DNA of 64,000 nucleotides from Candidatus Kapaibacterium thiocyanatum (GTDB taxonomy: Bacteria; Bacteroidota; Ignavibacteria; Kapaibacteriales; Kapaibacteriaceae), in assembly GCA_001899175.1 (NCBI GenBank), contig MKVH01000003.1:206690-270689 (forward strand), given 5' to 3'. The translations under genes and the position numbers were made by a program. Below the pieces are notes generated by a model that did not search any database, had not been told where the DNA came from, and was given only the letters and a program-made list of their open reading frames with translations. Below are positions 1 to 64,000 of this stretch, in pieces (the stretch's first letter is position 1; every line of letters starts with the position of its first letter).

Positions 1-1
1 C

Positions 2-2356
2 CATTACGAGTCGGAAGCCTACGTCACGGTGAGCGGACAGAACTCCAACAACTCCGTCCGCGTGACCAACGAATTCATGGAAGCCGTCATGAACGACGGC
101 ACGTGGGATCTCGTATGGCGTACCGACAGCACGAAGCGCCGCACCGTACGTGCACGCGACCTGTGGAACAAGATCAACATGAGCGCCTGGAAGAGTGCCG
201 ATCCCGGTCTGCAGTTCGACACGACCATCAACGAATGGCATACGTGTCCGGAAGACGGTCGTATCAACGGATCCAATCCGTGCTCGGAATACATGTTCCT
301 CGATGACACGGCCTGCAACCTCGCTTCGTTGAACCTCGCCCATTTCGTGGACGAGGAGACCGGCCTGTTTCGCGTGGACGACTTCCGTCACGCCACGAGG
401 CTGTGGACCATCGTTCTCGAAGTGTCCGTGCTGATGGCCCAGTTCCCGTCCAAGGAAGTGGCCCGCAAGAGCTTCGAGTTCCGGACGCTCGGCCTCGGCT
501 ATGCCAACCTCGGCACCATCCTCATGGTGGCGGGTATTCCCTATGATTCCCCGAAGGCACTCGCCGTCGCCGGCGCCATCACGTCCCTGCTGACGGGTGA
601 GTCCTATGCCACGTCGGCCGAAATGGCCCGCGACGTGGAGCCGTTCCCCAAGTATGAACGTAACCGCGAACACATGCTTCGCGTGATCCGTAACCACAGG
701 CGTGCAGCATACGATGTGGAGGAAGGACAGTACGAGGGGCTGACCATCACGCCGAAGGGCATTCGGGAGGATCTCGCTCCTGCCGAACTGCTTGGTGCAG
801 CACGGGAGTCATGGGACCGTGCTCTGGCGCTCGGTGAGCAGTATGGGTATCGCAATGCGCAGTCCACCGTCATCGCACCCACGGGTACGATCGGTCTTGT
901 CATGGACTGCGATACGACGGGGATCGAGCCGGACTTCGCCATCGTGAAGTTCAAGAAGCTGGCCGGCGGGGGATACTTCAAGATCGTCAATCAGTCCGTG
1001 CACAAGGCGCTCAAAACCCTTGGCTATACGGACAAGCAGATCGACGACATCGAGAAGTACTGCAAGGGTCACGGAACGCTCGTCGGTTGCCCCGTCATCA
1101 ACCGTCAGTCCCTCAAGGAGCGCGGGTTCACGGACGAGACCATCGAGACCATCGAGAAGAACCTCGATGCCGCCTTCGACATCGCCTTCGTCTTCAACCG
1201 CTATACGATCGGTGATGCCGCCCTGGCCAAGCTCAACCTCAACGGTTGGGATCCCGAGGAGCCGTCCTTCGACCTCCTCCGCGCCTTGGGCTATTCGGAA
1301 CAGGACATCGCCGCCGCCAACGACTACATCTGCGGTACGATGATGATCGAAGGTGCTCCCCACATCAAGGACGAACACCTACCCGTCTTCGACTGCGCCA
1401 ACAAGTGCGGCAAGCGCGGACAACGCTACATCGGATACATGGCTCACGTCAACATGATGGCTGCGGCCCAGCCCTTCATCAGCGGTGCCATCTCCAAGAC
1501 GATCAACATGCCGTCCGAAGCCACCGTCGAGCAGGTCGGCCACGTCCATACGGAATCGTGGAAGATGATGCTCAAGGCCATCGCCCTGTATCGCGACGGT
1601 TCCAAGCTGTCGCAGCCCCTCAACACCAGCAACGTGCAGTACGACGAAATCGTCATGCTCGGCGACGAGGACACGCTGGACGAGACCAAGGGACCGAAGG
1701 AAGTCCATACGCAGATCGTCGAGCGCGTCTACCATCGCGCCGAACGCCGTCATCTTCCCAAGCGCCGTCATGGCTTCCTCCGCGAAGCGTCCGTGGGCGG
1801 TCACAAGATCTATCTGCGTACGGGTGAGTTCGAAGACGGAACGCTCGGCGAGATCTTCATCGACATGTACAAGGAAGGCGCTTCGTTCAAGGGACTCATG
1901 AACTGCTTCGCAGTGCTCGCATCGAAGGCCCTTCAGTACGGCATCCCCCTCGAGGAACTGGTGGATACGTTCACGTTCACGCGATTCGAACCCGCCGGCT
2001 TCGTCGAAGGCCATGATGCCATCAAGAATGCCACGTCGATCCTGGACTACGTCTTCCGCTCCCTCGGATACGACTATCTGAACCGTACGGACTTCGTTCA
2101 CGTCAAGGCCGTCGACGAAGAACCCAAGCATGGAAACCATGGCCACGGTAACACCGCCGACGTCGTCGGTGGTCTGCCTGCAGCCTCCACGGCATCGGCC
2201 GCCCAGCCGGCCAGGCGTCAGACGACGGAGCGCGATATCGCCATCGAAAAGGGATATACGGGCGAATCGTGCAGCGTCTGCAACTCCATGCAGGTGAAGC
2301 GCAACGGCAGTTGCACGGTCTGCGAGAACTGCGGTACCACCAGCGGCTGCTCGTAA
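2..2356 (+). CDS. nrdJ: Adenosylcobalamin-dependent ribonucleotide reductase (class II), 5' end missing
   Basis: The reading frame is open from the first bases of the window, so only the C-terminal 784 residues are visible. Class II reductases reduce ribonucleotides to deoxyribonucleotides in the cytoplasm, using B12 to generate the thiyl radical. The active-site motif NPCSE lies at 275-289, where the Cys, Asn and Glu match the catalytic triad of the family. A second family motif, APTGTIG, lies about 200 residues later. The C-terminus has a linker followed by paired CxxC motifs ([13 protein letters not shown]) typical of the NrdJ zinc-ribbon/redox tail. The GTG at 29 is internal, not the start. 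A hairpin follows the stop. The B12 dependence means the enzyme needs no oxygen. Identification is secure; the upstream control region (possible cobalamin riboswitch) is outside the window. Confidence 0.96.
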
Positions 2357-2393
2357 GGGTACTTCCGCTCGGCTCATATGTGTAATATGCGGT

Positions 2394-2421
2394 GCGGCCC
2401 CGTCCTGGTAGACGGGGCCGC
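2394..2421 (+). terminator. Hairpin terminator after nrdJ
   Basis: A perfect 11-bp inverted repeat (GCGGCCCCGTC / GACGGGGCCGC) with a 6-nt loop lies 38 bases past the nrdJ stop. It is followed by TTCGTTT, a weak U-rich tail, which suits intrinsic termination. Confidence 0.7.
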
Positions 2422-2617
2422 TTCGTTTCATACAATAATGATGCGCGAAAAAGTGTCTGAAACATTCGTGGCAGTGGTCCAGTCGGCCAGCTGCCCGATC
2501 GGTGCGATCCGGGGTACATTTTTTCTTGCAGAAGAAACCTGTTTCCGATAAATTGAGCCCGCTTATGGAGATGACCGGGCATTCTCATCCCATCACACAT
2601 TTCCTATGGGAGATACC

Positions 2618-2968
2618 ATGAAGATCAACAAGTTGTTCGCCGTTGCCGCCATGATGTTCGGCATGAGCTTTGCCGTAGTCACCGCAAGTGCGAAGTGCGA
2701 CGAGAAGGCCGAGAAGGCATCCAAGAAGGGCGCTTCCTGCTGCACCGTCAAGAACGCCTCGATGACGAAGAAGGCATCCGCCGAATGCTCCGCTGCCGAA
2801 AAGAAGGAGTGCACGGAAGCCGAAAAGACGGCCTGCGCTACCAAGACCAAGAACGCCAAGGCCAACGCTTCGTGCTGCGCTACGAAGAACGGCAAGATGA
2901 CGTCCGTCAAGTCGGCCGCTCCCTCGACGGAAGCCGCCACCACGACGAACGTCTCGAGCGAGAAGTAA
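2618..2968 (+). CDS. Small Lys/Cys-rich exported protein, function unknown
   Basis: A 116-residue protein with a typical Sec signal peptide (positively charged start MKINK, hydrophobic stretch, cleavage near ASA-K). The start at 2618 is preferred over 2606 because GGGAG lies 5 bases before it. The mature part is about 90 residues, very rich in Lys and Ala, with eight cysteines including two CC pairs in similar contexts (ASCCTVKN and ASCCATKN), so it looks like a degenerate internal duplication. The Cys content could bind metals or form disulphides, which is inference only. No family was recognised. It stands alone, with terminator-like hairpins on both sides, so it is probably transcribed by itself. 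Confidence 0.72.
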   Translation: MKINKLFAVAAMMFGMSFAVVTASAKCDEKAEKASKKGASCCTVKNASMTKKASAECSAAEKKECTEAEKTACATKTKNAKANASCCATKNGKMTSVKSAAPSTEAATTTNVSSEK

Positions 2969-2993
2969 GAACGGTCAGAACGATGACCCGACC

Positions 2994-3027
2994 GAAAGGG
3001 AATCTTGTGAACTCGAGATTCCCTTTC
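2994..3027 (+). terminator. Hairpin after the small exported protein gene
   Basis: A perfect 12-bp inverted repeat (GAAAGGGAATCT / AGATTCCCTTTC) with a 10-nt loop. There is no clear T run after it, so it may be a terminator of the hairpin-only type or a transcript-stabilising structure. Confidence 0.55.
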
Positions 3028-3082
3028 GTGTCCTGAAAAAGCCCGTTCAAGGGGCACATTCTGGTGAATTCAGGAGGGACAC

Positions 3083-5218
3083 ATGTCCAAGGGCGGAGCA
3101 GGGAAAGTCTACTTCGTATTGTATCTCGCCGTCATCCTCGAGCTCCTCATCATCATCGTGGAGCGCGATGAGGCCGAAGAACATCTCATTGCGAAGCAGA
3201 AAGAATCCATGAAGATCGTTGAGAGTATCCTCTCTCAACTACAGGTTGGCGCAGGTACCGAGGGCATCAACACACGTCCCCAGGATCAGATCACGATTCC
3301 TCCTCCAGGCATCAATGTCAAGGAGGCGATCGGCGCGGACATCAAACCGGAACGCCGCTACATGATCGAAGTCGGTATCACCGACGTCACCGCCTCGCTG
3401 AAGATGAACGAAAGCGAAGAGCCTGCCGACTATCTCGAGCGGCTGAAGCGTTTCGTCCGTCTTTCCAACGTTTCCGACCTCCAGTACGACATTCTCTACA
3501 GCCGTTCGGCCGGTGACGAAACCGTGCCCGACTCCTCGTCGTTCGAAAAGCGGGCGAACACGGAGCTCAAGCTCAAGCTCGGCGAGATGGAACGTCAGCT
3601 CGAAGAGATATTCAATCAGTACAAGGCCGATCCGGTGGCGATGGGTACGAACATCCGCGCCCTCATGACCAATGCCACGTACGAGACGCCGCAGCCCACG
3701 GGCTTCAAGCCGTCCCACGTGAACGACGCCGAATTCTACTATTCGCGTGGCCAGACGGACTCCCTCGGTCCCAAGGCATCGAAGAAGCGCGTCTTCGTCG
3801 TGAACTTCGAACCCAAGGAAGAAGGCTGGTACAAGCTGCGCTTCAGCTCGCGTACCAACAAGGTTCTCGGTGTCTACAATCCGGAAGGATCGACCCTCGA
3901 CATCGATCCCGAACAGAAGGTGAACATCGGTACCGTACAGCTCAAGGTCAAGGACCTGCTCAAGGTCCGCGACGAGTTGCAGAAGAACATGGCCGTCCTG
4001 CCGACGGCGGAAGTGGCACGTACCGATCTGCGCCAGTTCGACGAAACGCTGCAGAAGCTCAAGGAAGACGCTCCGGACGTGGAAACGCGTTCGAAGGTCG
4101 ATCTCTATGGCTACATCGTCAAGCTCGTGACGCCCGGTATGTCGGATAACTTCGACCAGAACCGAGGCTATATCGAATACAACATCCGTGTTCTGAAGCC
4201 GCAGCCCCAGATCACGGATCCGAAGATCGCCGACCTCAAGACGGTCGTGCGCGTCTTCGACAAGCTCAGCAAGATCACGCTGCCCATGCAGGTCACCCCG
4301 GCGAACGGTCAGACCGTCATCCTCAAGAATCCGGGTACGGCAACCGTCGGTGGTGGCAGCGGTACCGCCAGCGTCGGTGGTGCAGGCGGCAAGTGGGTCA
4401 ACAAGGAGCTCTCGATTCCGGTCGCCGGAGCCTTGGCGCCGCGTGACGAGCCATACATCTTCGAGCTTGCACAGAAGAACGGGCCCAAGCAATCCGAAGT
4501 CGTCCAATGTTCTGTCTTCGTCTATTCGTCGAAGCTGACGAACGAAGAGGAAGTACGCTCGGCTCTCGAAGCGTCATGGGGCGATCCCATCGAATTCGTG
4601 GCGACGCCCGCTTCGGGCAACACCATCAAGCCCGACGAGTTCGTGATGAACTTCAACATGGGTACCGGTGCACAGATCCAGCCGCTGCGCAAGCTGGCGG
4701 TGGGTGCGAGCGACAACGTCCTCGTTCCGCCGGGTGCCGATGCCGTCAACCTGACCGTTCTCTGGAAGGATCCGCAGAGTGGCGAAGTCGTGGAACTCTT
4801 CCAGGGCAAGGGTGATGTCGGCCTCAAGCGTCCGATGATCCTCACGCAGGATCTCAAGGTCGATCCTATCGTCAACCAGAACGATCCGGAATTCAAGGTC
4901 CGTGGTATCGTCGTACGTCCGCCCGCCATCAGTGCCGACGAGAAGGCCGATGTGGGAGATGTCGATGCCCAGGTGACCAGCTCCACGGTGCGCGACATGC
5001 GCACCAACCAGACCTACAAGGTGTCGGTGGTAGGCAAGCCGCGCAAGATCAGTGGCCAGGAATATGAAGTGACGTTGAAGTTGTCTGGCGGCAAGATTCC
5101 GCTGACGAAGGGGCAGGTCAAGGGGAACATCCAGTTGTCGATTTCGGCGACGGCACGTGCACAGGGTGCAACATCGAAGCCGCGACAAAAGCCGGTTCCT
5201 CTCTCCGTATCGAATTAA
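3083..5218 (+). CDS. GldM/PorM-like membrane-anchored periplasmic protein (tentative)
   Basis: A 711-residue protein with a very short cytoplasmic start (MSKGGAGK), one transmembrane helix at about residues 9-26 that carries a buried Glu at position 20, and a large periplasmic part. The periplasmic region begins with a coiled-coil-like stretch, then an alpha/beta region to about residue 390, then Gly-rich and beta-rich segments. This topology resembles GldM/PorM, the proton-powered motor subunit of type IX secretion, whose single helix also carries a functional charged residue. Sequence-level homology was not proven here and no GldL-like partner is seen next to it. The gene is followed at once by two outer-membrane proteins and a vWA-OmpA protein, which supports an envelope-spanning machine. 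The ribosome site AGGAGG at 3071-3076 fits the start at 3083. Confidence 0.55.
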   Translation: MSKGGAGKVYFVLYLAVILELLIIIVERDEAEEHLIAKQKESMKIVESILSQLQVGAGTEGINTRPQDQITIPPPGINVKEAIGADIKPERRYMIEVGITDVTASLKMNESEEPADYLERLKRFVRLSNVSDLQYDILYSRSAGDETVPDSSSFEKRANTELKLKLGEMERQLEEIFNQYKADPVAMGTNIRALMTNATYETPQPTGFKPSHVNDAEFYYSRGQTDSLGPKASKKRVFVVNFEPKEEGWYKLRFSSRTNKVLGVYNPEGSTLDIDPEQKVNIGTVQLKVKDLLKVRDELQKNMAVLPTAEVARTDLRQFDETLQKLKEDAPDVETRSKVDLYGYIVKLVTPGMSDNFDQNRGYIEYNIRVLKPQPQITDPKIADLKTVVRVFDKLSKITLPMQVTPANGQTVILKNPGTATVGGGSGTASVGGAGGKWVNKELSIPVAGALAPRDEPYIFELAQKNGPKQSEVVQCSVFVYSSKLTNEEEVRSALEASWGDPIEFVATPASGNTIKPDEFVMNFNMGTGAQIQPLRKLAVGASDNVLVPPGADAVNLTVLWKDPQSGEVVELFQGKGDVGLKRPMILTQDLKVDPIVNQNDPEFKVRGIVVRPPAISADEKADVGDVDAQVTSSTVRDMRTNQTYKVSVVGKPRKISGQEYEVTLKLSGGKIPLTKGQVKGNIQLSISATARAQGATSKPRQKPVPLSVSN

Positions 5219-5230
5219 GAAACGTGAAAC

Positions 5231-5260
5231 GCAGTGCCTCTTGACGGCAAGAGGCACTGC
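5231..5260 (+). terminator. Strong hairpin between the GldM-like gene and the first outer-membrane protein gene
   Basis: A perfect 13-bp stem (GCAGTGCCTCTTG / CAAGAGGCACTGC) with the 4-nt loop ACGG starts 12 bases after the stop. GACGTTATTCTT follows, which is only partly T-rich. It would end or attenuate the upstream transcript. Confidence 0.68.
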
Positions 5261-5314
5261 GACGTTATTCTTCAGGGACGAACAAACACATCACACGTAG
5301 GATCAGGGCAACGT

Positions 5315-6967
5315 ATGACGCAAGTACGAACCACGGTATGCACGGTACTCCTTGCCGTCCTCGCCGTTGGCGTGGCACCGGCCCAGCAGAACTCCCAGGT
5401 AAGGGCGCTTCTAGGGAAGTTCAAGAACTGGCGCTATGGTATGGTGTCGGTATTCAAGGTGAACGAAGACGACAATTCAGTTACGAAACTGAATATGCTC
5501 CTTGGGCCTGCTGAACCGGTCATGCCGGACGATGCAAAGCAGTGCCGGTACAAGGACGACATCGAAACATACGTCCTCTCCGGTGGCGAAGGCGTGGAAG
5601 AAAAGGAATACCAGATCTGGTTGCGCTCGCCCGGTTGCAAGGCCTACGAACGCTACTATTCCCAGAAAGTCGCATGGGAACGTGCCCAGTTCAAGAAGGC
5701 CTTCGTCGTTACGACGCGCCGTGTTCCCGGTGAGCCCTTCAAGGTCATCGGTCTGCTCGTGCAGAAGACGACGGAAAGCTACTACGGCCTCCGTCAGGAT
5801 CTCGATCCCCCCAGCGACATCTACCTTGCCAACGACCTCAACAAGGATCTCGACGAGACGATCCTCATCGGCGGTGTTGCCAAGAAGGGCAAGGACGTCC
5901 TCGAAACGTCGGCCTCCACGCTGTACGAATACCTGGAGAACCAGATCATCCAGGGCAACTTCGAGAACGTGACGCCCGAAGCTCAAGGTATCGGTGAAGA
6001 AGGTATCCGCTTCGTGAAGAAGACCTTCGGTAATACGAAGGGCTTCACGGAAGACGATGCTCCGATGTTCATCCGTATCTCCGAAGGTCTGCCCCAGGGT
6101 TATCAGAACAACAACGAAGTCATCGTCAGCCTTGCGGACGGTATCTCCTACCGCCGTTACGAGCGTGCCGCTTCGATCGATGGTACAGAGCCTGATTCGA
6201 CCTTCGCTCTGAACAACACCCTGCCCAAGTACGGTGTCGAACTCCGTTATGGCCTCGAGGAGATCAACTATCCGTCGCTCTGGAGCGAGCGTCTCTCGCT
6301 CAACGCACTATGGGGCGCTTCGCGCCTCGGCGTCATCCTCCCGACGAGCGGATGGGCCGGTCTTTCGGCCGACCTCGGCAACACGCGCAAGATGACGCAT
6401 GCCGGTATGGGGATCAACGGTGCCTTCGACTTCCCGATCCGCGTCATCTCCGAATCGGGCGTCTTCAACCTCACCGCTTCCTACGTATTCAACGATGCGA
6501 AGCAGTCGGACTACATGCCGTTCAATTCCGATCGTGGACGCTACGAGGACTACCTCGTACGTTTCCACGCCTCGTTCCAGTATTCGTTCGCCATTGCCGT
6601 CGATGACGACTTCATGTTCCGTATGCGCCTCGGTGGTACGGTCTACAACATGGAAACGTGGGCGAATCAGACGAAGCAGGTCAACGGGCAAGACTCCGTG
6701 ATGTACAGCAAGGCCGGTAACGAAACGTTCGGCGGCATCTCCGGTCGCATCGACTTCATGACGACGAGCTGGTCCACACCCGTGGGCTTCTCGCTGTCCT
6801 ACTTCGATGAGTCGGTTCTCGGTACGGCCTGGCTGCAGGTTCCGATCGTGAGCCAGTTCGCGGTCCGTTTCGATACACGCATCTTCGCACCGGTTCTTCG
6901 CGATCCGCGTCCCTGGGAAGCTTCCGCCGTCGTCATGCCGGCAGTACGCTTCATCGTCAACTTCTGA
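5315..6967 (+). CDS. Outer-membrane beta-barrel protein of the envelope locus, function unknown
   Basis: A 550-residue protein. The start at 5315 is chosen because it opens a clean signal peptide (MTQVRTTVCTVLLAVLAVG, cleavage after APA-Q); an upstream in-frame start would lie inside the hairpin. Residues about 25-290 form a soluble alpha/beta domain with two Cys (KQCRYK, SPGCKA). Residues about 300-550 are alternating amphipathic strands rich in Gly and aromatics, ending FIVNF, the classical C-terminal beta-strand with a final Phe recognised by the BAM complex. The next gene has the same design (periplasmic domain then barrel), so they may be distant paralogues or partners. No characterised family was recognised. 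Confidence 0.7.
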   Translation: MTQVRTTVCTVLLAVLAVGVAPAQQNSQVRALLGKFKNWRYGMVSVFKVNEDDNSVTKLNMLLGPAEPVMPDDAKQCRYKDDIETYVLSGGEGVEEKEYQIWLRSPGCKAYERYYSQKVAWERAQFKKAFVVTTRRVPGEPFKVIGLLVQKTTESYYGLRQDLDPPSDIYLANDLNKDLDETILIGGVAKKGKDVLETSASTLYEYLENQIIQGNFENVTPEAQGIGEEGIRFVKKTFGNTKGFTEDDAPMFIRISEGLPQGYQNNNEVIVSLADGISYRRYERAASIDGTEPDSTFALNNTLPKYGVELRYGLEEINYPSLWSERLSLNALWGASRLGVILPTSGWAGLSADLGNTRKMTHAGMGINGAFDFPIRVISESGVFNLTASYVFNDAKQSDYMPFNSDRGRYEDYLVRFHASFQYSFAIAVDDDFMFRMRLGGTVYNMETWANQTKQVNGQDSVMYSKAGNETFGGISGRIDFMTTSWSTPVGFSLSYFDESVLGTAWLQVPIVSQFAVRFDTRIFAPVLRDPRPWEASAVVMPAVRFIVNF

Positions 6968-7005
6968 TTTCCCAACGCGCACAACGAATCGAACGAGAAA
7001 AGCAC

Positions 7006-8400
7006 ATGAAGCTACGGTTTACTCTGCTTGCCCTGCTGGTCGCTATGGTGGCGGGTGGTGCGCCGGTCGCAGCCCAGTCGTCATCGTATGATACCGTCCT
7101 CACGGCATTGAAGACGATCGATCCCGAGATCCTGCAATACTTCCCTCGCTGGAAGATCTGCGAACCGGACCTCCAGGTACAGATCGTCCAAACATTCGCC
7201 CTGATGGGATATCGCAAGGAGAACCTGGATGGCGGTAACATCCTGGTCACGAGCGCTCCCCTGAAGGAAGGCGAAGAACCCGTCTACGAACTGATCCTCA
7301 TCGAATGTGGATCCGAGCGTATGGTGGCATCCGAGATCTCTTCCTACATGAAGAAGCTCGCCTATCGTATTTCCGACCCCAAGCGCCCCTACTGCTATCA
7401 GGAGATCCCTCCGTCGGCACCGCCGAGCGCACCCCTGATCGCGGAGATCATCAACTACATGGAACCGACGAACGTGACGCATGCCTTCACGCTCTCGGCC
7501 TTCGAACAGTCGTTGAAGATCGGCAAGTCGGGCTTCTGGATCAAGTCGTCGCTCGGTACGGATCAGGTCGGCTACCACTACTGGTCGTCGGGTGAAGGTC
7601 GCGTGGCCCTGCAGCGTCCGCTCTATCCGAACACCGACATGGAATCGCGCCGCGCCATCCCGTATCTCATCAATGCTCGTCTCGGCTTCGGCTATCGTCT
7701 GACGGGCGGCATCGATGGCGGCAAGAAACTTCTCGAGTTCATACCCGGTCGACAACTCAATGCCGGCTACGGCGGCAAGTTCGTCGGTGCCCTCGACTTC
7801 CACATGCCCTTCCATCCCAGGGCCGGTGTAGGCGTCAACATCGAATTGCCGATGCAGTCGATCGACGCGGCAACGAGCATCGACAGCAAGACGTATTTCA
7901 CGATGCCGGTCGGTAACAGAAGGATCACGGCGCCGTCATACAACGTGGATCCCTACGGTACGGCAGCGATCCTGCGCTCGACGGGTCAGGTCACGTTGTT
8001 CTACAACTGGTGGCTCGATCCGAAGGTCCCGGAGAACTTCTTCCGCTTCGATATCGGTGTCAGCTATGCGGAAGTTCGTGAAGCGGCGGTATTCCACGAT
8101 ACCACCGAGGATGGCCGTGAGTACCTGGCCATCAACGGCGTCAGCGGACTGCGTACCTGGAAGCCGGATGAATTCAAGGACTGGATCTATGCCAAGATCG
8201 AATACCGTAACCAGAATGCCTTCCCCTTCGGCGTAGGTGTTCAGGTGTCGAATCAGATCCTGCTCGGTCGTGTCTATCTTCCCATCTTCGGAGACTGGCT
8301 GTATGTCGAAGGACGCTACTCGACGCCCCTGCGTACGACACGTCCGTTCGAAATACGAAACTTCTTCATGATTTCGCCGGTGCTTCGACTCAACTTCTGA
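7006..8400 (+). CDS. Second outer-membrane beta-barrel protein of the envelope locus
   Basis: A 464-residue protein with a signal peptide (MKLRFTLLALLVAMVAGGAPVAAQ). An N-terminal domain to about residue 145 contains three Cys (KICEPD, IECGSE, PYCYQ) and resembles in layout the N-terminal domain of the preceding gene product. The rest is strand-rich with YxF-type alternation and ends LRLNF, a typical outer-membrane barrel terminus. It lies 38 bases after the previous stop with no hairpin between, so the two are probably co-transcribed. A terminator follows. Specific function unknown. Confidence 0.7.
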   Translation: MKLRFTLLALLVAMVAGGAPVAAQSSSYDTVLTALKTIDPEILQYFPRWKICEPDLQVQIVQTFALMGYRKENLDGGNILVTSAPLKEGEEPVYELILIECGSERMVASEISSYMKKLAYRISDPKRPYCYQEIPPSAPPSAPLIAEIINYMEPTNVTHAFTLSAFEQSLKIGKSGFWIKSSLGTDQVGYHYWSSGEGRVALQRPLYPNTDMESRRAIPYLINARLGFGYRLTGGIDGGKKLLEFIPGRQLNAGYGGKFVGALDFHMPFHPRAGVGVNIELPMQSIDAATSIDSKTYFTMPVGNRRITAPSYNVDPYGTAAILRSTGQVTLFYNWWLDPKVPENFFRFDIGVSYAEVREAAVFHDTTEDGREYLAINGVSGLRTWKPDEFKDWIYAKIEYRNQNAFPFGVGVQVSNQILLGRVYLPIFGDWLYVEGRYSTPLRTTRPFEIRNFFMISPVLRLNF

Positions 8401-8421
8401 TATCCTCATGCTCGCAACCGA

Positions 8422-8454
8422 AGCCCCTTCGAAGGTACACTTCAAGGGGCTTTT
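8422..8454 (+). terminator. Intrinsic terminator
   Basis: A 12-bp stem (AGCCCCTT c GAAG / CTTC AAGGGGCT) with one bulged C and a 5-nt loop, followed directly by TTTT. It starts 21 bases after the stop of the second barrel gene. Confidence 0.8.
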
Positions 8455-8479
8455 CCGTATCGACAGGCCATGCGTCACC

Positions 8480-9817
8480 ATGGTCGCCAACATCGTTCGA
8501 GGGGCAGGGCTGATCCTTCTGCTCATGGTCATCACGTCCATGAACGGATCCGCCCAGAAAAAGCAGCAGGACTCGCTCGAGAAGGTCCGCCGCGCTGCCG
8601 AGGATGCACGCGTACGCTCCGCTCTGGAAGGCGTGCGCATGACCATCCAGAACGTCGACATCACCGAGTTCCCGAAGGTCAAGCTGATCGTCGAAGTGCT
8701 CGACGACAGTGCGCGCGTACTCGATACCATCGATCCCCGAACCCTGACGGTCGTCGAGAATGGCGTACCGAAACCGGTCCTTTCCGTCGAGAAGATCACC
8801 ATCCGGGAGCGTATTCCCGTCGACTTCATCTTCCTGATCGATGTGACGGGCACGATGCAGGCCTACATCAACGGCGTCAAGAACAACGTCGAAACCTTCG
8901 TCGAATCGCTGAAGAATCGCGGTATCGAATACCGGATCGGCCTCGTGCTCTTCTCCGATATCATCGAGCGGGTGCACCAGCCGACGACGGACGTGAAGGA
9001 ATTCCTGAGCTGGCTCAGCAAGGTCTATGCGAGCGGCGGCTTCGACGAGAAGGAGAACGCTCTGGAAGCTATCCGCGAGGCAACCAAGATCAAGTTCAAT
9101 CCTGCCGCGAATCGCGTGGCCGTGATCATCACGGACGCGCCCTATCACCAGTTCGGCGAGCGTGGTAACGGTCGTACCTACATGACGACGGAAACGACGA
9201 TCGAATCCATGCGCGAGAACAAGCTCCGCCTGTTCTGCATCGTACCGCCCATCCTGACGGAATACAAGGAGATGGCCGACGCCACACGCGGCGCCGTCTT
9301 CAACATCAAGGAATCGTTCTCGCGTATCCTCGACCAGTACTCGACGCAGCTCACGAATCTCTATGCCGTGTCCTATCGCAGCGATTCGAAGGTCATCCGC
9401 GATTCCATCAACGTCTCGATTCTCGACGAACGCAAGCGGGAACTCGTCAAGCAGATCATTCCCATCGTGGAGATCGGCCGCAAGTTCATCATCGAGAATC
9501 TTCTCTTTCCCACGGCCAGCGCCGTGCTTCCGGACAGCGTGCAGGAACTCGACGTCCTCATGGATTTCATGAAGAGTCGTCCTGCCGTCCAGGTACGTAT
9601 CGAAGGGCATACGGACAATCGCGGCACGGCGAAGATCAACAAGACGCTGTCGCTCGCCCGGGCCGAGACGGTGAAGGCCTACCTCGTGCAGAAGGGCATC
9701 GACCCCAAGCGCATACAGACCGTCGGCTATGGTCCTTCGCGGCCGATCGGCGACAACAACACGGAGTTCGGTCGCGGCCTGAACAGGCGTACCGAGATCG
9801 TGATCATCGCGAAGTGA
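8480..9817 (+). CDS. Exported von Willebrand A domain protein with C-terminal OmpA peptidoglycan-binding domain
   Basis: A 445-residue protein with a signal peptide (residues 1-25, cleavage near GSA-Q). The start at 8480 is chosen because the upstream in-frame ATG at 8408 lies before and inside the terminator. A vWA domain spans about residues 112-310 and shows a MIDAS-type motif DVTGT at residue 121 (Thr replaces the usual Ser). The C-terminus (about 335-445) is an OmpA/MotB domain with the core GHTDNRGT, LSLARAE and LNRRTEI, which in known members binds diaminopimelate in peptidoglycan. The protein is probably periplasmic or outer-membrane-associated, tethering a metal-dependent adhesion domain to the wall. 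It ends the 3-10 kb envelope locus. Confidence 0.85.
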   Translation: MVANIVRGAGLILLLMVITSMNGSAQKKQQDSLEKVRRAAEDARVRSALEGVRMTIQNVDITEFPKVKLIVEVLDDSARVLDTIDPRTLTVVENGVPKPVLSVEKITIRERIPVDFIFLIDVTGTMQAYINGVKNNVETFVESLKNRGIEYRIGLVLFSDIIERVHQPTTDVKEFLSWLSKVYASGGFDEKENALEAIREATKIKFNPAANRVAVIITDAPYHQFGERGNGRTYMTTETTIESMRENKLRLFCIVPPILTEYKEMADATRGAVFNIKESFSRILDQYSTQLTNLYAVSYRSDSKVIRDSINVSILDERKRELVKQIIPIVEIGRKFIIENLLFPTASAVLPDSVQELDVLMDFMKSRPAVQVRIEGHTDNRGTAKINKTLSLARAETVKAYLVQKGIDPKRIQTVGYGPSRPIGDNNTEFGRGLNRRTEIVIIAK

Positions 9818-10125
9818 CGTCAAGCACGAGTATTGGCGTCAGATAGCGTGCAAGACCGGATGGATGCCTGGCATTGTACAGGCACGATGAGGGCCAGCAT
9901 AGGGATAGGCCCGACGTCGTCCAATGGGCTGTCGCTGGCTATGTATACCATATACTTCACAGTATGAAACCGGTCAGAATCCGGGTAGCGCAGAACGAGT
10001 GTATATCCCGTTCAACGACGACCAATCCGCAGTTTCCTTCTTGAAGAGCAGAGCAGTCGGAATCGAGAAGGACGAAGACGTTCAACGAAGACGATGGCTC
10101 CAGGCGGTCAGCCGGTACCCATTCA
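9818..10125. other. Intergenic stretch without a supported gene
   Basis: About 308 bases between two convergent genes. Short open frames on both strands lack a credible start, ribosome site or protein-like composition. No tRNA, hairpin terminator or repeat was recognised. Confidence 0.5.
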
Positions 10126-10788
10126 TCACCGCGAAACGGTACTGTCCTGCTCCACACCGAATCCCTTGTCCCGCAGGATGGAGAGGTAACGGGCGTTGAT
10201 GGTCTTCGTCGTGTCGAGGAAGGAGACCACACGGACTGGACCGATCACTTCGTTGCGCAGGGCGATCCCAGCCGCCGTCTGTTCCGTGCGCTTGACGTAG
10301 TCCGCAGGCTCGGCATCCGTGAGGGAGCCGAGGAGGTAGATCGTTGCGGGCTTCGTCGACTTCGTCAGCAGGCCAGCGATCATCGACATGACCTGCGTCT
10401 GCTTGCTGATCCTCATGTCGCCCGTTTCACGGCATGCCTTGAGGATCATGCGCTGGTATTCGTTCACCGAAGCGCACCAGGGATCCGTGACGGTGGAGCC
10501 GATGACGAGATCCGTCACCGCGGAGTCGGGTGTGACGTCCCTGACGATGCGGTCCAGCGCACGACGTGCCGTGGCATCGTCGACCTTCGAGAAGACGACG
10601 GTATAGACGACGTGCGTGGCCGCTGCACGCTTCTTGCGCTCGAGCAGTTCCGTGGGTCGTGGTTGCTGACGGTAGATGAGGGACAGGATGAGTGCGGTGA
10701 GAGCCAGAAGGCCGATGCCACCGAAGATGATCTTCCAGCCTTTCTTCCCCGGCGACGGTATCTGCGGGCCTTCGTCCGTATCGGTCAT
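10126..10788 (-). CDS. Single-pass membrane protein with periplasmic alpha/beta domain, unknown
   Basis: A 220-residue protein starting MTDTDEG, only 2 bases after the purF stop, so translation is probably coupled; the longer open frame upstream is purF read in another frame. A short cytoplasmic tail is followed by one transmembrane helix at about residues 18-40 and a soluble domain of about 175 residues. That domain has regular hydrophobic strands (VVYTVVF, TDLVIGS, ATIYLLGS, PVRVVSF), which would fit a vWA- or Rossmann-like fold, but no signature motif was recognised. It belongs to the yebC-purF operon and shares its promoter. Confidence 0.68.
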   Translation of the reverse strand: MTDTDEGPQIPSPGKKGWKIIFGGIGLLALTALILSLIYRQQPRPTELLERKKRAAATHVVYTVVFSKVDDATARRALDRIVRDVTPDSAVTDLVIGSTVTDPWCASVNEYQRMILKACRETGDMRISKQTQVMSMIAGLLTKSTKPATIYLLGSLTDAEPADYVKRTEQTAAGIALRNEVIGPVRVVSFLDTTKTINARYLSILRDKGFGVEQDSTVSR

Positions 10789-10790
10789 GA

Positions 10791-12248
10791 TCAGTCTTCC
10801 ATAACGAGTTTGGCGGCGGCGGGATCGACGGGGACGGGATAGTCGCCCGTGAAGCATGCGGTGCAGTAGCCGCAGCCCGGTGTATGCGGTACGGCGTCCA
10901 TCAGTCCCTGGACGCTGAGATAGCGGAGCGTATCGACGCCAAGCGCTGCACCGATCTCGTCGGTCGTCCCGTAGTTGTTCGCGATGAGCTCGCTCCTGCT
11001 CGGGAAGTCCATGCCGTAGACGCACGGATACTTGACGGGCGGCGAGGTGATGCGCAGGTGGACTTCGCGGGGGCCGGCTTCGCGGATGAGATTGACGAGC
11101 GAACGGGACGTCGTTCCGCGGACGATGGAGTCGTCCACCACGACGACCTTGCGGCCTTCGAGGACGCCACGTACGACGTTGAACTTCGTCTTGACCTTGA
11201 ACTCGCGTTTGTCCTGTCCGGGCGCGATGAACGTCCGTCCGACGTAATGACTGCGGATCAGGCCGATCTCGTAGCGTGACGGATAGGTCTTGTCGTTCAC
11301 GCGCGCGTAGCCGAGCGTAGCGGTATTGCCGCTGTCGGGGACGGCGATGATGACGACCTTGTCTTCCTTCGTTCCTTCGACGGGGCTTTCCGTGGCGAGG
11401 ATCTTGCCCATCTTCCGGCGGACCTTGTCCACGTTCTCACCGAAGATCTTGCTGTCGGGCCGGGAGAAGTAGACGTATTCGAAGATACAGTGATGGGACC
11501 GTTCCATCGATTCCTCGATGTAGTGCGAGGTGAACTCGCCGGTCTCGATCGTTCGCTGGTCGAGCTGGAGGATTTCGTTGTGTTCGACGTCGCGGATGTA
11601 CTCGGCGCTGAGGATGTCCAGGGCGCACGATTCCGAGGCGACGACATAGGCATAGCCTTCGTCGTGCTTGATGCGTCCGATGCACAATGGCCGGAAGCCG
11701 TGCGGGTCGCGCGAGGCGTAGAGGGCATTCTCGGACAGCATGACGAGGGAGTAGGCACCCTTGGCCGTGCGTACGGCCTCCCGTATCTGTTCGATCTGCG
11801 TCTGCTGCCTGCTCCGTGCGATGAGGTGCAGGAAGAGTTCGCTGTCCGTCGTCGTCTGGAAGATGGCGCCTTCGTTCTTCAGGCTGGTCCGCAGCTCGCG
11901 CGTATTCGTGAGGTTGCCGTTATGGGCCAGCGCGAAGTTACCCTTGGTGTAGTTGAAGTGGAAGGGCTGGATGTTCGCCAGCGAATTGCTGCCCGTTGTC
12001 GAATACCGGTTGTGACCGATGGCCGAGCGGCCCGGCAGCGTCTCTTTGAAAAGGTGATGGTCGGAGAATACGTCGAGGACGAGTCCTTCGCCCTTGTGAA
12101 CGCCGAACCGGTGCTTCCGCTTCGCTTCGTCGAAGTAGAGGGTCACGATGCCCGATGCTTCCTGTCCGCGATGCTGCAGGGCATGGAGGGCATAATAGGT
12201 GAGAACGGAGGCCTGCGGGTGGTTGAAGACGCCGACGATACCGCACAT
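10791..12248 (-). CDS. purF: Amidophosphoribosyltransferase
   Basis: 485 residues. It catalyses the first committed step of de novo purine synthesis, phosphoribosylamine from PRPP and glutamine. The N-terminal Ntn glutaminase begins MCGIVG, so Cys2 is exposed by simple Met removal and there is no propeptide. The PRPP loop VVVVDDSIVRGTTSR lies in the C-terminal half. Cysteines in HHCIFEY, KYPCVYG and CGYCTAC correspond to the four iron-sulphur ligands known in the Bacillus-type enzyme, so this one probably carries a [4Fe-4S] cluster. Its start overlaps the yebC stop (TAATG). Confidence 0.96.
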   Translation of the reverse strand: MCGIVGVFNHPQASVLTYYALHALQHRGQEASGIVTLYFDEAKRKHRFGVHKGEGLVLDVFSDHHLFKETLPGRSAIGHNRYSTTGSNSLANIQPFHFNYTKGNFALAHNGNLTNTRELRTSLKNEGAIFQTTTDSELFLHLIARSRQQTQIEQIREAVRTAKGAYSLVMLSENALYASRDPHGFRPLCIGRIKHDEGYAYVVASESCALDILSAEYIRDVEHNEILQLDQRTIETGEFTSHYIEESMERSHHCIFEYVYFSRPDSKIFGENVDKVRRKMGKILATESPVEGTKEDKVVIIAVPDSGNTATLGYARVNDKTYPSRYEIGLIRSHYVGRTFIAPGQDKREFKVKTKFNVVRGVLEGRKVVVVDDSIVRGTTSRSLVNLIREAGPREVHLRITSPPVKYPCVYGMDFPSRSELIANNYGTTDEIGAALGVDTLRYLSVQGLMDAVPHTPGCGYCTACFTGDYPVPVDPAAAKLVMED

Positions 12249-12964
12249 TATTCGCTTTCGTTCATGTTGTGGAACACGTTCTGAACGTCGTCATCCTCTT
12301 CGATGCGGTCGATCAGCTTGATGATGTCTTCAGCCTGCTCGTCGGTAAGGGTCACCGTCGTATTCGGGATGCGCTTCAGTTCGGAGCTGTCGACCTTCAC
12401 GTTACCGCTTTCGAGGGCTTTCTGCATGGGGGCGAAGTCCGCGAAAGAGGTATAGACGGTTACCTCGTCGTCAGCTTGTTGGATGTCTTCGGCTCCATGT
12501 TCGATGAGCATCATTTCCAGGTCGTCCATGTTGACGCCGGCGGTTGGAATCACGAAGACGCCCTTTCGATCGAAGATGAATTCCAGCGATCCCGTCGTTC
12601 CCAGCGAGCCGCCGCTCTTGTTGAAATAGGAGCGGATGTTGGCCACGGTCCGGGTATTGTTGTCGGTAGCCGTTTCCACCCAGATGGCGACGCCGTGCGG
12701 GGCATAGCCTTCGAAATTGACTTCGGCGAGATCGGCGGCATCCTTGCCGGCTGCCTTCTTGATGGCGTTCTCGACGTTGTCCTTCGGCATGTTCGCCGTC
12801 TTGGCGTTCTGGATGGCCGCGCGCAAGCGCGGATTCGTTTCTGGATCGGGGCCACCGGTCTTGACGGCGATGGATATTTCGCGTCCCAGGCGTGTGAAGG
12901 CCCTGGACATGTTGGCCCAGCGCTTTTCCTTGCGTGCCCGGCGGAATTCGAATGCTCTGCCCAT
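12248..12964 (-). CDS. yebC: YebC/TACO1 family regulator
   Basis: 238 residues with the complete family pattern: MGRAFEFRRARKEKRW at the N-terminus, FTRLGREI, PRLRAAIQNAKTANMP, the GYAPHGVAIWVE segment and the acidic C-terminal third. Members are cytoplasmic and have been described as transcription regulators and, more recently, as translation factors acting at stalling motifs; which role applies here cannot be read from sequence. Its stop codon shares one base with the purF start, so PurF translation is probably coupled to it. Confidence 0.95.
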   Translation of the reverse strand: MGRAFEFRRARKEKRWANMSRAFTRLGREISIAVKTGGPDPETNPRLRAAIQNAKTANMPKDNVENAIKKAAGKDAADLAEVNFEGYAPHGVAIWVETATDNNTRTVANIRSYFNKSGGSLGTTGSLEFIFDRKGVFVIPTAGVNMDDLEMMLIEHGAEDIQQADDEVTVYTSFADFAPMQKALESGNVKVDSSELKRIPNTTVTLTDEQAEDIIKLIDRIEEDDDVQNVFHNMNESE

Positions 12965-12986
12965 TGTTTCGAAGCGTTTGTGAGGT

Positions 12987-14111
12987 TTAGAGTTTCTTCT
13001 CGAAAATTCTGTAGCGGCGATAGGCCTCGCCGTGCATGGTCGTGGTGAGGGCCCGGTTCATCATGACGTTGTCCTCGAGGATCCAGCTCGCTTCACCCTT
13101 CATGATGCCGTGCTTCGCGGCACGGTCGCCGATCTCCTGATACATGATGGCATCGATACCCGAACGGCGGAACTCGGGGAGGACTCCGAGGACGATGATG
13201 CGGACGAGGTCGATCTTCTTCTTCTTGGTGAGAAGGTGATAGACGCCGCCCAGCAGGCCGCCCTTGCGGTTGTGGATCATGGTCTGGTTGATGTCGGGAA
13301 TCGCGAGGCAGAAGCCTGCAGGCCTGCCGTTGACTTCGGCGATGAAGGCGAAGTCCGGGTTGGCGATGGGCTTGAGGTCGGCGGCGAGGAAGTCGAACTC
13401 CTCGTCCGTCATCTTCACGAAGCCCCAGTTCTTCTCCCACGAAGCGTTGTACAGCTCCCGGAGCGTGACGACGTCCTTCCGGAACTGTTCCTTGTCCTTG
13501 AGCTCGATGTTGCGGAAGGTGAGGCCGTAGCGTTCGGTGACGAGGGCCCGCAGGCGCTGGACCTTGTCGCTCAGGTAGGTTTCGTTCTTGAGGAGGTAGG
13601 CCAGCAGGTCCTGGGCCTTGCCGTATCCGGCGCCTTCGATGAGCTGCTGGTAGTAGGGGGGATTGTAGTTCATCAGGATGACCGGGGGGCCGTCGAAGCC
13701 GTGGACCAGCAATCCGCATTCGTCATTCGTGGAGGGGTTGACCGGGCCGCGCATGTGCGTCTTGCCCCGGTCCCGCAGCCATTGTTCGGCGGCGGTGAAC
13801 AGGGCCGTCGCTACGCCCTGGTCCTGGATGCACTCGAAGAAACCGAAGAAGCCGATGTTGTCTTCGTGCTCCTTGTTGTGGTTGTCGTTGGTGATGGCGG
13901 CGATCCGGCCGACGACCTTGCCGTTGCGTTCGGCCAGGAACAACTGGATTTCGGAGTGCTTGTAGAAGGGATTGACTTTCGTGTTCAGCAGCTTCTTCCG
14001 ATCCATGATCATGGGCGGCACCCAGTACGGGTCGTTCCTGTAGAACTCCCATTGTGCCTTGATGAAGGGCATCGTATCGCCCTGGGCAAGGGCGCGGATC
14101 TGCAGACTCAT
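12987..14111 (-). CDS. GNAT-fold acetyltransferase-like protein
   Basis: 374 residues starting MSLQIRALAQGD, with GGAG 5 bases before the ATG; an in-frame ATG 9 codons earlier is less likely. The N-terminal part (LFLAERNGKVVGRIAAI, then GFFECIQDQGVATALF) is a GNAT-type acyl-CoA-binding fold. The C-terminal half repeats similar elements (FIAEVNGRPAGFCLAIPD, LGVLPEFRRSGIDAIMY), so the protein looks like a double-GNAT domain. The substrate is unknown. It precedes yebC on the same strand with a 22-base gap, probably heading the yebC-purF operon. Confidence 0.82.
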   Translation of the reverse strand: MSLQIRALAQGDTMPFIKAQWEFYRNDPYWVPPMIMDRKKLLNTKVNPFYKHSEIQLFLAERNGKVVGRIAAITNDNHNKEHEDNIGFFGFFECIQDQGVATALFTAAEQWLRDRGKTHMRGPVNPSTNDECGLLVHGFDGPPVILMNYNPPYYQQLIEGAGYGKAQDLLAYLLKNETYLSDKVQRLRALVTERYGLTFRNIELKDKEQFRKDVVTLRELYNASWEKNWGFVKMTDEEFDFLAADLKPIANPDFAFIAEVNGRPAGFCLAIPDINQTMIHNRKGGLLGGVYHLLTKKKKIDLVRIIVLGVLPEFRRSGIDAIMYQEIGDRAAKHGIMKGEASWILEDNVMMNRALTTTMHGEAYRRYRIFEKKL

Positions 14112-14204
14112 GCGATCTCCGGGTGCTGGAAAGTGCAAAGATACGACCTTCGCGTGTGACGGCCGGTTTGACGTATTTTCCCGGCCGAACTCCGGGAGGT
14201 ATCA

Positions 14205-15542
14205 ATGTCGTATCGTCGTCTGCTCGTCGTCGGTTTCACAACGCTCTGCTCATTGTCGGCCGCCACTGCCGGCGAGCTGGCCAACAGGTTCCGTGGCGAT
14301 GCCGGACGGCTCGTGGCGACCATTACGGCCGACAGTTCGCTGTACCACCGTGTGGGCGAATTCTGCGACCGGTTTCCCCGGCGTCTGAGCGGTACGGAGA
14401 TCCTGGAGCAAGGCCTGTCGTGGATCGAATCCACATTCCGACGCGAGGGCTGGAACGTCCGCAGCCAGCCGGTCATGGTGCCGAACTGGAAACGCGGCAG
14501 CGAATACGTGCAGATGGTCTCTCCGACACGCCGGCAACTGCCGATGCTCGGACTGGGAGGCAGTATCGGGACGAACGGACGTCCCCTCAAGGGTAAGGTC
14601 CTGGTCGTGAAGGACTTCGACGATCTCAGGAAGAACGCCGACCGGGCGAAGGGGAAGATCGTCGTCTACAACATTCCGTTCACGGACTACGGAGCGACGG
14701 TCCGGTACCGCTATTCCGGCGCCGTGGAAGCCGCCAGGTACGGAGCCATCGCATCCCTGGTGCGATCCGTCGGGCCGTACGGTATCCAGACGCCGCATAC
14801 GGGTGGCATGGGCTACGATTCTACCGTGCCGAAGATCCCCACCGCCGCCATCACGATGGAGGATGCGATGCAGTTGCAGCGCATCCAGGACAGGGGAGAG
14901 GAAGCCGAACTGGAACTGTCGATGTCGGCGCACTGGGAGCCCGATGCTCCGTCACGCAATCTCGTCATCGAGATTCCCGGCACGGAACGGGCCGACGAAG
15001 TCGTCGTCATGGGCGGCCATATCGACGCATGGGACGTGGGGCAGGGTGCGATGGACGATGCCGGTGGCTGCTTCGCAGCATGGCGAGCACTGTCTGCCAT
15101 CAGGGAGCTGGGGCTGAAGCCCCGACGGACGATTCGCGTCGTGTTCTGGACCAACGAGGAGAACGGTCTGCGCGGTGGCAAGGCTTATGCCGACAGCACG
15201 AGGAACGAGCGTCATATTCTCGCCATCGAATCGGACGAGGGTACGTTCGCTCCACAGGGCTTTACGGCCAAGGCTCCGGCACCGCTCATGAAGAAGCTCC
15301 AGGATGCCGTATCCCTGCTGACGCCGATCGGCGTGACCTACGTGAAGGAAGGGGAAGGCGGGGCGGACATCGGCCCGTTGGAACAACGCGGCACACCGGT
15401 CATGTCCCTCCAGGTCGACGGCTCGCGGTATTTCTGGTATCATCACACCGAAGGCGACACCATCGACAAGCTCGACCCGAAGGAACTCAACCACTGTGCC
15501 GCGGCCCTGGCGGTCATGACGTGGTGTATGGCGAACGACTAG
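14205..15542 (+). CDS. Exported M28-family metallopeptidase (carboxypeptidase Q-like)
   Basis: 445 residues with signal peptide (MSYRRLLVVGFTTLCSLSAATAG) and GGGAGG before the ATG. The layout is an N-terminal catalytic portion, a PA-like insertion (about residues 115-225), then the zinc core: GGHIDAWDVGQGAMDDAGG gives the first His and the bridging Asp, TNEENGLRGG gives the general-base and ligand Glu pair, and YHHTEGDT gives the last His. Such enzymes hydrolyse dipeptides or release C-terminal amino acids in the periplasm or outside the cell. The next gene, on the opposite strand, is another M28 peptidase of a different subtype, converging with only 24 bases between the stops. Confidence 0.93.
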   Translation: MSYRRLLVVGFTTLCSLSAATAGELANRFRGDAGRLVATITADSSLYHRVGEFCDRFPRRLSGTEILEQGLSWIESTFRREGWNVRSQPVMVPNWKRGSEYVQMVSPTRRQLPMLGLGGSIGTNGRPLKGKVLVVKDFDDLRKNADRAKGKIVVYNIPFTDYGATVRYRYSGAVEAARYGAIASLVRSVGPYGIQTPHTGGMGYDSTVPKIPTAAITMEDAMQLQRIQDRGEEAELELSMSAHWEPDAPSRNLVIEIPGTERADEVVVMGGHIDAWDVGQGAMDDAGGCFAAWRALSAIRELGLKPRRTIRVVFWTNEENGLRGGKAYADSTRNERHILAIESDEGTFAPQGFTAKAPAPLMKKLQDAVSLLTPIGVTYVKEGEGGADIGPLEQRGTPVMSLQVDGSRYFWYHHTEGDTIDKLDPKELNHCAAALAVMTWCMAND

Positions 15543-15566
15543 GTTCGGGAGCGTATGCTCCGGGCA

Positions 15567-17411
15567 TCACTTGCCGGTCAGCGTCACCTTCATCGACTTC
15601 GACGTTCCGTTGCGGAGCACCGTGACGTCGACGACGTCGCCGGGATTACGTTCGCCCAGCACGGACGTCAGGTCGTAGATGTTCTTGATCGTCGTGCTGC
15701 CCATCTTCGTGATGATGTCGTCGGCCTGCAGCCCGCCCTTTTCCGCGGGGCTGCCGGGCTTCACGCCGGTGATGCGGAGACCTTGCGGATCGTCGGAATA
15801 GTCGGGGATGACTCCGAGCGTGACCTTGAAGCCGGCGCTGGCCGACTGCTGCTTGCCAGGCGAAGCCGGCGCCTGGGTGAAGACGGGGCGCACGGGCAGT
15901 GCTGCGATATCGCGCACCGTACGCTCGACCATGGTCACGACCTGGGCCTGACCGTCGTAGTTGATCTTGTCGTAGGTGTCGGACGGACGATGATAGTCCG
16001 TGTGCAGACCTGTGAAGAAGAAGAGGACGGGGATGTTCTTCGCCGTGAAGGACGAATGATCGCTCGGTCCGAAGCCGTCGGCCGTGGTACTGATGACGAA
16101 GGGGAGATCGGCCTTGGCGCGTTCGATGATGTCCGGCCATTCCGTCGCCGTGCCTGTACCCTGGATGTTCAGCTTGTTGTCCTTCAGGCGCCCGATCATA
16201 TCCAGATTCACCATCGCCACGACGTCGGAGAGTGCGATGGTGGGATTGTTGGTGAAGTGCTTCGAGCCGACGAGGCCCTTCTCCTCACCGCTGAAGCCGA
16301 TGAAGGCGATCGTGCGCTTGCCCGGGGCGGCAGCGAAGCGGCGCGCCAGCTCCATCATGCCTGCGGTACCCGATGCATTGTCGTCCGCACCCGGATGGAT
16401 GGCCGGACCCTTCGCCGTGCTGAGGGAGTTCTCGTCGCCGAGACCGAGGTGGTCGAAGTGGGCACCCACGACGACGACTTCCTTCGCGAGGGCGGGATCG
16501 GTACCGGGAACGATGCCGATGACGTTGGACGTCGTGGCATCCACACCTTCGATGGTGACGGTGAGTGTTGCCGTCGTGTTCTTCAGCGCGAACGACGCAG
16601 GCTTCTTCGTTTTCTCGATACTGCCTTCGGCTACGAAGAGACTCGTTTCCTTCGGGGGAAAGATGCGGGCGCAGGGCGTACGGCGCACCTGGACGGCGAT
16701 GATGCCGGAGTTCTTGCCGAATCGTTCCATACCGAAGGGTTCGAGAACGTCGCTCAGGTCTCCCTGCTGGTTCACGAAGCAGACGGCGACGGCACCTTTG
16801 TCGCGTGCGATCGTGGCTTTCTTGCGCAGGGCTCCATGGGCCTTGAGGGCTTCGTCCTTGTCGGCCCACTTGGGTACGCCGCGCAGGACGAGGACGATCT
16901 TGCCCTTGACGTCGATACCGGCGTAGTCGTCATATCCTTTGTCCGGTGCGGAGATGCCGTAGCCGGCGAAGACGACGGCACCCGTCACGGTACCGGATTC
17001 GCTGAAGGCATAGGGTTGGTAGTCGATGCCGAGCTTCCAGCCGATCTTCGTGGGCTTGAGCTGGTCCAGTGGTATGCCCGGACGTTCGACGAGGACGTCG
17101 AACATGACACTGTTCGTACCGGTGAGCTTCATACCGACGGGCATCGTGAACGACTGCTGGAACGACGCTCCGGCGCCCGGCTTGAGACCGGCCTTCCTGA
17201 ACTGATCCTCGATGTAGGCGGCGGCCTTCGTATTGCCTTCCGTTCCGGGGCCGCGTCCTTCGAGTTCGGGCGAAGCCAGATACTGTACATGCTGGAGAAG
17301 CTGCTGGGCCTCCGGCGTCGTAGCCGTCTGGGCCGTCAGAAGGACAGGGGCGGCAAGGAGCGGCAGGGAGAACCGAACGATGCGGTCGATGGTCTGCGTG
17401 AACGTGTTCAT
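15567..17411 (-). CDS. Exported M28-family aminopeptidase with PA and C-terminal PDZ domains
   Basis: 614 residues; the start MNTFTQTIDR at 17411 gives a good signal peptide ending near TAQ. The catalytic M28 domain shows the five zinc ligands in HFDHLG, GADDNASG, SGEEKGLVGS, NLDMIG and HRPSDT. A PA-type insertion lies between (about residues 130-290). The last 90 residues are a PDZ domain (LRITGVKPGSPAEKGG, GDVVDVTVLRNG), which usually binds substrate C-termini or positions the enzyme. It is divergent from the flippase gene at 17482, so promoters for both lie in the 70 bases between. Confidence 0.94.
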   Translation of the reverse strand: MNTFTQTIDRIVRFSLPLLAAPVLLTAQTATTPEAQQLLQHVQYLASPELEGRGPGTEGNTKAAAYIEDQFRKAGLKPGAGASFQQSFTMPVGMKLTGTNSVMFDVLVERPGIPLDQLKPTKIGWKLGIDYQPYAFSESGTVTGAVVFAGYGISAPDKGYDDYAGIDVKGKIVLVLRGVPKWADKDEALKAHGALRKKATIARDKGAVAVCFVNQQGDLSDVLEPFGMERFGKNSGIIAVQVRRTPCARIFPPKETSLFVAEGSIEKTKKPASFALKNTTATLTVTIEGVDATTSNVIGIVPGTDPALAKEVVVVGAHFDHLGLGDENSLSTAKGPAIHPGADDNASGTAGMMELARRFAAAPGKRTIAFIGFSGEEKGLVGSKHFTNNPTIALSDVVAMVNLDMIGRLKDNKLNIQGTGTATEWPDIIERAKADLPFVISTTADGFGPSDHSSFTAKNIPVLFFFTGLHTDYHRPSDTYDKINYDGQAQVVTMVERTVRDIAALPVRPVFTQAPASPGKQQSASAGFKVTLGVIPDYSDDPQGLRITGVKPGSPAEKGGLQADDIITKMGSTTIKNIYDLTSVLGERNPGDVVDVTVLRNGTSKSMKVTLTGK

Positions 17412-17481
17412 GGAAGCGTTGGTAGTTTTGTCCGGAAAGGGCGAAAAATAGCCCTGCGAGTCGTGGCACACAACAGGTTAC

Positions 17482-18942
17482 ATGCAAGCAAAGATTCGGT
17501 CACTCGCGTCGGATACCCTCGTCTATGGTGTCAGCACCATACTGCAGAGGTTCCTGTCCTTCCTCCTCACTCCGCTGTACACGAATTATCTCACGAAGGG
17601 TGAGATCGGGGACGTGTCGGCGATCTATGCCATGATCGCCTTCGTCAACATCGCCTATTCGCTCGGCATGGAGCCGGCCTTCATGAGGTTCTTCGACAGG
17701 AACGATGCTGCCCGTACGGCGACGGTCTACGGCGTAGCCTATCGTACCGTGGGAGTGCTGGCCCTGATCGTGACGGGATTGACGATGCTCTTCGCGGGTC
17801 CGGTGGCCGGTTCTCCGTTCCTGCGTCTGGATGGCGATGGTACGTCGCTGATTCTGGTGGCCGCCCTGGTGCCGTTGTTCGATGCCCTGGTTCTGATACC
17901 GTTCGCACGGCTGCGTATGGAGCAGCGTCCACGCCGCTTCGCGATGTTGCGTCTGTTCAGCGTCGTCGTGAATGTCGCCCTGAACGTCCTGTTCGTCGTC
18001 ATCATGGGCCTGCGCGTCGAAGGTGTGCTGTGGTCGGGTGTGCTGTCGTCGGTCGCGACGTTCATGTTCTTCGTGCCCGATGTGGTGAAGGCGCTGAAGG
18101 TGCGGTTCGACCGCGGCGTCTTCCGCGAGATGATCGGCTTCGGTCTTCCGACCGTGCCGGCGAGCTTCTCGTCCATCATGGTCCTCGTCGCCGATCGTCC
18201 GCTCCTCCTCATGATGCTCGGGAACGCGGCGGTAGGGATGTATCAGACGAACTTCCGCCTGGCCCTCCCGATGATGCTGTTCGTGACGGTCTTCGAATAC
18301 GCCTGGAAGCCGTTCTATCTCACGCATCGCGAAGACCCGGATGCGAAGACGACGTTCGCGAGAATCCTGACCCTGTTCACGGCCGTATGCGGTACCATCT
18401 TCCTTCTGACGGTATCCTTCATTCCCTATGTGGTGCAGTTGCCTTTCGTCGGCGGACGCTTCATCAATCCGCAGTACTGGAGCGGCCTCGTCATCGTTCC
18501 GGTCGTGATGTTCGCCTACTACTTCAACGGGATGTTCATCAACATGGCCGCGGGTCTCCACATCGAGAAGCGCACGGGATACTTCCCTCTCGCGACGGGT
18601 GTCGCGGCCGTGCTCAACGTCGTGGCCACGCTCGTCCTGCTGCCGTCCATGGGCTTCATGGGCGCGGCGTGGGCCAAGGTGATCGCCTATGTCGGAAGCG
18701 TCGTCGTCCTGTACTGGGCTCTGCAACGCATCTATCCCATCCATTACAACTGGCTGCGCATCGCCTACTGTATCGGCGTCTGCGCGGCCGTCTATTCGAC
18801 CGTCCTCTTCACGTCCGACCAGACGACCATGGGACTGGTGGCGCGTATCGCCGCCGTGCCGGTCTACATTCTCCTGCTCGTGACCGGTGGTATCGTCGCA
18901 CCGTCGTCATGGCGCATGCTGGCGAGTCTGGTCCGACGGTGA
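17482..18942 (+). CDS. Polysaccharide flippase (Wzx-like, MOP superfamily)
   Basis: 486 residues made almost entirely of 12-14 hydrophobic helices, beginning with the family-typical run LVYGVSTILQRFLSFLLTPLY and then TPLYTNYLTKGEIGD. Members flip lipid-linked oligosaccharides across the inner membrane for O-antigen, capsule or exopolysaccharide. No glycosyltransferase genes are adjacent, so the substrate is not known. It starts 11 bases upstream of a run of three same-strand genes, but the next gene is of unrelated function. Confidence 0.88.
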   Translation: MQAKIRSLASDTLVYGVSTILQRFLSFLLTPLYTNYLTKGEIGDVSAIYAMIAFVNIAYSLGMEPAFMRFFDRNDAARTATVYGVAYRTVGVLALIVTGLTMLFAGPVAGSPFLRLDGDGTSLILVAALVPLFDALVLIPFARLRMEQRPRRFAMLRLFSVVVNVALNVLFVVIMGLRVEGVLWSGVLSSVATFMFFVPDVVKALKVRFDRGVFREMIGFGLPTVPASFSSIMVLVADRPLLLMMLGNAAVGMYQTNFRLALPMMLFVTVFEYAWKPFYLTHREDPDAKTTFARILTLFTAVCGTIFLLTVSFIPYVVQLPFVGGRFINPQYWSGLVIVPVVMFAYYFNGMFINMAAGLHIEKRTGYFPLATGVAAVLNVVATLVLLPSMGFMGAAWAKVIAYVGSVVVLYWALQRIYPIHYNWLRIAYCIGVCAAVYSTVLFTSDQTTMGLVARIAAVPVYILLLVTGGIVAPSSWRMLASLVRR

Positions 18943-18972
18943 GATGGTCCTGTCACCGAGGTACATTGCACC

Positions 18973-19659
18973 ATGTCCATTGCAACAGCCATCTCCGACG
19001 TACGGGAACGGATCCGGCGCGCCTGCATGAATGCAGGGCGTGCGGCGTCCGACGTCGATCTTCTCCTCGCCACGAAGACGGTATCGCCGGAACGTCTGCG
19101 CGAGGCCATCGCTGCCGGTGCTACGCTCTTCGGCGAGAACCGCATGCAGGAATTCGTTCCCAAGGCCGAGGCATTGCAGGATGCACCGATCACATGGCAC
19201 TTCATCGGCCATCTGCAGACGAACAAGGTTCGTGATGCTGTCCGCCATGCCGTATGCGTACAATCCGTCGATCGTCCTTCGCTCGCGAAGGAACTCGACA
19301 AGGAACTGCAGAAGCGGGGTACGGGACTCGACATCCTCGTGGAAGTGAATACGTCCGGCGAGGAAAGCAAGCATGGTGCGGCGCCGGAACATGTCGACGA
19401 TCTCCTGGAGTATATCGGTACGTGTGCTTCCTTGCGCGTTCGCGGATTCATGACCATCGGGGCCCTGAGCGAGGACGAGAACGATGTCCGTGCATGCTTC
19501 CGGTCGCTCCGCACGATTCGGGACAAGGCCATCGAAGACGGTCGTATTCCATCATCGGCGACCGTCTTGTCCATGGGCATGTCGGGCGATCTCGAGCTCG
19601 CCGTCGAAGAGGGTTCGACGATGATCAGGATAGGGTCGGCAGTATTCGGACGGCGATAG
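18973..19659 (+). CDS. yggS: YggS-family pyridoxal phosphate homeostasis protein
   Basis: 228 residues, single-domain alanine-racemase-like TIM barrel. The PLP-binding Lys is in LLLATKTVSPE; FGENRMQEF, WHFIGHLQTNK, VNTSGEESKHG, LSMGMSGD and IRIGSAVFG match the family nearly position by position. It binds PLP without catalysis and keeps vitamin B6 and amino-acid pools in balance. It sits 30 bases after the flippase and 33 bases before the antiporter. Confidence 0.95.
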   Translation: MSIATAISDVRERIRRACMNAGRAASDVDLLLATKTVSPERLREAIAAGATLFGENRMQEFVPKAEALQDAPITWHFIGHLQTNKVRDAVRHAVCVQSVDRPSLAKELDKELQKRGTGLDILVEVNTSGEESKHGAAPEHVDDLLEYIGTCASLRVRGFMTIGALSEDENDVRACFRSLRTIRDKAIEDGRIPSSATVLSMGMSGDLELAVEEGSTMIRIGSAVFGRR

Positions 19660-19692
19660 ACGCGCAGCAGAAACAACGGAGGGAGCCCGGCC

Positions 19693-21447
19693 ATGCATCA
19701 CTTCGAGTTCTTCGACGAGATCATCATCATCGGTGGTCTCGCCATCCTGATCATCTTCCTCTTCCAGCGTCTGCGCATTCCATCCGTCATCGGCTTCATC
19801 GCCACCGGAATCCTGCTCGGTCCTACGACGTTCGGCATCGTATCGCAGGACACGCTGATCGAGACGCTCTCCGAACTCGGCGTCATCCTGCTGCTGTTCA
19901 CCATCGGCCTGGAATTCTCCATCACCGATCTGCGCGCCATGCGGCGTGTGGTACTGCTCGGCGGGTCATTGCAGATCGCGGGAACGATCGTGCTCGTCGG
20001 TGCCCTCGCGCTGGTGCTGCTTCCCGTCGCCGGCGTCGATGTGTCCTTCCAGACGTCGATCTTTCTCGGCATCGCCTTCTCCGTCAGCAGTACGGCCATC
20101 TGTTCGAAGCTGCTCAAGGAGCGGCGTGAGCTGGCCCTGCCGCATGGACGGACGGCGATGGCCATCCTGATCTTCCAGGACATGGCCATCGTGCCTCTCA
20201 TGATCATCGTATCCCTGCTGATACCCGGTGCCGCGAGCGACCCCGTCGGCATCCTGTTCCGTCTCGGTACGCTGCTCCTGCTCGGTCTGGGCATCATCGG
20301 CGGGTTCCGCTATCTGCTGCCGCGCTTCGTAGGCGCCGTAGGGCGTATCTCCGCACCGGAAGTGCTCGTACTCGGCGCCCTGGTGCTCTGCTTCGGCAGT
20401 GCCTACATCACGTCCATCGCCGGAATGTCCATGGCCCTCGGCGCCTTCATCGCCGGTGTGATCATCGCCGGTACGGACGAAGGGCATCGCATCGGCCGGG
20501 TCGTAGAACCGATGCGCGATGCATTCACCAGCATCTTCTTCATTTCCGTTGGACTGCTCCTCGACGTCCATCCCGAACACCTCTTCCAGATTCTCGGTGG
20601 AGCTACCATCCTGCTCGGCGTCAAGGGTTTCGTCGTCACCGTCGTCCTGTTGATCCTGCGTCTGCCCATCCGCACGGCCGTCATGAGCGGCATCGTGCTC
20701 GCCCAGGTGGGAGAATTCTCCTTCGTCCTCGCCGAGACCGGACGTGTCAACGGTCTCGTGACCGATGACGGTTTTCAGGCGATGCTCGTCGCCATCATCG
20801 TGACGATGACCGTGACGCCACTGCTCATCTCGGTGGCGCCGAGGCTCGCCGAACGGGCCATACCCGCGCTGGGCATCGTGCCGTTGCGCCGCTTCCGGAC
20901 GAAGGACGAAGCGCCGGTGCAGACGTCGAACGAGACCGAAGAAGCCGACGGTCCCGTCGTCGTCGTCATCGGCTTCGGTGTGAACGGCCAGAACGTCGCA
21001 CGTGTCCTGCGCGAAACGGCCATTCCGTACCGTGTCCTCGAGATGAATGCCGAGGCAGTGCAGAAGTTCAGGGAGAGGGGAGAGCCGATCCGCTTCGGAG
21101 ATTCGACCGACATGCACGATCTCAAGATGGCGGGCATCGGGCAGGCCCGTGCCGTGATCGTGGCCATCAGCGATCAGACGGCGGTAGCGCATTCCATCCG
21201 TTCGATCAGGACGATGCGCTCCGACATCCACATCATCGCCCGCACCAGGTATGCACGCGATGCCGAGGCCATTTCGGCGGCAGGCGCCAACATCGTCGTC
21301 ACGGAAGAGTACGAATCCTCCATCCAGGTCTCCGTGTCGCTGCTCCAGCATCTCGGTGTGGAAGAAGCCACCATCGGATATCACGAAGACGTCATGCGTC
21401 GCGATCGATATGGCATGCTCGCACGCGAAGTACCGCCGACGGCGTGA
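19693..21447 (+). CDS. KefB-type monovalent cation:proton antiporter (CPA2) with RCK domain
   Basis: 584 residues. Residues about 5-395 contain 12-13 membrane helices of the Na+/H+ exchanger fold, including FLFQRLRIPSVIGFIATGILLGP and the discontinuous-helix region ending FQDMAIVPLM. Residues about 415-580 form an RCK/TrkA-N Rossmann domain with the nucleotide motif VIGFGVNGQNVAR. There is no TrkA-C domain, so the architecture matches KefB/KefC-like glutathione- or nucleotide-gated K+ efflux systems. No KefF/KefG ancillary gene is seen. GGAGGG lies upstream of the ATG. Confidence 0.9.
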   Translation: MHHFEFFDEIIIIGGLAILIIFLFQRLRIPSVIGFIATGILLGPTTFGIVSQDTLIETLSELGVILLLFTIGLEFSITDLRAMRRVVLLGGSLQIAGTIVLVGALALVLLPVAGVDVSFQTSIFLGIAFSVSSTAICSKLLKERRELALPHGRTAMAILIFQDMAIVPLMIIVSLLIPGAASDPVGILFRLGTLLLLGLGIIGGFRYLLPRFVGAVGRISAPEVLVLGALVLCFGSAYITSIAGMSMALGAFIAGVIIAGTDEGHRIGRVVEPMRDAFTSIFFISVGLLLDVHPEHLFQILGGATILLGVKGFVVTVVLLILRLPIRTAVMSGIVLAQVGEFSFVLAETGRVNGLVTDDGFQAMLVAIIVTMTVTPLLISVAPRLAERAIPALGIVPLRRFRTKDEAPVQTSNETEEADGPVVVVIGFGVNGQNVARVLRETAIPYRVLEMNAEAVQKFRERGEPIRFGDSTDMHDLKMAGIGQARAVIVAISDQTAVAHSIRSIRTMRSDIHIIARTRYARDAEAISAAGANIVVTEEYESSIQVSVSLLQHLGVEEATIGYHEDVMRRDRYGMLAREVPPTA

Positions 21448-21459
21448 CGAATCGCCGCG

Positions 21460-23031
21460 TCAATGGACGACGTGGACGGGAAGCGTCGTCGTCGACGTAG
21501 CCGTGGCGATACGCACGAAGTACGCGCCGCCACTCAGACCCTTCACATCGACGGAAACGTGATGCAGTCCTTCGGCGAACAGGGATCCATTCGTGATGCT
21601 GCGCACGCTGCTGCCGATGGCATCGACGATATCCATCCTGATCGTGGAAGACGACTGCAGGACGAAGGTGACGTGCATCGTTTCCGATGCGGGGTTGGGT
21701 GCACACGTCGCGGCGAACGGCGTCGTTGCTGATGCGTCGGGTACGGAGGTCGCCGTTTCCAGGGACATCGATTCGTCGCCTGCACGATAGGGCAACCAGA
21801 AGTAGTAGCAGAGCAGCATCTCATCGACCGTCGACTCACCCCATCGCATGATCTCGGGAGGATGGTTGGGATTCAGCGGGTTGTCGGCCGTGTTGTCGTA
21901 TTCCGCTTCGTAGTGCAGGACCGAACCCTGCGGAATCTTCACGAGATGCCTGTAGGCATAGCTGCCCTGCCAGTTGAAATCCCAATCACCGATGCGGACG
22001 AGATCGATGGTGTCGGCATCGGGCGTGACGGCATAGGACCTGCAGTTGCGTCCGAGCAGATGCATATGGGGCGCGATGCCGAGGAGACTGATGTCGAGCG
22101 GCACCGTATGCCGCGTCGTGAAGCGGCGTACGGTATTCGGCCATATCACGAAGTTCGTGTCCCTTGGCAGGTTGTCGGGCGACATCACGAACTGCTGCAG
22201 TACGCGTACGTTCCGGTTCTTGTGGAAGAAGACGTTGATGCGGGAGCGGTCCCGTTCTCTCGTCAGCGACGGGGCATAGTGTACCTGGATCACGAGATCG
22301 GATCCCTTCAGCATCCGTGCACCGATGGTCGAAGGGAAGAAGCGCTGCTGGCTTCCCGGTACCCAGCCGAGATAACTGGCGGCACTCGTAAAACCGGGAT
22401 CGCCGAATCCCGAATAACCGGGACCGGGATCTTCCGCATCGAGTCTGCGGGCGGTGCCCGACGTGTCGAGGAAATAGAGAACGTGATGGACGACCTTCGG
22501 ATTGCCCGGACGGAATTCGAGGGCGGCGATACTCCTGTCCTCGAGCAGCTCGGTGGGAAGAACGAAGAAGCGATAGACATCGCGGTTGTCGGACTCGATC
22601 TCCCATTCCTCGGACATTTCGAGGACGAGGTCGGGAATGCCGAGCTGGGATCCTTCAGGAAAGGTCGGCGGCAGGGGAGTATGCGACGGATCGCCCTGCG
22701 GGCTGCCGGCGTCGACCCATCGTGCGATCAGGTCGATCTCGTCGTCGGTCAAGGACCTGTCGCCGAGGAAGTCCATCGAGCCATGCGAGGGTTTCCATGG
22801 AGGCATGTATCGCGATGCGGTGACGAACTTGACGAGCGATGCATTCGCCGCCACGTCCTGATACGTGACGAGGGGAAAGGGTGCGATCTCTCCTTCGCGA
22901 TGGCACGACGTGCACTTCGCATGGACGATCGGTGCGATGTCGTCCACGAACGTCGGTGACTGTCCGGCACGGACCGTCAGAGAGGATACGAACGTCAGCA
23001 CTACCACGAAAACACGTATCTGAAACGTCAT
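21460..23031 (-). CDS. Secreted haem-c / copper type II monooxygenase-like protein with T9SS sorting tail
   Basis: 523 residues; the start MTFQIRVF at 23031 has GGGAG 6 bases before it, and a signal peptide ends near RAG-Q. A haem-c motif CTSCH lies at residues 40-44, followed by MPPW, a probable Met axial ligand. The large middle part has the copper ligand pattern of the PHM/DBM family: HH at 182-183, H at 251, HMH at 322-324 and Met at 405 (DEM). From about residue 435 a type A T9SS sorting domain (CAPNPASETM onward) ends the protein. Known PHM enzymes hydroxylate substrates with ascorbate; here an attached haem could be the electron donor (inference). A paralogue without the tail lies at 50659-51996. 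Confidence 0.85.
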   Translation of the reverse strand: MTFQIRVFVVVLTFVSSLTVRAGQSPTFVDDIAPIVHAKCTSCHREGEIAPFPLVTYQDVAANASLVKFVTASRYMPPWKPSHGSMDFLGDRSLTDDEIDLIARWVDAGSPQGDPSHTPLPPTFPEGSQLGIPDLVLEMSEEWEIESDNRDVYRFFVLPTELLEDRSIAALEFRPGNPKVVHHVLYFLDTSGTARRLDAEDPGPGYSGFGDPGFTSAASYLGWVPGSQQRFFPSTIGARMLKGSDLVIQVHYAPSLTRERDRSRINVFFHKNRNVRVLQQFVMSPDNLPRDTNFVIWPNTVRRFTTRHTVPLDISLLGIAPHMHLLGRNCRSYAVTPDADTIDLVRIGDWDFNWQGSYAYRHLVKIPQGSVLHYEAEYDNTADNPLNPNHPPEIMRWGESTVDEMLLCYYFWLPYRAGDESMSLETATSVPDASATTPFAATCAPNPASETMHVTFVLQSSSTIRMDIVDAIGSSVRSITNGSLFAEGLHHVSVDVKGLSGGAYFVRIATATSTTTLPVHVVH

Positions 23032-23109
23032 AGGGGTCTCCCGTTGCTGCAGGCATCGCGTTCCGATGCCGTCGTGGTCGAACGGGTTCAAACTACTAAC
23101 GGAACAACT

Positions 23110-23769
23110 ATGTCCGCCCAACCACGGATCGCCATCATCGGTGCCGCCGGAACGATGGGATCCGCACTGGCCCGGCGCACGGCTGCAGCGGGATATCATG
23201 TCGTCGTACACGACAGAAGGCCGGTCGTATCGACGGATCCATCGATCGTCGTCGTGTCGAGTCCAGAAGAAGCGATCACCCTGGCCGACGTCGTCATCCT
23301 GGCCGTGCCGTACGATATCGAGCGCGATCTTCCGGCATCGGTGCTGGCGGGTCTCGCAGGTCGTATCGTCATCAGTATGACCAATCCTCTGACGCCGTCG
23401 ATGGACGATGTGGTGACGCCGCACGACGAAAGTGCGGCCGAGCATCTCGCTTCGCAGTTGCCCTCGTCGTCCGTCGTGAAAGCGCTCAACACCATCAGTG
23501 CCGCGGCACTGCAGCGGTCACCGTCCGACGGCGAAGTCTTCGATACGTTCGTGGCCAGCGACGACCGGGAAGCCGCCTACGTCATCGAGGACCTGATCCG
23601 GCGTATGGGGTTCCGGCCGTGGTATGTCGGCGGTCTCATCCTGAGTCGTACGCTCGAACGTATGACGGCATTGCTGATCGGGATCGCGATGCGGTACAGG
23701 CTCGACGATACCGTGGGCTGGTACGTCAAAGGGGCGCCCTCCGATCAGGAAGAACGCCCCTTGCCATAG
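23110..23769 (+). CDS. NADPH-dependent F420 reductase-like oxidoreductase
   Basis: 219 residues beginning MSAQPRIAIIGAAGTMGSALA, a dinucleotide-binding Rossmann motif of the F420H2:NADP oxidoreductase / Npd family, with VVHDRRP as the second strand. SSVVKALNTISAAAL is the family hallmark in the middle. Members move hydride between NADP and flavin-like deazaflavin F420, but many bacterial homologues act in unrelated NADP-dependent reductions, so F420 use is not implied. Translation begins at the ATG at 23110 because the upstream open frame has no ribosome site. Divergent from the 21460 gene. Confidence 0.82.
   Translation: MSAQPRIAIIGAAGTMGSALARRTAAAGYHVVVHDRRPVVSTDPSIVVVSSPEEAITLADVVILAVPYDIERDLPASVLAGLAGRIVISMTNPLTPSMDDVVTPHDESAAEHLASQLPSSSVVKALNTISAAALQRSPSDGEVFDTFVASDDREAAYVIEDLIRRMGFRPWYVGGLILSRTLERMTALLIGIAMRYRLDDTVGWYVKGAPSDQEERPLP
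23729..23762. terminator. Possible shared terminator hairpin
   Basis: An 8-bp inverted repeat (AAGGGGCG / CGCCCCTT) with an 18-nt loop sits at the 3' end of the F420-reductase-like gene. Read on the minus strand it is followed by TTTG and would serve the outer-membrane protein gene at 23814. Confidence 0.35.
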
Positions 23770-23813
23770 CCTATCGATGTATCGTCATGCGGTATACCGT
23801 ACCGCATGGGGAA

Positions 23814-24458
23814 TCAGTTGAAGTACAGCGACAGATTGAACGAAATCGGATTGGTGACGATACCACCGCCGTTACCCGTATTGGCGGAGACCGGTGCTCC
23901 CAGATAGATCGTCGTCGTCGTTGGGCCATCCGATTCGGTGCTGCCGACCTTCGTCTTGGAACTCGACGACATGAAGCCGAGGCCGTATTCGAGGCCGAGG
24001 CTCACGTTCTTCCAGGGGAACCATTCGGCACCGAGGAAGACGCCCGCGCCGATCGTCGTACCCGTAAGCTCCGTCGTACCGCCGGCTTCGACCTTGCCGG
24101 ACGACATGCCGATCATGGCCTGTACACCGGCATAGCCGACGACGTTGCTGTTATGGGCGAGGTTGAGGCGGAAACCAGGATTGACGGAGACGAGCGTATT
24201 CGTTTCCGTTCTCGTGACGGCTCCGGACTTGTCTTCGTTCTTCATCGAAGCGAAGCCCAGACCGAGTCGGAGCGCCATGTCGTCGGCCACGTACCATTGT
24301 GCGCCGACTCCCCCATTGTATGCTCCTCCGCTCAGATTACCGAGGCCGTTGAGCGTGAACAGCATCCCCAGATCGTTCTTCGACCGACGCACATCCTGTG
24401 CGTACATCATGGATCCGGCACATACGAGTGCCATCACTACTACGATGAGACGTTTCAT
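23814..24458 (-). CDS. Small outer-membrane beta-barrel protein
   Basis: 214 residues with signal peptide (MKRLIVVVMALVCAGSMMYAQ) and GGGGAG before the ATG at 24458. The mature part reads as eight to ten amphipathic beta-strands (GGVGAQWYVADDMALRLGLG, VVGYAGVQAMIG, VSLGLEYGLGF) and ends SFNLSLYFN. It resembles the small OmpA/OmpX/OmpW-like barrels (porin-family OMP_b-brl). No specific substrate can be proposed. It converges with the 23110 gene and is divergent from the DUF5686 gene at 24627. Confidence 0.8.
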   Translation of the reverse strand: MKRLIVVVMALVCAGSMMYAQDVRRSKNDLGMLFTLNGLGNLSGGAYNGGVGAQWYVADDMALRLGLGFASMKNEDKSGAVTRTETNTLVSVNPGFRLNLAHNSNVVGYAGVQAMIGMSSGKVEAGGTTELTGTTIGAGVFLGAEWFPWKNVSLGLEYGLGFMSSSSKTKVGSTESDGPTTTTIYLGAPVSANTGNGGGIVTNPISFNLSLYFN

Positions 24459-24626
24459 CTTCTCTCCCCATAACCTGTGAATGAACTCGTCCGGATGCCG
24501 CTGCATGCAGCCCGGACGAGACGAACTTAGAAAAAGAAGTCGTTCGCTGCTCCTGTAACACACCGTATGTTCGAGCCGTACACTCCGCCCGGTGAATCCG
24601 ATATCCGTACATATCAGAGTGGTTTC

Positions 24627-27110
24627 ATGAAGGTTTCCGTTCTTCGCCTGTGGTTGTCCTTGTCCCTTCTCGCCGCCAGCGCCCTGCCTTCCCTCGCACA
24701 ACAGCAGATCGTATGGACCGGTATGGTGGTGGACAGTTCGACGGGTGCGGGAATATCCGGAGCGGCGGTCCGTGTGGAAGGGAGTACGAAGGGGACCTAT
24801 GCACGTTCGGGCGGTGCGTTCCGCCTGCCGTTACCGTCCGGTACCTATACGCTGCGTGTCCGCAGTCTCGGATATGGCGAACGGATCGTGACCATCACTC
24901 CGGCCACCACGACGTTGAGCATCGCCCTTCGTCCGACAGGCGTCACGACGGCGACGGTCGACGTCACGGGAGAGATCACCCCCGAAGAAGTCATCAAGCG
25001 TGCCATCCAGCGCAAGAAGGAGAATGCCGACCGCGTGAACACGATCGTCAGTACGCTCTATTCGAAGCTCCGTTTCGAGATGGAAGGCAGCGGTCTTCTC
25101 ACGAAGCTCGGAGATGCGGACATGGATCAGGCCGCCATCACGGAGACCTTCTCCAAGGTATACGAGCAGCGCAAGCCTACGGCGGCCAAGCACGTCAGGA
25201 TCCTGAACAGACGTCAGACGAAGAACGTCGCGGCGGCATCGAACACGGAAGTCTTCGACGAGTTCTTCGACTTCACCGCCGACGAGTTCCGGATCCTCAA
25301 CACCCGGCTCGTGACGCCGCTCGCGAGCGACGCCCTCGGCGAATACCGGTACAGGATGGTGGGAAAGAAGATGCTCGGCAATCAGATGGTCTATGAAATC
25401 GCCTTCGAACCGAGAGCACGCATCTTCCCCGGCTTCGAAGGAACGCTCGTCATCGTGGACAAGACGTGGCACGTGATCGAGGCCAAGTTCGCTCCTACCG
25501 AAGAGACGGCCTTCCCCTTCCTCAAGGATCTCCGCTTCGAGCAGCGATACGAGAAGGTCAACGATTCCATCTGGGCACCGACCTATCAACAGCTCTCGGC
25601 ACGTCTCCAGATCGACGTCGTGAAGGGGCTGATGGAACTCGAGGCCAAGGCCCTGGCTCATACCTACGTCACCGAAGTCGCCGTCAACGACGTCATTCCG
25701 GACTCCGTTCTTCGTCCCGACAGCGCACGGATCATGCAGGTCGCGCTCGGTGCACCGAACAAGGGGCGCTCCGACACCATCATCATGAAAGGCTCGACCT
25801 ACATCACCGTCGACAAGGGAGCGGACTCGAGTGGTAGCGCCTTCTGGGACCAGCATGCCTTCGCCGAGCAGAGTCCGGAAGAGACCGCCATCTACCGTCG
25901 TATCGACAGCGTGCAGGCGGCCGACAGTCTCGGTACCGGCCGCCGCCGTCGTAACGACAGCACGGCGGGAACCGTGAGTCTCGGCAACATCGGTGGTGTC
26001 GGCTTCAACGTCACTCCGATCATCAACTTCTCGCAGATCACGGGCTTCATGCTCGGAGCCCAGGCAGACATTTCGTGGAAGGGATTCAAGCTCATGCCGA
26101 TGGCGGCCTTCGGCCGCGAGGATACGAGGGTCGGAGCCGTCGGTCTCATGTGGAGCACCCACGTCAGCAGGGACTGGTCGCTCGACCTGGCCTTCGGTGT
26201 AGGCTCGCGTCTCGCCACCGTCCAGCAGGCACGCGAAATCCTGCGACGGTTCAAGACGTTCAACGTCGGCAACCTGCTGTATCCCCGATACTACGACTTC
26301 TATCGGCGCGACGGCTCGGATGCGGCCATCATCCTGTCCGACGACCGTACGAGCTTCACGCTCGCCGGCTCGTGGAATCGCCATATCGTCATGCCCGTCA
26401 TCGAAGGCATGGACCGTCGGAGCATCCTCGCCACACCGGGAGACTATCGTACGCTGTTCGCCACCATCGACGTCGGTGAACCGACGTTCATGGACAACTT
26501 CATGGGAACGGGCTGGCCCGTCCACGGTTCCGTGAATGGCGGTGTGGGCGAGGCCACCGCGACGAAAGAAGTGTTCTGGAGCATCGAGACGAATCTGAAC
26601 GTCCACGTTCCCACCTTCACCACGGGATACTATCCGATGGAACTGACGCTCGGAATCATCGGTGGCGTGCAGACGACGAATACGCCGATCCAGTACCAGT
26701 TCAATCTCATGCGGCGATTCCCCGTATTCGGTCGTAGCACGGACTTCTCCACCGTGCCCATCAATGCCTACGGTGGTACGGAGTACGTGGGCGCACATGC
26801 CGAGCACAACTTCTCCGACATGTGGTGGCGCATCGTGGGATTGCCTACCTACAATGGTCGTGGTCTCGACCTCATCGGCATCGTCGGTGCCGTGAGCATG
26901 ACGCAGCGCGCCGCACCGTGGGTCGCCGGCGAGATCTACGATTCCACACCGGGAATCTACACGGAGGCCGGCTTCGCCGTCTCGCGTATCCCGACCTTCA
27001 TCAGCGATCTCTTCTACCTGCGCTTCGATGCCATGTGGCCGTGCGGTCCCATCGCAACGCGCCGCGGATCGTTCGGATGGATGATCACGTTGTCGAGCCC
27101 GCTGCTCTAG
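24627..27110 (+). CDS. DUF5686-type outer-membrane protein with carboxypeptidase-regulatory-like N-terminal domain
   Basis: 827 residues with signal peptide (MKVSVLRLWLSLSLLAASALPSLAQ). Residues about 28-115 are a CarboxypepD_reg-like beta-sandwich (GMVVDSSTGAGISGAAVRV, then LRVRSLGYG). The following region, with EEVIKRAIQRKKENA and YSKLRFEMEGSG, matches the DUF5686 family, and the C-terminal half (from about residue 450) is strand-rich and suggests a barrel, ending TLSSPLL. These proteins are common outer-membrane components in Bacteroidota with no agreed function; the layout suggests surface assembly or uptake. The translation start at 24627 fits the signal peptide. Confidence 0.82.
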   Translation: MKVSVLRLWLSLSLLAASALPSLAQQQIVWTGMVVDSSTGAGISGAAVRVEGSTKGTYARSGGAFRLPLPSGTYTLRVRSLGYGERIVTITPATTTLSIALRPTGVTTATVDVTGEITPEEVIKRAIQRKKENADRVNTIVSTLYSKLRFEMEGSGLLTKLGDADMDQAAITETFSKVYEQRKPTAAKHVRILNRRQTKNVAAASNTEVFDEFFDFTADEFRILNTRLVTPLASDALGEYRYRMVGKKMLGNQMVYEIAFEPRARIFPGFEGTLVIVDKTWHVIEAKFAPTEETAFPFLKDLRFEQRYEKVNDSIWAPTYQQLSARLQIDVVKGLMELEAKALAHTYVTEVAVNDVIPDSVLRPDSARIMQVALGAPNKGRSDTIIMKGSTYITVDKGADSSGSAFWDQHAFAEQSPEETAIYRRIDSVQAADSLGTGRRRRNDSTAGTVSLGNIGGVGFNVTPIINFSQITGFMLGAQADISWKGFKLMPMAAFGREDTRVGAVGLMWSTHVSRDWSLDLAFGVGSRLATVQQAREILRRFKTFNVGNLLYPRYYDFYRRDGSDAAIILSDDRTSFTLAGSWNRHIVMPVIEGMDRRSILATPGDYRTLFATIDVGEPTFMDNFMGTGWPVHGSVNGGVGEATATKEVFWSIETNLNVHVPTFTTGYYPMELTLGIIGGVQTTNTPIQYQFNLMRRFPVFGRSTDFSTVPINAYGGTEYVGAHAEHNFSDMWWRIVGLPTYNGRGLDLIGIVGAVSMTQRAAPWVAGEIYDSTPGIYTEAGFAVSRIPTFISDLFYLRFDAMWPCGPIATRRGSFGWMITLSSPLL

Positions 27111-27192
27111 ATCGTTCGTGCCGTGCTCCGGCGTCCGGGCTGGAGATGCGACGAGTCTTGTCTTCAATACATCCGAACGGTAGGAGATGGTG

Positions 27193-27801
27193 ATGGCGGA
27201 GTTCTGGGAAACGAATTTTCAGGAGAAGCAGGAGATGTGGGGCTTCGAGCCCGCACATTCCGCCATACTCGCGAAGGATATCTTCCTTCGACAGTCGTCG
27301 AAGAACATCCTGATACCGGGCATCGGCTACGGCAGGAATGCGAAGGTCTTTCTCGACGCGGGCATGAGCGTGACGGGAATAGAGATCTCGGGTACGGCGA
27401 TCGAACTGGCAGCGAAACACTACGGAACGGATATCATGATTCACCATGGTTCCGTTACCGACATGCCGTTCGACGACATACGGTACGACGGTATCTTCTG
27501 CTACGCCCTGATCCATCTGCTCGATAGCGACGAGCGGGCGAAGCTCGTTCGCGATTGCTACGACCAGCTTGCGGATGGTGGTTACATGGTCTTCACGGCC
27601 ATCACGAAACGGGCGCATACCTACGGACAGGGGACATTCCTGAGCGACGATCGCTATGAGATGTTCGGAGGTGTGAAGATGTATTTCTACGACGAGGATG
27701 CGGTCCGACGTGAGTTCGGCAGGGCGGGACTGCTCGATATCGCGGAAGTGCACGAGAGCTACCCGTTCTACATGATTGCCTGCAGGAAGAATGTCCAGTA
27801 G
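27193..27801 (+). CDS. Class I SAM-dependent methyltransferase
   Basis: 202 residues starting MAEFWETNFQEKQ; AGGAG lies 6 bases before the ATG at 27193, which makes it better than the ATG at 27187. Motif I is LIPGIGYGRNAKVF (SAM-binding glycine loop), motif II has VTGIEIS, and YDGIFCYALIHLLD is the post-II acidic strand. The overall pattern is close to TehB/thiopurine-methyltransferase-like small enzymes. The substrate is unknown. It follows the DUF5686 gene after an 82-base gap and may be transcribed separately. Confidence 0.88.
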   Translation: MAEFWETNFQEKQEMWGFEPAHSAILAKDIFLRQSSKNILIPGIGYGRNAKVFLDAGMSVTGIEISGTAIELAAKHYGTDIMIHHGSVTDMPFDDIRYDGIFCYALIHLLDSDERAKLVRDCYDQLADGGYMVFTAITKRAHTYGQGTFLSDDRYEMFGGVKMYFYDEDAVRREFGRAGLLDIAEVHESYPFYMIACRKNVQ

Positions 27802-28017
27802 CGCCTGTGCCGGAATGGCGGCAGGGCCGTTCACGATTTCGATCGAACGCTACCCACCCGACGTGCTTCGGATGGGAATGGAGATTGCGCTTTCCGCGTA
27901 ACGCATGTTGCGTGACGTCAATCCCGCTGACCATGACGTTCAGGACCGGATTCGTCACCCCGAGCTCAATCGGTGAATCGTTCCGTTGCGAACGTTCTCC
28001 GCCGATGCTCACGGCCG
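27802..28017. other. Intergenic part with no supported gene
   Basis: Together with 28261-28443 this is the non-coding remainder around the small candidate gene. Short open frames lack starts and protein-like composition. No repeat, terminator or RNA gene was recognised. Confidence 0.4.
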
Positions 28018-28260
28018 TCAGCCCAGGATCTTGATATCCGCGACTTCCCGGCATCCGTAGCGCCAGTGATAGTCGGCCATGACGACGGTGGAGCAGGCCG
28101 GTGGGCCGGGACAGGGAAATTGGACGAATCCCTGTACCTGCGTCCAGGTGTTGCTGCAGCCGTCGGGATATACGAAGGACGTCAGGATGAAGGGTTGGGC
28201 ACCGAGGCGACATACCGCCAGCAGGCAGATACACAGGCAAGGAATGCGGACGTGTTTCAT
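28018..28260 (-). CDS. Candidate small Cys-rich exported protein
   Basis: 80 residues starting MKHVRIPCLCICLLAVCRLGAQ, a plausible signal peptide with four Cys inside its hydrophobic part, followed by about 58 residues with four further Cys (DGCSN, FPCPG, PACST, YGCRE). No clear ribosome site is seen. It lies in the otherwise empty 640-base stretch 27802-28443, where other frames look random. Support is the signal peptide and the evenly spaced Cys only; it may not be a gene. No family recognised. Confidence 0.45.
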   Translation of the reverse strand: MKHVRIPCLCICLLAVCRLGAQPFILTSFVYPDGCSNTWTQVQGFVQFPCPGPPACSTVVMADYHWRYGCREVADIKILG

Positions 28261-28443
28261 CGGAAGCCCGGAGAATCGTCAAAGGGAATCGGGACGACAT
28301 GGTTCGAGGCCCACCATGCGAGTCAACGAAGGTTACGGGATGGCCTCCATTCGGCGATATCCGCCCCGGCGCGGTCCGGGAGGCGTTAGCCGCCAACACC
28401 GTATCTTTGCCGTTTGTCAGCAATTCCTTCGAGAGACGACATC

Positions 28444-29554
28444 ATGTTCGAACCCCAGAAAAACAATGTAGCCGAACTCCGCGAACGCGTGGACCAATTG
28501 CGGAGGTTCCTTTGACATCGACCGCAAACGCGACGAAGTAGCGGGGCGGGAGAATCTCAGCGAAGCGCCCGACTTCTGGGACGACCAGCAGAAGGCGCAG
28601 AAGATCATGCAGGAAATCGCCGACCTCAAGGACTGGGTGGGTGCCTGGGAAGCCGCCAGCCAGGCCGTGGACGACGTCCAGGCCCTGATCGAACTGGCCG
28701 ACGAGGCCGGTGACGAATCCATGGAGCCGGAAATCCTTGCCGAGCTCGAGCGGTGCCAGACGGCCGTGGACGATATCGAACTGCGGAAGATCCTGTCTGG
28801 TCCGGACGACGACCGCAACGCCATCCTCACGATCAATGCCGGTGCCGGTGGCACGGAGGCGCAGGACTGGGCCGAGATGCTCATGCGCATGTATACGCGC
28901 TGGGCGGAGAAGAGAGGCTTCGAAGTGCTGCTGGCCGACGAACAGGAAGGCGACGTGGCCGGCATCAAGAGCGGTACGCTGGAAATCCGCGGCAAGTTCG
29001 CCTTCGGCTATCTCAAGGCCGAGAACGGCGTACATCGTCTGGTACGTATCAGCCCCTACGACAGCAACGCACGTCGTCATACGTCCTTCGCCTCGGTCTT
29101 CGTCTATCCCGAAGTCGATGAGGAAGTGGAGATCGAGATCAATCCTGCCGACGTCGAGATGGATACCTTCCGTTCGGGCGGCAAGGGAGGCCAGAACGTG
29201 AACAAGGTCGAAACGGCCGTCCGTCTGCGCCACATCCCATCGGGTATCGTCGTGGCCTGCCAGCAGGAACGGTCGCAGTTGATGAACCGCGAGCGTGCGA
29301 TGAAGATGCTCAAGAGCAGGCTCTATCAGAAGCGTCGTGAAGAGGAAGAGGCCGCGAAGGCAGCCATCGAAGGTACGAAGAAGAAGATCGAATGGGGTTC
29401 GCAGATACGGTCCTACGTCTTCCAGCCCTATACCATGGTGAACGATCATCGTACGGAAACGAAGATCACCGACATCCACTCCGTGATGGACGGTGGGCTC
29501 GACGACCTCATCAAGGCCTACCTGCTTCTCGAGGACCAGTTGAACAATGCCTGA
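28444..29554 (+). CDS. prfB: Peptide chain release factor 2, expressed by programmed +1 frameshift
   Basis: Two reading frames joined at the classic prfB shift site: codons 1-23 run 28444-28512 and reach CTT TGA at 28510-28515, then the product continues in the +1 frame from 28514 (GAC ATC GAC). The product is about 369 residues, the usual RF2 length. GGQ in [16 protein letters not shown] is the peptidyl-hydrolysis motif. The stop-recognition motif reads [13 protein letters not shown], with Tyr where most RF2 proteins have Phe (SPF). RF2 releases peptides at UGA and UAA codons. The 3' end overlaps the sirtuin gene by 8 bases. Confidence 0.95.
28501..28516 (+). promoter_or_regulatory. Programmed +1 frameshift site of prfB
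   Basis: The stretch CGGAGGTTCCTTTGAC contains a Shine-Dalgarno-like GGAGG three bases before CTT, then TGA followed by C. This is the autoregulatory arrangement of RF2: scarce RF2 leaves the in-frame TGA slow to terminate and the ribosome slips by +1. Confidence 0.95.
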
Positions 29555-30323
29555 GATCGATCCGTTCGATACCGTCGCCGAGCGCCTTTCGGAGGCGCGT
29601 CACGTCGCCGTACTGACCGGCGCAGGTATCAGTGCGGAAAGCGGAGTGGCGACGTTCCGGGACCCGGATGGACTCTGGGCGAAGTTCTCGCCGCAGGAAC
29701 TCGCGTCGATGGATGGCTTTCTGGCCAATCCGCAGCGCGTATGGGAGTGGTATCGCTATCGCAGGGAAGTGATCGACGGTGTGGAGCCCAATGCCGGACA
29801 TCGTGCGCTGGCCGAGCTTCAGCGCTGGGTTCCCGGCATTACCGTCATCACGCAGAACGTCGACCGCCTCCATCAGCGTGCGGGTTCGCGGACGGTGCTC
29901 GAAGTGCATGGCAACCTCGTCGAGAACAAGTGTAGCGTCTGTGGCGAAGCCGCTGCCGACGAACCGAATGCCGGTGATGCCGCCGAGGGCCTGCCACGCT
30001 GCCGTCATTGCGACGGCCTCCTGCGTCCCAACGTCGTCTGGTTCGGCGAGGACCTTCCGGAGGATGTCTTCAGGGAGGCGGAGGAAGCGGCCACCGACGC
30101 CGATGTCTTCCTGAGCATCGGTACCAGTGCCGAAGTATATCCTGCTGCGGGTCTGCCCCTGTTGGCACGCCGCCATGGCGCCTTCGTCGTGGAGATCAAT
30201 CCGAACGTCACATCCTTGAGCCAATACGCCCATCACAGTATCCGCATGACGAGCGGTACGGCCCTGCCTGCCATCGTGGAGCGGCTCGTCGAATTCAGAC
30301 AACAGTCCCGGCAGCCATCATGA
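29547..30323 (+). CDS. cobB: Sir2-family NAD-dependent protein deacylase (class III sirtuin type)
   Basis: 258 residues with all core motifs: [14 protein letters not shown] and FRDPDGLW (NAD binding), [14 protein letters not shown], the catalytic His in EVHGN, four zinc Cys (CSVC and CRHC), and [13 protein letters not shown] Tyr-x-x-Arg pair in WYRYRRE is the signature of class III sirtuins, whose members prefer succinyl or malonyl over acetyl groups. It is cytoplasmic. It overlaps prfB by 8 bases and acpS by 4 bases (ATGA), so the three are translationally linked. Confidence 0.93.
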
Positions 30324-30697
30324 TCACAGGTATCGGAACGGACATCGTCGACGTTGCGCGGATTCGCCATTCGTTCGACGAATACGGCGAGCGGTTCATG
30401 AAGCGTGTCTTCACGCAGACGGAAATCGACTATTGCGAGCACTTCGGCGAAACGAAGTTCCTGCACTATGCTGCCCGCTTCGCGGCCAAGGAAGCCTTTT
30501 CCAAGGCCATCGGTACCGGAATGCGCCAGGGCATGGCCTTCGGCAAGGTGGGTGTGCGGAACGAGGCCAGCGGCAAGCCCGTACTGGAGCTGCATGGAGA
30601 GATGCAGGAGCAGTGGGGCAGTCACGTCGTCCACGTCACGCTGAGCCATACGTCCACCGTCGCCGTCGCCGTCGTCGTCATCGAAACATTATCCTGA
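30320..30697 (+). CDS. acpS: Holo-[acyl-carrier-protein] synthase
   Basis: 125 residues starting [16 protein letters not shown], the Mg-binding family start, with ARFAAKEAFSKAIGTG as the second hallmark and LSHTSTVAVAVVVI at the C-terminus. It transfers phosphopantetheine from CoA to acyl carrier protein for fatty-acid synthesis. Translation starts inside the sirtuin stop (ATGA), and purK follows after 9 bases. Confidence 0.96.
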   Translation: MITGIGTDIVDVARIRHSFDEYGERFMKRVFTQTEIDYCEHFGETKFLHYAARFAAKEAFSKAIGTGMRQGMAFGKVGVRNEASGKPVLELHGEMQEQWGSHVVHVTLSHTSTVAVAVVVIETLS

Positions 30698-30706
30698 AGA
30701 CTCCCC

Positions 30707-31870
30707 ATGCTTCCATCGATCTACAATCCTTCGGAACCGTTCACGCTCGGTATTCTCGGTGGCGGCCAGCTCGCCAAGATGACGGCGCAGGCCGCCTATC
30801 GGATGGGGCTGCGTATAGCCGTGATCGAGCATGGCGAGAACTCACCGGCCGGAGTGATGACGAAGCTCGAATTCCCGGGTGGCTGGAAGGATCCGGAGCA
30901 GCTCGAGGCCTTCATCAAGGCCAGCGACGTCATCACGCTCGAAAACGAATTCATCGATCCCGATATCCTCGACACCATCGCCGAACGCCGTCTCGTCTGG
31001 CCGTCGCCCGACACCATGCGTCTGGTCCAGGACAAGTTCATCCAGAAGGAAACGTTCTCGAAGGCGGGCATACCCACGCCGGTCTTCGCGGAGATCGGCA
31101 GCAGGCAGGACCTCGTCGACTTCGGGGAGCGTCACGGCTATCCCTTCGTGGCCAAGACGCGCAAGTACGGGTACGACGGTTACGGCAATGCCACCATCAA
31201 GCGCGATACCGAGATCGACATGGCATGGCGCCGGTTCATGGAAGGGGAGGAGCCGAGGCCGTTGCTCGCGGAGTCGTTCGTGACCTTCACCAAGGAACTC
31301 GCCGTCATGGTCGCCCGGAATCGTCGCGGTGAAGTCGCCGTCTACCCGTGCGTACAGACCATCCAGCAGGGCCATATCTGCGTCAGTGTGCTTTCTCCCG
31401 CACCGATCGAAGAACATCTGCGCAAGCAGGCCCAGGATATCGCCGTGGCCTGCGTGGAAACGATCCAGGGCGTGGGAGTCTTCGGCGTGGAGATGTTCCT
31501 GACGCTGGACGACCGGATACTCTTCAACGAGATCGCACCGCGGCCGCACAATTCCGGGCACTATACCATCGAGGCCTGTCATGCCTCGCAGTACGAGAAC
31601 TGCGTACGTGCCGTGACGAACATGCCGCTCGGCTCACCCGACATGCGCGTTCCCGCCGCCTGCATGATCAACCTGCTCGGTGAACGCAACGGCAGCGGTA
31701 TTCCCGACAGCGTGATCGAAGCCCTGAAGGTTTCCGACGTTTCCCTGCATCTGTACGGGAAGAAGGATTCCCGGCGAGGACGGAAGATGGGGCACCTCAC
31801 GGCCACGGGAGCCACCATCGACGATGCCTTCCGTTCGGCGAATAACGCCCTCGAAGCCTTCGTCTGGTGA
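30707..31870 (+). CDS. purK: 5-(carboxyamino)imidazole ribonucleotide synthase
   Basis: 387 residues. LGILGGGQLAKM (N-terminal PurK motif), the ATP-grasp body with VAKTRKYGYDGYGN, and the PurK-specific NEIAPRPHNSGHYTI are present. It makes N5-CAIR from AIR, ATP and bicarbonate, the PurE/PurK branch of purine synthesis. PurE is not in the window. The C-terminal LYGKKDSRRGRKMGHL is also typical. The gene closes the prfB-sirtuin-acpS-purK run. Confidence 0.96.
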   Translation: MLPSIYNPSEPFTLGILGGGQLAKMTAQAAYRMGLRIAVIEHGENSPAGVMTKLEFPGGWKDPEQLEAFIKASDVITLENEFIDPDILDTIAERRLVWPSPDTMRLVQDKFIQKETFSKAGIPTPVFAEIGSRQDLVDFGERHGYPFVAKTRKYGYDGYGNATIKRDTEIDMAWRRFMEGEEPRPLLAESFVTFTKELAVMVARNRRGEVAVYPCVQTIQQGHICVSVLSPAPIEEHLRKQAQDIAVACVETIQGVGVFGVEMFLTLDDRILFNEIAPRPHNSGHYTIEACHASQYENCVRAVTNMPLGSPDMRVPAACMINLLGERNGSGIPDSVIEALKVSDVSLHLYGKKDSRRGRKMGHLTATGATIDDAFRSANNALEAFVW

Positions 31871-31882
31871 TCGCTGATTCCG

Positions 31883-31933
31883 GACCGAAAAAAAAAACGT
31901 CGAAACGCGATATTTCCCGTGACGTTTTCGGTC
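31883..31933. repeat. Imperfect inverted repeat with an A10 run, upstream of the ECF sigma gene
   Basis: GACCGAAAA at 31883 and ACGTC at 31897 pair with GACGT at 31921 and TTTTCGGTC at 31925-31933, leaving a bulged A stretch of about five bases and a 19-nt loop. It could act as a terminator for transcripts running right to left, or as an operator for the sigma gene that starts 29 bases later. Function not shown by the sequence. Confidence 0.4.
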
Positions 31934-31961
31934 GTCGCTGATCTATGCTTCATTACCCGTG

Positions 31962-32534
31962 ATGTACACAGGTCAAGACGATATCGCACTGGTCCAGAAC
32001 ATGCGTGATCCCGCGCGGGCCCACGCGGCGTTCGGAGTATTCTACGATCGTTATGCATCAAAGGTTTACACGTATTGCCGCCGTGTTCTCGGTGGCAACA
32101 ACCTTGAGATCGACGATATCGTGCAGACCGTCTTCCTCCGTTTCTACGAGGCCGCTATCTCGTCCACCATCACGCAACCTGCAGGCTATCTGTTCAGGAT
32201 CGCCCGTAATGCGTGTTACAGGCAACATTCACGTCGAACGATGGATATCATCGACGCAGACACGATAGCGGACCATGTCGTCGACTACAGTACGACGGAA
32301 CTCCTGCGGCTGATCGAAGCGGCCCAGGCATCCCTGCCCGACGATCTGCAGGAAGTCTTCGTCATGCGGGAACAACTCGGCTTGTCATACCAGGACATCG
32401 CCACGACTCTCTCCATCGGAGTGGGAGCGGCCAGAATGCGTGCGCATCGTGCAAGGGGAATGATACGGGAAATCCTTGCCCCGTATCTGCAGGAACTCGA
32501 CACCATACTTGGGAGTGATCATGCAAAGGAATGA
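31962..32534 (+). CDS. ECF-type RNA polymerase sigma factor
   Basis: 190 residues (the ATG at 31962 is preferred over the GTG one codon before). Region 2 runs about residues 20-90 (AFGVFYDRYASKVYTYCRRV, IDDIVQTVFLRFYEA, YLFRIARNACY) and region 4 about 115-175 (LPDDLQEVFVMREQLGLSYQDIA, GVGAARMRAHRARGM). It redirects RNA polymerase to a small regulon, usually of envelope functions. The next gene, overlapping it by 14 bases, encodes an anti-sigma-like membrane protein, so the pair is probably a signalling module; autoregulation from the 31871-31961 region is likely but not shown. Confidence 0.93.
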   Translation: MYTGQDDIALVQNMRDPARAHAAFGVFYDRYASKVYTYCRRVLGGNNLEIDDIVQTVFLRFYEAAISSTITQPAGYLFRIARNACYRQHSRRTMDIIDADTIADHVVDYSTTELLRLIEAAQASLPDDLQEVFVMREQLGLSYQDIATTLSIGVGAARMRAHRARGMIREILAPYLQELDTILGSDHAKE

Positions 32535-33927
32535 TCATGGAGCCTCGTGGCTCGACCCGCGTGTCCATGAATACCTGGACAACGAAGTCGATGGTGCGGT
32601 GGAATACGACGGACTCATCCGGGCGATGGCACAGGATGGCGTACTGCGCGAACAGGTCGCGCAGCACGTAGCCATACGTGACGAACTCAGGAAGGCCATC
32701 GTCTCGCCCCCCGATGAAATGCGCGCAGCACTCATGAAATCACTGCCGGTACCGCAACAGCCGCGGAATCGCTTCCTGCCATGGTTGGTCACGGCCCTGA
32801 TCACGATGCTCGTCACCGTCATCGCACTCCTGTGGCTGGCGATCAGCGCACGCCGGAATGCCACGCTGACGACGAAGAGACCCACGACGACGGACGAAGC
32901 CGTATCACGGCATCATGGCGTCGATACGCCCCAGGACGTCGCAGATGCGACGAAGGCCGCCACCCGGGACGAACGACGACTCACCACCCTTTCCGCGATT
33001 CAGCCGGAGAATCGGCAGGAGGCAGCGGTCACGAATGTCTCCGCAGAGAACGATGCCGTTCCCACATCGGCAGGACCGGACGCAACGCGCGACCGTACGT
33101 TCACGTTCGGCATGCCCGACCATCTGCGCAATGTCCATGTGTATGGTGGTGGCGGAGGTGGAAGCATACGCAGGTCCACGCTGGCCCGCATGGATGACGG
33201 AGCGTCGGCACGCAGGACCGTGGCGCATGGTGGGACCGACAAGCCAGCACCGGACGAAACGACCATATCGATGGACGCAGCCACGCAGGCAGAGGCGGAA
33301 GCTGATATCACGGATGCTACCGGAATGGACGTCGCAGGGGGTGGGTTCACGCCGAGCGACCGTCCCGGCGTACTGCGTCAGACCATACTGCAGATCACGG
33401 AAGATGGCGGCAGACCGTCGAACTTCATGGTCGAAGTCAGGGGACAGGTTTCAAGATCCTATCCCGACGTCGACCTTCCGACCAGTCCCGATCCGGCACT
33501 CGCCATCGGAGGGTGGTGGCATGCCTCGCCCGCGTTATGGATCGGTGGGGAGATCGGACGGCAACGGTATGCACAGTACTATCAATTGAGCCCGATGCGT
33601 ACCCGCGATCCGATCACGGGTGACGTCACGACGGTCACGACGACCGTCGATCAGCAGGCCACTCTGTGGTGGGCGGGTATCTCCGCGAAGTATCTCATCG
33701 GTCCGCCCATGCTGAATGACATGGTGCAACCATACGTCAGCGGTCTCGTCGGTGGTACGCTCCTCGGTCCCATGCTGCGCTCGACGCTCGGTGTACAGAT
33801 ATCCGTCTCCCGGCGCCTCGCCTTCAGCGGTAGCGCGGAAGGGTCGTCGTTATGGTACGGTACGAGCGACGGTACCAGAACGACCTATGCCTTCTCGGCC
33901 AATCTCGGTATCGTCCTCTCCTGGTAA
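32521..33927 (+). CDS. Anti-sigma-factor-like membrane protein with C-terminal beta-barrel-like domain
   Basis: 468 residues starting at 32521, after GGGAG, and overlapping the sigma gene by 14 bases. Residues about 10-75 look like the cytoplasmic part of an anti-sigma factor (RVHEYLDNEVDGA, then helices). One transmembrane helix lies at about 86-110. Residues about 115-300 are a low-complexity, charged linker. From about residue 300 the sequence is strand-rich with alternating aromatics (YAQYYQL, ATLWWAGISAKYLIG, YAFSANLGIVLSW) and ends in Trp, as in an outer-membrane barrel. If real, one chain would join inner membrane and outer membrane. Alternatively the C-terminus is a soluble periplasmic beta-sandwich. 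Confidence 0.7.
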   Translation: MQRNDHGASWLDPRVHEYLDNEVDGAVEYDGLIRAMAQDGVLREQVAQHVAIRDELRKAIVSPPDEMRAALMKSLPVPQQPRNRFLPWLVTALITMLVTVIALLWLAISARRNATLTTKRPTTTDEAVSRHHGVDTPQDVADATKAATRDERRLTTLSAIQPENRQEAAVTNVSAENDAVPTSAGPDATRDRTFTFGMPDHLRNVHVYGGGGGGSIRRSTLARMDDGASARRTVAHGGTDKPAPDETTISMDAATQAEAEADITDATGMDVAGGGFTPSDRPGVLRQTILQITEDGGRPSNFMVEVRGQVSRSYPDVDLPTSPDPALAIGGWWHASPALWIGGEIGRQRYAQYYQLSPMRTRDPITGDVTTVTTTVDQQATLWWAGISAKYLIGPPMLNDMVQPYVSGLVGGTLLGPMLRSTLGVQISVSRRLAFSGSAEGSSLWYGTSDGTRTTYAFSANLGIVLSW

Positions 33928-33935
33928 GTGCGATC

Positions 33936-34751
33936 ATGACGACAGGATCCATACGATCGATTCTCGGTATCTGCATCGTCGCGCCGATGGTGCTGCTCGC
34001 CTCCTGCGTGCAGCCGAACGACGTGGACGGTGACAGGAAGTACAAGAACACGGAAGTGACGGAACGGGCACTCGATCTCGTGACGACGTGGGAGGAAGCC
34101 ATGACGGCGAACATGATCGGCGTCGCCCCCATCGAGCTGAGATTCAGGAATACGAGTGACCTTGCCGTGCGCATCCTGGGCGTCGACGTCACGAGCCTTT
34201 CTTCCAGCTACAGGGACCTTCTCCTGCAGCCCTCCATCATGCCCGATTCGCTGGGGCCCGCAGGCCGTCCCAACAGTGAACTGGTCGTACCGGTATATGC
34301 CTCGTCGAGGATCGACGTCAGGATGGCCGGCGCACGCGTGTCGGTCGTCACGAGCTTCGGCAAGCAGGACTTCGTCGTGACGCTGCCGAGTCCGACGGAC
34401 AGGATGTCGGGTGCCGACGTGATCGTCGAGCGTGATGCCTTCGGTCGGGTCGCACTGGACAAGGAATTCACCGCCGGCGTCCGTCTCAGGAACACGTCGA
34501 CGCATCCCTATCTCACACGGGCGATGGGATACTGGACCGACAGTACGCTGAAGATGATGACCGTCAAGCCGGACTATCCAGTCTTTCCCCTGACCCTCGG
34601 TCCCGAAGAAACCTCCATGGTTTCCCATCTCATCGTACCGCGCGTGCGGGGCATCCATACGCTGCGCATCACGTTCTTCGCCGAGGCGCTGGAACCGACG
34701 TCGAATCCCGAGCCGATGACCCGGGACTACATCGGCTTCATCGTTCCGTAG
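33936..34751 (+). CDS. Lipoprotein of the sigma/anti-sigma operon, unknown
   Basis: 271 residues; the start at 33936 gives MTTGSIRSILGICIVAP followed by the lipobox LLASC with the lipidated Cys at residue 24. The mature part is beta-rich (PIELRFRNTSDLAVRILGVDV and AGVRLRNTSTHPY), suggesting two immunoglobulin-like or CARDB-like domains. It follows the anti-sigma-like gene after 8 bases, so it is likely in the same operon and could be the regulon's envelope sensor or target. Its last 14 bases overlap the converging LptF/G gene. Confidence 0.72.
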   Translation: MTTGSIRSILGICIVAPMVLLASCVQPNDVDGDRKYKNTEVTERALDLVTTWEEAMTANMIGVAPIELRFRNTSDLAVRILGVDVTSLSSSYRDLLLQPSIMPDSLGPAGRPNSELVVPVYASSRIDVRMAGARVSVVTSFGKQDFVVTLPSPTDRMSGADVIVERDAFGRVALDKEFTAGVRLRNTSTHPYLTRAMGYWTDSTLKMMTVKPDYPVFPLTLGPEETSMVSHLIVPRVRGIHTLRITFFAEALEPTSNPEPMTRDYIGFIVP

Positions 34752-36093
34752 CGGTGCGGCGGTTCCGCAGCCAGAGCATGATGCCCTTCAGGGGAGTGGT
34801 TTCGTAGTTGACCTTGATGGTCACGAAGATGCCGATGATGGCGATGAGGATGTTGCCGAGCCACATGGCCAGGGCAGGATCGAGGTATCCACGATCAGCG
34901 AGCTTTTCACCGCCGATCAGCGATGCCCAGTACAGGACGTAGAAGCCGAGTGAAATGGCGGCCGAGATACCGAAGTTGCCACCCTTCGTAAGAATGCCCA
35001 TGGGACATCCCACGAGGACGAAGAGGATGCAGGCCGCAGGAATGGCGTACTTCTTGTGGATCTCCACGCCGTACTTCTGTACTGTCTGTTCTTCGGACTG
35101 ACGTCTGAATGCCTCCGGCTCCAGCTTGGACCGTATCGTGGAGATCTGCGCTGCGGCGCGCGTGACGGCGTCGATATCCGGTTCACCGGGCACGGTGCCG
35201 TGGTCCGAGGCGGACGATCCGGCGAGCCAGACGATATGATCGTGAAGGACGGAGTCGAGCGCGTGGTCGGCATCGGACATCGACGTTGTCGAACGATCGA
35301 CGATCACTTCCATGTCGGATATCCGCATTTCGCGGTCGCCACGGGAGCTGCCGGTACCATCGCTTGATTCGAAGAAGAACCTGTCGGCAGGCATCGATAC
35401 CTGGTGGCGATCGAACGTGATCACGCGATAGTCGGCCGCACGGCGTTTGTTGATCTGATGGATCTCGCCGTGATACAACTGGAGCACCAGCTTCGTGAGC
35501 GATGGCGAGAAGCCCATCCGTCCTGTATCCGCACTCAGGACGTTCCGGCGGTCCGCACGGGAATTGTCGTAGATCGTGACGCCATAAAGGACGCCGTTGC
35601 TGTCGACCTCACGGGCAAGGATGGTGAAGCTCTCGATCTGCGTGGTGAACTGGCCACTTTCGAGCACGAACGTCGGCTTCACCCGTTCGATGTCGCTCAT
35701 CATCGTGCTGAGGCGCAGGTTCGTATCGGGCAGGATGTTGTCGCTGTACCAGTACACGCCCATCCACAGCATCGATCCCACGACGATGACGGGAACCATC
35801 ATCCGGAAGAGGCCCATGCCGCTTGCCTTGAAGACGGTGACTTCGTGTGCCGCCGACATGGCGCCGAACGCCATCAGGGTGGAGAACAGCACGCCGATGG
35901 GAACGGCGAGCACGACGATCCACGACAGGTTCAGGACGATGAATTCCATGATGACGGGCAGGGCCAGGCCCTTGGCCGCGAACTTGTCGATCCAGCGCAT
36001 CAGGTACTGCAGCAGGAACAGGTTCATGATCGTCACCGTTCCGAAGAGGAAGGGGCCGATATGGGACCGGAGGATATACCGCCACAGGATCAC
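34738..36093 (-). CDS. lptG: LptF/LptG-family permease of the lipopolysaccharide transporter
   Basis: 451 residues. MILWRYILRSHIGPFLFG and LRWIDKF-type text in the first membrane segment match the YjgP/YjgQ family; six membrane helices flank a periplasmic jellyroll-like region. The central periplasmic part is longer than in E. coli LptF/LptG (about 350-366 residues), with an insertion of about 80 residues near residues 230-320 that is acidic and poorly conserved-looking. LptF and LptG extract LPS from the inner membrane. Only one of the two subunits is in the window, so the F or G assignment is tentative. The start overlaps the TPR gene by 4 bases. Confidence 0.85.
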   Translation of the reverse strand: MILWRYILRSHIGPFLFGTVTIMNLFLLQYLMRWIDKFAAKGLALPVIMEFIVLNLSWIVVLAVPIGVLFSTLMAFGAMSAAHEVTVFKASGMGLFRMMVPVIVVGSMLWMGVYWYSDNILPDTNLRLSTMMSDIERVKPTFVLESGQFTTQIESFTILAREVDSNGVLYGVTIYDNSRADRRNVLSADTGRMGFSPSLTKLVLQLYHGEIHQINKRRAADYRVITFDRHQVSMPADRFFFESSDGTGSSRGDREMRISDMEVIVDRSTTSMSDADHALDSVLHDHIVWLAGSSASDHGTVPGEPDIDAVTRAAAQISTIRSKLEPEAFRRQSEEQTVQKYGVEIHKKYAIPAACILFVLVGCPMGILTKGGNFGISAAISLGFYVLYWASLIGGEKLADRGYLDPALAMWLGNILIAIIGIFVTIKVNYETTPLKGIMLWLRNRRTATER

Positions 36094-37427
36094 GACTGCA
36101 TCTTTCTCGATACGTCGGCGATGAGCCGCTCGAAGTAGGCGTGCTTGTCGGGCTTCTGCCGTTGCAGGGCACGGTATGCTTCCAGGGCCTTTTCCAGTGC
36201 TCCCTGCTGCTCGTAGATGCGGGCGATGGTCTCCGTGACGAGGGCCGGTCCCGTACCCGGCGTATGCACCGGTCCTACGGGCGGCTGCGTGCTTTCACCC
36301 GGACGGGGCATGCGGACCTTTTCCAGACGCGAGGCGAGTTCTTCCAGGCTCAACGGCTTCTTCACAGCGGGACGTGCCGGAGCGCTCTCGACGTTCTGAT
36401 GGGGTCTGGGGCGGACGAAGGGGCGCATCGGACTGTGGAAGTCACGGAACGACGGTGGTTCACTGAGCGGCTGGATGGCGCGCCGACCGCGTGCCTTCAT
36501 GCCTTCGAAGCGCAGCGTGGTGTATTCGAGGCCGGGAATCAGGCGCACGGCGCTGCTGCGGATGATGCGCGCATCGTCCGACGTCGGTGCAGTATCGATG
36601 ATGCGGAGTACGGATGGCACTTCGCGTCGTACGACGGTTCGTTCGGATACCTGATGATGGACGGCCCGCAGCTCGTGTATGGTCGCGGTAGAAGATGCGG
36701 CAGAGCTGGTGTCGGCGGCGACCGTGCCGATGGTGGACGGTTCGCGCACGGCTTCGTCCTGGACCCGCCGGGAGGGCGCATCGTCGTCGTCGACGGTCGT
36801 TATCGGTTCGGCATCGGATCGTTCTTCGACAGGACCTTCGATATCGATTCCGGCGTGTCCATCTGGAATGATATCGGTGGTTATGACTTCGGATATGACA
36901 TCGATATCGGAATCGTCCGTTTCCGGGGCCATATCCGACGGCAGGTCGATTTCCGTGGTGGTATCGATGTTCCCGACGGTATCGTCCGTGGCTTCGTCCG
37001 GAGCGATATCGGCGGTCGTCGGCTCGTCGATGGTCAGGGATACGGGGCCGGTTTCCCCGGCGACGGCATTGTCGTAAGCCAGATCGATGGCCGGTGCGGT
37101 CATTGTCTGCATGGTATCGGAATCCGGCTCGACCGTCATGGTGGATCCGGATTCCTGCGCGGCCGTCGCAAGTTCGTCGAGACGGAGGGCGACGGTCCTG
37201 TTCCACGGGAAGCGCCGATGCGCTTCGTCGAGGATCAGGCGTGCGTCACCGTCATAGCCCAGGGCCGCATAGGCATCGGACAGGACGATGTAGCCACCGA
37301 GGTAGTCGGGATAGTATCGGATTCCGTCGGCACACAGGCGCACGGCATCGGCCTGCCGTCCGTCGGCGAGGAGCCTGGCGGCTTCGACGGCGAACGACGG
37401 TGATGGGCGGGGCGCTGTTGTGGACAT
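36090..37427 (-). CDS. TPR-type protein with long acidic linker
   Basis: 445 residues starting MSTTAPRPSPSF. N-terminal helices (AARLLADGRQADAVRLCADG, then GYIVLSDAYAALGYDGDARL) form two to three TPR-like repeats to about residue 95. Residues about 100-245 are a very acidic, Thr/Asp-rich low-complexity linker. A second helical TPR unit sits at the C-terminus (ARIYEQQGALEKALEAYRAL). The protein is probably cytoplasmic because it has no signal or membrane segment. It lies between the Bax inhibitor-1-like gene and LptF/G and overlaps the latter by 4 bases, which suggests a scaffold for the envelope, but the role is unknown. Confidence 0.75.
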   Translation of the reverse strand: MSTTAPRPSPSFAVEAARLLADGRQADAVRLCADGIRYYPDYLGGYIVLSDAYAALGYDGDARLILDEAHRRFPWNRTVALRLDELATAAQESGSTMTVEPDSDTMQTMTAPAIDLAYDNAVAGETGPVSLTIDEPTTADIAPDEATDDTVGNIDTTTEIDLPSDMAPETDDSDIDVISEVITTDIIPDGHAGIDIEGPVEERSDAEPITTVDDDDAPSRRVQDEAVREPSTIGTVAADTSSAASSTATIHELRAVHHQVSERTVVRREVPSVLRIIDTAPTSDDARIIRSSAVRLIPGLEYTTLRFEGMKARGRRAIQPLSEPPSFRDFHSPMRPFVRPRPHQNVESAPARPAVKKPLSLEELASRLEKVRMPRPGESTQPPVGPVHTPGTGPALVTETIARIYEQQGALEKALEAYRALQRQKPDKHAYFERLIADVSRKMQS

Positions 37428-37437
37428 ACCGGTCTCG

Positions 37438-38142
37438 TCAGCGGCGGTTGCCGAGCAGACGGAGCAGGAAGAGGAAGAGGTTGACGAAGTCGAGGTAGAG
37501 CGACAGTGCACCCATGATGGCGCCCTTCGTCGCGACCGACTTCCCTTCGTACTGCAGGACGTAGTCGTTCTTGATGCGCTGCATGTCGTAGGCCGTCAGG
37601 CCCGTGAAGACGATGACGCCGATGATGGAGATGGCCCAGTCGATGAAGGGGCTGCCGAGGAACATGTTCACCACCATTGCGATGATGAGGCCGATGAGGC
37701 CCATGGACATGAAGCCGCCGACACCCGTGAGGTCACGCTTGGTAAGGTAGCCGTAGGCCGCAGTTACGCCGTACATGCCGGCCGTGATGGCGAATACCTG
37801 GGCGATGCTTCCGAGGTCGTAGACGAGGAAGAGCAGGGAGAAGGTCAGACCGTTCGTCAGGGCATAGGCGAAGAATATCCCTATCGCCGTCGACGCCTTC
37901 ATCTTGTCGACGCGTGCGGACAGCACCCAGACCATGATGACGGGGGCGAACAGGAACAGATAGAAGAGCGGCGTGCCTACGATGGCTGCGAGCAGCGCAG
38001 GGGTATTGGCGACGAACCATGCGGTCATGCCCGTGGTGAGCAGACCGCCCACCATCCATGCATAGACCTTCTGTACGTAGACGCGTTGGTCGTCGACCGA
38101 GACCACGCCACCAAACGATTGTTCGCGGATCGTTCCAGACAT
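37438..38142 (-). CDS. Bax inhibitor-1 / YccA family membrane protein
   Basis: 234 residues starting MSGTIREQSFGGV. Seven hydrophobic helices; VYAWMVGGLLTTGMTAWFV and the C-terminal LYLDFVNLFLFLLRLLG with acidic residues are typical. Members are pH-sensitive calcium-leak channels in some bacteria and in mammals, and YccA inhibits FtsH. The 10-base gap to the TPR gene and the 22-base gap from the polyprenyl synthase gene fit one operon. Confidence 0.9.
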   Translation of the reverse strand: MSGTIREQSFGGVVSVDDQRVYVQKVYAWMVGGLLTTGMTAWFVANTPALLAAIVGTPLFYLFLFAPVIMVWVLSARVDKMKASTAIGIFFAYALTNGLTFSLLFLVYDLGSIAQVFAITAGMYGVTAAYGYLTKRDLTGVGGFMSMGLIGLIIAMVVNMFLGSPFIDWAISIIGVIVFTGLTAYDMQRIKNDYVLQYEGKSVATKGAIMGALSLYLDFVNLFLFLLRLLGNRR

Positions 38143-38164
38143 ATCGATGTTCCTTACAATGACG

Positions 38165-39151
38165 CTACTTCGTTCGTGCGACGACAAAGTTAGCAAAATC
38201 CGTCAGGGCCTTCCTGTAGACGGAATCGGGGAAAGATGCGAGGTAGCCGATGGCCTGCTGCACGAGTTCTTCGGCCTTGTGCTGGGCACTGCCGATACCG
38301 TCGTATCGCACCACGAAATCGATGACGGTAGCGATGTCCTTCGACGAAGGCTTGCGTCCTTTCACCAGTCCGAGCATCCGCTTCGCTTCGTCGCGCGGGG
38401 CGGCGGCGCAGGCCCGGATGAGGGGCAGGGTGATCTTCTGGTCCTTCAGATCGTTGCCCACGGGCTTGCCCAGGATGGAACTGCGGCTGGTGTAATCGAG
38501 GATATCGTCCTTGATCTGGAAGGCCAGGCCCACCAGTTCACCGTATTCGCGCATGGCAAGACGTGCGTCGGGGTCGTTCGTTGCACTGACGGCTCCGATT
38601 TCGCAGCATGTGGAGATCAGGGAGGCCGTTTTGTCGGAGATGATGCGGAAGTACGTCTCCTCGTCGATCGTCTTTTGGCGGCTCTTCTGGATCTGGAGGA
38701 GTTCGCCTTCGCTCATGCGCCGTACGGCGTCGGAGGTGATGTTCAGGTAGTCGAACTCCTGGTGGTGGACGGCCGTAAGCAGCCCACGCGAAAGGAGATA
38801 GTCGCCCACCAGCACGGCGATCTTGTTCTTCCACACGGCGTTGATGCTGCCCATGCCGCGGCGTTCTTCGGCCTGGTCCACGACGTCGTCATGGACCAGG
38901 GTGGCGGTATGGAGCAGTTCCACCATCGAGGCTCCCACGAAGGAGCGGTCGCTGATGGGGCCGCACAGTCCGGCGGAGAGGAAGACGAGCGTAGGCCGTA
39001 CCCGTTTGCCCTGCTGCTTCATGATATAGCGTACGACGGTGTCGAGCAGCGCCGTTTTCGACCGCATCTGCTCGCGCATGTACGGCCCGAAGCGGGACAG
39101 TTCTTCCGCCACCGGGGCGCCGATATCATTCAGTGTTGAGACGGATTTCAT
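38165..39151 (-). CDS. Polyprenyl diphosphate synthase
   Basis: 328 residues starting MKSVSTLNDIG. First aspartate-rich motif HDDVVD (VHDDVVDQAEERRG) and second DDILD (QIKDDILDY), with GKRVRPTLV and GDYLLSRGLL between. The length and motifs match long-chain trans-prenyl synthases (heptaprenyl/octaprenyl) that make the side chain of menaquinone. Chain length cannot be read from the sequence with certainty. It lies 7 bases after tatC. Confidence 0.92.
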   Translation of the reverse strand: MKSVSTLNDIGAPVAEELSRFGPYMREQMRSKTALLDTVVRYIMKQQGKRVRPTLVFLSAGLCGPISDRSFVGASMVELLHTATLVHDDVVDQAEERRGMGSINAVWKNKIAVLVGDYLLSRGLLTAVHHQEFDYLNITSDAVRRMSEGELLQIQKSRQKTIDEETYFRIISDKTASLISTCCEIGAVSATNDPDARLAMREYGELVGLAFQIKDDILDYTSRSSILGKPVGNDLKDQKITLPLIRACAAAPRDEAKRMLGLVKGRKPSSKDIATVIDFVVRYDGIGSAQHKAEELVQQAIGYLASFPDSVYRKALTDFANFVVARTK

Positions 39152-39158
39152 GCAGGGT

Positions 39159-39923
39159 TCAGGGAGTAGCGGGCTCTTCGTCCCGGCGTTTGTAGGCAAA
39201 GCGTGCGATCACGACGCTGATCTCGTACAGGATGTAGAGCGGTACGGCTACCATCAACTGCGTGACGGGATCGGGCGTGGGCGTGACGATGGCTGCGATG
39301 ATCAGGATGACGATGATGGAGTGGCGTCGGTACTTGCTCATGAGGGCAGGCGACACCATACCGATGCGGGCGAGTACCCACGTCACCATCGGCAGTTCGA
39401 AGATCAGGCCGGAGGCCAGCAGCATGTTGACGAAGAACGAGAAGTAGGAGCTTGTCGAGATGTTGTCCTGGATGTTGGGATTCGCCACGGCCTTGATGTA
39501 CGACATCATGCTGGGAATCAGCAGGAAGTAGGCGAAGGACACCCCCATCAGGAAGCACAATGAGGTGAGGACGGTGATCGTCCTTGCCCATCGGCGCTCG
39601 TGCAGGTACAGTCCGGGAGCCACGAAGCTCCATATCTGGAACAGGATCCACGGCGAGGACGCGATCAACCCCGTGAAGAAGATGACCTTGAAGTAGAGGA
39701 AGGCCTGTCCGAACGGTTCCAGATTCTGCAGCGAGATACCGTGGCGTACGGCCGGGCCGAGCAGAAGCTTGTTCATGATCTCTTCCCGGAAGTAGCCCGT
39801 ACCGATACAGGCAACGAGAATCCCTGCCACCGTCTTGAACAGTCGCGAACGCAACTCTTCGAGGTGGCCGAAGAAACTCATCTCCGCCGCGCTGCTTCGC
39901 GTCTCTTCAACGGTGTCATTCAT
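39159..39923 (-). CDS. tatC: Sec-independent protein translocase subunit TatC
   Basis: 254 residues with MSFFGHLEELRSRLF, six membrane helices, FVAPGLYLHERRWAR and the terminal APALMSKYRRHSII-like segment (SPALMSKYRRHSIIVILI). TatC binds twin-arginine signal peptides and recruits TatA to export folded proteins. No TatA/TatB is in the window. Confidence 0.95.
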   Translation of the reverse strand: MNDTVEETRSSAAEMSFFGHLEELRSRLFKTVAGILVACIGTGYFREEIMNKLLLGPAVRHGISLQNLEPFGQAFLYFKVIFFTGLIASSPWILFQIWSFVAPGLYLHERRWARTITVLTSLCFLMGVSFAYFLLIPSMMSYIKAVANPNIQDNISTSSYFSFFVNMLLASGLIFELPMVTWVLARIGMVSPALMSKYRRHSIIVILIIAAIVTPTPDPVTQLMVAVPLYILYEISVVIARFAYKRRDEEPATP

Positions 39924-40248
39924 GCTGAATCATCGTATACTGCCGGGCCGCGAAGATACGGAATGATGCGGCTATCGAAGGACCCTACCACATGCCCAGT
40001 CTCGCAAAATCCCCGAACTCGTTGGAATTCATTTTTGTTACGATGCATGACAAAAAAGCAAGCGAAATAATTTCACATCGACCAACTTTTTCCCTTGTGG
40101 ATAACCTCCATGGGTGGACAAATTTGCACCCCCTGATACACGGGGAAGCCGTAGCAGGATCGGTGTTCGCACATGAGGGGAACGTCGACGTCACGGCATC
40201 CGAAAACAACGATTATTGTGGAAGCGATTCCTCGGAGGGTATGGTTGG
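39924..40248. other. Upstream region of dnaA, locally AT-rich; possible replication origin
   Basis: 325 bases between divergent tatC and dnaA. It carries runs of A and T, an AT-rich inverted repeat (TTTTTGT at 40033, ACAAAAA at 40051) and one perfect DnaA box. The dnaA promoter must lie here; no -10/-35 pair was assigned. Only one perfect box was found, so origin status is unproven. Confidence 0.45.
40096..40104 (-). promoter_or_regulatory. DnaA box (perfect)
   Basis: TGTGGATAA on the plus strand is the reverse complement of TTATCCACA, the consensus DnaA box. It lies about 150 bases before the dnaA start. Confidence 0.75.
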
Positions 40249-41769
40249 GTGAAAAAGACCGAGACGCTTAACTTGTTCGCCACATCGACACCGAACGTTC
40301 AACAAACACCGGCGCAGGACATGCCTCGTGCAGCGTCCACCGGAGGGTCGAACAACGCAGAGACCCTCTGGGCTCAGTGTTTGCAGATCATCCGCGACAA
40401 CGTCTCCCAGCAGGTTTTCAAGACATGGTTCGAGCAGATCCGCCCGGCGAAGTGGGATGGAGTGCAGCTCACCGTCGAAGTACCGAGTCAGTTCTTCTTC
40501 GAATGGATCGAGGAACACTATGCTTCGCTGCTGAAGAAGACCATCCAGAAGGTTCTGGGTGCCAAGGCGAAGTTGCAGTATCAGGTCATCGTCGACGATG
40601 GTGAAGGTTCGCCGGAACAACGTACGATCAAGCTTCCGGCCTTCCGTGCCACGCCGTCACAGCCCGCGCTGCCCTTCGGCGAGCAACAGCATGCAGCAGG
40701 AGCGGCGGCACCGGCCAGGCAGCCGGCCAACGCCGCCCACTATCCCACGTTCTTCAATCCGCGCTATACGTTCGACAACTTCATCCGCGGCGAGAACAAC
40801 CAGCTCGCTACGTCGGCCGGCATGGCCGTAGCCGACAATCCAGGCAAGACACGCTACAATCCGCTCGTGATCTACGGTCCGACGGGACTGGGCAAGACCC
40901 ACCTCGTCCAGGCCATCGGAAACAGGGTCCTGCAACGCAACCGCAATGCCAAGGTACTCTACACGAATTCCGAGAAGTTCACGATGGAGTACATCAACGC
41001 CATCCAGACCAACAAGGTGGCGGACTTCACGAACTTCTACCGCAGCGTCGACGTGCTGATCGTGGACGATATCCAGTTCCTCGGCGGCAAGGAAAAGACG
41101 CAGGACATGTTCTTCCATACGTTCAACGCCCTGCACCAGGCCGGCAAGCAGCTCATCCTCACGAGCGACAAGCAGCCGAAGGACCTCGCGGACGTCGACG
41201 AGCGCCTGATCTCCCGCTTCCAGTGGGGCCTCACGGCAGACATCCAGCCGCCGGACTTCGAGACGCGCATGGCCATCCTCCAGCAGAAGAGCATGGAAGA
41301 GGGCATGGACATGCCGGGCGATATCCTGGAATACGTGGCGCGCCACGTCTCCAGCAGCGTCCGCGAACTCGAAGGCTGCCTCATCTCCCTGCTCGCGAAG
41401 GTGTCGCTCGATTCACGTGAGCTGACGCTCGAACTGGCGAAGGAAGTGGTGCGCGGCGTCACGAACTCGCCGTCGTCACGTACGCTGACGATCGAAGACA
41501 TCAAGCAGGAAGTGGCCGGTTTCTACAACCAGGACGTAGCCCTGCTCTCGGCGAAGACACGGAAACATGAAGTGGTGCTCGCGCGCCAGATGTGCATGTA
41601 TCTCGCCAAGCAGCTCACGCAGATGAGCCTCAAGAGCATCGGGATGCACTTCGGCGGGCGTGATCACACGACCGTCCTGCACTCGTGCCAGACGATCCTG
41701 AACTACATCGATACGGACAAGAAGATCCGTCAGGACGTGGAGCATCTGAGGAAGGCATTGCAACGATAG
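40249..41769 (+). CDS. dnaA: Chromosomal replication initiator DnaA
   Basis: 506 residues. Domain I (residues about 30-110), a linker, domain III AAA+ with Walker A GPTGLGKTH, Walker B LIVDDIQFLGG and sensor text TSDKQPKDL, and domain IV with the DNA-binding signature GGRDHTTVLHS. GTG at 40249 is the best start: GGAGGG lies 9 bases before it, and the upstream in-frame TTG extension is poor. DnaA melts the origin. The Gly-rich initial box region and one DnaA box precede it. Confidence 0.97.
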   Translation: MKKTETLNLFATSTPNVQQTPAQDMPRAASTGGSNNAETLWAQCLQIIRDNVSQQVFKTWFEQIRPAKWDGVQLTVEVPSQFFFEWIEEHYASLLKKTIQKVLGAKAKLQYQVIVDDGEGSPEQRTIKLPAFRATPSQPALPFGEQQHAAGAAAPARQPANAAHYPTFFNPRYTFDNFIRGENNQLATSAGMAVADNPGKTRYNPLVIYGPTGLGKTHLVQAIGNRVLQRNRNAKVLYTNSEKFTMEYINAIQTNKVADFTNFYRSVDVLIVDDIQFLGGKEKTQDMFFHTFNALHQAGKQLILTSDKQPKDLADVDERLISRFQWGLTADIQPPDFETRMAILQQKSMEEGMDMPGDILEYVARHVSSSVRELEGCLISLLAKVSLDSRELTLELAKEVVRGVTNSPSSRTLTIEDIKQEVAGFYNQDVALLSAKTRKHEVVLARQMCMYLAKQLTQMSLKSIGMHFGGRDHTTVLHSCQTILNYIDTDKKIRQDVEHLRKALQR

Positions 41770-41810
41770 GTGCGGGTGAAGCTCCGGCACCGGACATAGA
41801 CACTGTCTGC

Positions 41811-41846
41811 ACAAGGCCGACTCCCGCATGCGGGAGTCGGCCTTGT
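41811..41846. terminator. 36-base perfect palindrome, bidirectional terminator
   Basis: ACAAGGCCGACTCCCGCA and its exact reverse complement meet with no loop (ATG/CAT centre GCATGC). It sits between convergent dnaA and the EVE gene, so it probably stops both transcripts. Confidence 0.75.
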
Positions 41847-41862
41847 GCCATTCATGATCTCC

Positions 41863-42267
41863 CTACGATCCCATCTGCAGGATCGTCTCGTATTCGGCCT
41901 TCGTGAGCTCGACGACGCTCAGACGTCCGAGACGTACCAGGGCGATGTCGGCCAGACGCTTCTCGGCCTTGATATCCTTCAGCGTCACCGGTGCCTTCAG
42001 AGCCTTGTCGGCCTTGAGATCCACGGCCACCCATGCATCCTCGTCCGTGGTCGGATCCTGATAGGCCGTCTTCACGACCGTGGCGATGCCCACTACCTGA
42101 CGTTCGTCGCCGGAATGGTAGACCAGGACGGAATCGCCCTTCTCCATGGCGCGCAGGTTGTTGCGCGCGGCATAGTTCCGTACGCCATCCCAGTGCGTCT
42201 TCTTGTCCGCCACGAGCTGATCCCAGGAATAGGTCTCGGGTTCGGTCTTCACGAGCCAGTGTTTCAT
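41863..42267 (-). CDS. EVE-domain protein
   Basis: 134 residues, starting MKHWLVKTEPETYSWDQL, the near-invariant opening of EVE proteins, with HWDGVRNYAARNNLRAMEKG and VLVYHSGDERQVVGIA. The EVE fold resembles PUA/YTH domains and is thought to bind modified bases. The substrate is not known here. Its start overlaps the DUF1573 gene by 4 bases. Confidence 0.92.
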   Translation of the reverse strand: MKHWLVKTEPETYSWDQLVADKKTHWDGVRNYAARNNLRAMEKGDSVLVYHSGDERQVVGIATVVKTAYQDPTTDEDAWVAVDLKADKALKAPVTLKDIKAEKRLADIALVRLGRLSVVELTKAEYETILQMGS

Positions 42268-42671
42268 TGCGTTGTATCCTTTGCAGCGATGTGCTTGCGT
42301 ACGACGACGCGTATGACGGAGGGTGAATTCCTGGCGTTGCTGTGGACGGTGAAGTCGACGTTGTTCAGCGAGTCCTTGAAGGACTGTGCGTTGATGCCGA
42401 GACGCAGTTCGCCATAGGTGATGCCCGATGCATGATTGCGCTGGACGGATGCCGAGGCGCAGCCGCACGAGCCCGTGACGCTGGACACGGTGGCGGTACC
42501 CCCGCCCGTATTCACGAACCTCACCCGCGTCACCACGAAGCCGGCCGAGTCGGCATCGACGACGAGGGCGGGAGGGTCGAGCTTCAGCACGGGCGGATCT
42601 TCCTGGGGAATGGCGGCCACGGCCGTCAGGCAGATGAGCAGGAGGGGGAGGAGAAGGGCAGGTCGTGTCAT
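42264..42671 (-). CDS. DUF1573-like exported protein
   Basis: 135 residues with signal peptide (MTRPALLLPLLLICLTAVAA) and a single beta-sandwich domain: VVTRVRFVNTGGGTATVSSVTGSCGCA carries the family hallmark, the Cys pair CGC of DUF1573 proteins. These are abundant, uncharacterised secreted proteins in Bacteroidota. Its ATG overlaps the dapB stop (ATGA), so it is translated with dapB. Confidence 0.85.
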   Translation of the reverse strand: MTRPALLLPLLLICLTAVAAIPQEDPPVLKLDPPALVVDADSAGFVVTRVRFVNTGGGTATVSSVTGSCGCASASVQRNHASGITYGELRLGINAQSFKDSLNNVDFTVHSNARNSPSVIRVVVRKHIAAKDTTQ

Positions 42672-43420
42672 CGTTGGCTCATGATCTCGGGGAATACGTC
42701 GGTAAAGTCGTATACGCCGGTTTTTCCGTGTATCCATTCGGCCGCCAGCAGCGCACCGAGGGCGAAGCCGCTGCGGTTCCTGGCGTCGTGGGTGAGTTCT
42801 ATCCTGTCCGCCGCCGAGTCGAGCGTCAGCACGTGCCTGCCGACGATCTCGCCACCGCGTGTCGACGATACGTGCAGCATGTCGGCTGCGATCGGTGTGT
42901 CGTTGATGGCATCGGTCACGATGCGTGTCTTCCTGTCCAGTTCGTCGAGGACGATGCCCGCCATCGTGAGGGCCGTACCGCTCGGACTGTCCTTCTTGCG
43001 GCGGTGATGCCATTCGTGGATCATCACGTCGTATTCGGTCACGTCCTGCACCAGGATGGAGGCCGCGCGAACAAGACGGAAGAACAGTTGCACACCGACG
43101 CTGAAATTGGAACCATGGATCAGGCCGACGCCGTGACGGTCGCAGATGCCCTTTACCCTATCCATGTGCTGCATCCATCCTGTCGTTCCGATGACGACGT
43201 CGATGCCATGTCGGGCTGCCGTCTCCACTGTGGCGAGTACGGCATCGGGTTGCGTGAAGTCGATGACGACGTCGATGTCATCATTGACCGTTGCGGCGTC
43301 GAAGGGACGCGCTTCGTCGTAGATACGGGTGATGGCACAGGGCGTCTGAGGAGCGAGCCGTTCTATCTCACGGCCCATCGCTCCATGTCCGACGAGTGCG
43401 ATCCGGGTTGGTGTAGGCAT
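42668..43420 (-). CDS. dapB: 4-hydroxy-tetrahydrodipicolinate reductase
   Basis: 250 residues. IALVGHGAMGREIE is the NAD(P)-binding start, GTTGW follows, and EWHHRRKKDSPSGTAL is the family signature with catalytic His and Lys. It reduces HTPA to tetrahydrodipicolinate on the lysine and diaminopimelate pathway, hence for peptidoglycan. It heads a three-gene overlapping set with DUF1573 and EVE genes. Confidence 0.96.
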   Translation of the reverse strand: MPTPTRIALVGHGAMGREIERLAPQTPCAITRIYDEARPFDAATVNDDIDVVIDFTQPDAVLATVETAARHGIDVVIGTTGWMQHMDRVKGICDRHGVGLIHGSNFSVGVQLFFRLVRAASILVQDVTEYDVMIHEWHHRRKKDSPSGTALTMAGIVLDELDRKTRIVTDAINDTPIAADMLHVSSTRGGEIVGRHVLTLDSAADRIELTHDARNRSGFALGALLAAEWIHGKTGVYDFTDVFPEIMSQR

Positions 43421-43450
43421 GGGGCAAATATCCCCATGCGCCGCAACATA

Positions 43451-44125
43451 TCAAGCGGCGGACGGTTCTTTTACTGTCAGGATTCCTTCGGACAGCGCGA
43501 GGTGGCGTGCATCGGGAAACGTCTCGGTCAGGGCCATGCCGTGCGTCGAAAGGACGAGGGTGATGCCCTGTTCGTGGAGGGTGCGCAGTCTGGCGGACAC
43601 GGCGAGTGCCGTGGCCCGGTCCATCGCTCCCGTCGGTTCGTCGGCGATGAGGACGGCCGGACGTGCGGCGATGGCTCGTGCAAGAGCTGCGAGGTGCCGT
43701 TCACCTTCGGAGAGCTGTCCTGGGAACTTGTTGCGGATATAGCTCACGTCGAGATCGGCAAGGACTTCCAGGCAGCGCCGGTTGGCGTCAGCCTTGTCAT
43801 GGCCGTGAATGGCCAGAGCCATGAGGACGTTGTCGTGCACCGTATAGTCGTCGACCATACGGCAGCCTTGTTGCACGATGCCGATCGTGCGGCGTAGGGC
43901 GCGTACGGCCGGAGGTTTCATGGATGTCGTGGGGACGCCGTCGATGACGACGTGGCCCGAACTCGGCAGCAGGTCGGCATAGAGCAGGCGCAGGAGCGTC
44001 GTCTTGCCGGAGCCCGTAGGGCCCGTGAGGAGCGTACACGATCCGCCGGGAATGGAACACGATACGTTCTGAAGGGCGGGAATGTCGCCGTGCCGTACCG
44101 TGGCGTCGTCGAGAATGAAGTCCAT
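43451..44125 (-). CDS. ftsE: FtsE-like ABC transporter ATPase
   Basis: 224 residues starting MDFILDDATV. Walker A GPTGSGKTT, Q-loop VQQGCRM, signature LSEGERH (Glu instead of the usual Gly of LSGGQ), Walker B VLIADEPTGA and the switch His in LVLSTHG. The close match to FtsE suggests a partner FtsX that opens amidases at the septum, but no FtsX is next to it. Other cell-division or lipoprotein-type (LolD) ATPases are possible. It is the last gene before the low-GC cassette. Confidence 0.82.
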   Translation of the reverse strand: MDFILDDATVRHGDIPALQNVSCSIPGGSCTLLTGPTGSGKTTLLRLLYADLLPSSGHVVIDGVPTTSMKPPAVRALRRTIGIVQQGCRMVDDYTVHDNVLMALAIHGHDKADANRRCLEVLADLDVSYIRNKFPGQLSEGERHLAALARAIAARPAVLIADEPTGAMDRATALAVSARLRTLHEQGITLVLSTHGMALTETFPDARHLALSEGILTVKEPSAA

Positions 44126-44318
44126 GCCGCGAAAATAGTGAATGGAGAGGAGAATAGTCCAGTGCAATTCTAACCATGTTGAGTGAATGACGTGCTAACC
44201 CATTATGGGACGGGATGTTGGCATACTTGTCGACAACATTAGTGTATTATCCATAGAATAAAATAGTTAATATGGTAATCCGTTATAGATCTTTTTGCTA
44301 CTATTTGTGAGGATGAAG
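44126..44318. promoter_or_regulatory. AT-rich leader of the low-GC cassette
   Basis: About 190 bases, strongly A+T-rich for this genome (TATTATCCATAGAATAAAATAG near 44242-44263). It must hold the promoters for the cassette and, on the other strand, for the FtsE-like gene. No repeat or attachment site was seen at either cassette edge. Confidence 0.45.
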
Positions 44319-44987
44319 ATGGCAGACAAACACCCATACGTAAGCGGAACAGGAGTGCTGATCCAGGTATTTGATCATCTAAAGAAGTCGTTCCCGCAGA
44401 CCCTTAAAGCCGAAGTGCTAAAGCAGTTGGGATTCGCTCCCCAGAATGAAAGCTACGTTCTTAACGTAATACGTTATTTGAGGTTGATTGATAATGAGGG
44501 TGCAAGGACAGAGGCAGCTCAGAGAACATTCACATTGCATGATAGCGGTGAGTTTGAACGACAATTCTCTGATATGATTAAGTCAGCGTACGAAGGTTTG
44601 TTCTCACTACATGGAGACGATGCATGGAACCTTGAGGATTCCAAGTTGATCACCTTCTTTCGTCAAACAGATCAATCATCAGAACTTGTCGGCAAGCGCC
44701 AAGCGGGTACCTTCAAGGCTTTGGCTACATATGCCGGACATGCTAAGCAATTGCCAGCCCGAAAGACTGCTGCAAAAAAAAGTACTTATGCAACAAAGGC
44801 TAAGCAAGTAGGATCTAAGATGGAGGGAAGTACTCCACCCGCACTAGTTCTTCCAGCTGGTGGCAGTACGACCAACGGGAATATTAGTCTTGCAGTCCGG
44901 GTAGAGATTAACCTCCCAACTACGGGTGACCAGGACGTGTACGACAAGATCTTTAGAAGTATCCGTGACAATCTCCTGAGTAGTTGA
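44319..44987 (+). CDS. DUF5343-type protein of the AT-richer cassette
   Basis: 222 residues beginning MADKHPYVSGTGVLIQVFDHL; GTGAGG lies 6 bases before the ATG. The N-terminal 150 residues (LKAEVLKQLGF, VLNVIRYLRLID, then FERQFSDMIKSAYEGLFS) follow the DUF5343 pattern, a winged-helix-like domain. A Lys/Ala/Ser-rich linker (about residues 150-175) leads to a small C-terminal strand/helix segment (VRVEINLPTTGDQDVYDKIF). The gene is about 45-50% GC by eye, clearly below its neighbours, and its promoter region 44126-44318 is A+T-rich, so it was probably acquired. It is followed after 1 base by the TIGR02391-like gene. Confidence 0.82.
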   Translation: MADKHPYVSGTGVLIQVFDHLKKSFPQTLKAEVLKQLGFAPQNESYVLNVIRYLRLIDNEGARTEAAQRTFTLHDSGEFERQFSDMIKSAYEGLFSLHGDDAWNLEDSKLITFFRQTDQSSELVGKRQAGTFKALATYAGHAKQLPARKTAAKKSTYATKAKQVGSKMEGSTPPALVLPAGGSTTNGNISLAVRVEINLPTTGDQDVYDKIFRSIRDNLLSS

Positions 44988-44988
44988 A

Positions 44989-45483
44989 ATGTTGATCCGA
45001 TTTGAGAGTATTGCTAGGTCTGTAGCACGCTGGAGTTACGGGGATAGCTCACTAACTCCGATTATACATCCATTTGATTCAAGGGACATACATCCTTGTT
45101 TCCCGATGAATGTGCGTCAACTATTCGACAACGGGCATTATACACAGGCCACGTTTGAAGCCTTCAAATTCATTGATAAACAGGTAGCGAAACTGTCCAC
45201 TTCGAGCGAGAGCGGTAAGAAATTGATGATGACGGCATTTAGTGAAATATCACCGTCGATAAGGCTAAATGCATGCTCGTCTACCTCAGAAAGAGACGAG
45301 CAGGAGGGATATAAGTTCTTGTTTGCAGGCTCTATTATTGCCATTCGAAATCCTCGTGGTCATGAGTATGATATACATGATTCACCTGGTGAATGCCTTG
45401 ACTACCTTGCTCTTGCTTCGCTGCTATTACGCCGTCTTCAGCAAGCAGGGTTCGAGATCAAGGCAAAAACAAGAAGTAAGTAA
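44989..45483 (+). CDS. TIGR02391/Ymh-type protein with HEPN-like R-x4-H motif
   Basis: 164 residues, starting 1 base after the DUF5343 gene's stop, so coupled to it. FEAFKFIDKQVAKLS and the text SIIAIRNPRGHEY match TIGR02391 (Hypoth_Ymh). The Arg120-x4-His125 pattern (RNPRGH) is like the catalytic R-x4-6-H of HEPN ribonucleases, though the same motif is not proof of nuclease activity. HEPN proteins are frequent in antiphage, abortive-infection and toxin-antitoxin systems. Low GC as in its partner. Together they form the only foreign-looking module here. Confidence 0.8.
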   Translation: MLIRFESIARSVARWSYGDSSLTPIIHPFDSRDIHPCFPMNVRQLFDNGHYTQATFEAFKFIDKQVAKLSTSSESGKKLMMTAFSEISPSIRLNACSSTSERDEQEGYKFLFAGSIIAIRNPRGHEYDIHDSPGECLDYLALASLLLRRLQQAGFEIKAKTRSK

Positions 45484-45487
45484 TATC

Positions 45488-46555
45488 CTATTCGTTCGGG
45501 ACGGGCTCGGTGCGGGGTGCGGATCCGCCCATGAGAATGGCCAGGGGGCGTGTGCCCGGAATCGCATCCAGGATGGTCTGGATCACGGCCATGATGGGGA
45601 CGGACAGGATCATGCCGACGATGCCCCACATCCAGCCCCAGAAGATGAGGGAGATGAGGACGACGACCGGGCTGAGATCCAGGCTCTGGCCCATGACCTT
45701 GGGTTCGATGACGTTGCCGATGACGTTCTGGATGACGATGAGGATGGCCACGACGAGGGCGGCATGGCCGAACGATCCCGTCTGCACCAGGGCGATGGCT
45801 CCCGGCAGTGCCGTCGTGATGAACGAACCGATGTTCGGGATGTAATGGAATAGAAATGCCAGCAGGCCGACGAGGGGGGCGAAGTCGACATCGAAGATGG
45901 CCATCACGGCCCATACGATAAGACCGTTCACCAGGTTGAAGAGCGTCTTGACGCGCAGATACTGCAACACCTTCCTGTTCACCGTATCGTAGATCTGGAC
46001 GAGGTCCATGGACCCCATCGATCCTGCGGCCGCCTGCAGTTTCTTCGAGAACAGTTCGCTTGACGAGATCATGAAGACGAGATAGAGCAGCACGAGGAAA
46101 CCGTCACCGAGGAACGAGACGACGCTACCCACCGTGCTGGTGGCCGCCGACGTGATCGTCTGCATGTCGAGCATGGTATCCCAGCGCAGGGCCGACGAGC
46201 GCCCCGTCATCTGGAACGACATCCGTTGCAGCATACCGTTCATCTGCACGTTCAGGTCGGCGAGGCGCTGCTGGTAGACCGGGGCCTTCTCGATGGCCGA
46301 GCTGACGCCCGCAGCGGAGATCGTATAGATACCCCACAGCGCCCCCGAAGCGATGAGCATCACCACCACGAGGCAGACGGCCATGGGAAACTTCCATGAA
46401 CGCAACTTGCTGACCAGGGGGCGGAAGAGGATGGAAAGGAGTCCTGCGAGGACGAATGGAATCAGGATGCTGTGCAGGACGTAGAGCGCTGCCGCGGCGG
46501 CGATCACGGCGAGAACGATGGCGGCGATGGCCGCCGGACGCAGTACTGGATTCAT
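45488..46555 (-). CDS. AI-2E family transporter (PerM-like)
   Basis: 355 residues, with eight hydrophobic segments. FVLAGLLSILFRPLVSKL near the N-terminus and YIPNIGSFITTALPGAI, VIGNVIEPKVMGQSLDLSP toward the C-terminus match the AI-2E/UPF0118 family. Family members export the quorum signal in some bacteria or Na+ and other ions in others; the substrate is not determined. Its stop lies 4 bases from the cassette's end, converging with it. Confidence 0.9.
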   Translation of the reverse strand: MNPVLRPAAIAAIVLAVIAAAAALYVLHSILIPFVLAGLLSILFRPLVSKLRSWKFPMAVCLVVVMLIASGALWGIYTISAAGVSSAIEKAPVYQQRLADLNVQMNGMLQRMSFQMTGRSSALRWDTMLDMQTITSAATSTVGSVVSFLGDGFLVLLYLVFMISSSELFSKKLQAAAGSMGSMDLVQIYDTVNRKVLQYLRVKTLFNLVNGLIVWAVMAIFDVDFAPLVGLLAFLFHYIPNIGSFITTALPGAIALVQTGSFGHAALVVAILIVIQNVIGNVIEPKVMGQSLDLSPVVVLISLIFWGWMWGIVGMILSVPIMAVIQTILDAIPGTRPLAILMGGSAPRTEPVPNE

Positions 46556-46621
46556 ACCGCAAAGTAAGGGGTTTCATGTAGTTTTGCGCTCCGCCAATCA
46601 TACCGACAGGAGGAGAAACCG

Positions 46622-47596
46622 ATGCAACGTGGTCCGATTTCACGATTCATGGAAGAACAGTACCTGCACTTCAATGCAGCGGCCCTGGTCGACGCGGCCA
46701 AGGGATACGAACGTCATCTCGCAGAAGGCGGCAAGATGATGATCACGCTCGCCGGTGCCATGAGTACAGCAGAGCTCGGGAAGACGCTCGCAGAGATGAT
46801 CCGCCAGGACAAGGTCCAGATCATCTCCTGTACGGGAGCGAACCTCGAAGAGGACATCATGAACCTCGTGGCCCATTCCCACTACAAGCGCGTGCCGCAC
46901 TACCGCGACCTGAGCCCGCAGGACGAATGGGATCTGCTCGAGCATGGCTTCAACCGCGTCACCGATACCTGCATTCCCGAAGAAGAAGCGTTCCGCCGTA
47001 TCCAGAAGCACATCCACAAACAGTGGAAGCAGGCCCAGGATGCAGGCGAGCGGTTCTTCCCGCACGAGTACATGTACAAGATGCTCCTGAGCGGCGAGAT
47101 GGAGCAGTACTACGAAATCGATCCGAAGAATTCGTGGATGATCGCGGCTGCCGAGAAGAACCTGCCCATCATCGTGCCCGGATGGGAAGATTCCACGATG
47201 GGCAACATCTTCGCTTCCTACTGCATCAAGGGTGAGCTCCAGCCGAGCGTGATGAAGAGTGGTATCGAATACATGACGTGGCTCGCCAGGTGGTACATCG
47301 AGAATTCCGGTGGCAAGGGCATCGGCTTCTTCCAGATCGGTGGCGGCATCGCCGGCGACTTCCCGATCTGCGTCGTGCCGATGCTGTACCAGGACATGGA
47401 GATGGAAGACATTCCGTTCTGGTCCTACTTCTGCCAGATCTCGGACAGCACGACGTCGTACGGCTCCTATTCGGGCGCCGTTCCTAATGAAAAGATCACA
47501 TGGGGTAAGCTCGGAATCGATACGCCGAAGTTCATCATCGAGTCCGACGCTACGATTGTTGCACCACTAGTATTTGCGTGGCTCCTTGGATACTAA
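46622..47596 (+). CDS. Deoxyhypusine synthase-like enzyme
   Basis: 324 residues. MITLAGAMSTAELGKTLAEMI, CTGANLEEDI, VPGWEDSTMGN and FFQIGGGIAGDF follow the deoxyhypusine synthase fold. The catalytic Lys of this family is present as Lys296 in TWGKL. Bacteria lack eIF5A, so the product is probably a polyamine derivative such as homospermidine rather than deoxyhypusine (inference from reports for bacterial homologues). NAD is the expected cofactor. AGGAG lies about 12 bases before the ATG. Its 3' end overlaps the TonB receptor gene by 23 bases. Confidence 0.88.
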   Translation: MQRGPISRFMEEQYLHFNAAALVDAAKGYERHLAEGGKMMITLAGAMSTAELGKTLAEMIRQDKVQIISCTGANLEEDIMNLVAHSHYKRVPHYRDLSPQDEWDLLEHGFNRVTDTCIPEEEAFRRIQKHIHKQWKQAQDAGERFFPHEYMYKMLLSGEMEQYYEIDPKNSWMIAAAEKNLPIIVPGWEDSTMGNIFASYCIKGELQPSVMKSGIEYMTWLARWYIENSGGKGIGFFQIGGGIAGDFPICVVPMLYQDMEMEDIPFWSYFCQISDSTTSYGSYSGAVPNEKITWGKLGIDTPKFIIESDATIVAPLVFAWLLGY

Positions 47597-49460
47597 AACA
47601 CTCCTCTCCATGTCCGCCGGTCTGCTCTGCCTTCCGGTGATCGTCGCAGCGCAACAGCAGCCGCGACGCCAGGACAACAACGTCGAACAACAGAACGATA
47701 CGCTTGCCTATACCACTCCGTCCGTTGTCGTCAGTGCCGCACGCACGACGATCGACATGGACCGTGTACCGCGTACGGTGGAAGTGCTTACGTCCGCCGA
47801 TCTCGCCCGCCTTCCCGTACGCAGCGTGCAGGAAGCGCTGGCCTACCTTCCGGGAATAGATCTCCGTCAACGCGGACCCCTCGGCGTCCAGGCCGATCTC
47901 TCCATGCGCGGAGGTACGTTCGAACAGAGCGCCGTACTCTTCAACGGGTTGCGCGTGAACGACATCCAGACGGGACACCACTCGCTGAACCTGCCCGTAC
48001 TGGCCGACGAAGTCGACCGTATCGAGGTGATCAAGGGTGGCGGCTCGCGATTGTTCGGTACGGGTGCGATGGACGGCGCGGTGAACATCATCACGAAGCG
48101 CGGCGGTCCGTCCCGCCTGTTCGCCTCGGCGACGGGTGGCGACTTCGGTCTGGCCGATGGACGGCTGGGCGCGAGTGCATCCACGGGCATCGTCGATCAT
48201 CGCGTCAGCGCACAGTACCTGAAGACCAACGGCTACATGCCTTCGACGGACGTCGACATGCAGTCCGTACTCTATACGGGCTCGATCTCCGAAGGATCGA
48301 CGCAGGCCTCCCTCACCGGTGGCGTCGTGAACAAGGCCTTCGGTGCGAACGGCTACTATTCCAACCGTTTCCCCGATCAGTGGGAACATACGGTGACGTG
48401 GTTCGCCGGTGCCACGGCGCGTACGGACCTCTCCGACGTCCTGTCCGTCAACGCTCAGGCCCTCTACCGTATCAACAGCGACGAATTCCTGCTGAAGCGC
48501 AGCGATCCCGCCTTCTATCGCAACCTCCACAGGACCGATCAGTTGACGGCCAATGTCCAGACGACGCTGTCGACGGGAGTCGGGCGCACGACGCTCGCTC
48601 TCGAGGGAGGATCGGACAGGATCGAGAGTACGAACCTCGGCAACTTCGATCGTGTGCGCGGTAGTCTGTCCCTCGAACATGCCGTGTCCATCACGGACAG
48701 ACTCTATGCAGGTGCAGGTGTGGGGACGGTCTTCTACAGCGACCGCGTGCCGGGCATTGTCGGCGGCGTCGACGTGTCCTATCTCATCGCGCCGGGATCG
48801 CGCGTCTATGCCACGGTCAACAGGAACATGCGTATTCCGACCTATACGGACCTCTATTACAAGGATCCGGTCACCGTCGGTAATCCTGCGCTGAAGCCGG
48901 AAACGTCCGTGACGGCCGAACTCGGTACCTCGCTGATGATCGGCGACGTCATTCTCTCCGGCGCGGCATACAATCGCTCGTCGAACGATCTCATCGACTA
49001 CGTCTTCCGCGGCGATTCACTGCCGTGGCAGGCCCAGAACTTCACGTCCGTCCGCGTCACGGGCGGTGAACTCGGCGTGCGCTGGCTCGTCACGAAGACA
49101 CTTCGTGAAAGTCCGCTGACGCTGTTGCGCGTGAGCGGCAACGCCCAGGACGTCTCGTCGTTGAACGATGCCCGAACGCGATACGTCGCCGACAACCTTC
49201 GGTGGCAGTTCATCCTCGAAACGCAGTGGACGATTCCCGGCATCGGCGTCCAGGCCTCCTTCCTCCTTCGCGCCCAGGAGCGGGTGGTGGATCCGAAGGC
49301 CAACGTCATCGGAGACGCACGGATATGGAAGCAGTTCGACATCGTGCGCGTCGTCGCGGAAGCGAGCAATCTCTGGAACACGACGTGGATCGAAACGGGC
49401 TTCGTGCCCATGCCGTCGCGCTGGTTCCGTATGGGTGTGGAAGTTACCGCACCACTGTGA
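47574..49460 (+). CDS. TonB-dependent outer-membrane receptor
   Basis: 628 residues, the short class. The signal peptide begins LDTKTLLSMSAG; TTG at 47574 is used as the start since an N-terminal positive charge (MRGSLDTK) is needed, but TTG at 47586 or ATG at 47610 remain possible. The plug runs about residues 45-165 (VVVSAARTTIDMDRVPRTVEVLTS, GSRLFGTGAMDGAVNIITKRGG) and the rest is a 22-strand barrel. The small size and lack of a SusD or siderophore gene nearby suggest a vitamin B12 or metal receptor; B12 use by the reductase at 2-2356 makes that attractive but unproven. Confidence 0.87.
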   Translation: MRGSLDTKTLLSMSAGLLCLPVIVAAQQQPRRQDNNVEQQNDTLAYTTPSVVVSAARTTIDMDRVPRTVEVLTSADLARLPVRSVQEALAYLPGIDLRQRGPLGVQADLSMRGGTFEQSAVLFNGLRVNDIQTGHHSLNLPVLADEVDRIEVIKGGGSRLFGTGAMDGAVNIITKRGGPSRLFASATGGDFGLADGRLGASASTGIVDHRVSAQYLKTNGYMPSTDVDMQSVLYTGSISEGSTQASLTGGVVNKAFGANGYYSNRFPDQWEHTVTWFAGATARTDLSDVLSVNAQALYRINSDEFLLKRSDPAFYRNLHRTDQLTANVQTTLSTGVGRTTLALEGGSDRIESTNLGNFDRVRGSLSLEHAVSITDRLYAGAGVGTVFYSDRVPGIVGGVDVSYLIAPGSRVYATVNRNMRIPTYTDLYYKDPVTVGNPALKPETSVTAELGTSLMIGDVILSGAAYNRSSNDLIDYVFRGDSLPWQAQNFTSVRVTGGELGVRWLVTKTLRESPLTLLRVSGNAQDVSSLNDARTRYVADNLRWQFILETQWTIPGIGVQASFLLRAQERVVDPKANVIGDARIWKQFDIVRVVAEASNLWNTTWIETGFVPMPSRWFRMGVEVTAPL

Positions 49461-50610
49461 ACACCGTTCCTGCGTGACCGTCATGGAGCACGTAGGAGCC
49501 GTTCGACAGACGCGAGATATCCCACGTCTCGACACTGGTTTTCACGTAGCGGGCGATGAGGGTACGGCCACGTACGTCGAGGATACTGTAGGTACGGCCT
49601 GCCGTGAGGCCGCGTAGCGTGAGGCGGTTGCTGTCGACGGAGATCGACGGCGCCGCCACCCTCTCTTCGTCGACGGACGCACCGACGTCGCCGAGAACGA
49701 GTCTGCATACGATCGGGAGATGATCGGATGCACAACGGAGGTCTTCTGCCATCTCCCGTGGTACGGCCGTATTGGGAGGATCGACGATCGTGCCGTTCCT
49801 CCTGTCGAGTCCGTCGTTCCCGAAGGCCCTGTAGCTGCCGTTCACGTGGCGCGGTGCCAGTGCTTCGCTCAGCAGGATGTAGTCGAAGCGATCATCCAGC
49901 CCACCTCCCACCCCACCGCCGCAGGCGCCATCGCCGGTCGACCGTGTGGCCTGTGTGTAGTATCGCAGCCATTCCGTGGAATTGCGCTTCCACGCGGATC
50001 CGAGGGGATCGACGAACCGGCGCGTCGCGGACGTTCCGGTGAGATCAACGTAGGACGCTTCGGTCGGACCGTAGATGTTGAAGTCTCCGCACAGAACGAC
50101 GTACGAATGCGTGGTGATGTTCTGCATCAGCGTACGCACTTCACGCTGACGCTGGGCGATGCTCTGTGCGTCGTCCGATGCCTTGAGGTGCATGCCGTAG
50201 ATGACGAGCGTATCCGGACGCAGGCCGTTCGACGGAATGGTCTCCAGCGTATACTCGGCGATGTTCCGCAGCTCCGTCGCGATGTAGCGCGTATCGATCA
50301 ACGAGAACTTCTGCTGGTCGTAGAGCAGCATGCAGTCGGAATCCGGGCCATCCGTGAACTGCGACGACGCGAACGGGGCGTAGGTCAGCACGTCCGTGAT
50401 GAATCGCGGTCCGAGCGACGCATCCTCCACCTCTTCACAGATGAGAATGTCCGGCCTGATGCTGTCCATGATACGCGCGAACTTCGGAATCCGGCCATCC
50501 TCGTTGGCTGCCGAATACTTCAGTGTGTTGTAGGAACAGATACGGACGGTGTCGGCTGCCTGGAGGCGCAGGCCGATGACGGCGAGGATGCAGAGCAGTA
50601 GTGAGCGCAT
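49444..50610 (-). CDS. Secreted endonuclease/exonuclease/phosphatase-family protein with T9SS sorting tail
   Basis: 388 residues with signal peptide (MRSLLLCILAVIGLRLQA). The EEP fold is shown by RICSYNTLKYS, ILICEEVED (catalytic Glu), YGMHLKAS, VVLCGDFNIYGP (Asp/Asn) and ASDHLPIVC (catalytic Asp/His). After about residue 310 a T9SS type A sorting domain (SNRLTLRGLTAGRTYSILD, WDISRLSNGSYVLHD) ends the protein. It may act on nucleic acids or phospho-lipids outside the cell. The last 17 bases overlap the converging TonB receptor gene. Confidence 0.88.
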   Translation of the reverse strand: MRSLLLCILAVIGLRLQAADTVRICSYNTLKYSAANEDGRIPKFARIMDSIRPDILICEEVEDASLGPRFITDVLTYAPFASSQFTDGPDSDCMLLYDQQKFSLIDTRYIATELRNIAEYTLETIPSNGLRPDTLVIYGMHLKASDDAQSIAQRQREVRTLMQNITTHSYVVLCGDFNIYGPTEASYVDLTGTSATRRFVDPLGSAWKRNSTEWLRYYTQATRSTGDGACGGGVGGGLDDRFDYILLSEALAPRHVNGSYRAFGNDGLDRRNGTIVDPPNTAVPREMAEDLRCASDHLPIVCRLVLGDVGASVDEERVAAPSISVDSNRLTLRGLTAGRTYSILDVRGRTLIARYVKTSVETWDISRLSNGSYVLHDGHAGTVFTVVR

Positions 50611-50658
50611 GACGTTCCCCCGGATACCTTCTGATGGTCGTTCGATGAAGGCGGCAAG

Positions 50659-51996
50659 TTAACGAAGCGGACGTTCAAGGTCGATGTTCTCATCTCCCTT
50701 GCGATAGGGCAGCAGGAGCAGGACGAGGCGCATCATTTCGTTGCTGTCGTCCATACTTCCTTCGAACGGAATGTCGCGTGGAGGATGGAAGGGATTGTGC
50801 GGATTGCCTGCAGTGTTGTCGAAGGTTGCCACGGCATTGAGAACGCTTCCGGCCGGAATGCGGATGGGGCGTTTGAAGCGGTAGAACTCCTGCCAGTTGA
50901 AGTCCCAGTCGGGAACGTCGACGAGAGGAATCGTATCTCCCTTCGGCGTTTCGACCCATACCCGGAAGGAGCGTCCGAGCAGGTGCATGTGCGGATTGAT
51001 CGTCAGGGCACTGACGTCGTCATGGATACGTGCGAAGATGTGGTGCGTCACCGTGCTGCCGGCCCTGATCACGTCGTCGGCCTCGGACTTCAACGCAGGT
51101 TTGAATGCGGCGAAGACGATCGTGCGGGGCTCCTTCCTGCCGGCATACATGTTGATGCGGGCACGGTCCGATGCGGCGACGGGCGTGGGGGCATAGTGAA
51201 GATTGCGGATGAGCAGCACTCCGCGTCGTGGAAGACGGAACCCTATGCCGTCGGGAAAGATGAGCGGCGACATCCCGGGAAGCCATCCTGCGTGGAAGAC
51301 TTCGCGCGGAGGACCGTACGTCGGCGACACGAGGCCGAAGAAACGATAATCGTGTATATCGTCTACGAATTGAGAATCGCGGTACATGAAGTACTCGGGT
51401 ATATCGTGCAGCGAAACGTCCGGTGCCACTTCGAGGATCTGATAGCTCGCATGGTGGGACAGCTTGCGGTTGCCCGGGAGGTAGTCGATACCTCGCATGT
51501 ACTGTTCGCGATCGAACTCGAACGGTATCGCATAGCAGATGTACGTCTGTCTGTTCGTACCGGGAATAGGAACGTCGGAGCGCATGGACAGCGTGACGGT
51601 CGGACGTCCGAGCAGCATCGAACCATCGGGGAACGGCGGTACCGGCGGCATCGCGCGCGCCGGGCCTTCGACCATACCACCTTCCACCCATGCACCGATC
51701 GTCCTGATCTCGGCATCGGTGAGGCGTCGTTCGTGAGCGAAGGAGCGATACGACGGATCGTTGCGCTGGGGAGGCATATAACGGTCCTCCGTCACGTAGG
51801 CTACCATCGACGCGCGCTTCCGCACGTCCTCGAACGACGTCAGTGGAAACGGCCCGGCGCCATCCTGCCGATGACACGGCACACAGTTGCGCATGAGGAT
51901 CGGCGCCACGTGCTGTGTGAACGTCGGTACCTCGCCGGCGGTCAGGGGGAGCAGGAACGACAGGAAGAGCGGGAGCAGGGCAAGCGAACGGATCAT
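50659..51996 (-). CDS. Periplasmic haem-c / copper type II monooxygenase-like protein
   Basis: 445 residues, signal peptide MIRSLALLPLFLSFLLPLTAG. CVPCH at residues 38-42 binds haem c, with MPP following as probable axial Met. The copper ligands of the PHM family are all present: HH at 181-182, H at 267, HMH at 336-338 and Met at 421. It is a paralogue of the 21460 protein without a T9SS tail. It starts one base after the stop of the di-haem gene, so the pair is co-translated and probably forms one redox unit. Confidence 0.85.
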   Translation of the reverse strand: MIRSLALLPLFLSFLLPLTAGEVPTFTQHVAPILMRNCVPCHRQDGAGPFPLTSFEDVRKRASMVAYVTEDRYMPPQRNDPSYRSFAHERRLTDAEIRTIGAWVEGGMVEGPARAMPPVPPFPDGSMLLGRPTVTLSMRSDVPIPGTNRQTYICYAIPFEFDREQYMRGIDYLPGNRKLSHHASYQILEVAPDVSLHDIPEYFMYRDSQFVDDIHDYRFFGLVSPTYGPPREVFHAGWLPGMSPLIFPDGIGFRLPRRGVLLIRNLHYAPTPVAASDRARINMYAGRKEPRTIVFAAFKPALKSEADDVIRAGSTVTHHIFARIHDDVSALTINPHMHLLGRSFRVWVETPKGDTIPLVDVPDWDFNWQEFYRFKRPIRIPAGSVLNAVATFDNTAGNPHNPFHPPRDIPFEGSMDDSNEMMRLVLLLLPYRKGDENIDLERPLR

Positions 51997-51997
51997 G

Positions 51998-53944
51998 TCA
52001 GTAATCGCCGCCCACCCGCCGCTGATCGAGGGCACGGTTGCGATCCACGCGGGGCAGGCGTGCCGGACGTCGCGTCAGACCGGTCGTATCCGTGATCGCC
52101 CTCATGAAGGCGATCATATCCTGATAGTCCTTGTTCGTGAGATTGATGCGGTCCGGCGCAAGCGTCTGATACGGATGATCGATGCCGATACCCCGGCCAC
52201 CGCCGAGATCGTAGAACTGGACGATCTGGTCGAGCGTGGTGTAGGCGCCGTTGTGCATGTAGGGAGCGGTGAGTGCGATGTTGCGGATCGTCGGCGTCTT
52301 GAACGAGTTGGCGTAGATGACGCTCTGCTCGCGCAGGATACCTGCCGCACGTCCCTTGTCCGCATCGAGGATCGCATTCATGGTGTCGGGTCTGGAAGGA
52401 ACGCCGAGAATCTCCGATTCGCTGTCGGTGAAGGACGGCGGGACGTAGCCCGCGAACGACGGAGCGAAGTGACACGTTCCGCAGGCCGCACGGCCCATGA
52501 AGAGATTGAAGCCACGTTTCACGGCGGGATCGAGGTCGATGGCCTCGCCACGCACGTAGCGGTCGACGGGTGAGTCGAAGGATACGAGGGACGAGAGATA
52601 GGCGGCGATGGCCATGCCGACGTTGGCCACGTCGATGGCGCCGTTCCGTTCGTTGGGGAAGGCCTTCCCGAACATCGCTTCGTATTCGGAGCTCTCGCGG
52701 AGGCGGCCTATCATGTCGATCAGCGTGCTTCCGAATTCACGTTCGTTGGTCACCACATGTGAGATCACGTCGTTGATGCGGTTGGCGCGTAGGTCGTAGA
52801 AGAATCTCCGTGCGAAGACGGCGTTGATCATCGTGGGTGCGTTGCGGTCGATGGTTCCATCGTGGCCGAGGGCCACGCTCTTCGCATGACCGTCCGTGAA
52901 CCCGCGCTCGGGTTGATGGCATGAGGCGCAGGCGCGTTCGTTGGTGGAAGACAGAATGGGATCGAAGAAGAGTGTGCGCCCGAGCTCGACGAGGTCCGCC
53001 GAAACGTGATCCCTCTGCAGGCCCGTACTCTTGAGCGGGTTGAAGAAGTCGGTAGCGAACATCGAACGTCCGCGCGGATTCACCGCGGGCGGGAAGGGAC
53101 TCACTTCCGTGATGAACTCGATGCCGAGATCTGTCTGTACGTCGAGCAATGCACCGTAGAGCGGATCCATCACGTCGCGCAGGAAGGCGATGCGGTCGAA
53201 ATCGTCGAATGCGGCATGGCGCAGATCGGCGATGCCCTTGTCGACGAGGGCGGCGATCTTCCGATGACGTTCCGCGAGTGTGCGGGATTCGAGCTGTGCG
53301 CGGAAGCCGTCGGAGATCGTCATGATCGTCGTGAGCGGCACGATGTCGTCTTCCATCGACGGTTCGGATGCCGGGCGGTCGAAGGCCACGATTCCCATCG
53401 ACGAGATACGGACCACGGCGGAGCGGCATGCTTCGATCATCATGCGGTCCGTCCACCGCGTGCCACGCAGTTCGAGCAGAAGGTCGGGCATGTTGCCGCA
53501 GAGCGTATGGACCTTGTCGCGCAGTTCCGTGAGTGTGCGCATCGCCGTACTGTCGTCGGCATGCAGTAGTTCATCGATGATCTGGAATCCCTGCGGTCCG
53601 AGGATGTCGACGTATTGTGACTTCTGATCGAGGCGTGGCAGGGGAGCACCGTTGACGAACTGTGCCACGAAGCCGTTGTCGAGATATTCCGCCAGTGGCT
53701 CGAGACGCTTGTACGACCGGCGCGCCGCTTCGTAGGCCGAACGGGCGTCGACGAGATCCGCATCGGACCTGATGCCGTCGCAGGCCGTCCGGAATGTCGT
53801 CATGGCGGAGGTCACACTGTCGCATGAGGCGGCGATCCATGCATTGAGGCGTTCGCGCCGCAGTTTCTGATAGTCCGGCGACAGCCATGCCGTCAGGAGG
53901 GCAGTGCATACGAAGGTGGCGAGGAGGGTGAGGAACGTCTTCAT
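51998..53944 (-). CDS. Imelysin-like / MauG-type di-haem cytochrome c peroxidase fusion
   Basis: 648 residues with signal peptide and a charged start. Residues about 30-270 resemble an imelysin-like helical domain (SYKRLEPLAEYLDNG, QGFQIIDELLHAD). Residues about 300-640 are a CcpA/MauG domain with two haem-c motifs, CASCH at 339-343 and CGTCH at 488-492, plus PERGFTDG, MINAVFARRFFYDLRA and PYMHNGAYTTLDQIV. The combination is found in some Bacteroidota. MauG-type enzymes use peroxide or high-valent iron for oxidation; the target may be the coupled copper protein. Start at 53944 gives a clean signal peptide. Confidence 0.88.
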   Translation of the reverse strand: MKTFLTLLATFVCTALLTAWLSPDYQKLRRERLNAWIAASCDSVTSAMTTFRTACDGIRSDADLVDARSAYEAARRSYKRLEPLAEYLDNGFVAQFVNGAPLPRLDQKSQYVDILGPQGFQIIDELLHADDSTAMRTLTELRDKVHTLCGNMPDLLLELRGTRWTDRMMIEACRSAVVRISSMGIVAFDRPASEPSMEDDIVPLTTIMTISDGFRAQLESRTLAERHRKIAALVDKGIADLRHAAFDDFDRIAFLRDVMDPLYGALLDVQTDLGIEFITEVSPFPPAVNPRGRSMFATDFFNPLKSTGLQRDHVSADLVELGRTLFFDPILSSTNERACASCHQPERGFTDGHAKSVALGHDGTIDRNAPTMINAVFARRFFYDLRANRINDVISHVVTNEREFGSTLIDMIGRLRESSEYEAMFGKAFPNERNGAIDVANVGMAIAAYLSSLVSFDSPVDRYVRGEAIDLDPAVKRGFNLFMGRAACGTCHFAPSFAGYVPPSFTDSESEILGVPSRPDTMNAILDADKGRAAGILREQSVIYANSFKTPTIRNIALTAPYMHNGAYTTLDQIVQFYDLGGGRGIGIDHPYQTLAPDRINLTNKDYQDMIAFMRAITDTTGLTRRPARLPRVDRNRALDQRRVGGDY

Positions 53945-53976
53945 GGAAGTCGATGGTGCTGGTGTCGAAAACGCGA

Positions 53977-54005
53977 AAGGACCGGTGGGGATTCCACCGG
54001 TCCTT
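53977..54005 (-). terminator. Terminator of the PhoX-like gene
   Basis: A 12-bp stem (AAGGACCGGTGG / CCACCGGTCCTT) with a 5-nt loop, read on the minus strand 35 bases after the phoX-like stop and followed by TTCGCGTTTT. Confidence 0.72.
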
Positions 54006-54039
54006 GTCGCCCTGATGTCTATGGACCGACGACGTCCGA

Positions 54040-55905
54040 TTACTTCTGGACGACGACCTGATGGGTCTTGCCGTCGGTCGTCATCACGTAGTAGGTACCG
54101 GAGGCGAGGTCGCGGATGTCGATCGATTCGCTGTCGCGTACGACGCGTACACGTTCGCCCTGGGCGTTGTAGAGAGCTGCGTCGATGGCCGTGCTGAAGC
54201 GAATCTCACGCGACGTCGGGTTCGGATAGATGCGGATTTCGGCCGGACCTTGTTCGCTGCCGTTGCCTTCGTGCTCGATACCGGACACGAGTTGCTTCAG
54301 GCCCGAGATGGAGAACGTGAGCGAGTTCTTCGAAGCGGCATCCGTGATGGCCACGTTGTCCGGGTGCTGGGCGTTGATCAGTACCGTGTTGCCGTCATCG
54401 AGGCTCGCGAAGCCGGTGATTTCCGAACCGTAGGGAGAGATGGCGAGGCGATAGAGGTTGTCGACCGACGGCGTTTTCGACATGTCGAGCAGCCATGCTT
54501 CGCAGTTCGTTCCACCCATTGCCGTGTTGGGCATACGACCCATCGTGAGGCCGTTGAGGTCTTCTTCGATGACCATGTAGGTCTTGCCGTTGACGTAGAG
54601 GAAGCCGAGACCGTCGGGGTTGGAGAGGTGCTTCGCGGGATACTTGTCCGGCGTGGCATCCTTGGTTTCGACGAACGGACCGCCTTCGATGTAGGAGCGT
54701 ACGGAGTTATCGGACGGATCGAATTCGAGGACGCGGCCGTAGTAGTCCCAGTATGCGGAGCTGTCGACGCTCACGCCTTGTGCGGCTGCGCGGTCCGTCG
54801 TGTGCTTCGGAAGCGTCCAGCCATCGGCCAGGGCCTTCTTGTAGTTGGAGCCCGGCTTGTCGACACCCGTTTCCGTGATGTAGATCTTGCCCGTCGTCTT
54901 GTTCAGCGCCGTCCACTCCAGGCGCGTGAAGCCCGTGATGCCTTGCGTCTTGGCCCATTGGTGCGGAGCCACCATGATGTTCCAGTTGGCGGGGAGGTCA
55001 TTGGGGACCTGCACCCACGTGCCCGTGAACTGACCGGGGTTCTGCTTGTAGAAGTAGAGCTTGCCCTTCGTGAAGTCACCGGGTTCGTCGGCGACGAACT
55101 TCGTGAAGAGGGACTGGCCGGCGGCACCGTCTTCGGAGAGATAGACCGTCTTCTGGTCGGACATCACCACGCCACCTTCGAAGCCCTGGCGTCCCCAGTT
55201 GTATTGCTTGCGGACGGCCTTGGCTTCCTTCGGATTGATCTCGACCATCCAGTTCATGTTCTGGTACTTCTTGATCTTCGTTCCGTCGAGGGCGGGGAAG
55301 CCGGACGGTTGCTTGGCACCGATGGTGAAATCCGTCGTGTCGCGGATACCTTCGCCCTTGGAGTTGATGCCGGCATTGCTCGTCTGATACCATTCCTCAG
55401 CCGTCCAGATGCGACCGTTCCAGGAGACGCCACCGCAGTTCATACCCGTTTCGCCGACCGTGTTCACGAAGTCGACGTTGAAGAACTTGCCCGTACGGCC
55501 ATCCGAGAGCGTCTGGTTGAGCACTTCGAGCGTACCGTCTGCCTTCTTGCCGAGCTTGAACATCGTCATCCCGCCACCGTCACCGATGGCATCGTCCTTG
55601 GCGACCATTTCGTGGTTGACGACGACGTAGCCCAGGGCGTCGTCGGCCGGAGCATAGCCGATGTAGTCGTGCCACTGCTTGGCGACGGCCTTGCCGGCCG
55701 GCTTGTCGTTGATGGCGGAGGTCTGGACGGTATCGACACCGCCGACGAAGATGTTCTGGTACTTCAGGGGCGACGGCGGAACGACGACGCGGCCCTGAAG
55801 GTAGGGAATCATGGTTACCGGCTGGATGCTGACCGGGAAGTCTTGTGCCTGCGTGGCCGTGGTGATGGCGGCGAGGGCACCGATCGCGAGAAGCGAACGT
55901 TTCAT
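54040..55905 (-). CDS. Secreted PhoX/DUF839-family phosphatase-like protein with T9SS sorting tail
   Basis: 621 residues with signal peptide (MKRSLLAIGALAAITTATQA). VVNHEM near residue 95 and NCGGVSW with Cys157 are the active-site neighbourhood of PhoX; SNPDGLGF and EDLNG are further motifs. PhoX is a calcium- and iron-dependent alkaline phosphatase that frees phosphate from esters. The last 80 residues carry a T9SS type A domain (IRIYPNPTSREIRF, DIRDLASGTYYV). A hairpin precedes the next gene. No Pho box was assigned. Confidence 0.82.
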   Translation of the reverse strand: MKRSLLAIGALAAITTATQAQDFPVSIQPVTMIPYLQGRVVVPPSPLKYQNIFVGGVDTVQTSAINDKPAGKAVAKQWHDYIGYAPADDALGYVVVNHEMVAKDDAIGDGGGMTMFKLGKKADGTLEVLNQTLSDGRTGKFFNVDFVNTVGETGMNCGGVSWNGRIWTAEEWYQTSNAGINSKGEGIRDTTDFTIGAKQPSGFPALDGTKIKKYQNMNWMVEINPKEAKAVRKQYNWGRQGFEGGVVMSDQKTVYLSEDGAAGQSLFTKFVADEPGDFTKGKLYFYKQNPGQFTGTWVQVPNDLPANWNIMVAPHQWAKTQGITGFTRLEWTALNKTTGKIYITETGVDKPGSNYKKALADGWTLPKHTTDRAAAQGVSVDSSAYWDYYGRVLEFDPSDNSVRSYIEGGPFVETKDATPDKYPAKHLSNPDGLGFLYVNGKTYMVIEEDLNGLTMGRMPNTAMGGTNCEAWLLDMSKTPSVDNLYRLAISPYGSEITGFASLDDGNTVLINAQHPDNVAITDAASKNSLTFSISGLKQLVSGIEHEGNGSEQGPAEIRIYPNPTSREIRFSTAIDAALYNAQGERVRVVRDSESIDIRDLASGTYYVMTTDGKTHQVVVQK

Positions 55906-56051
55906 TTGAAAGGGCCTTGAAAATGGATGGTGTTTGCGTGCAGCGCCGCGAAACTATCCATGGCCCGTTACGACAGTTTGGCGATGCCGTAATGGTTCGG
56001 TTACCGTTGTGTTACTACGTGGATTACATCCGGATAACGCCAGGGCACCCC

Positions 56052-56601
56052 TCAGCTCGCCGGGTGTCCCAGGGCCTCCAGTACGTTCCGCACGGCCTTG
56101 CCGTCGGCAACGGTGATGATGGCGATCCGTCCGTCACGCGTACGGAGTTCGGTGCCGTCGCATACGTAGCTGAATTTGCGGCCGCGAAGGCGGGGACCCT
56201 TGAAGAGGTTGACCCTGTAGTCGAGGTGCGGGCCCGGCCTGCCGAACTCTCGTTTGATATCGATCGGTCGTACGACGATGGATCCGATCTCGTCCCACCG
56301 GAACAGTTGGGCCGGTCCGCCCGTGCCGTCCGTGAAACGTACGTCGATGCCGACATCATTGATGATGAGCCATCATGGTGTAGCTGCGAAGCCGGGCGAT
56401 AGCTATCCAGGCGAAGCCGCCGAACATGACAGACGGGAGCAGGAGCCCTATCGGATCCCCGTCCAGTGTAAGGAACCGGACGATGGAGATGGATATCGGC
56501 AGGAACGCGCATGCAAGAAGAACCTTGCTGGTCCGCGAGACATATGCCTTCGGCAGGTGCTGTGTATATGAAAGGTGGACGGACCGAGATGTCGTCATCA
56601 T
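56052..56601 (-). pseudogene. Frameshifted paralogue of the PH-like membrane protein
   Basis: The frame starting at 56601 (MMTTSRSVHLSYTQHL) codes two membrane helices and ends with a stop at 56356. The homologous C-terminal part, from IINDVGIDVRF to LEALGHPAS, continues in a second frame to the stop at 56052, so the two halves fit together across a one-base shift near 56360-56377. In the intact neighbour at 56598-57098 the same order reads GIDDDGVSVRF to REAGHPAA. The gene is either a recent pseudogene or holds a sequencing error; both frames keep protein-like codon use. It overlaps the intact copy by 4 bases. Confidence 0.65.
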
Positions 56602-57098
56602 GCTGCCGGATGTCCGGCCTCACGGAAGGCCGCACGTACCGCTTCGCCGTTCTTCACCGTGATGACGATGGTCCTGCCGTTGCGCAGCGACAGCGCGACA
56701 CCTTCCACGCCGTTCCATACGTAACCCGTCTTGCGGCCCCAGCCGTAGCGGATCCCCCAGCCGCCGAACTCGCCCAGCGGACTCACCTTCCGCACTGCGA
56801 TGCGTTCTATTTCGTCCCATGCGAACCTTCGGGGGCGGCGATGGAAGGGACGGAAGCGAACGCTCACGCCGTCGTCGTCGATTCCCACCGTGAGCGTGGA
56901 GCGACCGAAGAGGAGCGACAGGAGCAGCGGCACGCTGACGGTCACGAGCAGGACCGGCCACAACGGCCCACCGGAATCTTCACCCGAGACCAGGAGCATG
57001 ACGTGGATGGCGGTTGGCACCAGGACCACCACGGCCATCACGACGTAGAAGAGGACCTTCATGCTCTTCGGGGCACGCTGCGTATCGGTATAGAACAT
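56598..57098 (-). CDS. Small membrane protein with PH-like C-terminal domain
   Basis: 166 residues. Two hydrophobic helices (about residues 14-34 and 46-62) precede a single strand-rich domain (VGIDDDGVSVRF, RFAWDEIERIAV, GVEGVALSLRNGRTIVI) that looks like a bacterial PH domain. It has no signal peptide. It starts 21 bases from the divergent MATE-like gene and is translationally coupled to a broken paralogue behind it. Function unknown. Confidence 0.72.
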   Translation of the reverse strand: MFYTDTQRAPKSMKVLFYVVMAVVVLVPTAIHVMLLVSGEDSGGPLWPVLLVTVSVPLLLSLLFGRSTLTVGIDDDGVSVRFRPFHRRPRRFAWDEIERIAVRKVSPLGEFGGWGIRYGWGRKTGYVWNGVEGVALSLRNGRTIVITVKNGEAVRAAFREAGHPAA

Positions 57099-57119
57099 TC
57101 CCCAAGATAAGTTTGCATC

Positions 57120-58445
57120 ATGAGCAGCACAACGTCGGAACCTTCCCTGACCACGTCGACGATTCTCCGTTTCTGGATACCACTATGCGCGACGTGGCTC
57201 ATGATGGCCGTCGAGAGCCCCATCCTTACGTCCGTCATCGCACGCCTGGACGTTCCGATGTACAATCTCGCTGCCTATGGCGTGGCCGTCGCCCTGGCCA
57301 TGTTCATCGAGGCGCCGGTCATCATGCTGCTGAGTACGTCCGTCGCTCTCGCGAAGGACCGTCTGGCCGTCGAGGCGTTGCGTGCATTCACGCGCCGTAT
57401 CAACATCATCGTCACCGTGGGCATGATCGTCGTCTGCATTCCTCCGGTCTACGATCTGATCGTCCATCAGGTCATCCGGATTCCCGACGAAGTCAGCAGG
57501 CTGATGTACCGGGGTCTCGTCTGCATGATTCCGTGGCCGGCCGCCATCGGCTATCGCCGGTTCTATCAGGGTCTGCTGATACGCAACGGCTTCACGCGAC
57601 GGGTGGCCTACGGAACCGTCGTACGACTGTTCACGATGGCCTTCTCGGCGTCGGTCCTCGTGCTGTTCTCTCCTTTCGATGGCGTCGTCATCGGTACGGT
57701 CAGCCTCACGAGCGGTGTGATCCTCGAAGCCTGGGCCACACGCTGGATGGCGCGCAGTACGCTGAGGGCGCTGCGCAGGCAGGACCCGGCGGCATGCGCT
57801 CCGCCACCCACGACGCGGGACATCCTGCGCTTCTACATGCCCCTGGCCCTTACGTCCATCGTGGGCTTCGTCGTGACACCGATGCTCGCCTTCTTCATGG
57901 GCCGGGCACGCCTTCCCGTGGAATCCCTGGCCGTTCTGCCCGTCGTCGACTCCTTCGTCTTCCTCTTCCGTTCCTTCGGCTTCTCCTATCAGGAAGTGGG
58001 CATCGCCCTCCTCGGCGAGGGGAACAGGCACTATACGGCCATCCGCAAGGTGGGCGTGATGATCATCGTGGGGACGACGGTGGCCCTCGGGCTCGTGGCG
58101 TTCACGCCCCTGAGCGAGGTCATCTATGCGGGCGTCTACGGCCTCAAGCCGGAGCTGGCCGACTTCGCGGTGGAGCCGACGATGATTCTCATCCTCCTGC
58201 CCATGCTGTCCGTGCTGTATTCCCTGCAGCGGGCCGTCCTCATCACCGCGCGGCGTAACGTCGCCGTCACCTGGAGTACCATCACGGAGGTGAGCTGCAT
58301 CGCGGCCACCATGATCCTCACGTTGTGGCTGTTCGATCTGCCCGGTGCCATGGCCGCGGCCCTGGCCATGGTGGTGGGGCGTGTGATCGCCAACATCTAT
58401 CTCCGGCGTGAAGTGAGCAAGGCGCTCAAAATGACGCCGCGGTGA
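57120..58445 (+). CDS. MATE/MOP-superfamily multidrug- or lipid-exporter-like protein
   Basis: 441 residues with 12 hydrophobic helices in two similar halves (first half ends near residue 210, second begins ILRFYMPLALTSIVGFVV). The opening FWIPLCATWLMMAVESP and ESLAVLPVVDSFVFLF match MATE-like carriers. It could be an Na+ or H+ driven drug exporter or an ANKH-like carrier. No neighbours define the substrate. A 70-base gap separates it from the next gene. Confidence 0.78.
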   Translation: MSSTTSEPSLTTSTILRFWIPLCATWLMMAVESPILTSVIARLDVPMYNLAAYGVAVALAMFIEAPVIMLLSTSVALAKDRLAVEALRAFTRRINIIVTVGMIVVCIPPVYDLIVHQVIRIPDEVSRLMYRGLVCMIPWPAAIGYRRFYQGLLIRNGFTRRVAYGTVVRLFTMAFSASVLVLFSPFDGVVIGTVSLTSGVILEAWATRWMARSTLRALRRQDPAACAPPPTTRDILRFYMPLALTSIVGFVVTPMLAFFMGRARLPVESLAVLPVVDSFVFLFRSFGFSYQEVGIALLGEGNRHYTAIRKVGVMIIVGTTVALGLVAFTPLSEVIYAGVYGLKPELADFAVEPTMILILLPMLSVLYSLQRAVLITARRNVAVTWSTITEVSCIAATMILTLWLFDLPGAMAAALAMVVGRVIANIYLRREVSKALKMTPR

Positions 58446-58515
58446 TGCGCTGTCCGTCACCGGATTCGTATTTTCCGGACTCGACAGACTTCTTCCATTT
58501 GCTCCCCGAGAGTCC

Positions 58516-60306
58516 ATGACGCCGTTGCTGGAAGTCAAGAACCTGGTGACCGAATTCCGGTCCGATATCTACAACGTCAAGGCCGTGAACGACGTCAGCT
58601 TCACGGTCCACAAGGGACGCACCCTCGGCATCGTCGGTGAGTCGGGGTCCGGAAAGTCCGTCACCAGCCTTTCGGTGATGCGTCTCGTTCCGGATCCTCC
58701 GGGACGGATCACGGGAGGCCAGGTGCTGTTCCATGAACAGCATGGAGTGAAGGACCTGCTGAAGATTCCGGAAGACGAGATGCGCGGCTATCGCGGCAAC
58801 CGCATCGCCATGATCTTCCAGGAGCCGATGACGTCGCTCAACCCCGTCTTCACCTGTGGCGACCAGATCATCGAGGCCATCCGCCTGCATCAGCACGTGA
58901 GCAAGGACGAAGCCGCCGCACGTACCCTTCAGCTCCTCAAGGAAGTGCAGTTGCCCCGACCAGAATCGATGATGAAGAGTTACCCTCATCAACTGTCGGG
59001 CGGACAGAAGCAGCGTGTGATGATCGCCATGGCCATGTCCTGCAATCCGTCCCTGCTGATCGCCGACGAACCCACGACGGCACTCGACGTCACGGTCCAG
59101 GCCACGATCCTCGACCTCATGCGCGACCTTCAGAAGCGCCACGACATGTCCATGATGTTCATCACGCACGATCTCGGCGTCATCGCCGAAATCGCCGACG
59201 ACGTCATCGTGATGTACAAGGGCCGCATCGTCGAAACGGGATCCGTGCAGCAGATCTTCGAGGATCCGCAGCATCCGTATACGAAGGGTCTGCTGGCCTG
59301 CCGTCCACGACTCGACAAGAAGCTCAAGATCCTTCCGACCGTCCGCGATTTCATGGACGAAACGGCCGATGGCATCATCACCGAGCGGTCGCACGAAACG
59401 GTCGACGCCCGTGTACACGACCTCGAATTCTCACGTGCCGAAATCGACGCGCGCAATGCATCGCTGGCCGCGACGCGGCCGCTGCTCGACGTCAAGAACC
59501 TCGAAGTGCACTTCCCGATCAAGTCCGGCCTCTTCGGCAAGACGACGGGCTACGTCAAGGCCGTCGACGGCATCACGTTCGACGTCAAGCCCGGTGAAAC
59601 GCTCGGTCTGGTAGGCGAGTCGGGTTGCGGCAAGACGACGACGGGACGTGCCGTCCTGCGCCTCGTCGAGCCGACCGGTGGAGACGTGATGTTCGACGGA
59701 CACAACGTCCGCGCTCTGTCCGGCTCCGACCTGAAGACCATGCGCAGGGACTTCCAGATCATCTTCCAGGATCCCTATTCGTCGCTGAATCCGCGTCTGA
59801 GCGTCGGCAGCGCCATCATGGAAGTGTTGTCCGTCCACGGCATCGGCGCCAACGACAGGGAGCGCAAGGAACAGGTCCAGTACCTCCTCGACAAGGTCAA
59901 CCTGTTGCCTCGGCACTTCAACAACTATCCGCACGAATTCTCCGGCGGCCAGCGTCAGCGTATCTGTATCGCCCGCGCCCTGGCGCTGAAGCCCAAGCTC
60001 CTGATCTGCGACGAATCCGTGAGCGCCCTCGACGTATCGGTCCAGGCCCAGGTGCTCAACCTGCTGGTCCAGTTGCGCGACGAGTTCAAGCTCACCTATA
60101 TCTTCATCTCCCACGACCTCAGCGTCGTGAAGTTCATCTCCGACCGTATCGCCGTGATGAATGCGGGCAAGATCGTGGAAACGGGCACGGCGCAGAGCAT
60201 CTATGCCGCACCGGAGCAGGATTATACGCGACGGCTCATCTCCGCCATTCCGCTCGGTACCGTCGACGTGATCAAGCGTCGTATGGCCGACCGATCCGCG
60301 GCCTGA
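58516..60306 (+). CDS. Fused double ABC ATPase of the peptide/nickel (Dpp/Opp) family
   Basis: 596 residues, two ABC domains in tandem. First domain: Walker A GESGSGKS, signature LSGGQKQR, Walker [13 protein letters not shown]. Second domain: Walker [10 protein letters not shown], signature FSGGQRQRI, Walker [13 protein letters not shown]. The signature order matches DppD then DppF, fused as in GsiA. It would energise import of di- or oligopeptides, but no permease or binding-protein gene lies near. It is followed after 11 bases by the MlaF-like gene. Confidence 0.93.
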
Positions 60307-60317
60307 CGGGCGATCCC

Positions 60318-61091
60318 ATGATCCAGATACAAGGTCTTACGAAATCCTTCGGTCCCAAGGCCGTACTCCGGGGTGTCGATCTCACGATTCCGTCCGGCAA
60401 GACGACGTGCATCATCGGCAGGTCGGGTTGCGGCAAGAGCGTCCTGCTCAAACACATCGTGGGCCTGCTTCGTCCCGATGCCGGTACCGTCGTACTCGAC
60501 GGTACGGACATCCGCGACCTTAGTCCGGAACAGATCTTCGACATGCGCCGCCGCATCGGCTACGTCTTCCAGGGCGCGGCGCTCTTCGACTCCCTGTCGG
60601 TCTTCGACAACGTCGTCATCAGCCTCGTCGAGCATGGTGAACGGGATACGTCCCTGCTCGACAGCGAGGCCCGGCGCGTCCTGTCGGCCGTCGGTCTCCT
60701 GCCGGATCTCTCCGAGTCCGGTTCACAGGGCTACGAGAAGGAATACGGCATCCTGCGCGACAAGAAGCCGAGCGATCTGTCCGGCGGTATGAGGAAGCGC
60801 GTCGGCGTGGCACGGGCCCTGGTGGGAAGTCCGGCCTATATCTTCTACGACGAACCCACGACGGGACTCGATCCCATCACGTCGCAGCAGATCGACGATC
60901 TCGTCGGCGATCTCGCAGGCAAACTGCATGTGACATCCGTGGTTATCACCCACGATATGTTCTCCGTGTTCAACATCGCCGATCACGTGGTGATGCTCGA
61001 AGGCGGCAAGGTGCAATATGAAGGAACGGTGGACGGTCTGAAGGCGTCCCGCGACCCCGTCGTGGTCGACTTCCTTGCACGATATGTGTAA
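60318..61091 (+). CDS. mlaF: MlaF-like ABC ATPase
   Basis: 257 residues starting MIQIQGLTKSFGPKAV. Walker A GRSGCGKSV, Q-loop YVFQGAALFDSLSV, and KPSDLSGGMRKRVGVARAL, the signature specific to MlaF/Mkl-type MCE transporters. Such complexes move phospholipids between inner membrane and periplasm. The permease (MlaE) and MCE protein are not in the window, so they must be elsewhere. Only 11 bases separate it from the double ATPase. Confidence 0.92.
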   Translation: MIQIQGLTKSFGPKAVLRGVDLTIPSGKTTCIIGRSGCGKSVLLKHIVGLLRPDAGTVVLDGTDIRDLSPEQIFDMRRRIGYVFQGAALFDSLSVFDNVVISLVEHGERDTSLLDSEARRVLSAVGLLPDLSESGSQGYEKEYGILRDKKPSDLSGGMRKRVGVARALVGSPAYIFYDEPTTGLDPITSQQIDDLVGDLAGKLHVTSVVITHDMFSVFNIADHVVMLEGGKVQYEGTVDGLKASRDPVVVDFLARYV

Positions 61092-61147
61092 CTATAGCGT
61101 CCATGTTCGCCTCCTTGCAGGTACTTCCGACTTCCAGATCCAAGACC

Positions 61148-64000
61148 ATGTCCCAATTCATTGACCGCATCCGGTCGTCGTGCCGTGGCGTCATAGTATC
61201 GTTAGTCCTTGCCCTGATTGGGGTTGCCACCGCTGCAGCCCAGGTGAACGTTACACTCGTCCCTTTTCCCGATGGCTCCACGGTCGATGCCATCTCCGCA
61301 TTCCCCACGGTCATCGCCAAGATCCGCGTCCGCCAGGGCAGCACGCCGCTGTCACTGAAGACCCGTGACGTCGTCATCCGTGAGGGCCGCGATGCCGTGA
61401 TGCCCACGACGGTTGCCGACGAGGGTGGCGGAGTGCATCGTGTGGAGTGGCTGTGGAATTCGACGTTCCGTCCCATCATCTACGTGACGAAGGACGGCGA
61501 GATGGGCAGTGTCTCTCCGACCGTGGCGGCGACATCGTACGGGCTGTTCCTGCGGGACAGTGCGGGACGGAATCTTCCCAACCAGATCATCTTCGGTCAT
61601 GTCGAGCCCGGCAACGAAGTACTGCTCAAGCTGAAGCTCGTGGCCCTGTTCGTACCCAAGGATGCGAAGGGCAACGAAATCCCCGTGAAGCTCGATTCGA
61701 TAAAGACGCGCACGGACAATTTCCGGATCGTATGGAGAGGCCATCCCGTAGCCGGTACGGAACCGCCGCCGCGGATGATCATGTCCCCGTGGGACTATCG
61801 CTACGATCTCATCTTCGCTCCGAAGACCAGCGACCCGGTCGTCGATCTGCTGACCATCTACTACAACGGTGGTCAGATGAAGAGCATCCTCCTGACCGCC
61901 AACCGTCCGCCATACGAACGCACCAAGCTCCTCACCGTGACCCATCCGAACGGTGGTGAACAGTTCACGCCGTGTCAGCTCGTCGACATCACGTGGAAGG
62001 GCGCCATGAAGGGTTTCCTCTCCACGGTGGAGTACACGACGGATGACGGCAGGACATGGAATGCCATCGACTCCACGCTCGACTCCACGCTCGTATGGAA
62101 GGTGCCTACCGTTCTCAGCGACAAGGCCCGTATCCGCGTGCTGCAGAAGTTCCAGTCCAATGACGAGATGTGGCTCTACGGCGACACCGTGGCCGTATCG
62201 AACATCGCCTTCAATCACGATGGCAGCAGACTGCTGAGTGCGCACGTCAACGGAACGATCTACGAATGGAATGTCCAGACCGGCCAGCGCATCGGGACCT
62301 ACAAGGCTTCGATGACGGGTGCGCAGCAGAGCATCACGGGACTCGCCTACGTCGGTACGACGCGTTCCTTCGTCGCGTCGCTGAACAGGCCGACCTCGAC
62401 GGATCAGTTGCTCCGCTTCGATGCGGGGCAGGAAGCGCCCGTGCTCTCGGTGGATCTGCCGGGCGGCGCCCGTGCACGCGACATCGGCTGCGATCCTTCC
62501 GGAACGGGCATCTACGTCATCCCCGTGCTGGCGGCCCGTATCCTCGTCTACGACGCAGCTACGCTCGGTGAGCTGCCCCCGCTGAATCTCAACGCTCCGA
62601 TCACGGCAGGCGGCGTACGCGGAGGCTATCTCGACCTCATGCTGATGAACGGTGACCTCGTACGGCTCACCATCCCCGGCGGTACCCAACAATCACGCAT
62701 CAACACGGGCTTCGCCGACGATCGCTTCTCCATCATCACCAAGCTCAGCGTGTCGCAGTCGGGACGCTTCGCCGGCCTCGGAGGAGAGACGGCGGCACCC
62801 GGATCCGTACCGCGTGACCAGATGACCTACGTCTACGACATGACGAGGCCGGCCATCGCACGGATGTTCTACCGTGAAGTGGGATCGAGCATTTCCGGTC
62901 TGTCCTTCAGCGCCAACGACGGATATCTGGCCATGGGCTTCGGCCTCTCTCCGAAGTTCCTCGTCTACGACAACGCGGCCGATACGACCGTCGATCAGAT
63001 CAGCGATGGACATTCGGAGCAGGTCACGGACATGGAATTCAGTCCGGACGGCAAGACCCTCGTCACGAGCTCCATGGACCGTACCAGGAACCTGCTGCGC
63101 CGATCCTTCATCACTCCCGAAGACGACGTCTCCGATACGACCTTCAGTATCGTTCCCATCCGCCTCGACATCAAGCCCATCGTGATCCGCCGGCAACTCA
63201 TCGGTACGTCGCGTGACACGGTCGTGACCGCCAACGTCTGCAACGTCAGTGGCGTGCCCCTCGTCGTGGAATGGGCGCAAATGGACAGGAAGGTCTGGGT
63301 TTCGCTGGTCGATGCGATCGATGGCGATACGATCCAGCCCGGCGAGTGCTTCCGTCTGAAGCTGCGCTCCGCGCCCCTCGACACCGGACTGCTCGTCGAT
63401 ACGCTACGTATCACGTGGTGCGGTACCACGGCGGCGATACCGATCGAGCTGCAGTCGCTGAATCGCGATCTGTCCATCCTTGCCGACATGGCAGACTTCG
63501 GTGACGTATGCGTAGGCCAGGGCAAGACGCGCACGCTGGCGATGATCCGCAACAACGACCCGGAACCGGTCACGATCAACACGATCTTCATGGAGCAGGG
63601 ACTGCAGTCGCAGTTCCGCATCGTGCAGGCCATCCAGGACAGTGTGATTCCGGCGGGAGGCACGCTCGAAGTGGAAGTGGAATTCCGTCCGCGCCGCAGC
63701 GGTTACGATACGAGCAACATCGTCATCCAGTATGCCGGACAGAAGAACGTCCAGGCCCTCTCCCGCGTGACGGGCCGTGGCTCGGGTGCGGACATCCAGA
63801 TATCGCACACCGTGCTGCCCTTCATTCCCGAAATCACCGAGCGTGAAATCGTCCTCACCAACAGGTCGGACAATCCGGTCGTCATCACGTCGGCATCGGT
63901 CATGACCGGTGAGCCGTTCACGGTGCTCACGAATCTGCCCCTGACCATACCGTCGCACGATTCCGTGCGTCTGCGTATCAGGTACGACGGCGGCGCGGTG
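61148..64000 (+). CDS. Large secreted WD40-repeat / HYDIN-type protein, 3' end missing
   Basis: The frame is open from the ATG at 61148 to the window end (951 codons visible), with a signal peptide (MSQFIDRIRSSCRG then hydrophobic, to TAAAQ). An Ig-like segment with the pattern THPNGGEQF and DITWKG lies near residues 260-330. WD40/beta-propeller repeats (IAFNHDGSRLLSAHVNGTIY, MEFSPDGKTLVTSSMDRTR) follow. From about residue 780 there are ASPM/SPD-2/HYDIN-like units (FGDVCVGQGKTRTLAMI, VEVEFRPRRSGYDTS). Such proteins in this phylum are usually T9SS cargo with a sorting tail; that tail would lie outside the window. Confidence 0.8.
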   Translation, partial: MSQFIDRIRSSCRGVIVSLVLALIGVATAAAQVNVTLVPFPDGSTVDAISAFPTVIAKIRVRQGSTPLSLKTRDVVIREGRDAVMPTTVADEGGGVHRVEWLWNSTFRPIIYVTKDGEMGSVSPTVAATSYGLFLRDSAGRNLPNQIIFGHVEPGNEVLLKLKLVALFVPKDAKGNEIPVKLDSIKTRTDNFRIVWRGHPVAGTEPPPRMIMSPWDYRYDLIFAPKTSDPVVDLLTIYYNGGQMKSILLTANRPPYERTKLLTVTHPNGGEQFTPCQLVDITWKGAMKGFLSTVEYTTDDGRTWNAIDSTLDSTLVWKVPTVLSDKARIRVLQKFQSNDEMWLYGDTVAVSNIAFNHDGSRLLSAHVNGTIYEWNVQTGQRIGTYKASMTGAQQSITGLAYVGTTRSFVASLNRPTSTDQLLRFDAGQEAPVLSVDLPGGARARDIGCDPSGTGIYVIPVLAARILVYDAATLGELPPLNLNAPITAGGVRGGYLDLMLMNGDLVRLTIPGGTQQSRINTGFADDRFSIITKLSVSQSGRFAGLGGETAAPGSVPRDQMTYVYDMTRPAIARMFYREVGSSISGLSFSANDGYLAMGFGLSPKFLVYDNAADTTVDQISDGHSEQVTDMEFSPDGKTLVTSSMDRTRNLLRRSFITPEDDVSDTTFSIVPIRLDIKPIVIRRQLIGTSRDTVVTANVCNVSGVPLVVEWAQMDRKVWVSLVDAIDGDTIQPGECFRLKLRSAPLDTGLLVDTLRITWCGTTAAIPIELQSLNRDLSILADMADFGDVCVGQGKTRTLAMIRNNDPEPVTINTIFMEQGLQSQFRIVQAIQDSVIPAGGTLEVEVEFRPRRSGYDTSNIVIQYAGQKNVQALSRVTGRGSGADIQISHTVLPFIPEITEREIVLTNRSDNPVVITSASVMTGEPFTVLTNLPLTIPSHDSVRLRIRYDGGAV

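Follow-up and report, generated by a model that had tools for sequence, protein, structure and literature searches.

Among the candidate phage defence systems in PADLOC, PDC-M34 combines a DUF5343 protein (M34A) with a Swt1-type HEPN protein (M34B). No paper on PDC-M34 among those listed, and none naming DUF5343 or TIGR02391, was found in a literature search conducted mostly outside subscription journals and bioRxiv, and among publications on HEPN proteins in connection with Argonaute, winged-helix proteins or Swt1 none concerned the pair described here, judged by title or beginning of the abstract. R-x4-H-x-Y is the motif of the MNT-HEPN toxin-antitoxin systems. In Anantharaman et al. (2013, PMC3710099), the Ymh and Swt1-like domains are placed in the HEPN superfamily with predicted RNase activity, Ymh is described in operons with restriction systems, and fusions of Ymh to paraMORC, AbiJ-NTD and AbiTii are given. 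A 2026 paper (PMC12839542) reports structural homology of BrxA with both FokI and SspB. The PADLOC candidates PDC-M63 and PDC-S04 were inactive when tested, according to PMC12409345.

The window, i.e. the whole stretch of 64,000 nucleotides of Candidatus Kapaibacterium thiocyanatum that was analysed, contains a cassette of a DUF5343 gene and a Ymh/TIGR02391-family gene (Table 1). The DUF5343 protein matches PDC-M34A (PDLC04589) with an E-value of 1.9e-29 over residues 3-221, and the gene order, the conserved tail and the HEPN protein in second place agree with PDC-M34. The second protein, in contrast, matches no M34B model up to an E-value of 1 and belongs to PF09509, not PF18731. Because this match is missing, the pair is classified as a variant and not as a member of PDC-M34; by sequence, it is an effector-swapped variant. 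An earlier note on this DNA knew of no characterised system built from this exact pair; a sister system, PDC-M34, is already in PADLOC.

Two further PADLOC models are matched by the Ymh protein over part of their length only, namely PD-Lambda-3_B (E 7e-14, model positions 138-263 of 270) and Aga_HEPN of short Argonaute systems (E 4.1e-11, model positions 254-380 of 382). The C-terminal HEPN family with R-x4-H is shared with both, but the window protein is stand-alone (164 aa), and its neighbours are DUF5343 and AI-2E genes instead of an Argonaute. A predicted HEPN-like fold, a two-gene operon and a motif (RNPRGHEY) fitting R-x4-H-x-Y are common to the pair and MNT-HEPN. Unlike there, the partner is DUF5343 (PF17278) without a nucleotidyltransferase match, and the tyrosine is kept in only 3 of the 6 Ymh-type pairs (determined by eye).

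The cassette and its insertion site

The cassette (44126-45487) occupies exactly the interval between two host genes: the ATG of the ABC gene begins at 44125 on the minus strand and the stop codon of the AI-2E gene is located at 45488-45490. Both cassette ORFs are on the plus strand with a gap of 1 base, the HEPN stop is 4 bases away from the AI-2E stop codon, and the cassette is antisense to both flanking genes. The Ymh protein scores 104 bits against PF09509 (cut-off 25) and 79.5 bits against TIGR02391 (cut-off 39.45). The host genome contains a single match each to the DUF5343 and Ymh families. The GC content of the cassette is 44.3%, compared to a mean of 60.3% (sd 1.7%, minimum 55.1%) for non-overlapping windows of 1362 bases, which gives a z of about -9.4; elsewhere in the window, no stretch is below 53% GC at a step of 100 bases. 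GC3 is 42-45% in the cassette genes; the four host genes used for comparison have 74-85%. Thus, the borders, the two coupled genes with their family identities, the lowered GC content, the AT-rich leader and the R-x4-H motif were all recovered as the earlier note had given them.

Table 1. Features of the cassette and its surroundings, in window positions
Feature	Position	Strand	Remarks
EVE-domain protein	41863-42468	-	PF01878, E 3.6e-46
FtsE/LolD-like ABC ATPase (flank)	43451-44125	-	intact; follows AI-2E gene in relatives
AT-rich leader	44126-44312	+	38.5% GC
Perfect 10-bp palindrome	44227-44236		TTGTCGACAA; overlaps promoter-like site
Promoter-like site	44230-44259		TCGACA-18-TAGAAT; in leader
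DUF5343 gene	44313-44987	+	224 aa; PF17278, E 2.2e-14 (above curated cut-off)
DUF5343 C-terminal tail	44895-44984	+	in HEPN-paired forms; absent from long DUF5343 proteins
Ymh/TIGR02391-family HEPN gene	44989-45483	+	164 aa; PF09509, E 6e-30; TIGR02391, E 2.2e-22
R-x4-H codons	45346-45363	+	RNPRGH, residues 120-125 of the Ymh protein
AI-2E family transporter (flank)	45488-46555	-	intact
Bacterial deoxyhypusine synthase homologue	46622-47596	+	PF01916, E 1.4e-40

Eight of the 22 other genomes of the family, including the one same-genus genome, were examined at the corresponding site. In all eight, the AI-2E and ABC genes lie next to each other on one strand without the cassette between them, with spacings from a 4-base overlap to 37 bases, and no DUF5343 or Ymh match was found in these stretches. 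Since the empty site is clean in 8/8 family relatives taken, the lateral gain proposed in the earlier note is well supported by this genome comparison. In the same-genus genome, no DUF5343 or Ymh match was obtained anywhere at an E-value of 0.001. Two of the eight relatives have family members at other places, i.e. a Swt1-type pair on another contig (G402, locus L036) and a Ymh match elsewhere in the genome (G059).

Insertion by a transposon or an integron was considered for the window site and rejected: as already noted earlier, there are no border repeats (none of ≥ 10 bases pairing both cassette ends), and no attC-like site follows the HEPN gene. The integron route is also disfavoured by the best integrase of the host, which reaches 86 bits against a TIGR02249 cut-off of 265. 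The EVE domain, which is encoded further upstream in the window, is often tied to reading modified nucleotides.

Recurrence of the pair and its neighbourhoods

In total, 22 small DUF5343 genes were found, of which 20 were scorable. The scan of genome contigs gave loci from Nitrospiraceae (L019) and Actinomycetes (L020) as well as the truncated L021; one locus (L018/L036) was obtained by searching the proteins of 60 relatives, and L078 was taken from IMG/VR. Counting the host, family matches occur in 14 of 395 genomes of the phylum, 11 of 294 of the class and 4 of 395 of a second class. Left out of the pair count were L021 (contig ends inside DUF5343), L097/L084 (HEPN gene cut by the contig end; its remaining portion fits the Swt1-type profile with E 1.3e-19) and L089/L102 (partial match of 41 residues below the cut-off). 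Nine loci with long DUF5343 genes (L027-L035) were kept apart as control.

A HEPN gene is located directly downstream in 20/20 scorable loci, so that the pair recurs as the unit the earlier note had taken it for. The genes overlap in 16 pairs, are separated by 1-4 bases in three, and by 99 bases in one (L022); R-x4-H is intact in 19/20. The second gene is of the Ymh type in six pairs (window, L019, L020, L078, L100 and L101) and a Swt1-type HEPN in 14. No match to profiles of either kind was obtained around the nine long DUF5343 genes, within 14 randomly chosen stretches or at the eight empty sites. Of the 14 Swt1-type assignments, six were scanned with Pfam (five above the PF18731 cut-off, the truncated L036 below) and five, L036 included, with PADLOC (5/5 match PDC-M34B); the remaining ones were made by aligning 13 Swt1-type proteins. 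A profile comparison between the Ymh and Swt1-type HEPN families detected no similarity (probability 0.8%).

In the tree of the DUF5343 proteins, calculated without the short frames of L098 and L099, the Ymh-paired proteins form one clade (support 100/100), which spans at least three phyla, i.e. Nitrospirota, Actinomycetota and the phylum of the window, plus a viral contig. Under midpoint rooting, which does not fix the root, this clade is nested among the Swt1-paired DUF5343 proteins. The topology fits one old effector swap with subsequent horizontal spread. Partner distances were compared by Mantel tests without L022, L036, L098 and L099: r is 0.75 for the six Ymh-type pairs (reached by 11 of 2000 permutations) and 0.94 for ten Swt1-type pairs (reached by 0 of 2000), values for which co-transfer alone would suffice.

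DUF5343 was not found in plasmids (three queries), phages (one query) or E. coli (L078 DNA as query), and scans of viral contigs with DUF5343 queries returned no relative except L078 itself. For Ymh, 31 plasmid and two phage records contain relatives, none spanning 80% of the query. Two loci deviate in their reading frames. In L036 (G402, family of the host; 74-625, minus strand) the Swt1-type HEPN ORF ends just before R-x4-H, which indicates either an inactivated toxin or an assembly error. In L022 (5986-7191, plus strand) the conserved DUF5343 tail is in another frame, with 99 bases left before the HEPN gene.

Around the 20 pairs (up to 5 kb away), 144 ORFs were compared with PADLOC at E 1e-10 and matched 65 families, many of which are several models for one protein. 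A separate scan was made for each of 20 of these ORFs; the others, including the window neighbours, were scanned as a pool (25 of the 65 families listed). Eight of the 20 single ORFs, at seven loci, had matches, i.e. at least 8/144 ORFs and at least 7/20 loci. Individually assigned at loci of relatives were an Mrr type IV enzyme (near L019), a type III methyltransferase (L098), IetA and IetS (L101), HerA (L099), a ThsA/DSR2-like protein (L105), a patatin-type phospholipase (L104) and a weak SIR2 match (L094), of which HerA alone or the phospholipase alone is weak evidence for defence. A random control of 133 ORFs (14 stretches from 12 of the same genomes; scanned without two ORFs) matched six families in at most seven ORFs (mad3 twice, two ShosA models, PsyrA, DndA and SspA), and the 84 ORFs around the long DUF5343 genes also matched six (mad3, SspA, DndA and RtcR models). 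By ORF count, at least 8/144 near the pairs and at most 7/133 in the random control are not clearly different, and the context argument for defence is therefore weaker. We judged the neighbours of the pairs to differ from the controls in kind, the control models matching housekeeping genes too. Recurrence near defence-type genes, which the earlier note had suggested to look for, was thus seen in at least 7/20 loci, but without a clear excess by ORF count. The antiphage role it had proposed has the neighbour context and the PADLOC candidate list in its favour, with the same reservation about the controls; the inactivity of the PADLOC candidates PDC-M63 and PDC-S04 counts against it.

Concerning mobility, the L078 pair lies in a phage-like element; it is preceded by a phage-type integrase, and a weak HTH_17 match and a DUF3987 gene come after it. 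L096 (G532:C49) and L100 (G579:C1) are about 0.3 and 4 kb, respectively, from integron integrases above the curated cut-off. The 3' end of L100 carries an exact RYYYAAC/GTTRRRY pair, the only one among 20 pairs under the strict attC rule, compared to 1/271 control ORF ends; a relaxed rule, set after viewing the sequences, gave 5/20 against 16/271. Accordingly, only L096 and L100, which are near integrases, are called integron-associated. Three ORFs of L096 have attC-like ends by the relaxed rule, and its pair may be an integron cassette.

Predicted structures and proposed function

The AlphaFold model of the Ymh protein (mean pLDDT 90.8) is all helical, with R-x4-H at the end of helix 99-125. 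HEPN proteins were the best among 264 re-aligned PDB chains: 2hsb reached Z 9.3 over 108 residues, followed by sacsin HEPN (7.9), HEPN toxins (7.3 to 6.9) and AbiV (5.3), although helical bundles may score this high by chance. HEPN or AbiV appears in the titles of 9 of the top 13 re-aligned matches; Foldseek alone gave no significant hit (E 0.67). As such Z values can be reached by chance, most weight is given to the family matches and to the motif, whose R120 and H125 are invariant in 17/17 aligned Ymh sequences. According to the model, the second protein has a HEPN-like fold, and the earlier note's view of a HEPN protein, for which a fold lacking such helices around R-x4-H would have been fatal, stands. 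From sequence and model together, the protein is predicted to be an RNase effector.

The DUF5343 protein is predicted to consist of an HTH-containing, DNA-binding-like domain (residues 1-148; pLDDT 92-96 for 51-140), a disordered linker (151-194; pLDDT < 50) and the conserved tail (195-224) with a C-terminal helix (207-222). The four best of 997 re-aligned chains were FokI (Z 6.4, 137 residues), SspB (5.3, 144 residues), BrxA (5.0, 132 residues) and PaqCI (3.9, 130 residues), all Z scores being below the safe level of the tool; GntR and MarR regulators followed, covering about 57-77 residues. The N-terminal domain may thus resemble, at modest Z, the two-HTH domains of BrxA, SspB and FokI over 132-144 residues, but a profile comparison found no sequence similarity to BrxA, and the window flanks are transporter genes. 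Foldseek and a comparison with viral models found nothing significant for this model. The sequence profile weakly matches 1ku9 (E 0.0012), which we take to be a winged-helix protein. The predicted fold and this one match moderately support the DNA-binding partner suggested in the earlier note. The tail is conserved in DUF5343 proteins of both effector types (strict pattern in 19/20 pairs, with L023 missed by one letter) and absent from 9/9 long DUF5343 proteins. Since it is constant across effectors, its role may be to connect DUF5343 molecules with each other and not to bind one particular HEPN family.

The earlier note had left open an antiphage or a toxin-antitoxin module. We favour, with a probability somewhat under one half (about 0.47), a defence module of two laterally acquired genes, one for a sensor and one for an effector, which would be related to PDC-M34 but with the effector swapped. 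DUF5343 would read DNA through an HTH module of the FokI/BrxA/SspB type, followed by a flexible linker and a strand-helix tail that would couple the protein to the effector or to itself. Co-translated with the Ymh HEPN RNase, it would probably form a silent complex; upon engaging foreign DNA, or losing its normal site, it would release or activate the RNase, which would cut RNA, so that growth would stop and the phage could not multiply. DNA binding, complex formation, RNA cleavage, trigger and protection are all inferred. Held more tentatively is a generalisation in which DUF5343 would be a general DNA-reading sensor with a BrxA/FokI/SspB-like fold, licensing interchangeable Ymh and Swt1 HEPN RNases via one tail, answering foreign or wrongly modified DNA with RNA destruction, and moving via integrons, phage-like elements and bare insertions. 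If the sensor-effector reading is true, defence modules as small as about 1.2 kb would form a family that combines one sensor with swappable RNases, it would be explained what DUF5343 is for, and DNA recognition of the restriction and BREX type would be linked to RNA-cleaving immunity. In the window the insertion is natural and clean, with eight relatives for comparison in which the site is empty, and the effector swap would allow one to test directly in which part specificity resides.

The main rival, which we consider less probable than the defence module, is a classical toxin-antitoxin system. Here, DUF5343 would be a labile antitoxin repressing its own promoter via the HTH, and its loss, not DNA sensing, would free the HEPN toxin, with a role in stabilisation or stress. 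The small, overlapping genes, of which the first encodes the HTH-like protein, the co-divergence of the partners and the state of L036 and L022, as in decaying toxin loci, agree with this. So does the palindrome over the promoter-like site in the two-gene operon of the window (Table 1), a possible operator; promoter-like matches in the leader are not more numerous than in shuffled sequences. However, this palindrome was not found in the leaders of the other Ymh-type loci, and a shared operator was rejected, as the palindromes of ≥ 10 bp upstream of some loci have none in common. Also speaking against an antitoxin are the one conserved tail, which serves two HEPN families without detectable relationship, and the nearest folds of DUF5343, which belong to DNA-binding proteins from restriction and defence systems.

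DUF5343 might instead sense RNA, a protein or a small ligand, using its HTH-like fold for other contacts within what would still be an abortive-infection RNase system. Winged helices can bind RNA or proteins, and the fold similarity is modest, but FokI, SspB, BrxA and PaqCI, the four best re-aligned matches, all act on DNA, which makes this unlikely. Least probable is a selfish or decaying passenger without benefit to the host. The single copy, its absence from the one same-genus genome searched and the two related pairs that look broken would suit a passenger, but both window ORFs and the catalytic motif are intact, and even between phyla the identity of the Ymh-type pairs to the window pair is still 39-57%.

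Longer relatives of both proteins were seen. The long DUF5343 proteins (L027-L035, 376-595 aa) lack a HEPN partner; by eye, a response-regulator-like ORF lies beside at least 5/9 and a cysteine-desulfurase-like gene beside at least 4/9, and they probably have a different function. In L069, L070 and L073, a Ymh HEPN domain forms the C-terminus of proteins of 549-570 aa, which, judged by eye, may correspond to the paraMORC fusions of Anantharaman et al. (2013).
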